Positions 1-36,785 of a DNA stretch of 36,785 nt are shown in pieces. The stretch is from a virus. A program made the position numbers and the translations under genes. The stretch lies in IMG/VR virus record IMGVR_UViG_3300025110_000048, positions 1 through 36,785 of that record. The stretch is one strand, 5' to 3'. Position 1 is the stretch's first letter, and every line of letters starts with the position of its first letter. The notes under the pieces were generated by a model. The model was not told where the DNA came from and did not search any database. It saw nothing but the letters and a program-made list of their open reading frames with translations.

Positions 1-490
1 TTTTAGTTGGAGCGTGACCACCATAAGCACCAAATAAAACACCTTGCCTTCCCCACAAGACCTCATAACCCTCTTTATCCGCAGCCGTATGCGATATATC
101 CCTTACATGTAAACGATCCTCTTCAGGGACAATGAAGAGATATTTAGCAGCGTTTTTCTTGTTAGATGTAACTTTAGGTCCAGTTAAATCTTTACCCCAC
201 TTCTTTTGAATCGCTCCGAGGTTGTAATCAACATCAAATATGCACAATCCTGCACTCTTAACACCAGTAAAGACACCAAATGCCTGGAACGTATCTGGAT
301 TTTGTTCAATACATAGAGCTGATCTAGAAGGAGACCACTTTGCACCTGCTTTACTAGCCTCGAAGTGAGGAACCTTCCCTGTAGCTGCATCACCATTAGG
401 GAGTGTGGTTCCCTCTTTATATATCGGGCACGTAGACCATTCAGACGGACAATTTTCAATGAAACTTAACAGTGCTTTTAGCTTGCTCAT
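1..490 (-). CDS. Primase-polymerase-like replication protein, N-terminal part (partial)
   Basis: The minus-strand frame stays open from an ATG at 490 to the left edge, giving 163 codons with no stop. The protein starts MSKLKALLSFIENCPSEWST. Around residues 75-95 it has the pattern FGVFTGVKSAGLCIFDVD, which matches the G-[VI]-x-TG-x-x-SGL-x-[VIL]-[LF]-D-[VI]-D acidic motif of bifunctional primase/polymerase (prim-pol, AEP) N-terminal domains. Further on, YEVLWGRQGVLFGAYGGH resembles the later conserved strand of such domains in cyanobacterial and phage primase-helicases. The expected role is priming of phage DNA replication, perhaps with a C-terminal helicase beyond the window. It is divergent from the SSB gene next door. 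Start codon is clear; the Shine-Dalgarno is weak (AAGGG about 12 nt upstream). The family call is by recalled motif only. Confidence 0.7.
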   Translation of the reverse strand, partial: MSKLKALLSFIENCPSEWSTCPIYKEGTTLPNGDAATGKVPHFEASKAGAKWSPSRSALCIEQNPDTFQAFGVFTGVKSAGLCIFDVDYNLGAIQKKWGKDLTGPKVTSNKKNAAKYLFIVPEEDRLHVRDISHTAADKEGYEVLWGRQGVLFGAYGGHAPTK

Positions 491-523
491 GTGATACAAT
501 TCCCTTGTAGAAACTTAATTTTT

Positions 524-558
524 AACCCCTTCGGCCTCTCCAGCCCTAGGGGTTTTTT
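524..558 (+). terminator. Possible rho-independent terminator or attenuator before the SSB gene
   Basis: AACCCC (524-529) can pair with GGGGTT (549-554), followed by a T run ending at 558. The loop is long (about 19 nt) but contains a smaller GGC/GCC pairing. It points rightwards, yet the gene to its left is on the other strand. It would therefore stop plus-strand readthrough from outside the window or attenuate the SSB transcript. Confidence 0.45.
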
Positions 559-589
559 CATTATACCTTATAGACAAGGCTCTGTCATT

Positions 590-1243
590 ATGCTACATTT
601 ACAGAGCACTCAGGGCATAGCCCACTTAGCACTCTTTATGTCATTTTTATCCGACAGAGCCAGAGAGGAAGGCAGTAAGTCTTCTAACTCTACAGACAAT
701 TATCTGAATCCATCCAAATTGGAGGATGGTGACTCAGTACGTTTCTGTTTATTACAAGAAAATCCCATTGATTTCTTCGAGGTTTGGGGATCTCTAACTG
801 AAGACCCCACAAAATCTCGCCCATACAGATTTGAAGGAGATCCAACTCCAGAAGATATATCTGAAGCAATGGGCACTGAAGCTACCAGAAGATTGAACTT
901 TGATGGTACTGCTCCAGATCCTGCAAAGTTAGCTATTGCAATTGCGATATATAACTACGATGCTGGAAGAGTTCAAGTCCTCCAGTTCAGTCAAAAGACT
1001 CTGATTACACAGTTAGATCAGATTGCTCAGATGGAAGATTATAGAGATGATCTTCTTGCTTTTGACTTCTCTCTTAGTAGGACAGGCGTTAAAAAAGACA
1101 CCAAATACTCTCTTATCTGTGTTCCTCAAAGAAAGAACGCTAAAAAAGAAAAGGAAGAGGCATGGGAGCAGGTTAAAGCGGATGGCTTCGATATATACCG
1201 TCTTATTGATGGAACGGACCCATTCAAACCACCAACTGCTTAG
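590..1243 (+). CDS. Phage single-stranded DNA-binding protein (OB-fold type)
   Basis: 217 residues from the ATG at 590. The frame is open upstream to 491, but that stretch crosses the hairpin and T run at 524-558, so 590 is preferred. Features recalled from phage SSB families are EVWGSL near the N-terminal third, the block IYNYDAGRVQVLQFSQKTL, then DFSLSRTGVKKDTKYSLICV and a basic segment KNAKKEKEEAW. This order (NYD-x-G-x-VQVLE-x-[TS]-QKT, then [YF]D-x-x-[IL]-[ST]-RTG-x-x-x-DT-x-Y) is characteristic of SSBs in marine phages. It would coat ssDNA at replication forks and recombination intermediates. It sits between the primase-polymerase and a RecB-like nuclease, and a strong terminator follows at 1251. 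Confidence 0.75.
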   Translation: MLHLQSTQGIAHLALFMSFLSDRAREEGSKSSNSTDNYLNPSKLEDGDSVRFCLLQENPIDFFEVWGSLTEDPTKSRPYRFEGDPTPEDISEAMGTEATRRLNFDGTAPDPAKLAIAIAIYNYDAGRVQVLQFSQKTLITQLDQIAQMEDYRDDLLAFDFSLSRTGVKKDTKYSLICVPQRKNAKKEKEEAWEQVKADGFDIYRLIDGTDPFKPPTA

Positions 1244-1250
1244 TCACTTA

Positions 1251-1278
1251 GGGGCCATTCATCGGCCCCTTTCTTTTT
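1251..1278 (+). terminator. Rho-independent terminator after SSB gene
   Basis: Perfect stem GGGGCC (1251-1256) / GGCCCC (1264-1269), loop ATTCATC, then TTTCTTTTT. It lies 8 nt after the SSB stop codon. The loop carries one copy of the CCATTCAT word that recurs in the next gene. Confidence 0.85.
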
Positions 1279-1301
1279 AGCTATTTTATGGTAAACTAAT
1301 T

Positions 1302-2177
1302 ATGGGAACGTGTATCTTAATGCCTACTAATGTCACCTTGGACACTCAAAACGCATTGGCAGGACTAAGGAAATGGCAACTGGAGCGTGATGACTCCAAC
1401 ACAATATATCCGCACCGTGTATATAGAGATAAAGAAGGCAAGATATATAGCTCAGTTACTCATATCCTTAATCAAACAGCTCCCAAAGAACAAAAAGATG
1501 CCCTGGAACGTTGGCTATCACGCCCTAACAGCCCTGCTGAACGTGATCTTGCCGCCCAAAGAGGAACGTACGCACATGGTCACGCCGAATATATCCTTAA
1601 AACCACGGCAAAGTTGGCAAGACAAACAGCGAATAAGCGAGGAGTTTGGACCACTGGAGGCGATTGCCTGGAACGTGCCCCTTCAAAAATCACGGCATGG
1701 GCAATGCAAAAAGCAATTAAAAATGCCCCTAAAGTCAACTTTTCCGCTAGTGGGTACGCCAGAGGTCTACGGACTTTTATAGAAGCAAACGTTACTGCCA
1801 TTCATGCCGTAGAATTTTCCATTCATTACACACCAAACGCCATTCATAACGGTAAAAATCCCATTCATGGATTTGCTGGAACGTGCGATTGCATGGTGGA
1901 CATCCAGGGTGAGGGGCCATTCATAGTTGATTGGAAAACTAGCCAGAATAAAAGAACAGAAGAAATGTATGAAAGCTATAAAGATCAACTTGGAGCGTAT
2001 TCACTAGGATTAACCCGCCTCACTGACATTCAACCCAAAGGAGCTGTAGTTGTCTGTGCTAGAAGATCGGGTGAACCTGACGTTAAATTTTTGAATGATA
2101 TACAGCTAAAACAACATCAACAGAATTATCTGGAACGTTTCAGTCAATATTTGTCGAACTTGAGTTTGCCAGAATAA
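1302..2177 (+). CDS. PD-(D/E)XK exonuclease, RecB/Cas4-like
   Basis: 291 residues from the ATG at 1302; a second in-frame ATG at 1320 gives 285, and neither has a good Shine-Dalgarno. The nuclease core is visible: RGTYAHGHAEYIL (residues 88-99), VEF with Glu171, FAGTCDCM with Asp196, FIVDWKTS with Asp210-x-Lys212, and QLGAY (Gln229, Tyr233). These are the motifs of RecB-family nucleases, with the Asp/Asp-x-Lys triad and the Q-x-x-x-Y helix. The likely role is DNA end resection in phage recombination or replication, together with the SSB upstream. Six copies of the strand-polar YTGGARCGT word and four CCATTCAT words at 21-bp spacing lie within the gene. The latter encode a four-fold heptad [ASP]-I-H-x-x-x-x at residues 166-193, an unusual insert between the conserved Glu and Asp. 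Confidence 0.85.
   Translation: MGTCILMPTNVTLDTQNALAGLRKWQLERDDSNTIYPHRVYRDKEGKIYSSVTHILNQTAPKEQKDALERWLSRPNSPAERDLAAQRGTYAHGHAEYILKTTAKLARQTANKRGVWTTGGDCLERAPSKITAWAMQKAIKNAPKVNFSASGYARGLRTFIEANVTAIHAVEFSIHYTPNAIHNGKNPIHGFAGTCDCMVDIQGEGPFIVDWKTSQNKRTEEMYESYKDQLGAYSLGLTRLTDIQPKGAVVVCARRSGEPDVKFLNDIQLKQHQQNYLERFSQYLSNLSLPE
1798..1924 (+). repeat. CCATTCAT cluster, four copies at 21-bp spacing plus one
   Basis: CCATTCAT starts at 1798, 1819, 1840 and 1861 (exact 21-bp steps, two DNA turns) and again at 1917. The first four share a reading frame (x-Ile-His); the fifth is in another frame (GPFIV). Additional copies start at 1255 (terminator loop) and 3014 (inside a minus-strand gene). A 13-bp exact match, AGGGGCCATTCAT, is shared by 1250-1262 and 1912-1924. 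Confidence 0.7.
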
Positions 2178-2247
2178 AAAATGACCAAAAAGTTCACCAA
2201 AGTCGAGCAAATTTCAACTCTAAAAAAGTAAAAAATGTTGCGGATAA

Positions 2248-2285
2248 AGTGTAAAAATGTAGTATATATGTACTACATTTACACT
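2248..2285. terminator. Inverted repeat between convergent genes
   Basis: AGTGTAAAAATGTAGTA (2248-2264) and TACTACATTTACACT (2271-2285) are complementary apart from two extra A residues in the left arm, around the loop TATATG. It lies between the 3' ends of the exonuclease gene (plus) and the 108-residue gene (minus, whose stop codon begins at 2286 inside the arm). A bidirectional terminator is likely; an operator is possible. The 106-bp gap holds no gene. Confidence 0.55.
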
Positions 2286-2610
2286 ATGTAATATATGGTC
2301 TCTCTATACAAATAGTGTCGAATTTGTAAAAAATATCATTCATAGCTTGTTTTTCTGTTTTAAAAGGGCCATTAACTTTTCTAATACTTGCCTGGTAATC
2401 GTTTACAAATCTTCTATAACCATTATTTGAGTAGTGTCTGTAAGTGGGAAAATATGCATTCATTCTGCCTTGAATCTCTTCAAACTCCCATTTTGGCACG
2501 TGTAACTCCCAGTAATACCCAGGATTAAAAGGGATATATTCGTTTTCATCTAATAAAAGATTGGCTCCTTTTTTCCATGAATCGGAGTAATAGATTTCTA
2601 CTTTTCTCAT
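2284..2610 (-). CDS. Hypothetical protein, last gene of the minus-strand early operon
   Basis: 108 residues, MRKVEIYYSDSWKKG to CIERPYIT. It is rich in aromatic and charged residues (YYWELHVPKWEFEEI near residues 32-46) with no signal peptide or membrane segment. I do not recognise a family. Its ATG overlaps the stop of the 49-residue gene upstream (ATGA), so translation is probably coupled. It is the sixth and last gene of the operon that starts at 3964, and it ends in the inverted repeat at 2248-2285. Confidence 0.75.
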   Translation of the reverse strand: MRKVEIYYSDSWKKGANLLLDENEYIPFNPGYYWELHVPKWEFEEIQGRMNAYFPTYRHYSNNGYRRFVNDYQASIRKVNGPFKTEKQAMNDIFYKFDTICIERPYIT

Positions 2611-2756
2611 TTGTGTAAAGAATTTCTTTGGGCTGGAGTGAGGGCAGAGTCATAATAATCCTGCGATTCAAGATCTAATCTCATTTGCTCCAGCTCTTCT
2701 GGCGTTGGCTCGTATGCTTCAAGACCTTCCAAAAATTTTTGTTCTGTGGGGTCCAT
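2607..2756 (-). CDS. Small acidic hypothetical protein (49 aa)
   Basis: Begins MDPTEQKFLEGLEAYEPTPE and ends PAQRNSLHK. The start ATG shares one base with the TAA of the gene upstream (TAATG), and its TGA overlaps the ATG of the gene downstream (ATGA). It therefore fills exactly the space left between its neighbours, the strongest evidence that it is real. It is strongly acidic and probably helical. Function unknown. Confidence 0.65.
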   Translation of the reverse strand: MDPTEQKFLEGLEAYEPTPEELEQMRLDLESQDYYDSALTPAQRNSLHK

Positions 2757-3154
2757 TAATCTGCCTCCAAGTTACCGTTTTCATCTACGAAAACATATAG
2801 TTCGGAGTATGTATGGGCTAGGTCGGTCAACTTCTTACCCATATCTGGAGCGTATCTACCAGGTTCCCAAAACCCTGAGCCGTGACGGTTACGAGTAAGC
2901 ATCCAATCGTGAGCAACGTGGTCCCATATTGTGCCTTGACTTGGATCGTAAGAGGCAGTTCTGTGGATTTCAGGGTCGAAACCTAGCTCAAGTGCTTTAT
3001 TTTCAAAATCATCCCATTCATGCTGAATTCTTTCTTCCAGTTCTTTGGTTGGCTCGAAATCTAAGCCGTCAAGGTACACGGTTTCACCGTCTTTCTCGAT
3101 TTCGATGTGGGAGGACCACTGGAGCGTGGTCATTGCGTGTTGGTGGTTACTCAT
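2756..3154 (-). CDS. Conserved phage protein of unknown function (132 aa)
   Basis: The C-terminal half, HDWMLTRNRHGSGFWEPGRY and then MGKKLTDLAHTYSELYVFVD, resembles a pattern I recall from many small uncharacterised phage proteins (HDFxLTRNGHGAGFWD...LtelAk...elyv). No catalytic assignment is known to me. The N-terminal half is acidic. The start overlaps the stop of the 86-residue gene by 4 nt (ATGA). Two YTGGARCGT sites (2846, 3120) fall inside the gene on its template strand, read in two different phases as YAP and TLQ. Confidence 0.75.
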   Translation of the reverse strand: MSNHQHAMTTLQWSSHIEIEKDGETVYLDGLDFEPTKELEERIQHEWDDFENKALELGFDPEIHRTASYDPSQGTIWDHVAHDWMLTRNRHGSGFWEPGRYAPDMGKKLTDLAHTYSELYVFVDENGNLEAD

Positions 3155-3411
3155 TTTAGGAACTCAGTGTGAAAAATGTATGTGCAATAGTCACCCGCTA
3201 AAAGGTGAGAGAGGTGGTAAGGAGGTTCTGAAAAGTGGGCCTCTCCTTCAATACTGACAGCTCTTAATTCTCTACCGTACCAGGTTTGGAGTTGTTGGAG
3301 CGTTTGCTCGATCTCTTCCTCCTCTCCTGGCTCTAGCCCGCTACCGTCATTATTTATCAGGTACGTGCACCAATACGAGGGGAGCTGTTCTTTGATTACT
3401 TCAATTGGCAT
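3151..3411 (-). CDS. Small conserved phage-type hypothetical protein (86 aa)
   Basis: Begins MPIEVIKEQLPSYWCTYLIN and contains NNDGSGLEPGEEEEIEQTL, a pattern (W-x-x-YLINxDxSGLxxxE) that I recall from small uncharacterised phage proteins. No membrane segment or signal peptide. It starts 2 nt after the stop of the upstream gene, and its stop overlaps the next start (ATGA). Function unknown. Confidence 0.7.
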   Translation of the reverse strand: MPIEVIKEQLPSYWCTYLINNDGSGLEPGEEEEIEQTLQQLQTWYGRELRAVSIEGEAHFSEPPYHLSHLLAGDYCTYIFHTEFLK

Positions 3412-3413
3412 TG

Positions 3414-3770
3414 TTAAAAGCTCCTTAGTGTCTTTTTAACTTGAGAGAATTGGACCGCACAACTACATGCCTCCAATAATTTTCCTTGTTCCTGGTAAAG
3501 CGGTATCGCTTTACGGAACGCCTCGAAAATCAGCTCGTTATCAGCCTCTTTGCGAGTCTGTCGCATGATCTTTTGTGGATCGTCCCATTCAAGTTGCTCC
3601 TGACACTCGGCAAAATCCCTATATGCTGAAGCTTGAGAGCGTCCTGCGTCTTGAATTGCTTGCAAGATCTCTTCTTTGCTTAGTCGGGTCTCTGTTGAGC
3701 CGTCGTCAAAGGTTTTCAGCTCCTTAGTTAGTTGCTCGACAATAAAGAGGTGAGACTCTGCTTTGTTCAC
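3414..3770 (-). CDS. Hypothetical helical protein (118 aa)
   Basis: Begins MNKAESHLFIVEQLTKELKT and ends QFSQVKKTLRSF. Almost entirely charged and helix-forming, with one cysteine pair (EACSCAV) near the C-terminus. I do not recognise it. Its start overlaps the stop of the 65-residue gene by 4 nt, placing it second in the operon. Confidence 0.7.
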   Translation of the reverse strand: MNKAESHLFIVEQLTKELKTFDDGSTETRLSKEEILQAIQDAGRSQASAYRDFAECQEQLEWDDPQKIMRQTRKEADNELIFEAFRKAIPLYQEQGKLLEACSCAVQFSQVKKTLRSF

Positions 3771-3964
3771 TTGCTCACCTCCTCGGCAGTGTTCAAGATT
3801 GCTCTTATTCTGTCTAATGAATTAAGTAATTCTGGAGCGTCTCCCTTTTGGAATATCCAGCAGGGCAGATTCTCAATTAATCCAGTAAGCTCTCCAGCTC
3901 TTTCTCTTGTTTGCTGGAGTTGGTCTATTTGTTGACCGCTTAAAAATCTTTTTGTAGTAGTCAT
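3767..3964 (-). CDS. Hypothetical protein, first gene of the minus-strand early operon (65 aa)
   Basis: Begins MTTTKRFLSGQQIDQLQQTR and is mostly helical, with a WIFQKGDAPELL segment in the middle. Function unknown. It follows a good sigma-70-like promoter (TTGACA...TACATT on the minus strand, 4023 to 3994), which would drive all six genes down to 2284. No clear Shine-Dalgarno precedes the ATG. A YTGGARCGT site (3833) lies within it. Confidence 0.65.
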   Translation of the reverse strand: MTTTKRFLSGQQIDQLQQTRERAGELTGLIENLPCWIFQKGDAPELLNSLDRIRAILNTAEEVSK

Positions 3965-3993
3965 AAATTTTTTAGCTTTGTGGGCTTATTGAT

Positions 3994-4023
3994 AATGTAG
4001 CACACATTTTTGGATAGTGTCAA
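3994..4023 (-). promoter_or_regulatory. Promoter for the minus-strand early operon, with operator-like word
   Basis: Read on the minus strand: TTGACA (4023-4018), 18-nt spacer, TACATT (3999-3994). The -10 overlaps TGTGCTACA (plus-strand TGTAGCACA, 3996-4004). The same word appears inverted at the divergent promoter and, as GTAGCACA, at 4860. Regulation by a shared factor is inferred. Confidence 0.6.
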
Positions 4024-4100
4024 CAACTTTGATAAAATTAATTTATTTTTCTCAGTGAGAATTCTCAAAGTCAGCGAGTAGAAACAATATTAATAATATG

Positions 4101-4134
4101 TTGACTCTCTCCAGGTCTTTTGATAATGTGCTAC
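4101..4134 (+). promoter_or_regulatory. Divergent promoter for the gene at 4157, with operator-like word
   Basis: TTGACT (4101-4106), 15-nt spacer, GATAAT (4122-4127), then TGTGCTACA (4126-4134), the exact inverse of TGTAGCACA at 3996-4004. Both sites are preceded by GATAA, so each -10 region sits on or beside the shared word. The 192-bp gap 3965-4156 holds only these two promoters. Confidence 0.6.
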
Positions 4135-4156
4135 ATGTAATGAATTTATCGCTATT

Positions 4157-4714
4157 ATGAACACTATCTACAAGCGAGCGACAAACGAGAACAACGAAGA
4201 GGTAGTTACTTCTTTTTATGTTTGGGGAACTCTCCCCGAGGCTTTGGAGGCTTTGGATAAAGTCTTAATCACTAAGGAGAGAGAGGACGGCTCCAAATAT
4301 GTTTGTTTGTCTGAGGAGATAGATAAACAATTAAGAGGAGCGTATCAAACGCTAATAATGAAACTTCACAGAGAGGAGCTGCCTAACGACTGGCGTTTCT
4401 CAATAGTTAAGGAACTTTGCTGGCGGTTGGCAGAGTACAAGAACTGCAACAATCCAGAAACTTCTTTGGATGATCTTCAGGACGTTTGTTGGGAGGTTGC
4501 TGATAATTGTTGCGACATCTCCAATAGTTCTATTTTCCAATGGCTGGCAGATAATCCTGGGAGGTGTGAGTTTGAGGAGGAGTCTCTCTCAGTCAATCCA
4601 GATGGTATTAATTCTCTTTGGAGAATAGCCAGGAGCCGACAGTGTGAAGAGATCGAGCTGATGGCTCGGCAGCTCTTGGAGTGTTTGGATGATGGAATAG
4701 CCGACGGAATCTAG
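4157..4714 (+). CDS. Conserved hypothetical protein (185 aa)
   Basis: Begins MNTIYKRATNENNEEVVTSF. The middle and C-terminal part (DVCWEVADNCCDISNSSIFQ, then WLADNPGRCEFEEE) resembles a pattern I recall in phage and plasmid proteins of unknown function (eiADslvdvyts-L--WL-dn-sR-ey-dEa). No motif points to an activity. The leader from the predicted promoter is about 22 nt and lacks a Shine-Dalgarno. It is divergent from the six-gene operon and shares its operator-like word, so co-regulation is plausible. Confidence 0.7.
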   Translation: MNTIYKRATNENNEEVVTSFYVWGTLPEALEALDKVLITKEREDGSKYVCLSEEIDKQLRGAYQTLIMKLHREELPNDWRFSIVKELCWRLAEYKNCNNPETSLDDLQDVCWEVADNCCDISNSSIFQWLADNPGRCEFEEESLSVNPDGINSLWRIARSRQCEEIELMARQLLECLDDGIADGI

Positions 4715-4732
4715 CGGCGTTTTTCCTCTTTG

Positions 4733-4831
4733 CTTACTGCAACTCTGAGAGGCGGTCTCCTCACCTCTTACTACTTGGAGCGTTTCGCCTCTCGCTGCCG
4801 TCCTGGCTCCTCTTCCTCCTTATGCAGTAAG
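4733..4831. other. Nested inverted repeat, candidate structured RNA or DNA element
   Basis: Outer arms CTTACTGCA (4733-4741) / TGCAGTAAG (4823-4831) are perfect 9-mers. Inner arms GAGAGGCG (4747-4754) / CGCCTCTC (4786-4793) are perfect 8-mers. A short CTCC (4757-4760) / GGAG (4777-4780) pairing may form inside, with the YTGGARCGT copy at 4776 in the inner loop. The unpaired 3' flank is pyrimidine-rich and holds CCTGGCTCCTC (4802-4812), repeated at 5241-5251. It occupies the gap 4715-4930; no ORF seen. Confidence 0.5.
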
Positions 4832-4854
4832 GTCTATTTGTTACTCTATGTAAC

Positions 4855-4867
4855 GATAAGTAGCACA
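4855..4867 (+). promoter_or_regulatory. Possible promoter/operator for the gene at 4931
   Basis: GATAAGTAGCACA (4855-4867) resembles GATAATGTAGCACA at 3991-4004 with two bases missing, and sits just after a small hairpin GTTAC/GTAAC (4840-4854). No convincing -35 is seen. A strong Shine-Dalgarno-like AAAGGAGA at 4875-4882 is not followed by an ATG at normal spacing. Confidence 0.3.
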
Positions 4868-4930
4868 GAGACAGAAAGGAGATATTATTAAATCAAGAGG
4901 AAAATTTTTCTACTTCCTCACTAACTAAAA

Positions 4931-5212
4931 ATGAACAACTTTCCCACTATTCCGAACACAGACACAGAGTCTAAGGAGTACAAAAAGATTAAGGCAGCTA
5001 ACACCAAAGACCGTCTTCTCCAGGAGATCTACCACCTCCAGAGACAGCAAAGCGGGCTAACCGTCTTGCTCACCAAAGCGAGACAGCAACGAGACAAAGC
5101 GCAGCTCCAAGACTTCGGAGATGTGATCAAAAGATTTCGCCAGCTCACCGCTGAGAGTCTGAAGCAGCAAAGCCGCCAGGCCGCCGCCGAGCTACGGACC
5201 ATCTGGAGCTAG
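4931..5212 (+). CDS. Hypothetical helical basic protein (93 aa)
   Basis: Begins MNNFPTIPNTDTESKEYKKI and ends QSRQAAAELRTIWS. The region from residue 25 on is a long Gln/Arg/Lys-rich helix, probably coiled coil (LLQEIYHLQRQQSGLTVLLT). Function unknown. The last 40 bp rise sharply in GC and include CCGCCAGGCCG (5173-5183), repeated in the following intergenic element at 5278-5288. An inverted repeat GAGGAA/TTCCTC (4897-4902, 4914-4919) lies just before the start. The start has no nearby Shine-Dalgarno. Confidence 0.6.
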   Translation: MNNFPTIPNTDTESKEYKKIKAANTKDRLLQEIYHLQRQQSGLTVLLTKARQQRDKAQLQDFGDVIKRFRQLTAESLKQQSRQAAAELRTIWS

Positions 5213-5336
5213 GCCGCCGCCTCTCCCCAAAATTTATGGGCCTGGCTCCTCCAGCTCGGCCCGCCTCACTCGGCTCACCGCCAGGCCGAGGCGGGGAGGG
5301 GTTGCAAAAATCCGCCTTTATAGTCAAGGGCGGGGG
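5213..5336. other. GC-rich nested inverted repeat between convergent genes
   Basis: Outer arms CCGCCTC (5217-5223) / GAGGCGG (5288-5294) and inner arms GGCCTGGC (5239-5246) / GCCAGGCC (5280-5287) are perfect. The right arms are contiguous and the left arms are separated by a 15-nt bulge. A second hairpin CCGCCTT (5312-5318) / AAGGGCGG (5326-5333) follows. The block is much more GC-rich than the rest of the window. It carries CCTGGCTCCTC (5241-5251), also in the 4733-4831 element. The remaining gap to 5390 is AT-rich with TACTAC words. No gene seen. Confidence 0.5.
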
Positions 5337-5390
5337 AACCTACTGATTAATCTGAAAATAAGCTCTTATGTACTACCTCTATATACTACA

Positions 5391-5573
5391 CTAGCGTTTC
5401 GTGTCTGTCAATATCATATCGACTAATTTAGTCTTCTTACAATGGGCGTTAGTTCCCGCAAGGGATCTCAGCTTCCTTGAAGGTAACTGTAGTAACATAT
5501 TGTAGTATCCCTGAAGAGGTTTAGGAGATCTATAAACAAACAATCCCCCAACCTTATCCAGCATCCACTTCAT
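5391..5573 (-). CDS. Small hypothetical protein coupled to terminase small subunit (60 aa)
   Basis: Begins MKWMLDKVGGLFVYRSPKPL and contains LPSRKLRSLAGTNAHCKKTK, then LVDMIL. That stretch looks like a small helix-extended-helix (SAP or Rho-N-like: L-x-x-[IL]-x-G-x...K-x-x-L[IV]-x-x-[IL]L), a nucleic-acid-binding fold. The resemblance is weak. Its ATG overlaps the TGA of the upstream gene (ATGA), which supports it as real. It converges on the GC-rich element. Confidence 0.5.
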   Translation of the reverse strand: MKWMLDKVGGLFVYRSPKPLQGYYNMLLQLPSRKLRSLAGTNAHCKKTKLVDMILTDTKR

Positions 5574-6028
5574 TCAGATTTAGGCTCAACCCGAATTGAT
5601 AATTCTGGAGCGTTAATATTAATGTTCTCAACACTTTCCCCAACAACCTTCCCTAGAGAATCCAAAATCTGCGCCGCCGTTTGAAGCTGCCCTTTTCTTA
5701 ACGCCTTCTCATACAACCTAATTCTCATACTTTGTAATCTGGAAACCATATTTTCTCTATCTTTTTGCCAGTCTTCTTCGTTCCAGGTATTTACCGCCTT
5801 CCAATCATTCCACGCCGTTTTAACACAAACCCCCTCTTTAGACGCATGATCTAAAACTAATTGCCTTGTAGTTAGCCCCTCCAACTGCCTTTTATACAAT
5901 CTTTGTTGCCTCGCCTCAATAACATGAGTAGGAGATTTCCCAGGATTCTTCTTCCGAGGAACAACACCTTCACCCTGATTTACTGGAACGAGTGATCCCC
6001 CTAAATTGCCAAAAACTGCTTCAGTCAC
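5570..6028 (-). CDS. terS: Putative terminase small subunit
   Basis: 152 residues if GTG at 6028 is used. The frame extends to a TTG at 6067, but that adds a hydrophobic 13-residue stretch unlike a DNA-binding protein. A helical region, VIEARQQRLYKRQLEGLTTR and on through HASKEGVCVKTAWNDWKAV, resembles the helix-turn-helix of phage small terminases. It is followed by the helical segment EDWQKDRENMVSRLQSMRIR and the pattern QLQTAAQILDSLGKVVGES, typical of the oligomerisation/C-terminal part of TerS proteins. The role would be recognition of packaging-site DNA for the large subunit encoded divergently at 6129. Being on the strand opposite terL is unusual. A YTGGARCGT site (5606) is read as NAPELS. 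Confidence 0.6.
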   Translation of the reverse strand: MTEAVFGNLGGSLVPVNQGEGVVPRKKNPGKSPTHVIEARQQRLYKRQLEGLTTRQLVLDHASKEGVCVKTAWNDWKAVNTWNEEDWQKDRENMVSRLQSMRIRLYEKALRKGQLQTAAQILDSLGKVVGESVENININAPELSIRVEPKSE

Positions 6029-6128
6029 AGACGAAAAAGCTACTAATAAGATAATAATAACCCGCAAACTTAAAAATAGTCGATAAACACAGGGGGTATT
6101 GGTACAAAAAACAGGTAATCTGTATTAC

Positions 6129-7382
6129 ATGGCAGTAAAAACACAACCACTTTCTCTTCGTTGGGCACAAGGAGAGGTCTTCAATAGTGAAAAACGCTTT
6201 CGTGTTCTTGTAGCGGGGCGAAGATTCGGAAAATCATACCTCTCCTGTATTGAACTTTTAAAAGCAGCCATATCTAGACCAGGGGAAACATACTTTTATT
6301 GCGCCCCCACATATCGAATGGCAAAAGATATTGCCTGGAAAGAAATAAAAAAGCTCGTACCACAAGAATGGGTCAAGTCTAAGAACGAGACTGACTTGAA
6401 AATCGAACTCATCAACGATTCGATGATCGAACTAAAAGGAACTGAAAATGCAATGGCTCTCCGTGGTCGAAGCCTCGCAGGTGTAGTACTTGACGAGGCC
6501 GCTTTCATGGACTCCGAAGTATGGTTCCAAGTTATCCGTCCTGCCTTAGCCGACAAACAAGGATGGGCACTCTTCATAAGTACGCCTGATGGAACGGCTA
6601 GTTGGTTCTACGACTTATGGTGCTACGTCCCAGATGATCCAACAGGAGATTGGAATCGCTGGAGCTATACTACAATAGACGGGGGTAACGTCCCAAGAGA
6701 AGAGGTCGAAGCAGCACGGGCACAACTAGATAATCGAACATTCAAACAAGAATTTGAGGCCAGTTTCGAGAATCTCACGGGTCTCGTTGCAGTCTCGTTT
6801 TCCGATGACAATATCTCCGCAGACGCAAAAGATATCTCCATCGCCCCTCTACTTCTAGGTGTTGACTTTAACGTGGACCCAATGTCAGGGATCTGCGCCG
6901 TTAAAGACGGGGAAAACCTGTATGTGTTTGATGAAATCATGCTCACAGGTGGGGCAACCACATGGGACTTTGCGGAAGAAGTCACCCGAAGATATGGCGT
7001 GGATCGTAGAGTAATAGCATGTCCTGACCCCACGGGTGGAGCCAGAAAAACTGCTGGAATTGGTGCAACCGATCATAGTATTTTACGAAGAAGTGGTTTT
7101 AATGTGTCTTCACCTAAAGCTCCCTGGAAAATTCGAGATAAAATAACCGCCGTCAACACTGCTCTGTTCGATGCAACTGGAACTCGAAGAACCTTTATTC
7201 ATCCACGCTGCAAAGAACTAATAAAATCTCTCAGAACATTGACGTATGCACCAAACACGGGTCTACCTAATAAAAACCTTGGTGTTGATCATGCTTTTGA
7301 TGCTTTCGGTTATTTATGTTTACAACAGTTCAATTTGGCAAAACCTGAGACTTTAGGGCAGACTGGGTACAGAATTTACTAG
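6129..7382 (+). CDS. terL: Terminase large subunit (DNA-packaging ATPase/nuclease)
   Basis: 417 residues from the ATG at 6129; a TTG at 6099 would add 10. Walker A VAGRRFGKS (residues 28-36), Walker B VVLDE (Asp122, Glu123) and coupling motif ISTPDG (150-155) form the ATPase. The RNase H-like nuclease has GVDFNVD (Asp246), IACPDPTGG (Asp300) and LGVDHAFDA (Asp387, Asp391). It cuts concatemeric DNA and drives it through the portal. The length is typical of a complete TerL and all key residues are present. It opens the plus-strand structural block, with small genes directly downstream and the putative small subunit divergent upstream. Confidence 0.95.
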   Translation: MAVKTQPLSLRWAQGEVFNSEKRFRVLVAGRRFGKSYLSCIELLKAAISRPGETYFYCAPTYRMAKDIAWKEIKKLVPQEWVKSKNETDLKIELINDSMIELKGTENAMALRGRSLAGVVLDEAAFMDSEVWFQVIRPALADKQGWALFISTPDGTASWFYDLWCYVPDDPTGDWNRWSYTTIDGGNVPREEVEAARAQLDNRTFKQEFEASFENLTGLVAVSFSDDNISADAKDISIAPLLLGVDFNVDPMSGICAVKDGENLYVFDEIMLTGGATTWDFAEEVTRRYGVDRRVIACPDPTGGARKTAGIGATDHSILRRSGFNVSSPKAPWKIRDKITAVNTALFDATGTRRTFIHPRCKELIKSLRTLTYAPNTGLPNKNLGVDHAFDAFGYLCLQQFNLAKPETLGQTGYRIY

Positions 7383-7387
7383 GGAAG

Positions 7388-7492
7388 ATGAAAAAGTCTG
7401 CTGGAACAAAGAGATGTGAGGGATATTTAGCTAAAGTAAAGGGAAAAAAGAAGTCAACTAAGGCTTCTACTAAAAAATCCAAGAAAAAGTAA
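7388..7492 (+). CDS. Lysine-rich small protein (34 aa)
   Basis: MKKSAGTKRCEGYLAKVKGK followed by a run of Lys, Ser and Thr. It has an AGGGAAG Shine-Dalgarno just before the ATG and starts 5 nt after terL. The basic composition suggests nucleic-acid or capsid contact, but this is inference. It shares the STK(A)STKK-type tail with the next small protein. Confidence 0.5.
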   Translation: MKKSAGTKRCEGYLAKVKGKKKSTKASTKKSKKK

Positions 7493-7494
7493 CT

Positions 7495-7644
7495 ATGGAA
7501 CTGACTAAAGAACAACTAGACATTGTTGAAAAAATCAAAGGGAAGAGGATTGCGGGTTTATGGGATGGACGTTGCGAGCAATATATGGCAAACAAATCAA
7601 AACCTTCTACTAAAAAGGCTGAAAAAGTAGAGAGTACAAGTTAG
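7495..7644 (+). CDS. Small hypothetical protein (49 aa)
   Basis: MELTKEQLDIVEKIKGKRIA, then GLWDGRCEQYMANKSKPSTK. The ATG follows the previous stop by 2 nt. An N-terminal amphipathic helix leads into a Lys/Ser-rich tail. No family recognised. The tail-like hairpin at 7643 begins at its stop codon. Confidence 0.5.
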   Translation: MELTKEQLDIVEKIKGKRIAGLWDGRCEQYMANKSKPSTKKAEKVESTS

Positions 7645-7670
7645 ACTATCAGCAATAGTCTTTTATTATT
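7643..7670 (+). terminator. Hairpin with T-rich tail before the first tail-tube-like gene
   Basis: AGACTAT (7643-7649) / ATAGTCT (7655-7661), loop CAGCA, followed by TTTATTATT. A weak rho-independent terminator or RNA-processing hairpin. A similar TTAGACTAT word lies ahead of the chaperone gene near 14445. Confidence 0.5.
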
Positions 7671-7677
7671 CTAGATC

Positions 7678-8094
7678 ATGGCTTTCTATCGTGGCGAAGA
7701 AGGCTCCGTTAAGTTCAAAAATGGAACTGGAACCCTTGGTGCTGTTGCATCTACACGGAGTTGGAGTTTCTCTGTAACAAAGGATGTCCTAGAAACAACT
7801 GCACATGGAGCCTCTACTAGAGGGTATGTTGGTAGCTTTATTGATGGTAGCGGTTCTGTTGAATTGCTCTATACAGCAACTTCTGGTGATGAAACAGCAG
7901 AATTTTTAGCTGATGTTTTAACAGCGCAAGACCCTGCTGACGCACAGTTCGAGTTGTATCTATCAACTACAGGTTCTAAGAAACTTGCATTTAACGGTAT
8001 TGTCACAGGAGCAGAATTCTCAACTTCTGTTGGTGATTTACAAGCTGTCAACATCAGTTTCCAGATGAATGGAACATTAACTGCGTCTATATAA
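7678..8094 (+). CDS. Tail-tube-like protein, paralogue upstream of portal
   Basis: 138 residues, MAFYRGEEGSVKFKNGTGTL. The core SWSFSVTKDVLETTAHGAST, then SFIDGSGSVELLYTATSG, matches the tail-tube (major tail protein) pattern and is closely similar to the protein at 24087 (NWSFSSSQAVLETTSMGDTD, then YSGSARLFYYTTSGG). Such beta-sandwich proteins form the hexameric rings of long tails. Its place between terminase and portal is unexpected; the usual position, after the tail terminator, is taken by the gene at 13608. It could be a minor tube ring, a neck or capsid-decoration protein, or a duplicated tube protein. Confidence 0.7.
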   Translation: MAFYRGEEGSVKFKNGTGTLGAVASTRSWSFSVTKDVLETTAHGASTRGYVGSFIDGSGSVELLYTATSGDETAEFLADVLTAQDPADAQFELYLSTTGSKKLAFNGIVTGAEFSTSVGDLQAVNISFQMNGTLTASI

Positions 8095-8120
8095 GGAATA
8101 AACAATAACGGGGTAATTTC

Positions 8121-9563
8121 GTGACGTACTCTGTACCTGGCCCAATTCGTACCAACATTACAAGTTCTACCAGTGTAGGTGGTTCTGATAGTCCATTTAC
8201 TCGCACTCGTGCGGTGATGGACATGGTAAAGGGGTGGGAAATTATGAAGGCCGTTACGAATGGAACTGAATATTTAAGAGATAATTCGGAAGCTTTTCTT
8301 CCTCTTGAGCCACGGGAGGATTACACAGCTTATTTATCTAGAGTAAATCGAGCAGTATTTTCACCATATACGCAGCGATTAATTAGAGCAGCAACAGGTT
8401 TAATAATGAGAAAGCCTATTACTTTGGTAGGTGATTCATATTGGACTGATATTTTTGCTAAAGATGTTGATGGATGTGGATCAGATTTAGATGAGTATGC
8501 GAGAAGGGTGCTTATTTGTTCTTTGACCTATGGGCAGAGTCATGTTTTGGTTGATTATCCTGCACCAACAGGGGCATTAAGTCTGGCAGAAGAAAGAGCG
8601 CAAAATAGAAGGCCGTATTGGATAGAAATTGACCCAACGAACATTTATGGTTGGAGATTAGACCGAGAAGTAAATTATGGCAGCATTATTCAAGTAAGAA
8701 TTGCTGAAAAAGCTGTTGTACCTTCAGGAGAATTTGGAGAACAGGTATTTGATCAAGTCAGGGTGATCGAACCAGGGAAATTTAGTATTTATCGGAAGGT
8801 TTCACCTAAAAAAGACCTAATTAACCTGCAAGACACGACTTATGCAGGTAATTTTGACGGCCCAGAAAATGAAAAAGACTATGAATTAGTGGATTCTGGT
8901 GTGTTTTCGCTAGGTGAAGTGCCTTTAGTTAGTGTTTATTCAGGCAAAACAGATACTTTGACGAGCAAGCCACCTTTATTGGATATTGCTTACTTGAATT
9001 TGGCACATTTCCAGCGTCAAGCTGACTTAATTCATAGTCTGCATGTTGCTTCTCAGCCAATGTTGGTGTTAGAGGGATGGGATGATCAGACGAAAGATAT
9101 GAGTATTAGTGTTAACTATGCAATGGCGACTCAACCTGGAAATAAGGTGTATTATGTCGAGCCAGCAAGTAGCGCATTTGAGGCTCAAACTAATGAGATA
9201 CAAGAATTACAGCTTCAGATGGCAACTTTAGGAATTAGTACACTATCACAGCAAAAATTCGTAGCAGAATCAGCAGACGCTAGACGATTGGACCGTGTAG
9301 ATACAAATTCAATGCTTTCGATGGTTTCTCTTGAGTTAGAGCAAAAACTACAAAAAGTATTTAATTTATCGGCTAGTTACTTAGGAATTGAACCACCTGA
9401 AGTCAAAATTAGTCGTGATTTTGATATTGAGAGGTTAATTGGACAAGATATAACAGCTTTGACTTCCTTGTTTGATCAAAAGGTCATAGATAGAGAAGAA
9501 TTTAGAGATATTTTGGTACAAGGTGAAGTTCTCCCTAATGCAACCGAGACTGAAGTTAATTAA
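8121..9563 (+). CDS. Portal protein (DUF4055-like)
   Basis: 480 residues from a GTG at 8121. Features recalled from DUF4055 portals are YLRDNSEAFLPLEPREDYTA, YLSRVNRAVFSPYTQRLI, the segment RRPYWIEIDPTNIYGWRLDR, and a C-terminal helical region with AESADARRLDRVDTNSMLSM. It forms the dodecameric ring at the capsid vertex through which TerL pumps DNA. The order terL, portal, scaffold, capsid fits. The Shine-Dalgarno is weak (GGGG 7 nt upstream). Confidence 0.85.
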   Translation: MTYSVPGPIRTNITSSTSVGGSDSPFTRTRAVMDMVKGWEIMKAVTNGTEYLRDNSEAFLPLEPREDYTAYLSRVNRAVFSPYTQRLIRAATGLIMRKPITLVGDSYWTDIFAKDVDGCGSDLDEYARRVLICSLTYGQSHVLVDYPAPTGALSLAEERAQNRRPYWIEIDPTNIYGWRLDREVNYGSIIQVRIAEKAVVPSGEFGEQVFDQVRVIEPGKFSIYRKVSPKKDLINLQDTTYAGNFDGPENEKDYELVDSGVFSLGEVPLVSVYSGKTDTLTSKPPLLDIAYLNLAHFQRQADLIHSLHVASQPMLVLEGWDDQTKDMSISVNYAMATQPGNKVYYVEPASSAFEAQTNEIQELQLQMATLGISTLSQQKFVAESADARRLDRVDTNSMLSMVSLELEQKLQKVFNLSASYLGIEPPEVKISRDFDIERLIGQDITALTSLFDQKVIDREEFRDILVQGEVLPNATETEVN

Positions 9564-9598
9564 TACACTACAATAGTAGCGAAGAGCATTTATTTACT

Positions 9599-9724
9599 AT
9601 GCCAATCGAAAAAATGAGGTTTGAGGACTTAAATCCTCCTGCTTGTCCACCTAAGCCAGCAAAAAAGAAGGCTGTCGTCAAAGAAGAGACAGTTGAGACA
9701 CCAAAAACACCTGTAACTGAGTAA
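9599..9724 (+). CDS. Small Pro/Lys-rich protein (41 aa)
   Basis: MPIEKMRFEDLNPPACPPKP followed by AKKKAVVKEETVETPKTPVT. It sits between portal and scaffold with a stop 2 nt before the scaffold start. Likely unstructured. Its composition resembles the other short genes at 7388 and 7495. Function unknown. Confidence 0.5.
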   Translation: MPIEKMRFEDLNPPACPPKPAKKKAVVKEETVETPKTPVTE

Positions 9725-9726
9725 TT

Positions 9727-10431
9727 ATGATCGAAGAAAGAGTTATTCAGCAGGAGTCCGTGACTCCTGAAGAACAGCCCGTGGCTACACCTGAAACTCC
9801 TACACCACCTGCTGCACCTGAAGTTCCCACAGTTCCTTTAGCTGAATTTGAAGCTTTAAAGCAACAATTAGCGGAAAAGGAAAAAGCGTTCCAAAACGCT
9901 AAAAGTAAAATAGGGGAGTATTACGATGATCGTAAGAAAGCCTTAGAAGATCAGGGTATGTATAAGCCTCTTTGGGAGGATGCGAATAAAACAGCCCAGG
10001 AAAAAGATAAACGGATAACTGAGTTAGAAACTGAGTTAAAGACAGCAAAGGAGCAAAAGCAAATGGAGGCGACACGTACTACAGCGATGTCTGCTTTAAG
10101 TAATGCTGGAGCGATTAATGCAGGTCAAACATTATCACTTTTGCAAGATAAATTGCATAAAAGTAGTGATGGTAGAACTGTTATTTTAAGTGGTGGAGTT
10201 GAGCAGGACTTAGGTACTTACGTTAATAATTTGAAGAACCCTGGAAGTGGATGGGAACATCACTTTAAGGCGAGTAATGCTGCTGGTATGGGTGCAAAGC
10301 CTAGTCCAACATCTAATGTTGCTCCTGGGTCTGAAAACCCTTGGAAGACGGGCAATCTCACTCAACAAATGGTATTATCTAATCAAGACCCTGATTTAGC
10401 AGCCGTGCTGCAAAAAGAGGCATCTCAGTAA
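9727..10431 (+). CDS. Capsid scaffolding protein
   Basis: 234 residues. A Pro/Glu/Thr-rich disordered N-terminus (residues 1-40) leads into a long charged coiled coil (AEFEALKQQLAEKEKAFQNA, then TELETELKTAKEQKQME) and a C-terminal region with MVLSNQDPDLAAVLQKEASQ. This order and the position directly before the capsid gene are typical of phage scaffold proteins, which template procapsid assembly and then leave. No protease motif seen. A perfect hairpin (9751-9769) lies inside its 5' end. Confidence 0.75.
   Translation: MIEERVIQQESVTPEEQPVATPETPTPPAAPEVPTVPLAEFEALKQQLAEKEKAFQNAKSKIGEYYDDRKKALEDQGMYKPLWEDANKTAQEKDKRITELETELKTAKEQKQMEATRTTAMSALSNAGAINAGQTLSLLQDKLHKSSDGRTVILSGGVEQDLGTYVNNLKNPGSGWEHHFKASNAAGMGAKPSPTSNVAPGSENPWKTGNLTQQMVLSNQDPDLAAVLQKEASQ
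9751..9769 (+). other. CGT-loop hairpin inside scaffold 5' coding region
   Basis: CAGGAGTC-CGT-GACTCCTG is a perfect 8-bp stem with a CGT triloop, at codons 9-15 of the scaffold gene. The same AGTC-CGT-GAYT core recurs twice after the gene. Possibly a translational or RNA-processing element; inferred. Confidence 0.5.
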
Positions 10432-10439
10432 CATCTAAG

Positions 10440-10481
10440 AGTCCGTGATTTGATGATGTTATTTCTAAGTCCGTGACTTAG
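10440..10481 (+). other. Two further CGT-loop hairpins before the capsid gene
   Basis: AGTC-CGT-GATT (10440-10450; pairs only with a G-U wobble) and CTAAGTC-CGT-GACTTAG (10465-10481; perfect 7-bp stem). They lie in the 81-bp gap between scaffold and capsid and share loop and closing stem with the hairpin at 9751. No T run follows, so they are not standard terminators. Confidence 0.5.
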
Positions 10482-10512
10482 GCAAGTAAACCGTAATTCT
10501 TAGGAGAAAGAA

Positions 10513-11592
10513 ATGGCAGCCCCGTTTCAGAATTACTCTGGCGGTGTCCTTTTAGCAGACATCGTAAAGAGGAATAATTTAGCTCGCTATGTCCAAGAGG
10601 CAATTAAAGAGCGTAGCCAATTTGTTAAAAGTGGAGCTGTTGTAAGAAACAGTTTCTTAGATGCTAAAGAAGGCGGTACACGCATCCAAGTTCCTGAGTT
10701 CAATCCAGTAGCACCAACTGAAGAGGTGATGACTGGGGCGGCTAACTGGGGAACTTCAACTGCTGGTTACTTAACACCACAGAAGATCGGTACAGCAACA
10801 CAAATTGCTTCTATCGTTCACAGAGGTTTCGCATACGCTGTTGACGACATTGCAATCTTGGCTGCTGGCGAAGATCCAATGTTAGCTATTCGTAATCAGT
10901 TAGCTGATGCAATCAACAAGTTGAACAACGCTCGTTTGTTCTCACAACTTGCTGGTTTATTCGGTACTGCTCTTGCGGCTAATAAGCTTGATGCTGCAAA
11001 AGCTGGTACTGGTGCTACTGAAACAAACTTCTTAACAGCTTCTACTATTGCTCAAGCTCGTAACAAATTGGGCGAGCGTGGTGAAGAGCCAGATCTATTG
11101 GTTGTTCATCCAGCAGTTGCTTACTACCTATATCAGGTAGGAATGTTAACATTCTCTACCGCAGCACTTGCCGCTTCTGGCGCAGTGACTTGGGGTGGCG
11201 GTGGCGTTGGCATCGGTGCTAAAGAAGTTGGTCAATTCGCTGGCTGTAGAGTCATCGTTGACGAAGCTGTTAACACTGTTCAACCTGGTGCTACTGGTCA
11301 TCAGATGGAGTACTACTGCTATCTATTGAAAGCAGGAACCATCATGGAAGGTGTTCAGCAAGATCTAAGGATTGAAGCTGATCGCAACATCTTGTCTAAA
11401 CAGAATGTACTTTCTGTTGACTATCACACTGCGTATCACGTAATGGGTACTAAGTGGGTAGATGCTGGTGACAACCCAACAAACACTAACTTAGCTACTG
11501 CTAATAAGTGGGCAGCTACTTACGATCCTGATTTGATCCCTGCTGTTCAGATCACAGTTAACACACCTCTCGATGTAACTAATATCTCTTGA
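10513..11592 (+). CDS. Major capsid protein (HK97 fold)
   Basis: 359 residues, MAAPFQNYSGGVLLADIVKR, with the best Shine-Dalgarno in the region (AGGAG 10502-10506), fitting high expression. Consistent features are an N-terminal helical arm, a long spine-helix candidate (EDPMLAIRNQLADAINKLNN), the P-domain/A-domain stretch PDLLVVHPAVAYYLYQVG, and a late GCRVIVDEAV strand followed by QDLRIEADRNILSKQNVLSV. No cleavage of a delta domain is evident, in line with a separate scaffold gene. A terminator follows at 11618. Confidence 0.85.
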   Translation: MAAPFQNYSGGVLLADIVKRNNLARYVQEAIKERSQFVKSGAVVRNSFLDAKEGGTRIQVPEFNPVAPTEEVMTGAANWGTSTAGYLTPQKIGTATQIASIVHRGFAYAVDDIAILAAGEDPMLAIRNQLADAINKLNNARLFSQLAGLFGTALAANKLDAAKAGTGATETNFLTASTIAQARNKLGERGEEPDLLVVHPAVAYYLYQVGMLTFSTAALAASGAVTWGGGGVGIGAKEVGQFAGCRVIVDEAVNTVQPGATGHQMEYYCYLLKAGTIMEGVQQDLRIEADRNILSKQNVLSVDYHTAYHVMGTKWVDAGDNPTNTNLATANKWAATYDPDLIPAVQITVNTPLDVTNIS

Positions 11593-11617
11593 TTTAGTAT
11601 TGAGTTGGAAGTCGAAG

Positions 11618-11649
11618 AACCCTCATCATTTATTTGGTGGGGGTTTTTT
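11618..11649 (+). terminator. Rho-independent terminator after capsid gene
   Basis: AACCCTCATCA (11618-11628) pairs with TGGTGGGGGTT (11635-11645) using two T-G wobbles, loop TTTATT, then TTTT. It separates the highly expressed capsid gene from the connectors. Confidence 0.8.
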
Positions 11650-11686
11650 ATGACGCTAGAATGAAACTAATGTTTGAGAAGTAAAC

Positions 11687-12217
11687 GTGGCCGCTACTAT
11701 TCATGCCACTTTGAAAGGTGAAAGTTCTAATAGCTATGCAACTTTGGCAGATGCCAATAGTTATTTTGAAACTTCTCCTGATGATTCAACGTGGTCAAAC
11801 AAAACAGACGATCAAAAGAATCGTGCATTAATCTCTGCTTGTCGTTGGATCGATAGCTTGAATTTTTATGGTGATCGATGTGATCAAGGCCAAGCATTGA
11901 AATGGCCTAGAAATAACTTTGAAGTTGATGATGTTGAGCTTGCCTGTACCTTAATTCCTGCAAAAATTAAGTATGCACAGTATGAATTAGCGAGAGCGTT
12001 AGCTAATGATACGGATGCAATGACTGGGAATAGTGGCACAGAAGGCGTTGCAAAAGAAGTAGAACTTGGTGAACTAAAGGTTAAATACAACGAAGCTAGT
12101 CTTGCTACTGGCAACGTGAACAATGTTTTTGACGTTTATCCTTGGCTTCAGTCCTATCTTGGTGCTTATTGTCTTGGTGGAGCTGGCGGCTATCAAGTTC
12201 GGGTAACTAGAGGTTAA
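11687..12217 (+). CDS. Head-tail connector (DnaT-like / gp6-like adaptor)
   Basis: 176 residues from a GTG at 11687. NSYATLADANSYFETSPDDS, then the helical stretch NRALISACRWIDSLNFYGDR, GQALKWPRNN, and KIKYAQYELARALAND match the phage family annotated as putative DnaT-like ssDNA-binding protein. Its members are head-completion adaptors located just after the capsid gene. It would bind beneath the portal. The DnaT label is historical and I do not infer replication activity. Confidence 0.7.
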   Translation: MAATIHATLKGESSNSYATLADANSYFETSPDDSTWSNKTDDQKNRALISACRWIDSLNFYGDRCDQGQALKWPRNNFEVDDVELACTLIPAKIKYAQYELARALANDTDAMTGNSGTEGVAKEVELGELKVKYNEASLATGNVNNVFDVYPWLQSYLGAYCLGGAGGYQVRVTRG

Positions 12218-12219
12218 TC

Positions 12220-12597
12220 ATGGCAAAAATTGATGATGTATTTGGAAACGTACCAGCAAGTGTCCTTAGTACCTGGGGTCAAACATTAACTTTTGTTAAA
12301 AGCGTAAGTCCTAAAACATATAACCCAACAACAGGTGGTGTTACTGGGTCGGATACAAATGTAAGTGTTAAAGGAGTAATTTCAAATATCAGTTCTAGTG
12401 AAGATGAAGGGTTATATCAGACGACTGATTTGAAAGTTGTTATTGGAGCGAATGAATTAGGAGATTATTATCCGACTGAGGCAGATCGTCTTCAATATCC
12501 ACAGGCAGGAGCTACTAGGGAAGGAAAGATTATTAATATTCAAACAGCGAGAGGAGATAAGCCTATATTTCATACATTGATCGTGAGGCCACAGTAA
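12220..12597 (+). CDS. Head closure / stopper protein candidate
   Basis: 125 residues, MAKIDDVFGNVPASVLSTWG. Short beta-rich protein with VKGVISNISSSEDEGLYQTT and a C-terminal KPIFHTLIVRPQ strand, fitting the head-closure (SPP1 gp16-like) size, composition and place. The assignment rests mainly on gene order between the adaptor and the gp10-like protein. It starts 2 nt after the preceding gene and its last base overlaps the next start (TAATG). Confidence 0.55.
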   Translation: MAKIDDVFGNVPASVLSTWGQTLTFVKSVSPKTYNPTTGGVTGSDTNVSVKGVISNISSSEDEGLYQTTDLKVVIGANELGDYYPTEADRLQYPQAGATREGKIINIQTARGDKPIFHTLIVRPQ

Positions 12598-13148
12598 TGG
12601 CAAAAAGTTTAGATGTAAAAAACTTTAGAAAACAAATAACTAAAGAATTAGATAAAAAAATGCGTGTCAAACTTAACGCAATAACAAGATCAGCAGCAAA
12701 AGAAGTAATGAATGGATTGGCAGAGGCGGGGCCAGTTTGGTCTGGTGAATTTAGAGATAGTTGGAAAGCCACACTCCTTGGAAGTAATGCGATAGGTGCA
12801 ACAGGTGGTTATCCATATTCATTAAAAAATATCCCTAAAATTCCTTTAACAGTTAAACAATTAAAAAGAACATATCAAATACAAATTTTTAATACTGCTC
12901 CTCATGCTCTAATTGCGATGGATAAAGAACCAGGCAATTTTGTTTATCCTGGGTTTGAACCTCTTAAACCTATTCACGCAAGAGGAATTAGAAATGTTAC
13001 TGGTTTAAGAGGTGATATTGAAGCAGGAACAGGAAATAATCGTTCAACAGCACCTTTAGATTGGTATGAAAATTATAAAAAAGGAGGGCAATTTAAACGC
13101 AGAGTTAATAAAGGTGTCGCATTGGCTAGAATTTTAGGAAAAGGTTAA
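12597..13148 (+). CDS. HK97 gp10-like neck/tail completion protein
   Basis: 183 residues, basic. The helix RSAAKEVMNGLAEAGPVWSG followed by EFRDSW is the signature of gp10-like/tail completion proteins ([AV]-x-x-x-PVDTG-x-LR-x-S pattern). Later, FNTAPHALIAMDKEP resembles the conserved N-x-x-x-YA-x-x-[IV]-x-x-G block. It joins head and tail. It overlaps the stop of its upstream neighbour and the start of its downstream one by 1 nt. Confidence 0.7.
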   Translation: MAKSLDVKNFRKQITKELDKKMRVKLNAITRSAAKEVMNGLAEAGPVWSGEFRDSWKATLLGSNAIGATGGYPYSLKNIPKIPLTVKQLKRTYQIQIFNTAPHALIAMDKEPGNFVYPGFEPLKPIHARGIRNVTGLRGDIEAGTGNNRSTAPLDWYENYKKGGQFKRRVNKGVALARILGKG

Positions 13149-13579
13149 TGAATTATCAAAAAATTAGAGCACAAGTCGAGAACCCATTATTAACTGCTTT
13201 TGGAGCGTTAAGTCCTGCGGTTCCTGTCTTCTTTGACAATATCACTGCTGCACCTCTTAATAGCACTACTGAATATGTAAGAGTAAATGTTACATTTGGC
13301 TTAACAAATGATCCAACTTTGACATCTAGTATTGATAACGCTAGGGGAGCAATTGTAATTCGTTGTTTCAGTAAAAAAGGTGAAGGGCCAGCAAGAAATC
13401 AAACATTAATTACAACTGCTGTTGATGTATTAGAAACGTTAAATGACAGTACCAAAGGGACTACTGGGACATATTTTAAGGTCGGATCTATAGATGGGCC
13501 AAGCTTTTCGAGTAATGAAGACGCACCATTGTTCATGGGAACAATAGAAACTTCATACGTTGCTACAGTTTTGAGCTAA
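13148..13579 (+). CDS. Tail terminator protein (DUF4128-like)
   Basis: 143 residues, MNYQKIRAQVENPLLTAFGA. The PLLTAF opening, the beta-hairpin YVRVNVTFGLTNDPTL, RGAIVIRCFSKKGEGPARNQ and the helix LITTAVDVLETLND fit the small alpha/beta tail terminators that cap the tail tube after polymerisation. Position immediately before the canonical tail tube gene supports this. It contains the single YTGGARCGT copy (13201) outside the early region. Confidence 0.7.
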   Translation: MNYQKIRAQVENPLLTAFGALSPAVPVFFDNITAAPLNSTTEYVRVNVTFGLTNDPTLTSSIDNARGAIVIRCFSKKGEGPARNQTLITTAVDVLETLNDSTKGTTGTYFKVGSIDGPSFSSNEDAPLFMGTIETSYVATVLS

Positions 13580-13607
13580 TCTATAAGTAAATTTATCAAG
13601 CAGCCTC

Positions 13608-14378
13608 ATGGCCGTTACATGTTTATCTGGCACATCAGGTGCTCTCTATTACAAACCTGCAGGAACAACAGGAACTTTTGGTACTGGTGATGTAACCATT
13701 GGTACTGAGACAATGGTTGTTGAAACTTATTTGAATCTTAAGGTTGGAGATCCAGTTAAGTTTAGTGTGATTGATTCTTCTACAGGTGGAGCAGGAACAG
13801 GAACTGTACCTGCTGGATTAACTGCTGGAACAACTTATTACATTAAAACTTATGTAGCAGCTTCTGGAGCAATGACTGTTTCAGCTACTAACGGAGGTTC
13901 TGCTGTAAACCTAACTGATGTAGGAACAGCAGCAGCTCCTAATGAATTTCAAGTTGCTTATGCTGCTTTTGAATCAGTCAGTCAAGTAAGTGAGTGGTCT
14001 TTCGAGATTGAAAGAGCTGAAATTGATGTAACTACAATCGGTGGTGATCCTGGTCAGTACGTTCCATTTAGAAAGTACATTGCTGGATTTGGTGATGGTT
14101 CAGGTAGTGCAACTGCTTACATGACAAATGAAGATGCTTCTCTTTCTAACCGCATGATTGAAGATGTTCTTCAGCGTCAACAAGTTGGTGCAGCGTTCAA
14201 ACTTTATACAGACCGTGTATTTAGTGGTGGAACTGTAAGTGACACTCTTAGTCGCTTTATCAGCTTTGATGCAACATTAACTTCTGCTTCTTTAGGTGTT
14301 ACTCCTGATGATGCACAAGCAGTAACAGTTAATTTCCGTCCTGCTGGCGTTCCAACTTTCGATTTTAGCCGTTCATAA
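13608..14378 (+). CDS. Major tail tube protein (canonical position)
   Basis: 256 residues, MAVTCLSGTSGALYYKPAGT. The C-terminal half has the tail-tube core (VSEWSFEIERAEIDVTTIGG, then GDGSGSATAYMTNEDASLSN). An inserted domain at about residues 37-110 has the pattern LKVGDPVKFS...LTAGTTYYIKTYVAASGAMTVS, a small beta domain common in phage tube and fiber proteins. It follows the tail terminator and precedes a terminator and the tail chaperones, the usual place of the main tube subunit. The three other tube-like genes here (7678, 24087, 24566) are probably minor. Confidence 0.8.
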   Translation: MAVTCLSGTSGALYYKPAGTTGTFGTGDVTIGTETMVVETYLNLKVGDPVKFSVIDSSTGGAGTGTVPAGLTAGTTYYIKTYVAASGAMTVSATNGGSAVNLTDVGTAAAPNEFQVAYAAFESVSQVSEWSFEIERAEIDVTTIGGDPGQYVPFRKYIAGFGDGSGSATAYMTNEDASLSNRMIEDVLQRQQVGAAFKLYTDRVFSGGTVSDTLSRFISFDATLTSASLGVTPDDAQAVTVNFRPAGVPTFDFSRS

Positions 14379-14404
14379 TAGTAACGGAATCGGAATGTTC
14401 CAAG

Positions 14405-14430
14405 AACCCTACTTTTTAGTAGGGTTTTTT
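14405..14430 (+). terminator. Rho-independent terminator after tail tube gene
   Basis: Perfect 9-bp stem AACCCTACT (14405-14413) / AGTAGGGTT (14418-14426), loop TTTT, T run to 14430. A promoter for the chaperone and tape measure should lie in 14431-14471, where an AT-rich TATAAA-like stretch is seen before the start at 14472. Confidence 0.9.
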
Positions 14431-14471
14431 CTTGTTTAGTAGGTTAGACTATTATTGTATAAATTTTCACT

Positions 14472-14834
14472 ATGACAACTAGTCCTAGACCTGCACGTTC
14501 TGCCTTAAGGGCAATAGATCGTTTAAAGAAAGCTGCAAATTTAGAAGCTACAAAGAAGGAAGTTGAATTAACTGATGGAACGGTATTTGAGATGTGGGTA
14601 TCACCTTTAACAATGGCAGAAAGAGAAAGAGCACAAAAAGGAGCTAAATCTGATGATGCAAATGAGTTTGCTTTAAGGCTTTTGATGACAAAAGCATTAG
14701 ATGAAAATGGTAGTAGGTTATTTAATATTGGTGAAATTGATGTTTTAAAGAATGAAGTAAGGGATGCTGATCTTCAAATTTTGATGCTTGCGGTTATTAA
14801 TACAGAGGATGATGACATCGACCCAAAATCCTAA
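14472..14834 (+). CDS. Tail assembly chaperone, short form (gpG-like)
   Basis: 120 residues, MTTSPRPARSALRAIDRLKK. It contains VELTDGTVFEMWVSPLTMAE and RERAQKGAKSDDANEFALRL, typical of the short tail chaperone that binds the tape measure during tube assembly. It lies between the tube and tape-measure genes. The last codons (GAC CCA AAA TCC TAA) contain a -1 slippery site. This is the non-shifted product. Confidence 0.8.
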   Translation: MTTSPRPARSALRAIDRLKKAANLEATKKEVELTDGTVFEMWVSPLTMAERERAQKGAKSDDANEFALRLLMTKALDENGSRLFNIGEIDVLKNEVRDADLQILMLAVINTEDDDIDPKS

Positions 14835-15016
14835 GTGCTGAATTGCGTAAAGATAATTTGTTAATGTTGCAATTTGGTATTGCAAAAGAGTTAGGTAAAT
14901 CTTTAACAGAAATCCGTCAAATGACTTTGGCTGAAATATTGGGTTGGAGTGCATATTTTCAAGTTCTTAACGAAGATCAAGAGAAAGAAATGCAAAAAAT
15001 CCGCAGAAGTAGGTAA
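14472..15016 (+). CDS. Tail assembly chaperone, -1 frameshift fusion (gpGT-like)
   Basis: Predicted join of 14472-14828 and 14828-15016, 181 residues. After ...DDIDPK the -1 frame continues ILSAELRKDNLLMLQFGIAK and ends QEKEMQKIRRSR with TAA at 15014-15016. The -1 frame has a stop at 14813, so the shift must occur at 14816-14831, exactly where CCCAAAA lies. The extension has no good start of its own and resembles the T part (LRKDNLLMLQFGIAKELG, EILGWSAYF), which contacts tail tube subunits. Ratio and efficiency cannot be told from sequence. Confidence 0.8.
14822..14828 (+). other. Programmed -1 ribosomal frameshift site CCCAAAA
   Basis: In the zero frame it reads C CCA AAA, a canonical X-XXY-YYZ heptamer, one sense codon before the TAA stop of the short chaperone. 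Slipping gives CCC AAA then ATC CTA AGT GCT. No obvious downstream pseudoknot was found by eye. Confidence 0.8.
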
Positions 15017-15044
15017 ACTGTTGAAATATTAGGGATTCTGGGTC

Positions 15045-18000
15045 GTGGCAATTAACGAAGAAGTCATAACCGTTAATCTGAATGTCAATATTACTAAAAG
15101 TGAAAGGCAGCTTAAAAAGACTGAAGCAAGATTAAAAAAAATACAAGATTTAGCCGCAGGTATTAGTAAAGGAACTTCTTTAATTGATGCGAGATCAGTT
15201 AAAGGAGGAAAAGCTGCTTTAGAAGGATTTAAAAAAACATTAGAAGATTTAGCTAAAAGCAATAAAAATTACGCTACGACAACTGCTGGATTAGACCGTC
15301 AATTAGGAAAATTAAGAGCAACTTTTAGAGGAATAAGTACTGATGCTAAAGAATTTAAAAATGCGTTAGTTGCTTCTGAAAAAGTTCAAAGACAACTATA
15401 TAAAGCACAACAAGAAACAAGAGCTATTAGAGGAAGAGCTTTAACAGGAGGAGAAGCTGGAGGAATTGTATCTGAATTAATTGCTCAAAAAGGTGAGGTG
15501 TACCAATCAATTAGTGCATTAAGAGCCTATAGAAGTGAATTAACACGGTTAAAAGACGCTGTAAGAATGAATAGTAGTGAATTTAATGAATTAGAAAAAG
15601 AAATTAAACGAGTAGATGGAATATTAAATAAGCCTAAGAGAAAAAGACCACAAGATATAAAAAGAAATATTGGAGGCATTACAGGTCGAGAAAAAGCATT
15701 ACAAGAAGCATTAAGGATTCAAAATGAAACAGAATCAAGTGCTTTAGGTTATAGAGATGCAGTTTTAGGTGTTAGAGAAGCTCAAAAAGCTTTAAATGCT
15801 GAATTAAGGCAAGCAGCAAGAATCCAATCACAAATTAGTCAATCAACAGTTAGTTGGGGAAAAGCTTTTTCTGATTTAAAAAAATTAGGAGGAGGATTGG
15901 CAGGAGGATTAGCAAATGTAGGAGGAAAAGCTGGAGGTGTTTTAAAAGGAATAGGAACTTCAAGAGTTGGTCAAATCGGATCAGCAAGAATATTTAGTGA
16001 TTTAATTAAAAAAGTACCTGTTGTTGACAAAGCTTTTGGTCGTCTTCTTCAAAAGATTCCGTTATTTGGAAAATTATTAAATGAAAATACTTCTGTTAAT
16101 GCTCGTTGGGCAGCACAAATTTTAGAGGGAATCACAGGAATAACGCTTGCGTGGAACGGATTAAATCAGATTATTTCTGCTGCACAGGCTTTTACTGCAT
16201 TTGAACGTCAAGCAGCCATAGCGATTAATAGTGTAGCGAGGATGTTTAAGAATCTATATAACGTAGCTGGTGCAATGATGATGGGCCTAATTAGCCCTGG
16301 TCAAGTAGGACAAAATCTTTGGGATCAATTAAATGATAGACCAGAAGTATTAAAAGCAAGGCGTGGTCGTTCAAGGATTGAAAGTTTAGAAAATCAATTA
16401 CCTAAATATAAGGAGGAATTTAAAAATACAGAATTATATGAATACGACAGGATCGAGTTAAAAGCAAGACAAATATTAGAAATAGAAGCAGGTATTACAG
16501 ATGAGCAAAGAAGTCGAATATTAGTAATGAAAAGGATGCAAGCCGAGATGGGAGGGCCAGTTTGGAGTCAATATGGAAGTCCAGCAGGGCCAGGTTCTAA
16601 AGGTGCAGGTTGGGGTTCAAATGCTCAAGACAGATTAGGAGATGTTCAACTTAGGATTGGTGAAGCTATTACTGCAAATAGCTTAGAAAATAGAAATGCA
16701 GTAAGTAGATTATTAATAGAAGAAAGAAAAGTAAATGTTGAATTAGCTCGAAGAAAAGAAATTTTAAGAGTTCTTCATCAAGGTGTTGAGAATGTCAATT
16801 TAAGTGTTCAAGCTCAAAGAGATATGTTTGGCATAAGTAATAGAGCAGCATTGGAATCTCAAAAACAACAATCACCTCTTTACGCTAACGACCCAAATGC
16901 AAATGCAGCTAGAAGAAGAGCAGGAAAAAGAGGTGCAATTCAAAGAAAACGGCAAAGAGCACAAATATTACAGGAAGGATTAATGCTTGGAGCTGGTTTT
17001 CCTGTCCTATTTGGAGGAGGGCCAGGTGCAATTCTTGGTGGTGCTGGTGGTGCTTTATGGCAAGGAACACGCAAAAAACCAGAAAGAGGTTTTGGTGGAC
17101 AAATATTAGCTAGTGCGGCAGGTCAAGTTCTTGATCGAGTTGTCGCTCAAACAATTGCGAGTGTAACAAAACTAGGGCAAGCATTTACAAGCCTTGGTGG
17201 TTCGTTTGACATGATGACAGAGAGATCTTTGTTTTCATCTGACGCAACAAGATTACAAGCTAAAAACTTATTAGAACAAGGCAAAAGAAGTGAAGCTGCT
17301 GCTTTAATGACAAAAGAGCTTACAAAAGCTTTAGGGTCAACAGCCGTTGAAGATTTAAAAAGATTAGGAGAAAAAAGTAAAGAATTATCTCAAAAATGGG
17401 GAGTTCTTAAGACACAAATGGAGCTATTACTTGTTGGCCCATTGACAGACATGATTGAGATGTTGAACAAAATAGTTAGTCGTGAAACAGCAAAAAATAA
17501 ATTAGGGAGTGTTATGCGAGAATCTCAAAGACTTGGAGTTGGTAATTCTATTGATGTAGCTACTAAAGATGTAATAGCACAAGAAGTATCAAAATTAGGA
17601 GGCCTTGGCAAAGTTGATAGATTCTTCCCTGGTGAACAAGAATTTGTAGGTGGAATTGGAGGTATTGATGTTAACGCTCTTGACGCAGAATCAATATTGA
17701 AGATTGTAAAAGCATTAGAAAAATACAATGAATCAATTAAGGACTTTTCAACAGCGTCTAAAGTAAAAGGGCTTTTACCTTCAAAAGATGAAAATGAGGA
17801 AGTTTTTCAATCTTTTGAAAAGATTATTCAGGCTCAAGAAAAACTTAATGAAAAAACAAAACTTGAAAAAGAGATTGCTAATGCTGTTAATAAAGAAGCA
17901 AGAATTGAAGCTAAATTAAAACTAGCAATATTAGATATTGAAGGAAAAATAACTGATGAACAAAGGGAAAGATTGAAAAACGCTATTAAAGCAGGAGAAG

Positions 18001-18578
18001 AAACAGCAAAAGTAAAAGTAAAATGGGAAGACATTAAAGAAACTATTGCTAGTGGTTTAACAAGTGCAGTTGAAGGATTAATAGCTGGAACGAAGTCATT
18101 AGGTGAGTCATTAGCTGGAATTGCTAAATCAATTGCAAGTATGTACTTGAAAGCAGCATTTATGAATATGTTGCCTATGGCAGAAGGAGGTTATGTCTCT
18201 AATGGAATTAAACCGTTCAGTTCAGGTGGGATGGTTACAAGACCAACCGTAGGACTTGTAGGAGAAGCTGGAGAAGATGAATACATAATCCCTGCCTCAA
18301 AGATGGCTGCAAGTATGCAACGCTACTCAGCAGGTGCTAGAGGTGAGGCTGTAATTCCTGCCACTGGTTCGTCTTATGCAGGTGGAGGTGCAGGAGGATC
18401 TACAACAGTTTCTTACTCTGGGCCAATATTGAACTTCAACTCTGAAGAATTTGTTCCTAAATCAGCAGTAGGACAAATTATTGCAACTGCTACATCTCAA
18501 GGTGCTAGAGCTGGAGAAAATAGAACTTTATCTACACTAAGGAATAGTAGAAGTGCCAGATCGAGGTTAGGAATGTAA
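15045..18578 (+). CDS. Tape measure protein
   Basis: 1177 residues from a GTG at 15045. The N-terminal 280 residues are charged coiled coil (TKSERQLKKTEARLKKIQDL). A hydrophobic segment lies at about 355-380 and a Gly-rich hydrophobic one at about 645-672 (LMLGAGFPVLFGGGPGAILG). Near residue 1048 is the C-terminal tape-measure signature GGMVTRPTVGLVGEAGEDEY, followed by IIPASKM. It sets tail length; at roughly 0.15 nm per residue, a tail near 175 nm is expected. It follows the frameshifting chaperones and ends in TAATG overlap with the next tail gene. Confidence 0.95.
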   Translation: MAINEEVITVNLNVNITKSERQLKKTEARLKKIQDLAAGISKGTSLIDARSVKGGKAALEGFKKTLEDLAKSNKNYATTTAGLDRQLGKLRATFRGISTDAKEFKNALVASEKVQRQLYKAQQETRAIRGRALTGGEAGGIVSELIAQKGEVYQSISALRAYRSELTRLKDAVRMNSSEFNELEKEIKRVDGILNKPKRKRPQDIKRNIGGITGREKALQEALRIQNETESSALGYRDAVLGVREAQKALNAELRQAARIQSQISQSTVSWGKAFSDLKKLGGGLAGGLANVGGKAGGVLKGIGTSRVGQIGSARIFSDLIKKVPVVDKAFGRLLQKIPLFGKLLNENTSVNARWAAQILEGITGITLAWNGLNQIISAAQAFTAFERQAAIAINSVARMFKNLYNVAGAMMMGLISPGQVGQNLWDQLNDRPEVLKARRGRSRIESLENQLPKYKEEFKNTELYEYDRIELKARQILEIEAGITDEQRSRILVMKRMQAEMGGPVWSQYGSPAGPGSKGAGWGSNAQDRLGDVQLRIGEAITANSLENRNAVSRLLIEERKVNVELARRKEILRVLHQGVENVNLSVQAQRDMFGISNRAALESQKQQSPLYANDPNANAARRRAGKRGAIQRKRQRAQILQEGLMLGAGFPVLFGGGPGAILGGAGGALWQGTRKKPERGFGGQILASAAGQVLDRVVAQTIASVTKLGQAFTSLGGSFDMMTERSLFSSDATRLQAKNLLEQGKRSEAAALMTKELTKALGSTAVEDLKRLGEKSKELSQKWGVLKTQMELLLVGPLTDMIEMLNKIVSRETAKNKLGSVMRESQRLGVGNSIDVATKDVIAQEVSKLGGLGKVDRFFPGEQEFVGGIGGIDVNALDAESILKIVKALEKYNESIKDFSTASKVKGLLPSKDENEEVFQSFEKIIQAQEKLNEKTKLEKEIANAVNKEARIEAKLKLAILDIEGKITDEQRERLKNAIKAGEETAKVKVKWEDIKETIASGLTSAVEGLIAGTKSLGESLAGIAKSIASMYLKAAFMNMLPMAEGGYVSNGIKPFSSGGMVTRPTVGLVGEAGEDEYIIPASKMAASMQRYSAGARGEAVIPATGSSYAGGGAGGSTTVSYSGPILNFNSEEFVPKSAVGQIIATATSQGARAGENRTLSTLRNSRSARSRLGM

Positions 18579-19036
18579 TGACTGTTGTTGCCTTAACTGC
18601 TTTTGTTACCGTCAAACAAAAAGATGGAACAGTAGAACATCAATTTCAAAATGGAAAACATGGGGGAATAGGAGATTATGATTATCTTTCTTTTATTTAT
18701 CAAGGAGCAGCAATGAATAGGTCAGGGGATAATTTAGAAGCCTCAATTATCCTCGCTAACAATCCTTTGAGTATGTCTTATGTGAAAGATTTTGTAGAGA
18801 AAAAATACTATCTACAGGTTGAAACCTTTTTAATGAATAATGATTTTACTGCTAAACAAGGAAATAAATTAACTGGTGAATATTGGTTGGCTGCTGGTAT
18901 GAGATACGATCCAGAATCAATTGAATTGTTATTAAGTTCTGCTATTGATGCTGTTGGTGCTAATGCTCCACAACAAACTTTGACTAAGAAAAGGTGTGCT
19001 CATCTTCCTTTAACAGGTCAAATACAGAATCTTTGA
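18578..19036 (+). CDS. Minor tail protein after tape measure (distal-tail/gpL-like position)
   Basis: 152 residues, MTVVALTAFVTVKQKDGTVE. Beta-rich with YDYLSFIYQGAAMNRSGDNL and EASIILANNPLSMSYVKDFV, resembling small tail-tip proteins (DUF1833/gpL-like) that bridge the tape measure and the tip hub. The assignment rests on position and general pattern. The last 43 bp overlap the frame of the next gene if the latter uses its GTG start. Confidence 0.55.
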   Translation: MTVVALTAFVTVKQKDGTVEHQFQNGKHGGIGDYDYLSFIYQGAAMNRSGDNLEASIILANNPLSMSYVKDFVEKKYYLQVETFLMNNDFTAKQGNKLTGEYWLAAGMRYDPESIELLLSSAIDAVGANAPQQTLTKKRCAHLPLTGQIQNL

Positions 19037-19440
19037 AGCCTTACGAGTTAATAGGACTTGAATATCGTTTAGGGTCTGATCCTGTAAAGCATGGAACTGG
19101 TGATTGCCTGTCTTTGGTTCGTACAGTATTAGCAAATTATGGTTTTACTGTTCCTAAAGGAGATCGTGATTGGTATCGAAGGTTAAAGAGAAAAGACTAT
19201 AGTATCTTTTTTGAAGAATTAAATCGGTGGGGAGTTGAATCACCCCCTAAACTAGGAACAATTGGTTTATGTCATAGCGAAAATGATTCCTATGGTATGG
19301 CTGCTTATTACGAGGAAGGATGGCTGAGTTACCGAAAGACATTAGAAAGCCAGGTGGTGCTTTGGTGTCCGCTAGAGGCCCTTTCACTCGCAGGGTGCTA
19401 CTTCCAACGGAAGCCGATCTCTGTAATGCCCTTGGATTAA
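18994..19440 (+). CDS. NlpC/P60-like tail protein (gpK-like)
   Basis: 148 residues from a GTG at 18994; a TTG at 19033 inside the preceding TTTGA stop overlap would give 135 and a more family-like N-terminus (KPYELIGLEYRLGS). HGTGDCLSLVRTVLANYG carries the catalytic-type Cys38 of NlpC/P60 peptidases. Where the His motif is expected (H-[VA]-[GA]-[IVA]-Y) the sequence is YGMAAYYEEGWLS with no His, so activity may be lost. In lambda-like phages gpK sits between gpL and gpJ, as here. The last 121 bp overlap the J-like gene in another frame, and its C-terminal LWCPLEALSLAGCYFQRK looks family-like, so both frames seem to be used. Confidence 0.65.
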   Translation: MCSSSFNRSNTESLKPYELIGLEYRLGSDPVKHGTGDCLSLVRTVLANYGFTVPKGDRDWYRRLKRKDYSIFFEELNRWGVESPPKLGTIGLCHSENDSYGMAAYYEEGWLSYRKTLESQVVLWCPLEALSLAGCYFQRKPISVMPLD

Positions 19441-22400
19441 CAGAAGAAGAATATTTTCAATTTTTAGAAGGTGTAGCGGCAAAAGTAAAAGAGAGGCCAG
19501 AAGCTTATGACTTAGTTCCTAATTTAGTAAATGGCCCTTTAGTTGTTGCGGCTGGATTACCTGGAGCAGGAACATTAACTGCTTTTGGTCAAATAGTTGT
19601 TGGTATTGCTTTAAGTGTCGTTTCATATCTTTTAACACCTAAACCCCCAAGCATGAAGCAAGGGACAAACGAAAGAACTGCTGATATAGCAGGTCTTAAG
19701 CGTTTTGCTCCTCAATTTAGTTTTAACAGTATTCAAGATTTAGCAAATTTAGGTGATTTAATTCCTCTTGTTTTTGCCAATAGAGATCAAAATCCTAATG
19801 GTGGAATCAGAGTTAATTCACAGCTTATTTGGTCGCAAATGGTCAGTTTGGGCAGCTATCAACAATTAAAAATACTTGCTTTATTTTCTTTAGGTGAAAT
19901 AGCTCGAAAACCAGAGGTAAAAGGATATGCAATAGGAGATTTATTAATAGACAACTACCATGCAGATAAAATTTATAAGGACACGAATGATGATATTCCT
20001 TTTCAATTAAATGCAATACCAAACGTAGACGAAGATAATATTCCTTTTTCTGCTGATTCAGAATTAGGTCATATTTTTAGAGTTGACGATAAAAGGTATT
20101 TTTCAGGAACAAGAAACCCAACGACACAAGCAACATTTGGATTAAGTAATCCAATGCCTAACGCAACGGTTTATAAATTACCTTATGAATTGGTCGGATC
20201 TCCTAGTAATCCAAATAACCCTGACTACAGGCCAGCAGGAAGAATAGTTTATAAAAAGAGACGGAAACTTCTTGGGTCGTGGCCTATGTGTGCAGGTTTT
20301 GTTAATTCTGGTACTGCTGACCAGCAAGCAGGTAGAGCTGATGCAACCGTTGGTGATTATTTGACATATCAGATAGTAGGTAGTGGAACATTTGGCTTAT
20401 ATGAGGGCATTGCATATCAGCAAAACACAGATAATTTAGACCTAACGATGGATCCTCATGGGGTTGAGGACGTTAACTCTGCAATAAAAACAGTTAGAGA
20501 AGCTACTGACTCATATCTTGTAATAGGTGAGCAATATATGGCTGGATCAACTTTGCTAACTTGTGAGGAAATATTAGAAGATAATCTACCTGTTAATGGA
20601 AGACCGTGGGATGGGACAAAAGTTAGATCAGCTAGTTTTAAAGTAATAGAAACAGGAAGATATGAATCTCTCGATAATTCTATTGATGGATTGGGCTATC
20701 ATTGTCAAAATCCTTATTGGTTAGATGGAAATACAGAGAACCCTGGCAGGAAGAAAGGAATAACATTTACTAGACGTAAGGGGAAATTCTTTACAGTAAA
20801 ACCCCCTAGTGGAGATGATCACTTCTTTTATGAACAAGAATATGATGATAGTCCTGATGCAGCAGATCTTTACAATCCAAACAGTAGATATGCACTTCAA
20901 AAGGTTAATTTAGGAACTATTTCTAACAATAGAAGATGCAATATTACGGAAATAGGAATTAAGTCAAAGGTCTTTAAAGAGATGCAATTTGCAAATGTAA
21001 ATAGTAAACCAACAGAAGCAAAAATAAATGAAATTTATGATTATAGGTCTTCTCTTACATTGGGTAATGTCCAAAAATTTATTACCAGATATAGTTTTTT
21101 TAAGTTACAAGTTAGAAAGGTAGGACAAGATACTTGGAATTGGTTAAAGCCTGAAGTTAATACCAACGCGCATACTGGTTTATTTTGCGTAAGAGGTAAT
21201 ACTCCAGAATTTCAATATAACTATATAAGAATTGATCAGCCTACTTTTGATCAATATGAGTATAGATTTTTCCCTTGGCCTGGTGCTGCTGTTGTCAAAG
21301 AAGTCAAGACTGATTCAGCAAGGTCAAGATATAATCCTATTAATGCTATTCTTTTAAATTCTAATACTGCAAGAACAGCAGGATCTACAGATAAGTTTAC
21401 CTGTAGTGTTAATGGAGAAGATTTTGCTGTTCAATTTGCAGGAAATAAAAACCATGTTCTAACTGAACAAAACTTAAGCAACAGCGAATGGAATTTAGGT
21501 ACACCAGATGCATTAAAAGTAGGTGATGCTACTTATCAAGTTCTTGAGTTTAACGGAAACAACCACGATGGAAGTAGAAAAGATTATTCAATAAGCAATC
21601 TACCAATATTAAGACCAAGCGAACCAGTATTTACTAATAAGCTTTTTTATCCTCCTAATTACGGTGGATATATAAATGGTTCGGGTGCTCATGGAACAAT
21701 TATTGTTGGTTGGCAAAATCACCCTAGTAATGGTTATACCCAGTATTCCTTATACATTAATAAAGCTGACGTAACTGAAAATATTCAAGGACTTGACGGC
21801 CCTGCATGGGCTAATCATCAAGTAAAAGCACCAGGCGATTTTAGCGATGTTGAGTTTCACTACACCACACTAGATGGCAGAGGAGGAAAATTTATATTAG
21901 GGACTCATCAATTAAATACAAGTCAAGGACATCCTATTTATGGAGTTACAAAAATTGAGCAAACACCATTAACAGCAACTCCTTCTTTTAGCGGTGAAGT
22001 TGATGTAAAGAAACAATATTCGCATGAGGATGGTTCAGGATTAAAGGCTAATGTTGTTGTTTATTCTCTTGGATCTGAATGGTATGCAGAATGGGAATTG
22101 TCTGATGTAGGAGATGAGTATTTAAATAATCAGGAGGTTTATCTAGATAAAAACGATATTTTTACAAGTGACATTATTAATGCTGGATATGACGATATAA
22201 CATTCACTTTGAACGTTGGTCTTTCTAATACTGATGTTTACAGTGATGAAATTGGGCCTAGTAAATTAAATCTTTATGATGCGGCTGCTGATTTTTGGCA
22301 GTATGAAGGTGATAGATCAAGTCATTTAGAAGGGCCAGAGCATCAGATAACATACTGTAATGAAATTGTGGAAACGGAAGGATCAGAAAGGGCTACTTAT

Positions 22401-23615
22401 GAAAATTTAGCCTACGCAGGATTAAGCATTAAAAGTTCAAAAGAATGGACAAACTTTAGTCAATTTTCTGCTTACTTTAAACAAGGAATAAAAGTTGAAA
22501 AATTAGTTTTTGATGGAATGGGGCCACATCCCTTAAAAGATGCAACAAGTTTATTTCCTGAAATTGCTTATGCGTTATTAACAGATGAAAAGATTGGAGC
22601 TGGTGCTGTTATTAATGCTGATTCTGTCAACAAAACAAATATGACTATTGCGGCAAAATTCTGTAAAGCAAATAAATTCTTTTGGGACGGTGTTATTTCA
22701 AACAAAGTTAATTTAAGAGAATTTATATTTGAGCAAGGAACACATTGTTTATTAGATTTTACGATTATAGGAGGACAATTTAGTTTGTATCCTTCTGTTC
22801 CTTTTGATAATAATTCCTATGAAATAAAAAATGATAAGGATGTTGTTATTAAAGCAATGTTTACCGATGGCAATATTAAGGATTTACAAGTAGCTTTCCT
22901 TAGCCCTGAAGACAGACAAGCTTTTAAAGCAAATGTTATATATAGAAATGAAAAAGAGAACGGATTTCCAGAAAACAAATCTATAGTTATACGTTTGGCT
23001 GACGAAGAAGATGCTAATGGGAAGGTTCTAGTTTCACATGTAAACGATCCATTAGAGACATTCGATTTAAGTGGTTTTTGTACAAGCAGAAAACATGCAC
23101 TCGATTTTGGGAGATATATTTTGGCAAATAGAAAATTTGTCGATCATACAATGACATTTAAGACTGCACCTCATTTTGTTAATGGTGTTCAGCCTGGTGA
23201 TTACATAAGAGTGTTTTCAACAACTCAACATGTTCAACGATTTAATAACGGTGCAATTCTTGACAATGGAACGGTTGTTTGTAAAGACATAAGTGAATTA
23301 GCAAGCGGTACTCAACCTAAGAATTTTTATTGGTGGAATACTAAAGAATCGGTTGTCCAAGAAGATAGTTATAATTTCTCTAATTGGACTTCTGATAGTA
23401 AGTTACCTGCAACGTACAGAAATTCTTTGTTCACAATTAAGGAACTTGAATCTTCTGATCAATGTTACAAAGTTGAAAGTATGACGTTTGGAGAAGATGG
23501 ATTGATTGAACTTTCTGGGTCGTATGCAAAATTGGATGGAAACAAATTAGCTATGCTACAGAAATGGGATGATACTGATATAGATAATCCCTTGTTTGAT
23601 TATGATTTGGAGTAA
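19320..23615 (+). CDS. Tail tip hub / host-specificity protein (gpJ-like)
   Basis: 1431 residues with GAGGAAGG directly before the ATG. Residues 30-60 hold LGLTEEEYFQFLEGVAAKVK; then a hydrophobic stretch LTAFGQIVVGIALSVVSYLL is followed by LTPKPP, a gpI/gpJ-type junction. Downstream is FNSIQDLANLGDLIPLVFAN with RVNSQLIWSQM, the start of the J-like hub domains. The C-terminal third has FRxxx-type phage tail III features (LREFIFEQGTHCLLDFTIIG, GDYIRVFSTTQH). It forms the tail tip and part of the receptor-binding apparatus. The middle (about 650-1000) is probably carbohydrate-binding or beta-sandwich inserts that I cannot name. Confidence 0.8.
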   Translation: MAELPKDIRKPGGALVSARGPFTRRVLLPTEADLCNALGLTEEEYFQFLEGVAAKVKERPEAYDLVPNLVNGPLVVAAGLPGAGTLTAFGQIVVGIALSVVSYLLTPKPPSMKQGTNERTADIAGLKRFAPQFSFNSIQDLANLGDLIPLVFANRDQNPNGGIRVNSQLIWSQMVSLGSYQQLKILALFSLGEIARKPEVKGYAIGDLLIDNYHADKIYKDTNDDIPFQLNAIPNVDEDNIPFSADSELGHIFRVDDKRYFSGTRNPTTQATFGLSNPMPNATVYKLPYELVGSPSNPNNPDYRPAGRIVYKKRRKLLGSWPMCAGFVNSGTADQQAGRADATVGDYLTYQIVGSGTFGLYEGIAYQQNTDNLDLTMDPHGVEDVNSAIKTVREATDSYLVIGEQYMAGSTLLTCEEILEDNLPVNGRPWDGTKVRSASFKVIETGRYESLDNSIDGLGYHCQNPYWLDGNTENPGRKKGITFTRRKGKFFTVKPPSGDDHFFYEQEYDDSPDAADLYNPNSRYALQKVNLGTISNNRRCNITEIGIKSKVFKEMQFANVNSKPTEAKINEIYDYRSSLTLGNVQKFITRYSFFKLQVRKVGQDTWNWLKPEVNTNAHTGLFCVRGNTPEFQYNYIRIDQPTFDQYEYRFFPWPGAAVVKEVKTDSARSRYNPINAILLNSNTARTAGSTDKFTCSVNGEDFAVQFAGNKNHVLTEQNLSNSEWNLGTPDALKVGDATYQVLEFNGNNHDGSRKDYSISNLPILRPSEPVFTNKLFYPPNYGGYINGSGAHGTIIVGWQNHPSNGYTQYSLYINKADVTENIQGLDGPAWANHQVKAPGDFSDVEFHYTTLDGRGGKFILGTHQLNTSQGHPIYGVTKIEQTPLTATPSFSGEVDVKKQYSHEDGSGLKANVVVYSLGSEWYAEWELSDVGDEYLNNQEVYLDKNDIFTSDIINAGYDDITFTLNVGLSNTDVYSDEIGPSKLNLYDAAADFWQYEGDRSSHLEGPEHQITYCNEIVETEGSERATYENLAYAGLSIKSSKEWTNFSQFSAYFKQGIKVEKLVFDGMGPHPLKDATSLFPEIAYALLTDEKIGAGAVINADSVNKTNMTIAAKFCKANKFFWDGVISNKVNLREFIFEQGTHCLLDFTIIGGQFSLYPSVPFDNNSYEIKNDKDVVIKAMFTDGNIKDLQVAFLSPEDRQAFKANVIYRNEKENGFPENKSIVIRLADEEDANGKVLVSHVNDPLETFDLSGFCTSRKHALDFGRYILANRKFVDHTMTFKTAPHFVNGVQPGDYIRVFSTTQHVQRFNNGAILDNGTVVCKDISELASGTQPKNFYWWNTKESVVQEDSYNFSNWTSDSKLPATYRNSLFTIKELESSDQCYKVESMTFGEDGLIELSGSYAKLDGNKLAMLQKWDDTDIDNPLFDYDLE

Positions 23616-23618
23616 CTA

Positions 23619-24059
23619 ATGGCAACAGCACAACTATTTCCTAGTGTTAAACCAACATCCAGAAGTTACACACCTGGAACATATCCAAGCACCACTTTTG
23701 AATCGTTAGACGGTACAAAGACACATCTTCGTTTTGGTAATAAACCAGTAAATGCGACATTGACTCTTGGCTTCGCAAATATTACTGATGGTCAAGTTGG
23801 TTTGATTTTGAAGAATTATGATGATGTTAATTCTGTTTGGGATTATGTAAAATTCACAGAAGCTAATGGTTCAGCAGGAATAAAAGGAGCTGGTTCAGGG
23901 TATTTTTTAAGAAAAGAAATCCATGCTGATTCTGGTACAGGCGAAACGGAAAATGGTTTAAAATGGCGTTATGCTGGCCCTCCAAGTGTTACAAGTGTTT
24001 TTCCAGGAAGATGCAATGTGATCTGTAGTTTTGTTGCTTGTTTGGATGCGCCTATATAA
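23619..24059 (+). CDS. Small tail-associated structural protein (146 aa)
   Basis: MATAQLFPSVKPTSRSYTPG, then TYPSTTFESLDGTKTHLRFG. I recall similar short proteins (PTxRSYxPGxYPxTxFxSxNGxxTxLRFGNxxVNxxLxLxF) next to tip genes in cyanophages and other marine phages, of unknown role. It starts 3 nt after the J-like gene. Beta-rich, with no membrane segment. Confidence 0.65.
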   Translation: MATAQLFPSVKPTSRSYTPGTYPSTTFESLDGTKTHLRFGNKPVNATLTLGFANITDGQVGLILKNYDDVNSVWDYVKFTEANGSAGIKGAGSGYFLRKEIHADSGTGETENGLKWRYAGPPSVTSVFPGRCNVICSFVACLDAPI

Positions 24060-24086
24060 TAAAAGTAATGTTTTTGATTTGGGATT

Positions 24087-24566
24087 GTGGCTGGATTTTA
24101 TAGCGGAAGAGATGGAGCCTTGTATATAGGCACCGAGACAGCAAAAGCTGCCAAAGTCCAGAATTGGTCTTTTTCTTCTAGCCAAGCAGTTTTAGAAACT
24201 ACTTCAATGGGAGATACTGATAGGACTATTGTTGACGGGATTCGTAGTTATTCAGGAAGTGCAAGACTTTTTTATTACACAACTTCAGGCGGTTCAAACG
24301 TCGAAGCTATTCTTAAAAATTCAATTCAAAGAAGTTCTGGAACTGCTGGAGGTGATGGTGTTCAAGATGCAAGTGATCAAATTAAATTAAAACTTGCATG
24401 GTTAGACGGCTCAACACCTAGATTTATTACTTTCTTTACTTATATAACTGGAGTAACAATGGGTGCTTCTATGGGTGAAGTGTCATCTGTAGACATAACT
24501 TGGGAAGCCAATGGGGCACCGATTGAAGATACTCTTGCAACTGGATCTGCTTCTTCTGGTTCCTAA
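24087..24566 (+). CDS. Tail-tube-like paralogue downstream of tip gene (159 aa)
   Basis: From a GTG at 24087: AGFYSGRDGALYIGTETAKA, then KVQNWSFSSSQAVLETTSMG, YSGSARLFYYTTSGG and a C-terminal FFTYITGVTMGASMGEVSSV. The similarity to the 7678 protein is visible along the whole length. It may form a terminal tube ring, a distal adaptor or a decoration protein at the tip. Its stop overlaps the next gene by 1 nt (TAATG). Confidence 0.65.
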   Translation: MAGFYSGRDGALYIGTETAKAAKVQNWSFSSSQAVLETTSMGDTDRTIVDGIRSYSGSARLFYYTTSGGSNVEAILKNSIQRSSGTAGGDGVQDASDQIKLKLAWLDGSTPRFITFFTYITGVTMGASMGEVSSVDITWEANGAPIEDTLATGSASSGS

Positions 24567-25432
24567 TGGGCGTTTATTTTGGTCAAAGTGGTGAGATTGT
24601 TTTAAAAAGAGATACCCTTCAATCTCCACTGCAAACAACTTTAGATCCTTCGGACGTAAACACCGCCACGAGGAGATTTAATGTTGACCATAGTTCTGGT
24701 TCGTTAATAACTGGAGATGAGGTAGAAATATCAACTGCTGATGGTTCGACGTTAGAACTTGTCAACGGGCATAATTATCCAGATGGAAAATGGTTTGTAA
24801 ATATTGATCCTGTTGGTGGTATTCGTTTGTTTGATTCGTTTTCAAAGGCAATTGAAGGATTACAATCAAACGCTTTAACTCTTGTAACTCCTAGTGCAAT
24901 AAAAGAAGTAATTTTACAAACAAAGAATGAATTATTCCGTCATGTTGCAAATATTAAAGACTTTGAAATGACAACTAGTAGAGATCAAGTTGATTTAACA
25001 CCTTTAGGCGATGAGTTCAAAAGTCAATACGAAGCTGGATTAATTAGTGGTCAAGGTTCTATGAATTGTATTTGGGAGCATAGTTATGAAACAGGAGATA
25101 GAGCTAATCAATATGGTTCGGATGCAGAATTTCCGTTTTATCTAGCTCAATTAATTTTAAGAACTCAACAGGGTGCAGATTTTAGTGGGATCTTTTATAT
25201 CTATAGAGATAGCAGTAATTCAAAAAATAATGTTTATTATGAAACTGAATGCTGTGTAACTAATGTTGCTGTATCCGTTGCTGCTTCTGATGTTATAGAG
25301 ACGAGAATTGATTTTGTAACTAATGGAATTATTGCTTTAAAGACAGGAGATACACCTGGATACATACTTCAAGAAGATGAAGATAAGATCCTTCAAGAGA
25401 ATGAAAGTCCCATATTGCTCGAACAGGTTTAA
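24566..25432 (+). CDS. Tail-tube-like paralogue with inserted domain (288 aa)
   Basis: MGVYFGQSGEIVLKRDTLQS. An insert at about residues 28-100 (NVDHSSGSLITGDEVEISTA) occupies the same position as the small beta insert of the 13608 protein. It is followed by the tube-like core (HVANIKDFEMTTSRDQVDLT, then GLISGQGSMNCIWEHSYETG). The C-terminus ends in a degenerate repeat (GYILQEDEDKILQENESPIL). It is the fourth tube-fold candidate in the window and adjoins the long fiber, so it may be a fiber-attachment or baseplate-like ring protein. Confidence 0.6.
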   Translation: MGVYFGQSGEIVLKRDTLQSPLQTTLDPSDVNTATRRFNVDHSSGSLITGDEVEISTADGSTLELVNGHNYPDGKWFVNIDPVGGIRLFDSFSKAIEGLQSNALTLVTPSAIKEVILQTKNELFRHVANIKDFEMTTSRDQVDLTPLGDEFKSQYEAGLISGQGSMNCIWEHSYETGDRANQYGSDAEFPFYLAQLILRTQQGADFSGIFYIYRDSSNSKNNVYYETECCVTNVAVSVAASDVIETRIDFVTNGIIALKTGDTPGYILQEDEDKILQENESPILLEQV

Positions 25433-25463
25433 ACTATTGCTAACGGTTTTTAGTTAGGAGTAA

Positions 25464-28400
25464 ATGGCTGATCTCAAAATAACTGGATTAGATGCTTTAG
25501 CAGAAGCCTCGATCCAAGCGACCGATGCTCTCGCCATAGCGGATCTGAGCGCAACAGAAACAAAGAAGGTAACTGTAAAAGATTTAATTGCGGCTGGTGT
25601 AGCCCTTATTGATTCTGGAGATATACCTGCTGCCAAAGTTGCGGCACCTTTTGCTGCTAATTCAGTTGCAACTGCAACTATTCAAAATGACGCTATTAAT
25701 GCAGATAAACTTGCTACTGATTCTGTTACTGCAGATGCTGTAGCTGCAAATGCTATTGGAGCGAGTGAATTAGCAGATAACGCCGTTGACTCAGGGGCTT
25801 TAGTTGCCAATTCAGTTATAACAACAAAAATATTAGATTTAAACGTAACAAGCGATAAAATTGCTAGTAACGCAATAACAACGGTAAAGATTCTTGATGC
25901 AAATGTAACTTATGCAAAATTAAATCTTAGTGATGGTGATATTTCTGGTGCAAAGATTACAGGAAATTCTATAACAAATGCACAGATAGGAGCCGATGCT
26001 GTTGGTACGTCCGAGTTAGCAGATAACGCTGTTGATACAGCAGCAATACTTAATGCCGCAGTAACAGGAACAAAGATAGCTGCAGACACTATTGAGTCAG
26101 GTAACATTGCGGCAAACGCTGTCGGTGCTAGTGAACTGGCTGATGCTTCTGTTGATACAGCAGCTATTGTTGCGAACGCTGTAACAACTGCCAAGATTGC
26201 TGATGGCGAAGTAACAACAGCAAAATTAGCAGGAAGTATTACTGGTGATAAATTATCTAATTCAACTGTTACTTATGCAAAATTAAGCATAGCTGATGGT
26301 GATATAGCGGGAGCAAAGATTACTGGGAACTCTATAACTGCAGCACAAATAGCAGCGAACGCTGTGACTGCATCTGAGTTAGCTGATGACGCTGTAGATA
26401 CTGCGGCTGTAGTAGACGGAGCTATTACAACTACACAAATAGCCGCAAATACAATTACGGCTGGAAACCTAGCTGCAAATTCCGTAGGAGCAAGTGAACT
26501 GGCTGACAATGCTGTAGATACTGCGGCTGTTGTAAATGGAGCCATAACTACTGACAAGATTGCTGACGGAGCAATTACTACAGCGAAATTAGATGGAACA
26601 ATTTCTGCTAGTTCTATTGCTGATAATTCAGTTACAAGTGCAAAGATAGCGGCTAATGCTGTTGGAGCTTCAGAATTAGCAGACAACGCTGTGGATACTG
26701 CTGCTATTGCTGCTTCTGCTGTCATTGATTCAAAGATAGCAAGTGGAATTAGTGGAACAAAAATAACTGATGGAACAGTTACAGCAGCCAAGTTAAATAC
26801 TTCTAATCTTGATCGTTCGTTAAATGTAGCTAGTGGCAATCTTGGAATTAATAACACAATTACTGCTGCTACTCGTTCAGGAATTACATATAACGCACAG
26901 GGCTTAATAACTGCCTCAGCCGCATTGGTAGCAGGAGATTTACCTGTCGCTACTACCTCTGCTGTCGGTGGCGTTTCGGTTAGTACTGGTCTGACTGTTA
27001 GTGGGGCAGGTGCATTATCTCTTACTAATAGTGTTACTGGAGCAACAGTTAGCGGGATAACTTTTAACAATCAGGGCATGATTACGGCTGCTACTGGATT
27101 GACAGCAGCGATGCTTCCAGTATCAACGACAAGTGCTAAAGGTGCAGTACAAATTACGTCTGGAGGAGGATTAACTGTTGATGGTTCGGGTAATCTGGCT
27201 ACTTCAACGAGTGGAATTAGTGCTGGAACATATCAATCAATTACTGTTAACAATAAAGGTATCGCCACAGCAGGTGCGGCACTTACAGAAGCGTTAATTC
27301 CTTCGCTTGCTGCTAGTAAAATAACAAGTGGAAGTTTTAGTGCTGCGAGAATTGCAAATGATTCTATTGATGGTTCAAAGCTAAGTAATGCTTCTACAGC
27401 AGTCTTTCAATCTATTGCCCAGAGTGGTTATCCAACAGCTCAATTTAATGGTCAAATATTATTTGATACGGTTTCAGAAGATGCGTTTATTTGGGACGGA
27501 AACGCTTGGCAAGCAATAACCACATTAACAAAAGGAAGTCTTGTTTTTGGTGGAACTTTTAATGCAAATACGAGCCAAATGGTGGCGACTACCTCTGCAG
27601 GAATTGCGGCTGGATTGGCAGTTGGTTCTAATTTACCTACTCCAAGTGCTACCACAGATGGCGTTTACGTCGTTGTATCGAGTTCTGGAACTCCAAGTGC
27701 TCCAGCTCCAGTTGTTGCTTTAGCTCCTCCTGATTATGTTTTAGGTATTACAAACTCAGGAGGGAGCAGTTGGAACGAAGTTGATCTTTCACAGACAGTA
27801 GCAGGACAAATTGCAAGCAATATTACCTTTACACCTTATGGACAAATCAGTGCAACTAATGTTCAAGATGCACTTCAAGAATTAGAAACAGAAAAGATGG
27901 GTCTTGCTGGTGGTACGTGTACTGGTCAGCTATTGATTTCTAACACTGGATCAATTGTTTTTGAAGGAAGTACTGTTGATGCACATGAACTAACTCTCGC
28001 AGTAACCGATCCTCAATCTTCAGACAAAACTATTACTTTTCCTGACATAACTGGAACATTAATTACTACTGCTGATACCAATACTGTTACATCAACAATG
28101 GTTGATGGAAGTTTAGTTAATACAAACTTGGCGGCTAATGCTGCTATTGCTTTTAGTAAATTAGCTGCTTTAAATTCTGCTCAAATCATTGTTGGTAATG
28201 GATCAAACGTTCCAACAGCAGTTGGCGTAACAGGAGACATAAGCATAAATAATGCAGGTCTTACGGCTATTGCAACAGGCGTAATTGTTAACTCTGATAT
28301 ATCTAACTCGGCTGCAATTACAGGGTCGAAAGTAACTACTGGAACGACAAGTGCCGTTGGTGTTCTTCAGTTAACAGACTCAACTTCAAGTACAAGTGCA

Positions 28401-30428
28401 ACAACAGCAGCTACTCCTAATGCTGTTAAGACTGCTTATGACTTAGCTAATACAGCAAACACAACTGCCAACGCTGCTCTACCGAAAGCTGGTGGAACAA
28501 TGACTGGCAACTTAATTGTTGATAATGCAAAAGAAGTTCGTTTTACAGAAGCAGACTCAAATGGTGCAAATTATCTAGCATTAAAAGCTCCTGATTCTGT
28601 AACGGCTGATATTACTTGGACTCTTCCAAATGGTGATGGTAGTGCTAATCAATTCTTAAAAACAGATGGTTCAGGAAATCTAAGTTGGGGAACAGATAGT
28701 ACAACTGACAGTACGAAGCTTCCTTTGGCTGGTGGCACTATGAGTGGCGCGTTGAATATGGGGAGTCAAAATATTACAAATGCTGGAACAGTCACAGGAA
28801 CCTTTGTAGGAAATATCACAGGAAACGTAACTGGTAATGCTTCTGGATCTGCTGGCTCTTGTACTGGAAATGCTGCAACAGCAACAGCCTTAGCTTCAAG
28901 CGTCAATATTGGTGGAGTTGCTTTTGATGGGACATCAAGCATCACTCTTCCTGGTGTTAATGCTTCTGGAACGCAAGACACAAGTGGAACAGCCGCTTTA
29001 GCAACTTCATTTACAGTTACAGCTAATGACTCAACTGATGAAACTGTTTATCCATTGTTTGCAGATGGAGCGACAGGATCACAAGGAGCAGAAACAGATA
29101 CAGGACTTACTTATAATCCTTCAACTGGATTATTAACTTCAACAGGATTTAGCGGAGTTGGAACTTTATTAACAGCTTTAAATGCCTCGAATTTAAGTTC
29201 TGGAACAGTAGCCACAGCAAGACTTGGCTCAGGAAGTTCTGTTACTACTAAATTCCTAAGAGGAGATAATACTTGGCAAACTGTTTCCTCTACTCCAGAA
29301 GGAACAGCAATATTATCTACAGGTGAATCAGGTGCAACTAAATTCCTAAGAGAAGACGGTGACGGGACATGCTCTTGGCAAACCGTAGTTACATCTGCCT
29401 CTGGATCAAATACACAAGTTCAATTTAATAATTCTGGAGCATTTGCGGGATCAAGCAGTCTTACTTTCAATTCTGGAACAGGTGCTTTAACAGCTACATC
29501 GTTCAGTGGATCAGGTGCGTCTTTAACTGCATTAAACGGATCAAATATTGCTAGTGGAACAATCGCTGCGGCTAGGATTGCAACTCTAAATCAGAGCACG
29601 ACAGGATCGGCGGCAACATTAACAACAGCAAGAGCAATTAATGGAGTCGATTTTGATGGCTCAGCAGCAATAACAGTAACGGCTGCTGCTGGAACGCTTA
29701 CAGGAACAGAATTGAAAAGCACAGTTGTCACTTCAAGTTTGACTTCTGTAGGAACCCTTACAAGTTTGGCAGTTACAAACAATGCAACTATTGGGGGTAA
29801 CGCAGTAATAACAGGCGATCTCACTGTTCAAGGAACTACTACTTCGATTGACACTACCAATCTCGATGTGGAGGATCGCAATATAACACTTGGAAAAGTA
29901 TCATCTCCTAGTGATGCTACCGCCGACGGAGGGGGCATCACGCTTAAAGGTGCCTCAGACAAGTCATTTAACTGGGTTAATTCGACTGACGCTTGGACTT
30001 CTTCAGAACATATTAAAGTTGCTAGTGGTAAGACATTTATTGGAGACGGTTCAACTTTAACTGCATTAAACGCAACAAATCTAGCGTCTGGAACGGTAGC
30101 AACTGCAAGGTTAGGCTCTGGAACAGGAAGCAGTTCTAATTTCTTAAGAGGGGATGGAAGTTGGCAGACAATCTCTCTAGATAAAATCGAAGAAGGTAAT
30201 ACTTCAGTTGAGGCAGTTGATACAGGATCAGATGGTCATGTAAAGATAACTACTGAAGGAACTGAAAGAGTTCGTGTTGGAACGGCAGGTGAAATAGGAC
30301 TTTCGGGTGCCAACTATGGTACGACTGGGCAAGTTTTGACATCTGCTGGTTCGGGATCAGCTCCTCAATGGTCAGCACCTGCTGGAGGTGTTAGTATTGC
30401 AGCATTGCTAAAATTAACAAACTTATAA
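25464..30428 (+). CDS. Very long repetitive tail fiber protein
   Basis: 1654 residues, Shine-Dalgarno AGGAG at 25456-25460. The N-terminal 50 residues (MADLKITGLDALAEASIQAT) form an attachment domain. Residues about 70-450 are degenerate decapeptide repeats of the [DN]-x-[VI]-T-x-x-K-I-A-x type with SELADNAVDTAA recurring every 40 or about 60-80 residues, likely a trimeric beta-structured shaft. Later come NITGNVTGNASGSAGSCTGN and NLSSGTVATARLGSGSSVTT repeats typical of phage and prophage fibers, and a terminal GTTGQVLTSAGSGSAPQWSA segment. It is expected to extend from the tail and contact the host surface. No chaperone or peptidase domain is seen at the end. Confidence 0.85.
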   Translation: MADLKITGLDALAEASIQATDALAIADLSATETKKVTVKDLIAAGVALIDSGDIPAAKVAAPFAANSVATATIQNDAINADKLATDSVTADAVAANAIGASELADNAVDSGALVANSVITTKILDLNVTSDKIASNAITTVKILDANVTYAKLNLSDGDISGAKITGNSITNAQIGADAVGTSELADNAVDTAAILNAAVTGTKIAADTIESGNIAANAVGASELADASVDTAAIVANAVTTAKIADGEVTTAKLAGSITGDKLSNSTVTYAKLSIADGDIAGAKITGNSITAAQIAANAVTASELADDAVDTAAVVDGAITTTQIAANTITAGNLAANSVGASELADNAVDTAAVVNGAITTDKIADGAITTAKLDGTISASSIADNSVTSAKIAANAVGASELADNAVDTAAIAASAVIDSKIASGISGTKITDGTVTAAKLNTSNLDRSLNVASGNLGINNTITAATRSGITYNAQGLITASAALVAGDLPVATTSAVGGVSVSTGLTVSGAGALSLTNSVTGATVSGITFNNQGMITAATGLTAAMLPVSTTSAKGAVQITSGGGLTVDGSGNLATSTSGISAGTYQSITVNNKGIATAGAALTEALIPSLAASKITSGSFSAARIANDSIDGSKLSNASTAVFQSIAQSGYPTAQFNGQILFDTVSEDAFIWDGNAWQAITTLTKGSLVFGGTFNANTSQMVATTSAGIAAGLAVGSNLPTPSATTDGVYVVVSSSGTPSAPAPVVALAPPDYVLGITNSGGSSWNEVDLSQTVAGQIASNITFTPYGQISATNVQDALQELETEKMGLAGGTCTGQLLISNTGSIVFEGSTVDAHELTLAVTDPQSSDKTITFPDITGTLITTADTNTVTSTMVDGSLVNTNLAANAAIAFSKLAALNSAQIIVGNGSNVPTAVGVTGDISINNAGLTAIATGVIVNSDISNSAAITGSKVTTGTTSAVGVLQLTDSTSSTSATTAATPNAVKTAYDLANTANTTANAALPKAGGTMTGNLIVDNAKEVRFTEADSNGANYLALKAPDSVTADITWTLPNGDGSANQFLKTDGSGNLSWGTDSTTDSTKLPLAGGTMSGALNMGSQNITNAGTVTGTFVGNITGNVTGNASGSAGSCTGNAATATALASSVNIGGVAFDGTSSITLPGVNASGTQDTSGTAALATSFTVTANDSTDETVYPLFADGATGSQGAETDTGLTYNPSTGLLTSTGFSGVGTLLTALNASNLSSGTVATARLGSGSSVTTKFLRGDNTWQTVSSTPEGTAILSTGESGATKFLREDGDGTCSWQTVVTSASGSNTQVQFNNSGAFAGSSSLTFNSGTGALTATSFSGSGASLTALNGSNIASGTIAAARIATLNQSTTGSAATLTTARAINGVDFDGSAAITVTAAAGTLTGTELKSTVVTSSLTSVGTLTSLAVTNNATIGGNAVITGDLTVQGTTTSIDTTNLDVEDRNITLGKVSSPSDATADGGGITLKGASDKSFNWVNSTDAWTSSEHIKVASGKTFIGDGSTLTALNATNLASGTVATARLGSGTGSSSNFLRGDGSWQTISLDKIEEGNTSVEAVDTGSDGHVKITTEGTERVRVGTAGEIGLSGANYGTTGQVLTSAGSGSAPQWSAPAGGVSIAALLKLTNL
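25730..26760 (+). repeat. Degenerate tandem repeats in the fiber gene
   Basis: Repeats are about 30 bp (10 codons), arranged in 120-, 180- and about 240-bp higher-order blocks. Exact copies include GCTGTAGATACTGCGGCTGT at 26391-26410 and 26511-26530 (120 bp apart). TATGCAAAATTAA recurs near 25914 and 26274 (360 bp apart) with extended similarity downstream. It offers homology for in-frame expansion or contraction of the shaft. Confidence 0.75.
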
Positions 30429-30429
30429 G

Positions 30430-31980
30430 ATGGCTGACGAATTAAAGCAATTAAGCACTCATTCAGCAAAAACTTTAAGTGAGATGCAAACTGGCATTAC
30501 TTTAGCCAGTACTTCAGGATCCCAGAAAGCAGTCGTTAAAGATATATATATTACTAATTCAAAGAATCGTCCTGTTCAAATAAGGTTAGGATCTACAACA
30601 GGCCAACAAATTGCTACTGGTAGTACTACATGCAATCTTAATGGTAATGAAATCTTAGATAATTCTCAATCGATAGTAGCTTGCACAGATGCCGAATTAT
30701 TAATAACTAATTTTGTTCAACGTGGTTGGGGAGATGGTAATGATAATACTCCTGCTGAAGAAAGAACCTACAATGGTACTTATCAAATAATTCAACATAC
30801 TATTAATGACACTCCAATTTTTAAACCACAGGTGTGGGATGGATCTTTTGGTACCGTTGCCAACAATGGTGCTTCTTATGTAAGTAATTATAAAAATCTG
30901 CCACAATCTAATGGCAGTCACGAGGTCAGAAACCCTGCTACTACCTTCTTTGATGCATCTGGCAATATGTTTGCCCATCAAACTGCCGACCAATTAGATT
31001 ACAGACTAAATGGATCGGCAGATAAAAATGTTGTATATAAGCTCTCTAACAATTCTAGTAATTCCCCTTCGACAAATACGACACGGATAGGTAGTGCAAA
31101 CGACCATGATGCAGTGGCTTGGGATGGTTCCCGTTATTTTTACACTTTCAGGCATGATGCAAACCATCTAAGGAAATATGATACTCAAACAATGGGAACT
31201 AGTGATACCTATACTCAAATACCTGTATATGACTGCGTAACAAGTGATACAACTGCTTTTCAATTCTATTGCAACCATGGAGCTAGTGGTATTTACTACC
31301 TTGATGGTCTTCTTGCTTGGACTGGTAGAGCAGGTACAACGAATGTTGGCTCAAGATTCTCTATAACTGATATAGCATCTGGTCGTACTAAACAATTATA
31401 TGATCCTGAACGCGCCGAATATCAAGGTGTATCTGGTTACAACGCGGATAGAATTAGGCGTAGCTTTGGGATAGCAAAAGATAGTGCAGGAGATTATTGG
31501 GCCGTAATATGTAATTACAAAACGGAGAACAATACTCAGTCAAAAAACTATTGGGCTTGTACAAATATGGGTAGTGATCCGAAAACAACTTTTATACCTC
31601 ATGCTCAGAGTGCTAAGCAAGAAATATTAATTGATATGTATGAGACTGGTACCACTAATCATCAAATGTGTAGACGCTTAGCCTCTTTTGATGGGAGATA
31701 CTTTGGTAATCCCCGTGGCTCATGTGTTTGGAGTCCAAGTGTAACAGGGGGACTGTATTTCTATAGTGGCAGATATAACCAAAGTACTACTAATGCAAGC
31801 GATTCTTTCTACTATTTTAATTTGGATGCTATCCCCGATCTTAATTATAGTGCGATGGTAACTCGCTATAATAGTTCTACTGCTTACACCGGAGCAATGG
31901 AATTAGTTGCTGATGCAACAGTAGGATCTGCTGCGTGGGGTACAGTCTCTGCCACAACAAAAGGAATTTTAACTACGTAA
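30430..31980 (+). CDS. Distal tail or receptor-binding protein (516 aa)
   Basis: MADELKQLSTHSAKTLSEMQ; starts 1 nt after the fiber gene. The N-terminal domain (VVKDIYITNSKNRPVQIRLG) looks like a short beta sandwich. The rest has blade-like repeats with W-D-G-S-R-Y and Y-F-N-L patterns (DAVAWDGSRYFYTFRHDANH, then CRRLASFDGRYFGNPRGSCV), suggesting a beta-propeller. A host-recognition role is inferred from position after the fiber. No enzyme motif identified. Confidence 0.6.
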   Translation: MADELKQLSTHSAKTLSEMQTGITLASTSGSQKAVVKDIYITNSKNRPVQIRLGSTTGQQIATGSTTCNLNGNEILDNSQSIVACTDAELLITNFVQRGWGDGNDNTPAEERTYNGTYQIIQHTINDTPIFKPQVWDGSFGTVANNGASYVSNYKNLPQSNGSHEVRNPATTFFDASGNMFAHQTADQLDYRLNGSADKNVVYKLSNNSSNSPSTNTTRIGSANDHDAVAWDGSRYFYTFRHDANHLRKYDTQTMGTSDTYTQIPVYDCVTSDTTAFQFYCNHGASGIYYLDGLLAWTGRAGTTNVGSRFSITDIASGRTKQLYDPERAEYQGVSGYNADRIRRSFGIAKDSAGDYWAVICNYKTENNTQSKNYWACTNMGSDPKTTFIPHAQSAKQEILIDMYETGTTNHQMCRRLASFDGRYFGNPRGSCVWSPSVTGGLYFYSGRYNQSTTNASDSFYYFNLDAIPDLNYSAMVTRYNSSTAYTGAMELVADATVGSAAWGTVSATTKGILTT

Positions 31981-31982
31981 TT

Positions 31983-32273
31983 ATGGCATTAACAACAGCC
32001 TCAAAAGGAGCATTACACCCAGGCGGTTCTCCTACTAGCATCCACATGAAGGCGGCCTATGGCAAGGTAATATATACAGTACCAGAAGGGCGTATTCTCT
32101 ATGTTTACGCGACCTATGGGACATTAATGGTTAATGACATACAGGTAATAGGGATGCCAAGAGGTGGCAGTACAAATAACAGTTGGATTGACCCTTGTTG
32201 GTTCTGTGCTGGTGATGTTATCAAAGCAGATACCACCAATTCTTATATTCACGGGGTTGAAATTGATTTGTAA
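31983..32273 (+). CDS. Small beta-rich distal protein (96 aa)
   Basis: The ATG at 31983 (MALTTASKGALHPGGSPTSI) is preferred; the frame is open from 31935, but that would overlap the previous gene by 46 nt. Contains VIYTVPEGRILYVYATYGTL and GDVIKADTTNSYIHGVEIDL. The pattern resembles small jelly-roll or cap proteins in fiber clusters. The 85-bp gap that follows holds a TATAAT. Confidence 0.6.
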   Translation: MALTTASKGALHPGGSPTSIHMKAAYGKVIYTVPEGRILYVYATYGTLMVNDIQVIGMPRGGSTNNSWIDPCWFCAGDVIKADTTNSYIHGVEIDL

Positions 32274-32330
32274 AAGCCATAGTACTTAATGCTAGTATTG
32301 GCCGAACAAGTTAGAGCTAGACAGTAGGTT

Positions 32331-32336
32331 TATAAT
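32331..32336 (+). promoter_or_regulatory. Consensus -10 TATAAT before the small membrane-protein genes
   Basis: TATAAT at 32331, 23 nt before the ATG at 32359. No clear -35 is seen at 16-18 bp. The gap 32274-32358 has no ORF, so a promoter here is reasonable. Confidence 0.35.
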
Positions 32337-32358
32337 TTAAAGGCAATGTATTATTTTT

Positions 32359-32553
32359 ATGTCGGACTCTTTACAACGTCTTGAAGAACTTGGAAAAGAA
32401 ATAGTTCAGGAGAGACAGATTCAAGCAGATCTTCAAAACAGATTTAAAGAAAGCACTGAAAGAGCTGTAAAAATAAATCAGGAATTAGCTGCTTTAGCAG
32501 AAACCGCCGCTAATCCAGATAATGCTAGTGATAGCGAGGCTTGCCCTGCATGA
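32359..32553 (+). CDS. Small coiled-coil protein (64 aa)
   Basis: MSDSLQRLEELGKEIVQERQ, then IQADLQNRFKESTERAVKIN: a single amphipathic helix or coiled coil with a flexible acidic C-terminus. Its TGA overlaps the ATG of the next gene (ATGA). I do not recognise it; small helical proteins before membrane proteins occur in lysis and virion clusters alike. Confidence 0.6.
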   Translation: MSDSLQRLEELGKEIVQERQIQADLQNRFKESTERAVKINQELAALAETAANPDNASDSEACPA

Positions 32554-32756
32554 TCAAAACCCTTACTTACATAAATACAGCCTTACTTGGTTTGGCTGTA
32601 TCTGTTGGTACGTTGGCTTACTTTCAACGTGGCAAGATTACAGAATCCATAATGAGTGAAGTACAAAAGCAATTACCTTCTCTTGTTCAAGGAGCCATGC
32701 CAAAGATACCAAGCGTTCCATCATCAACTGGCTCTGTTAATCCGTTTGCTAAATGA
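32550..32756 (+). CDS. Small membrane protein (68 aa)
   Basis: MIKTLTYINTALLGLAVSVG followed by TLAYFQRGKI: one N-terminal membrane helix, then a hydrophilic amphipathic tail with PKIPSVPSS and ending NPFAK. The ATG at 32550 overlaps the previous stop; an in-frame TTG at 32541 is less likely. Proteins of this design occur in cyanophage structural clusters. It could be a holin-like or virion membrane protein; the sequence does not decide. Confidence 0.6.
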   Translation: MIKTLTYINTALLGLAVSVGTLAYFQRGKITESIMSEVQKQLPSLVQGAMPKIPSVPSSTGSVNPFAK

Positions 32757-33310
32757 TTCAATTCAAGTCATTTAATGGCCTAACTTCTTTAGTTTTAGGC
32801 GGTGGTTTGATTGCTACGAACTTTATGAGCCTTAACCTTTTGGCTCGTAAAGATTCTGGTATCCCTGATATAGCCAAACTTTCTAATACTCCCTATAGCA
32901 GCCTTCAAATCAGGAGCGAAACGAAAGCTGATGGTGCAGAAGAATGGAGTTTTGCCAGCCGTCAACACGATCCTAAGACGATGTTGGCCTATGAAAGCTC
33001 TGAATCTCCTACATTTAATGGCGGAATAAAAACTAAGCATATTCATAAAGAATCTGTTGCTCAATTTGCAATTTTTCCTAAGGGAGAAAATGGAACACTT
33101 ACAGCAGATCAGATTGCATGTATAGAAAAACAGGCACAGGGTCGCTCGAACGGAATGATGATTGCTGACGCTACTTCAGTTCAAGTTACGCCAGCCATTA
33201 TGGGCGTACCTATCGTTGGCCCCGTTCTCGCAGGAATCTTCTTTGGTCAGGCTAGAAAGCAAGCAGGTGAGGCCGCAAGTAATCTTGCAGGTCAATGGAA
33301 TAATTGCTAA
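32753..33310 (+). CDS. Membrane-associated protein (185 aa)
   Basis: MIQFKSFNGLTSLVLGGGLI starts with a hydrophobic segment (LTSLVLGGGLIATNFMSLNL). A polar central domain follows, then a second hydrophobic stretch VTPAIMGVPIVGPVLAGIFF near residues 147-166. Two cysteines occur (IACIEKQ, NNC at the end). It overlaps the upstream gene by 4 nt. Function unknown; likely expressed with the two membrane proteins next to it. Confidence 0.6.
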   Translation: MIQFKSFNGLTSLVLGGGLIATNFMSLNLLARKDSGIPDIAKLSNTPYSSLQIRSETKADGAEEWSFASRQHDPKTMLAYESSESPTFNGGIKTKHIHKESVAQFAIFPKGENGTLTADQIACIEKQAQGRSNGMMIADATSVQVTPAIMGVPIVGPVLAGIFFGQARKQAGEAASNLAGQWNNC

Positions 33311-34135
33311 ATGGAAATAGAAGATATTTCTGTTAGGGAGATACCTGAAGCTTCAATAGATACAACAATAATTCCTACACCTAAAGCTGTATTACCTAAC
33401 AACATAGGTTTCCCAGTCATCCAAATGCCTGGCTGTGTAAGGGCTAGGACGTTGAAAAATAAGAATTTAGTAACTTCAGATCCTGCTGGAAATTTCTATG
33501 TATGTGATGGAAACGTACCAACACTTGAAAGCATGGCGGTTGATTGGGACGGACTATCTGCTGTTGGGCCTGTAAAAGCAGACGAGCCAAAATTAGTTCC
33601 ACCTGTTCCCAAAATCAATTCAAAAGGGAATAAGAGAAAGGAAGTGGAAGAAGAGAATAGCGAAAATGACGAGAAGGGAGATACCAATGTAGGGCAACAA
33701 GATTTTAATATTTCAAATATTGATGGACAGTTTATTGCAGATGTTTTGCCTTGCCCACCGTTAGACACACTTGCTAAAACTCCCGTTGGTTCATTAGGTA
33801 AAGGAGGACTTGCAAGAATTAAAGGATGGAAAAGAGATGAACTTACAGGCAAATGTGAAACGGTATGGGAAGGTTTAAGTCCATTAGATATTGCAGGTAA
33901 TTACGCTCCACAACCTACTGTTTTAATAAATACATCTGCTATTGCTATTACGTCAGTCGTTGGTGTAACTGTTATTGGTCAGCCGATAGCTAAGTTTGTC
34001 CAGAAGCAACTTAAAGGACAAGTCAAAAGTTTTTCTAAGAAGATTACTAAGAAGCTGTTAGCTATTCGGGGGAAGAAACCTCCTGTAAAGTCCCTCGCTG
34101 AAAGGAGAAAGGAGCAGAAAGATTCTCGGAAGTAA
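33311..34135 (+). CDS. Conserved phage membrane-anchored protein (274 aa)
   Basis: MEIEDISVREIPEASIDTTI. An N-terminal domain with FPVIQMPGCVRARTLKNKNL and DPAGNFYVCDGNVPTLESMA leads to a charged, disordered middle (about 100-130). Then come ILPCPP-like VLPCPPLDTLAKTPVG, a membrane helix TSAIAITSVVGVTVIGQPIA (about 210-230) and a strongly basic C-terminus. I recall similar proteins (C-V-x-A-H, YCDG-x-x-P) in cyanophages as putative virion proteins. Its last 74 bp overlap the 3' end of a gene on the opposite strand, with no terminator between them. Confidence 0.65.
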   Translation: MEIEDISVREIPEASIDTTIIPTPKAVLPNNIGFPVIQMPGCVRARTLKNKNLVTSDPAGNFYVCDGNVPTLESMAVDWDGLSAVGPVKADEPKLVPPVPKINSKGNKRKEVEEENSENDEKGDTNVGQQDFNISNIDGQFIADVLPCPPLDTLAKTPVGSLGKGGLARIKGWKRDELTGKCETVWEGLSPLDIAGNYAPQPTVLINTSAIAITSVVGVTVIGQPIAKFVQKQLKGQVKSFSKKITKKLLAIRGKKPPVKSLAERRKEQKDSRK

Positions 34136-34913
34136 CTTCAATACTGTGAGTGTGATCTGTCAATGTATTAGGAGGATTCACAAGCCTTACATCTTCACAG
34201 ACAACATAGCTAGGGCTATCTTTTGCATAGACAACCCCTAGCTTCAATTGTTCTGCACATACTTTTAAACGTCCTAAAGCATAATCTAACTTCTTAGCTT
34301 TGTATGCTTGTTCTAAATATTGAATACGTGTATTCATTGCAGCTACGCAGTTATTAGTCATGCGTCTATCTAGTGGAACGGCAATCGTAGCTGTAATGCC
34401 ATAGTTAAAACTTAAATTATTTTCAGCTTGTCCTGTCCTGATTGGTTTTGTATATAAAACTCCACCAGGATTTACTAAATTACCGTCATCATCTGTACTA
34501 TCGTCATATACATTTTCTTGGTAATAAGGTTCAAACGGATCTTTCCAAGTATTCACTTTAGAGATGAAAGGATTAATTGTAAGAGTCGTTCCACTGCAAC
34601 GGATTCCATCACCTACTTCTTGAAACATAAAGCTCCCCGATTGAACCTGAATACCTTGATTGATTACAGAACCTTGGGACGTTGCAGATGGAGAGGCTAT
34701 AGTCGTTGAGTTTGCAAATACTGGTTGACTAAATGTTATTGAGTAAAGACAGATACCGACTCCACGATAGAGTCTGTTGTAGTGGTTCGGTTTATTGTTG
34801 TTACATTTGAAAGGCCAGGTTGGGCTAGTGATTCTGTGAATGAAAAAGCGTTGCCAGCAGTTTTGATTCCCCAATCGGGCTTGTTTGCTGGTGTTACATC
34901 TACTGATGTCCAT
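34062..34913 (-). CDS. Exported protein of the right-hand block; start uncertain
   Basis: The frame runs from an ATG at 34913, but its first 58 codons overlap the 148-residue gene upstream and look like an out-of-frame shadow (rich in N, R, C, W). From about codon 50, RGVGICLYSITFSQPVFA looks like a signal peptide with cleavage after PVFA, followed by NSTTIASPSATSQGSVINQG. No ATG, GTG or TTG lies just before it; the only codon at the gene junction is ATA at 34739, overlapping the upstream TAA. The mature part has EVGDGIRCSGTTLTINPFIS and a C-terminal VCAEQLKLGVVYAKD region with paired cysteines. The 3' end converges with and overlaps the 33311 gene. Confidence 0.6.
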   Translation of the reverse strand: MDISRCNTSKQARLGNQNCWQRFFIHRITSPTWPFKCNNNKPNHYNRLYRGVGICLYSITFSQPVFANSTTIASPSATSQGSVINQGIQVQSGSFMFQEVGDGIRCSGTTLTINPFISKVNTWKDPFEPYYQENVYDDSTDDDGNLVNPGGVLYTKPIRTGQAENNLSFNYGITATIAVPLDRRMTNNCVAAMNTRIQYLEQAYKAKKLDYALGRLKVCAEQLKLGVVYAKDSPSYVVCEDVRLVNPPNTLTDHTHSIEVTSENLSAPFSFQRGTLQEVSSPE

Positions 34914-35182
34914 GTAAAGGTGATGTTATCAACGGTTTGAGGTGCATTTAATACAGCGTTAGGTGAAATATTATTTGTATTTAGTGGTTCGATATTATGA
35001 CCAGAAACAACATATTCATACCCTGATCGATAATCAACTGATGTTATAGATTCGGTTACTACAGTTTTAGTTTCTTGTCTGCTGTTAAGAGTACCAGTTG
35101 AGAATGTGGGGACGACGGGAACAGCAGAAACGCTAGTCCCTGCAAAGGATATGAGCAGTAATAACTTATATATTTTACCCAT
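34736..35182 (-). CDS. Secreted protein with signal peptide (148 aa)
   Basis: MGKIYKLLLLISFAGTSVSA is a clear signal peptide (lipobox absent) with cleavage near SVSA/VP. The mature protein is Ser/Thr-rich and beta-rich: FSTGTLNSRQETKTVVTESI, DYRSGYEYVVSGHNIEP, and a C-terminal TTTDSIVESVSVFTQ. I recall proteins with the GSVTS...TVTE-I-x-S-x-x-Y-x-x-G-x-x-Y pattern ending in SxFTQ from cyanophages, function unknown. The three exported proteins of this block (34062, 34736, 35189) share NAFSFTES/SAYSFSES-like segments, suggesting a related family. Confidence 0.65.
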   Translation of the reverse strand: MGKIYKLLLLISFAGTSVSAVPVVPTFSTGTLNSRQETKTVVTESITSVDYRSGYEYVVSGHNIEPLNTNNISPNAVLNAPQTVDNITFTWTSVDVTPANKPDWGIKTAGNAFSFTESLAQPGLSNVTTINRTTTTDSIVESVSVFTQ

Positions 35183-35188
35183 TAAGCA

Positions 35189-35686
35189 TCATCTAACGGT
35201 AATTTCTGAACTCGTCTGAGCGACCCCAGTTGTGCCTGCGCCTCCAGCGACTGTTGTTGCAATTCCAGCAGAAGTAACCGTACCAGCAAGGTTTCCAGCT
35301 ACACCTCCAGAAGTAACTACCGTATTACCAAAAGCAGGCATGTCAGCCACCACTCCTGCGGAGACATCCACACCACTTCCTATCGCAGGTATAGCGTCAC
35401 CTTGAAGCCAGCTCTCAGAGAACGAATATGCACTGCCCGAAGTATTCATTTCGTACACACCAACATCAAGTGTTGCTGCTGCTGAAGCCGAACCTGCTGT
35501 TAATTTTCCGAAGTGTTCTCCAGTAGTCACTTTCATATTTGAGCCTGACACCGCATAGGTGCTTGGGACTCGTATCGCTTGGACTGCTGCTCCGTCAACT
35601 TTCAAGCTTGTTGAAGCTGTGTGTTTGATTGAAATATCAGCTTGTGCTGGAGCTGCTAATAAAAGCAGGAAGAGAAAGTGTTTCAT
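35189..35686 (-). CDS. Secreted Gly/Ala/Thr-rich protein (165 aa)
   Basis: MKHFLFLLLLAAPAQADISI has a signal peptide with cleavage after AQA. The mature chain is low-complexity, rich in Ala, Gly, Ser, Thr and Val (GSAYSFSESWLQGDAIPAIG, VVADMPAFGNTVVTSGGVAG). It shares the AYSFSES segment with NAFSFTES of the 148-residue neighbour downstream. Possibly a beta-structured filament or virion surface protein exported for assembly. Starts 3 nt after the previous stop. Confidence 0.65.
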   Translation of the reverse strand: MKHFLFLLLLAAPAQADISIKHTASTSLKVDGAAVQAIRVPSTYAVSGSNMKVTTGEHFGKLTAGSASAAATLDVGVYEMNTSGSAYSFSESWLQGDAIPAIGSGVDVSAGVVADMPAFGNTVVTSGGVAGNLAGTVTSAGIATTVAGGAGTTGVAQTSSEITVR

Positions 35687-35689
35687 AAA

Positions 35690-36250
35690 TTAGTCAGGCA
35701 GCAAATACAATGTTTCGCTGATCTTCTTTGCCATTACATTAGCTATTTTATCTACTGGCCCTTGGTCGTAGGTGACAACTAAGACTCCCCAAGCATCTTC
35801 TTTACCCATAATTGGACAGGCAACATTAATAAATGCCCTATCTAGCTTGGTGCATTGAGCTAATACAAAGTTCCCTATTACTTGCTCATCTCCTTTCATC
35901 CAATAACCAGTAGGCACTGGATCGACTGAAGTTCTAGGAAAGTTAGAAATAGGAACAATGTTTCTAGCGTCAGGCCAGTCATATAACCAAACAGAACTTA
36001 TATCTCTGTTCTTTGTAGGGATGCTGTTTAAGAGAGCTTCTACCTCTAGTTTCTTATTTGGTTTCTCTTCAAATAAGACGCTGATTTCTTTATCGCCTCC
36101 ATCATCAACTTCCTGTGATTCTGTATAAGCTTTGAAGCCTATTAGACCTATTGCTGAAATAGCAGATAGGCCCACGATCTTCATTAAAAACTTACTCCAG
36201 TTTTGTTCCGGAGAAATAATATTTTTAACGGTTTCTATTGCAGCCTTCAC
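35690..36250 (-). CDS. Membrane-anchored protein with a soluble C-terminal domain (186 aa)
   Basis: GTG start at 36250 overlapping the previous stop (GTGA). One membrane helix near residues 22-41 (LMKIVGLSAISAIGLIGFKA). The C-terminal domain has KNRDISSVWLYDWPDARNIV, INVACPIMGKEDAWGVLVVT and YDQGPVDKIANVMAKKISET. This layout, with V-W-x-x-D and C-P-[IV]-x...W-G-x-L-x-V, resembles phage proteins with a GAF-like domain. Role unknown. Confidence 0.6.
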   Translation of the reverse strand: MKAAIETVKNIISPEQNWSKFLMKIVGLSAISAIGLIGFKAYTESQEVDDGGDKEISVLFEEKPNKKLEVEALLNSIPTKNRDISSVWLYDWPDARNIVPISNFPRTSVDPVPTGYWMKGDEQVIGNFVLAQCTKLDRAFINVACPIMGKEDAWGVLVVTYDQGPVDKIANVMAKKISETLYLLPD

Positions 36251-36693
36251 GTTAGTTTGCCTGTCTGTGGATCGACTTCCTTGCCAGAGATAGGATCAAC
36301 TCTTGGTTTCTCAGGAATAAGCTTTATAGGAGTTTCAACCCTAACGATTGTGTAAGGAACTCCATTAGCAAATCCTCCTGCTGCTTCTGCTTTCTTCTTT
36401 TCTTCGTCAGCTTTATACGTTCCATCACCTCTCTTTTTTGCTGTCTCAAGTCCAAAACTCGCCAGCGCACCAGTGAAAACAGATGCAATAAAAGTCGGAT
36501 CTATGCGTTCCTGTTCACCTAATCCTGGGATAGTTACATAATTAAGAGTCAGAATAAATCCACTCCAAACGACAACTCCCAAACGCACAAATGTAGACAA
36601 GACTTGCAGTTGTTCTTCTTTATCTTCCAAGCCCTCCTTTAGTTTTTGCAGAGGATTCTTCTTCTTTGGATCGTTTACTTTTTTCTCTTCCAT
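36247..36693 (-). CDS. Two-helix membrane protein, holin-like (148 aa)
   Basis: MEEKKVNDPKKKNPLQKLKE: charged N-terminus, one helix around residues 34-50 (FVRLGVVVWSGFILTLNYV), a second near 68-84 (FIASVFTGALASFGLETA), then a hydrophilic C-terminus with PEKPRVDPISGKEVDPQTGK. The size and two helices fit a holin or a virion membrane protein. No endolysin gene is visible beside it, so the lysis role is uncertain. First gene of the minus-strand block; its promoter must lie in 36694-36785. Confidence 0.55.
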   Translation of the reverse strand: MEEKKVNDPKKKNPLQKLKEGLEDKEEQLQVLSTFVRLGVVVWSGFILTLNYVTIPGLGEQERIDPTFIASVFTGALASFGLETAKKRGDGTYKADEEKKKAEAAGGFANGVPYTIVRVETPIKLIPEKPRVDPISGKEVDPQTGKLT

Positions 36694-36744
36694 GCGTAAA
36701 AAGTTAAAAACATAACTACATTAGACATAAATGGCTTAAAAGTA

Positions 36745-36785
36745 ATGAAATTCCTTTCTCAGGCACAAAAGGAAGTAATAGCCGA
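36745..36785 (+). CDS. Start of a plus-strand gene running off the right edge (partial)
   Basis: ATG at 36745 opens MKFLSQAQKEVIA, which continues out of the window. It is divergent from the minus-strand block, with 51 bp between the two starts. That gap holds CTACATTAGACATAA, which shares CTACATTA with the minus-strand promoter near 3994-4000. Too short to identify. Confidence 0.4.
   Translation, partial: MKFLSQAQKEVIA

Follow-up and report, generated by a model that had tools for sequence, protein, structure and literature searches.

How is the synthesis of a phage scaffold matched to that of its capsid? The two must be produced in balance and, to our knowledge, the post-transcriptional side of this balance in tailed phages is unsolved at the level of RNA sites and protein residues. 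The question is raised here by a 36785-base virus record, analysed over its whole length (the window), in which small hairpins sharing one loop cluster around the scaffold gene.

The hairpins belong to an SPP1-like head module (Table 1). The nearest named relatives of the window are Marine virus AG-345-A17, S-2L, S-H1, KBS-S-2A, and MED4-184, which are cyanophages and marine single-cell records. Its capsid is homologous to SPP1 gp13. The scaffold has no PHROG or Pfam match at 1e-3; by tblastn it matches the "minor structural protein" GP20 of S-2L (4e-17). Comparison with solved structures gave no relevant match in sequence or fold. The head scaffolding protein profile phrog_206 is matched by S-2L (9.4e-9) and by two further loci, L231 (1.4e-23) and L293 (4.1e-28). 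The window scaffold shows no direct match to phrog_206 and reaches 97.5% in a profile-profile comparison with the scaffold group that matches it, which indicates that it is homologous to the scaffolds of the distant groups described below. A search of cellular and prophage contigs for scaffold relatives returned only three loci, L588, L589, and L590; the L589 match spans only 31 residues and that of L590 is weak. L588 is a close phage relative with a MED4-184-like scaffold, UGU loops, and R at the position called 0 below; its single-cell contig bears the label Alphaproteobacteria AG-426-I04.

Table 1. Features of the head-gene region, in window coordinates.
Feature	Position	Strand	Description
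Head module, SPP1-like	scaffold 9727-10431, capsid 10513-11592		terminase, portal, scaffold, capsid; within the 36785-base virus record
Scaffold protein gene	9727-10431	+	ORF, 234 aa
Hp1, CAGGAGTC-CGT-GACTCCTG	9751-9769	+	scaffold codons 9-15; 8 Watson-Crick pairs
Hp2, AGCC-CGT-GGCT	9776-9786	+	inside scaffold gene
Codons of scaffold residues 38-74	9838-9948	+	predicted helix, AlphaFold2 model, mean pLDDT 66.8
Hp3, GCAGC-CGT-GCTGC	10399-10411	+	scaffold 3' end, codons for LAAVL
Hp4, core GAGTC-CGT-GATTT	10427-10463, core 10439-10451	+	core of 5 pairs, 2 of them G.U
Hp5, TCTAAGTC-CGT-GACTTAGG	10464-10482	+	before capsid gene; 10465-10481 gives 7 pairs, 8 with a G.U
Major capsid protein gene	10513-11592	+	phrog_247 major head protein, 8.8e-44

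The window contains five hairpins with a C-CGU-G top: two lie where the scaffold gene begins, one where it ends, and two ahead of the capsid gene. A sequence-only reading of the locus had picked out three of them (Hp1, the Hp4 core, and the seven-pair stem of Hp5) by their shared core, and all three are present where it placed them. It had overlooked Hp2 and Hp3, as well as the outer stem of its middle hairpin: the Hp4 core is the tip of a longer predicted hairpin, whose 9-pair outer stem (10427-10435/10455-10463) contains the scaffold stop codon. The three were also said to flank the scaffold coding region, which is true of the two outside the gene and not of Hp1, which lies within it. The core word GTCCGTGA is, as that reading had it, absent elsewhere in the window, with exactly three copies, at 9756, 10441, and 10469 (0.31 expected; at least three copies in 1 of 100 shuffles). 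Predicted folding compared with that of shuffled sequence gives z -3.2 for 9745-9792 and z -2.9 for 10392-10490. Rfam at its gathering score yields no match on the window, nor on S-H1, MED4-184, or KBS-S-2A. In the early region of the window, a TTCTC-AGT-GAGAA hairpin at 4049-4061 has the same C-NGT-G top, and G016 has two copies of it.

Comparison with relatives indicates that the hairpins are under selection as RNA, because their sites are kept with compensating stems, the Val codon of the loop is GTG, and G.U pairs outnumber A.C. Nearly all of the 80 capsid relatives with enough upstream sequence have at least two C-NGT-G hairpins before the capsid gene. Among 136 relatives with both genes, the hairpin places are fixed and most stems are altered by compensation; in 27 longer contigs the hairpins are concentrated at the scaffold start, the scaffold end, and the scaffold-capsid border, with a few scattered elsewhere. 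Loss of loop or pairing in close relatives, named by the sequence-only reading as what would speak against it, is not observed: when 3 or more of 4 Watson-Crick pairs are demanded, Hp1 is present in 136, Hp2 in 118, Hp3 in 104, Hp4 in 131, and Hp5 in 136 of 137 loci. Pairing and double changes, counted with no stem requirement and set against the maximum of 1000 shuffles, are 0.868 and 53 (maximum 39) for Hp1, 0.975 and 5 (maximum 5) for Hp2, 0.987 and 99 (maximum 53) for Hp4, and 0.951 and 36 (maximum 18) for Hp5. At Hp1, Hp4, and Hp5, both the pairing and the covariation that had been proposed as a check are above all shuffles; at Hp2 no covariation is shown.

The suggestion of selection on RNA, made from the window alone, is well supported by pair types and codon choice. 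At stem positions 1-4 of these four hairpins, again with no stem requirement, G.U is found 64 times and A.C 14 times; under the strict criterion, for all five hairpins, the counts are 59 and 5, and 96 and 46 over positions 0-6. The Val columns of the Hp1 and Hp2 loops (V12 and V19, located by protein alignment) are encoded by GTG in 136/136 loci each, in 56 and 60 distinct contexts, and the other Val codons of the same scaffold genes are GTG in 130 of 1246 cases (10%). The AAVL codons of Hp3, likewise protein-located in 57 distinct contexts, are GCA in 54/57, GTG in 57/57, and CTG or CTC in 56/57, and the third base of the second Ala codon, which is the free loop letter, is variable. In the Hp1 region, the encoded residues differ among relatives (ESVT, TPVA, and others) and the hairpin is kept. 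Within the redundant set L004-L159, 166 of the 549 triloop hairpins with at least 6 Watson-Crick pairs are of the C-NGT-G type (38 distinct sequences), and C-NGT-G hairpins number 166 on the coding strand and 9 on the opposite one.

Two variations were observed in the window family. At the L064/G011 border, the usual hairpins are replaced by three GACGTGGCTGTGACCATC-like units (C-UGU-G top, extra A), and the scaffold coil there also diverges from the family. Seven of the 27 contigs (G002, G004, G007, G008, G014, G017, and G021) have a CGGGC-NGT-GCCCG hairpin roughly 3055 to 3141 nt past the start of the capsid gene and about 40 nt 5' of the counterpart of window 13608-14378, which may be the major tail gene. 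This hairpin is absent in the window near 13570, and may be a further site of the set.

Since only the first base of the C-NGU-G loops is free in the window family and the bases read elsewhere hardly vary, no helix can be tied to the loop within it, and a code for this family rests on homology with more distant cyanophages. The KBS-S-2A-like and MED4-184-like groups have capsids ~30% identical to that of the window and two hairpins between scaffold and capsid. Their loops are UGC, UGU, CGU, UAC, AGU, UUGU, and UUGC; the loop is common to the sites of one genome and differs between genomes, close relatives included. KBS-like genomes have two further hairpins at the scaffold start, one directly before the ATG, with its loop 11-13 nt from it in the long genomes where listed; this scaffold-start pair is missing from the MED group. 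The pair at the scaffold-capsid border is the most widely kept, occurring in each of the three groups that have hairpins there. When the hairpins of 41 non-redundant KBS-S-2A-like genomes are picked blind to the loop, the site on the 5' side of the scaffold and the capsid leader have the same loop in 35 of them, against a mean of 16.6 and a maximum of 26 in 20000 shuffles, which leave relatedness in place; the other site pairs agree in 27/41 and 28/41, each above all 20000 shuffles. Folding of the L231 hairpin regions is not better than that of shuffled sequence (z 0.08 and 1.10). In a KBS-S-2A subclade (L190, L214, L225, L240) the scaffold start lacks code hairpins; in L190 and L214 the ATG is preceded by a different inverted repeat. 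The scaffold of S-2L begins with a pair of C-AGT-G hairpins, but the GC-rich relatives of this phage keep no single loop. Copies of ccacTGCgtgg elsewhere in long KBS-like genomes were considered as own-code sites and dropped, lying inside a coding stretch.

The loop obeys a rule with residues of the scaffold. At position 0, the residue after a conserved L/M, R/K goes with a U-ending loop (66 scaffolds) and E/D with a C-ending one (61), in 127/127 scaffolds. This rule was derived post hoc from these 127 and then set down as a prediction before two further scans, both scored on the proximal hairpin. The first covered 146 loci in which the capsid start was present; 18 had no full scaffold, 93 had been seen before, and the 35 new ones gave 35/35 (32 C, 3 U). 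The second, by the conserved C-terminal part of the scaffold, returned 83 loci, of which 82 comprise 7 truncated, 24 already seen, and 51 new, with one new locus unrelated; it gave 50/50 (36 U, 14 C), and in 18 of the 51 loci the loop-blind distal pick is another hairpin. The further loci are relatives, many of them close, and represent 18 and 25 distinct motif/loop combinations with 23 new motifs. Overall, the rule holds in 212/212, and in 7/7 independent supported pairs on the capsid tree. Hairpins adjacent to the scaffold start with a Y-NNN-G triloop also obey it (65/65 and 53/53). The charge switch pairs with the same base in both distant groups, in triloops and tetraloops alike, and the near-isogenic L231 and L239, with capsids 98.8% identical, combine EAMRKKN with UGU and EAMDKKN with UGC, respectively.

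Other positions follow other features of the loop. At +1, A/T goes with tetraloops (31/31) and R/K with triloops (181/181). At +4, F/H goes with a middle A (19/19) and never with G (193). At +8, K/S/R goes with CGU (6), A with AGU (1), and D with the U-first loops of the YK background (85). At +12, T goes with a first base C in 6/6, and is also found in two U-first loci of another background. These rules are weaker than that of position 0: the middle base and the first base are each backed by only 3 independent supported pairs, and loop size by 4. The 127 training rows are also split by position -5, where E goes with U and S/R with C, as perfectly as by position 0, and the RNA-touching residue could therefore be either of them; the two may form a coiled-coil pair. 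In the L231 model, motif residues 26 to 38 lie within a helix spanning 15-44 (mean pLDDT 75), which would place positions 0, +4, and +8 on one face.

In both distant groups, tree comparisons show that the loop follows the N-terminal helix of the scaffold, and not the capsid or the remaining scaffold. To account for the four loops of 75 KBS-like loci, the capsid tree requires 10 changes and the scaffold tree 4. In trees of single windows, the KBS-like loop class can be placed with 2 changes for scaffold residues 26-80, the minimum for three classes; elsewhere in the scaffold a window requires 7-10, and in the capsid 9-13. The MED4-184-like class needs 4 on scaffold residues 1-60, the minimum for five classes, 6-8 on the rest of the scaffold, and 9-13 on the capsid. 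Across 26 long genomes with 12 usable genes, columns splitting perfectly by the last loop base are found only in the scaffold (3/254, against 0/2807 in the other 11 genes); two other genes, each with 3 U genomes, match the scaffold in the low number of U/C changes required.

Taken together, the scaffold protein probably recognises these hairpins in the mRNA that encodes it and thereby tunes the synthesis of scaffold and capsid. Its N-terminal α-helix would read the loop with one face running antiparallel to it, position 0 contacting the last base, +4 the middle base, and +8/+12 the first. Free scaffold would occupy its message both where the scaffold gene begins and ahead of the capsid gene, tuning both syntheses, most likely by repression when scaffold is in excess; this direction of control is a guess, with the position of the sites and the physiology of the P22 scaffold as its guides. 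The hairpin set would then be an RNA regulon of head genes, its loop code covarying with a single helix of the scaffold. The chances are about even that this helix carries a code for RNA triloops and tetraloops that can be read and can evolve, with R/K or E/D at position 0 for U or C, F/H at +4 for A and not G, +8/+12 for the first base, and A/T or R/K at +1 for loop size, the helix being swapped and all hairpins rewritten together, which would keep the head-gene control of co-infecting relatives apart. The scaffold of the window may act in the same way: by position, its predicted helix of residues 38-74 is a candidate match, not at residue level, to the reading helix of the related phages.

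Other readings differ in what binds the loops, or to what end. Scaffold reading might serve to gather the protein on nascent scaffold and capsid messages, starting procapsid assembly during translation and not repressing it. The border pair, being the best kept, would suit this role, and the SPP1 scaffold is a stable dimer (PMC6813328), which fits paired hairpins. However, the hairpin of the KBS group directly before the scaffold ATG lies where binding should hinder initiation, and assembly is possible as the main role but appreciably less probable than tuning. Alternatively, the capsid or an unseen small phage protein could read the loops, the scaffold helix merely travelling with adjacent scaffold-start hairpins: only tens of codons separate these from the helix, so that they would recombine with it, and a third factor would match the capsid-leader loops. 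Yet in the MED group, without scaffold-start hairpins, the capsid-leader loop tracks the scaffold N-terminus; on capsid trees the loop requires 9-13 changes, no capsid column splits perfectly, and the charge switch is paired with the same base across groups and loop sizes, which makes another protein reader unlikely. A kissing or antisense RNA is less needed as a reader because the residue-base rule exists.

The sequence-only reading had proposed a bound protein or an RNase; the evidence points to a protein, namely the scaffold, and away from the RNase. Its further suggestion, a role of the hairpins in setting the ratio of scaffold to capsid expression, is plausible. Small stable hairpins are common at gene borders, where these are found, as would be expected of mRNA processing or stability through a host RNase or RNA-binding protein. 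A shared host factor, however, does not predict loops in concert within a genome and different among close relatives, stems of 4-9 pairs are short for RNase III, and no T run like that of an intrinsic terminator follows the window hairpins (sequence 3' of 10482 read), leaving this role quite improbable. The hairpins are also palindromic as DNA, and Hp1 and Hp2 lie 21 nt apart, about two DNA turns, so that a cruciform, a mobile element, or DNA-binding sites come to mind; the excess of G.U over A.C, the strand bias, the covariation of the arms around an asymmetric loop that stays, and the few copies elsewhere in the contigs render reading as DNA hardly credible.

Tuning of head-gene synthesis by the scaffold has a precedent in phage P22, whose unassembled scaffolding protein lowers its own synthesis post-transcriptionally. 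Both cases involve a tailed-phage scaffold controlling its own synthesis; we know of no RNA site or reading helix for P22, whereas here specific candidates for both can be named, and they differ from phage to phage. Literature searches found no report of RNA control by a phage scaffold. A candidate RNA site and protein residue are both named here, naturally variable across many genomes, and peptide-hairpin binding is therefore testable with the cultured cyanophages S-H1, KBS-S-2A, and MED4-184. If the contacts hold, they would amount to a protein-RNA code that is natural and very small, from which orthogonal pairs of hairpin and peptide could be drawn. SPP1 itself shares the order of scaffold (gp11) before capsid (gp13) and a homologous capsid, and the 3522 b of its head genes that were scanned contain no C-NGT-G hairpin. 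The iron-responsive element (CAGUGN) resembles the C-NGU-G pseudo-triloop; here, however, there is no bulged C below and no conserved bulge in the stems of relatives, the first base is C, U, A, or G in place of a fixed A, and other groups use GC or AC. The logic, and only the logic, recalls the recognition helix of zinc fingers, in which positions about one turn apart face successive bases in antiparallel fashion, although here an RNA loop is read and there is no finger. In the coat operators of MS2-type RNA phages, a structural protein represses translation from a small hairpin at the start site, and in the KBS group a hairpin likewise abuts the scaffold ATG; the present case differs in a dsDNA phage, a scaffold and not a coat, several sites per message, and a triloop apparently read by one helix. 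Similar in its means of recognition is the pair of lambda N peptide and boxB, where a short basic α-helix recognises a hairpin loop in phage-specific pairs, whereas here the setting is that of late head genes and not antitermination, and the key residue for C-ending loops is acidic.
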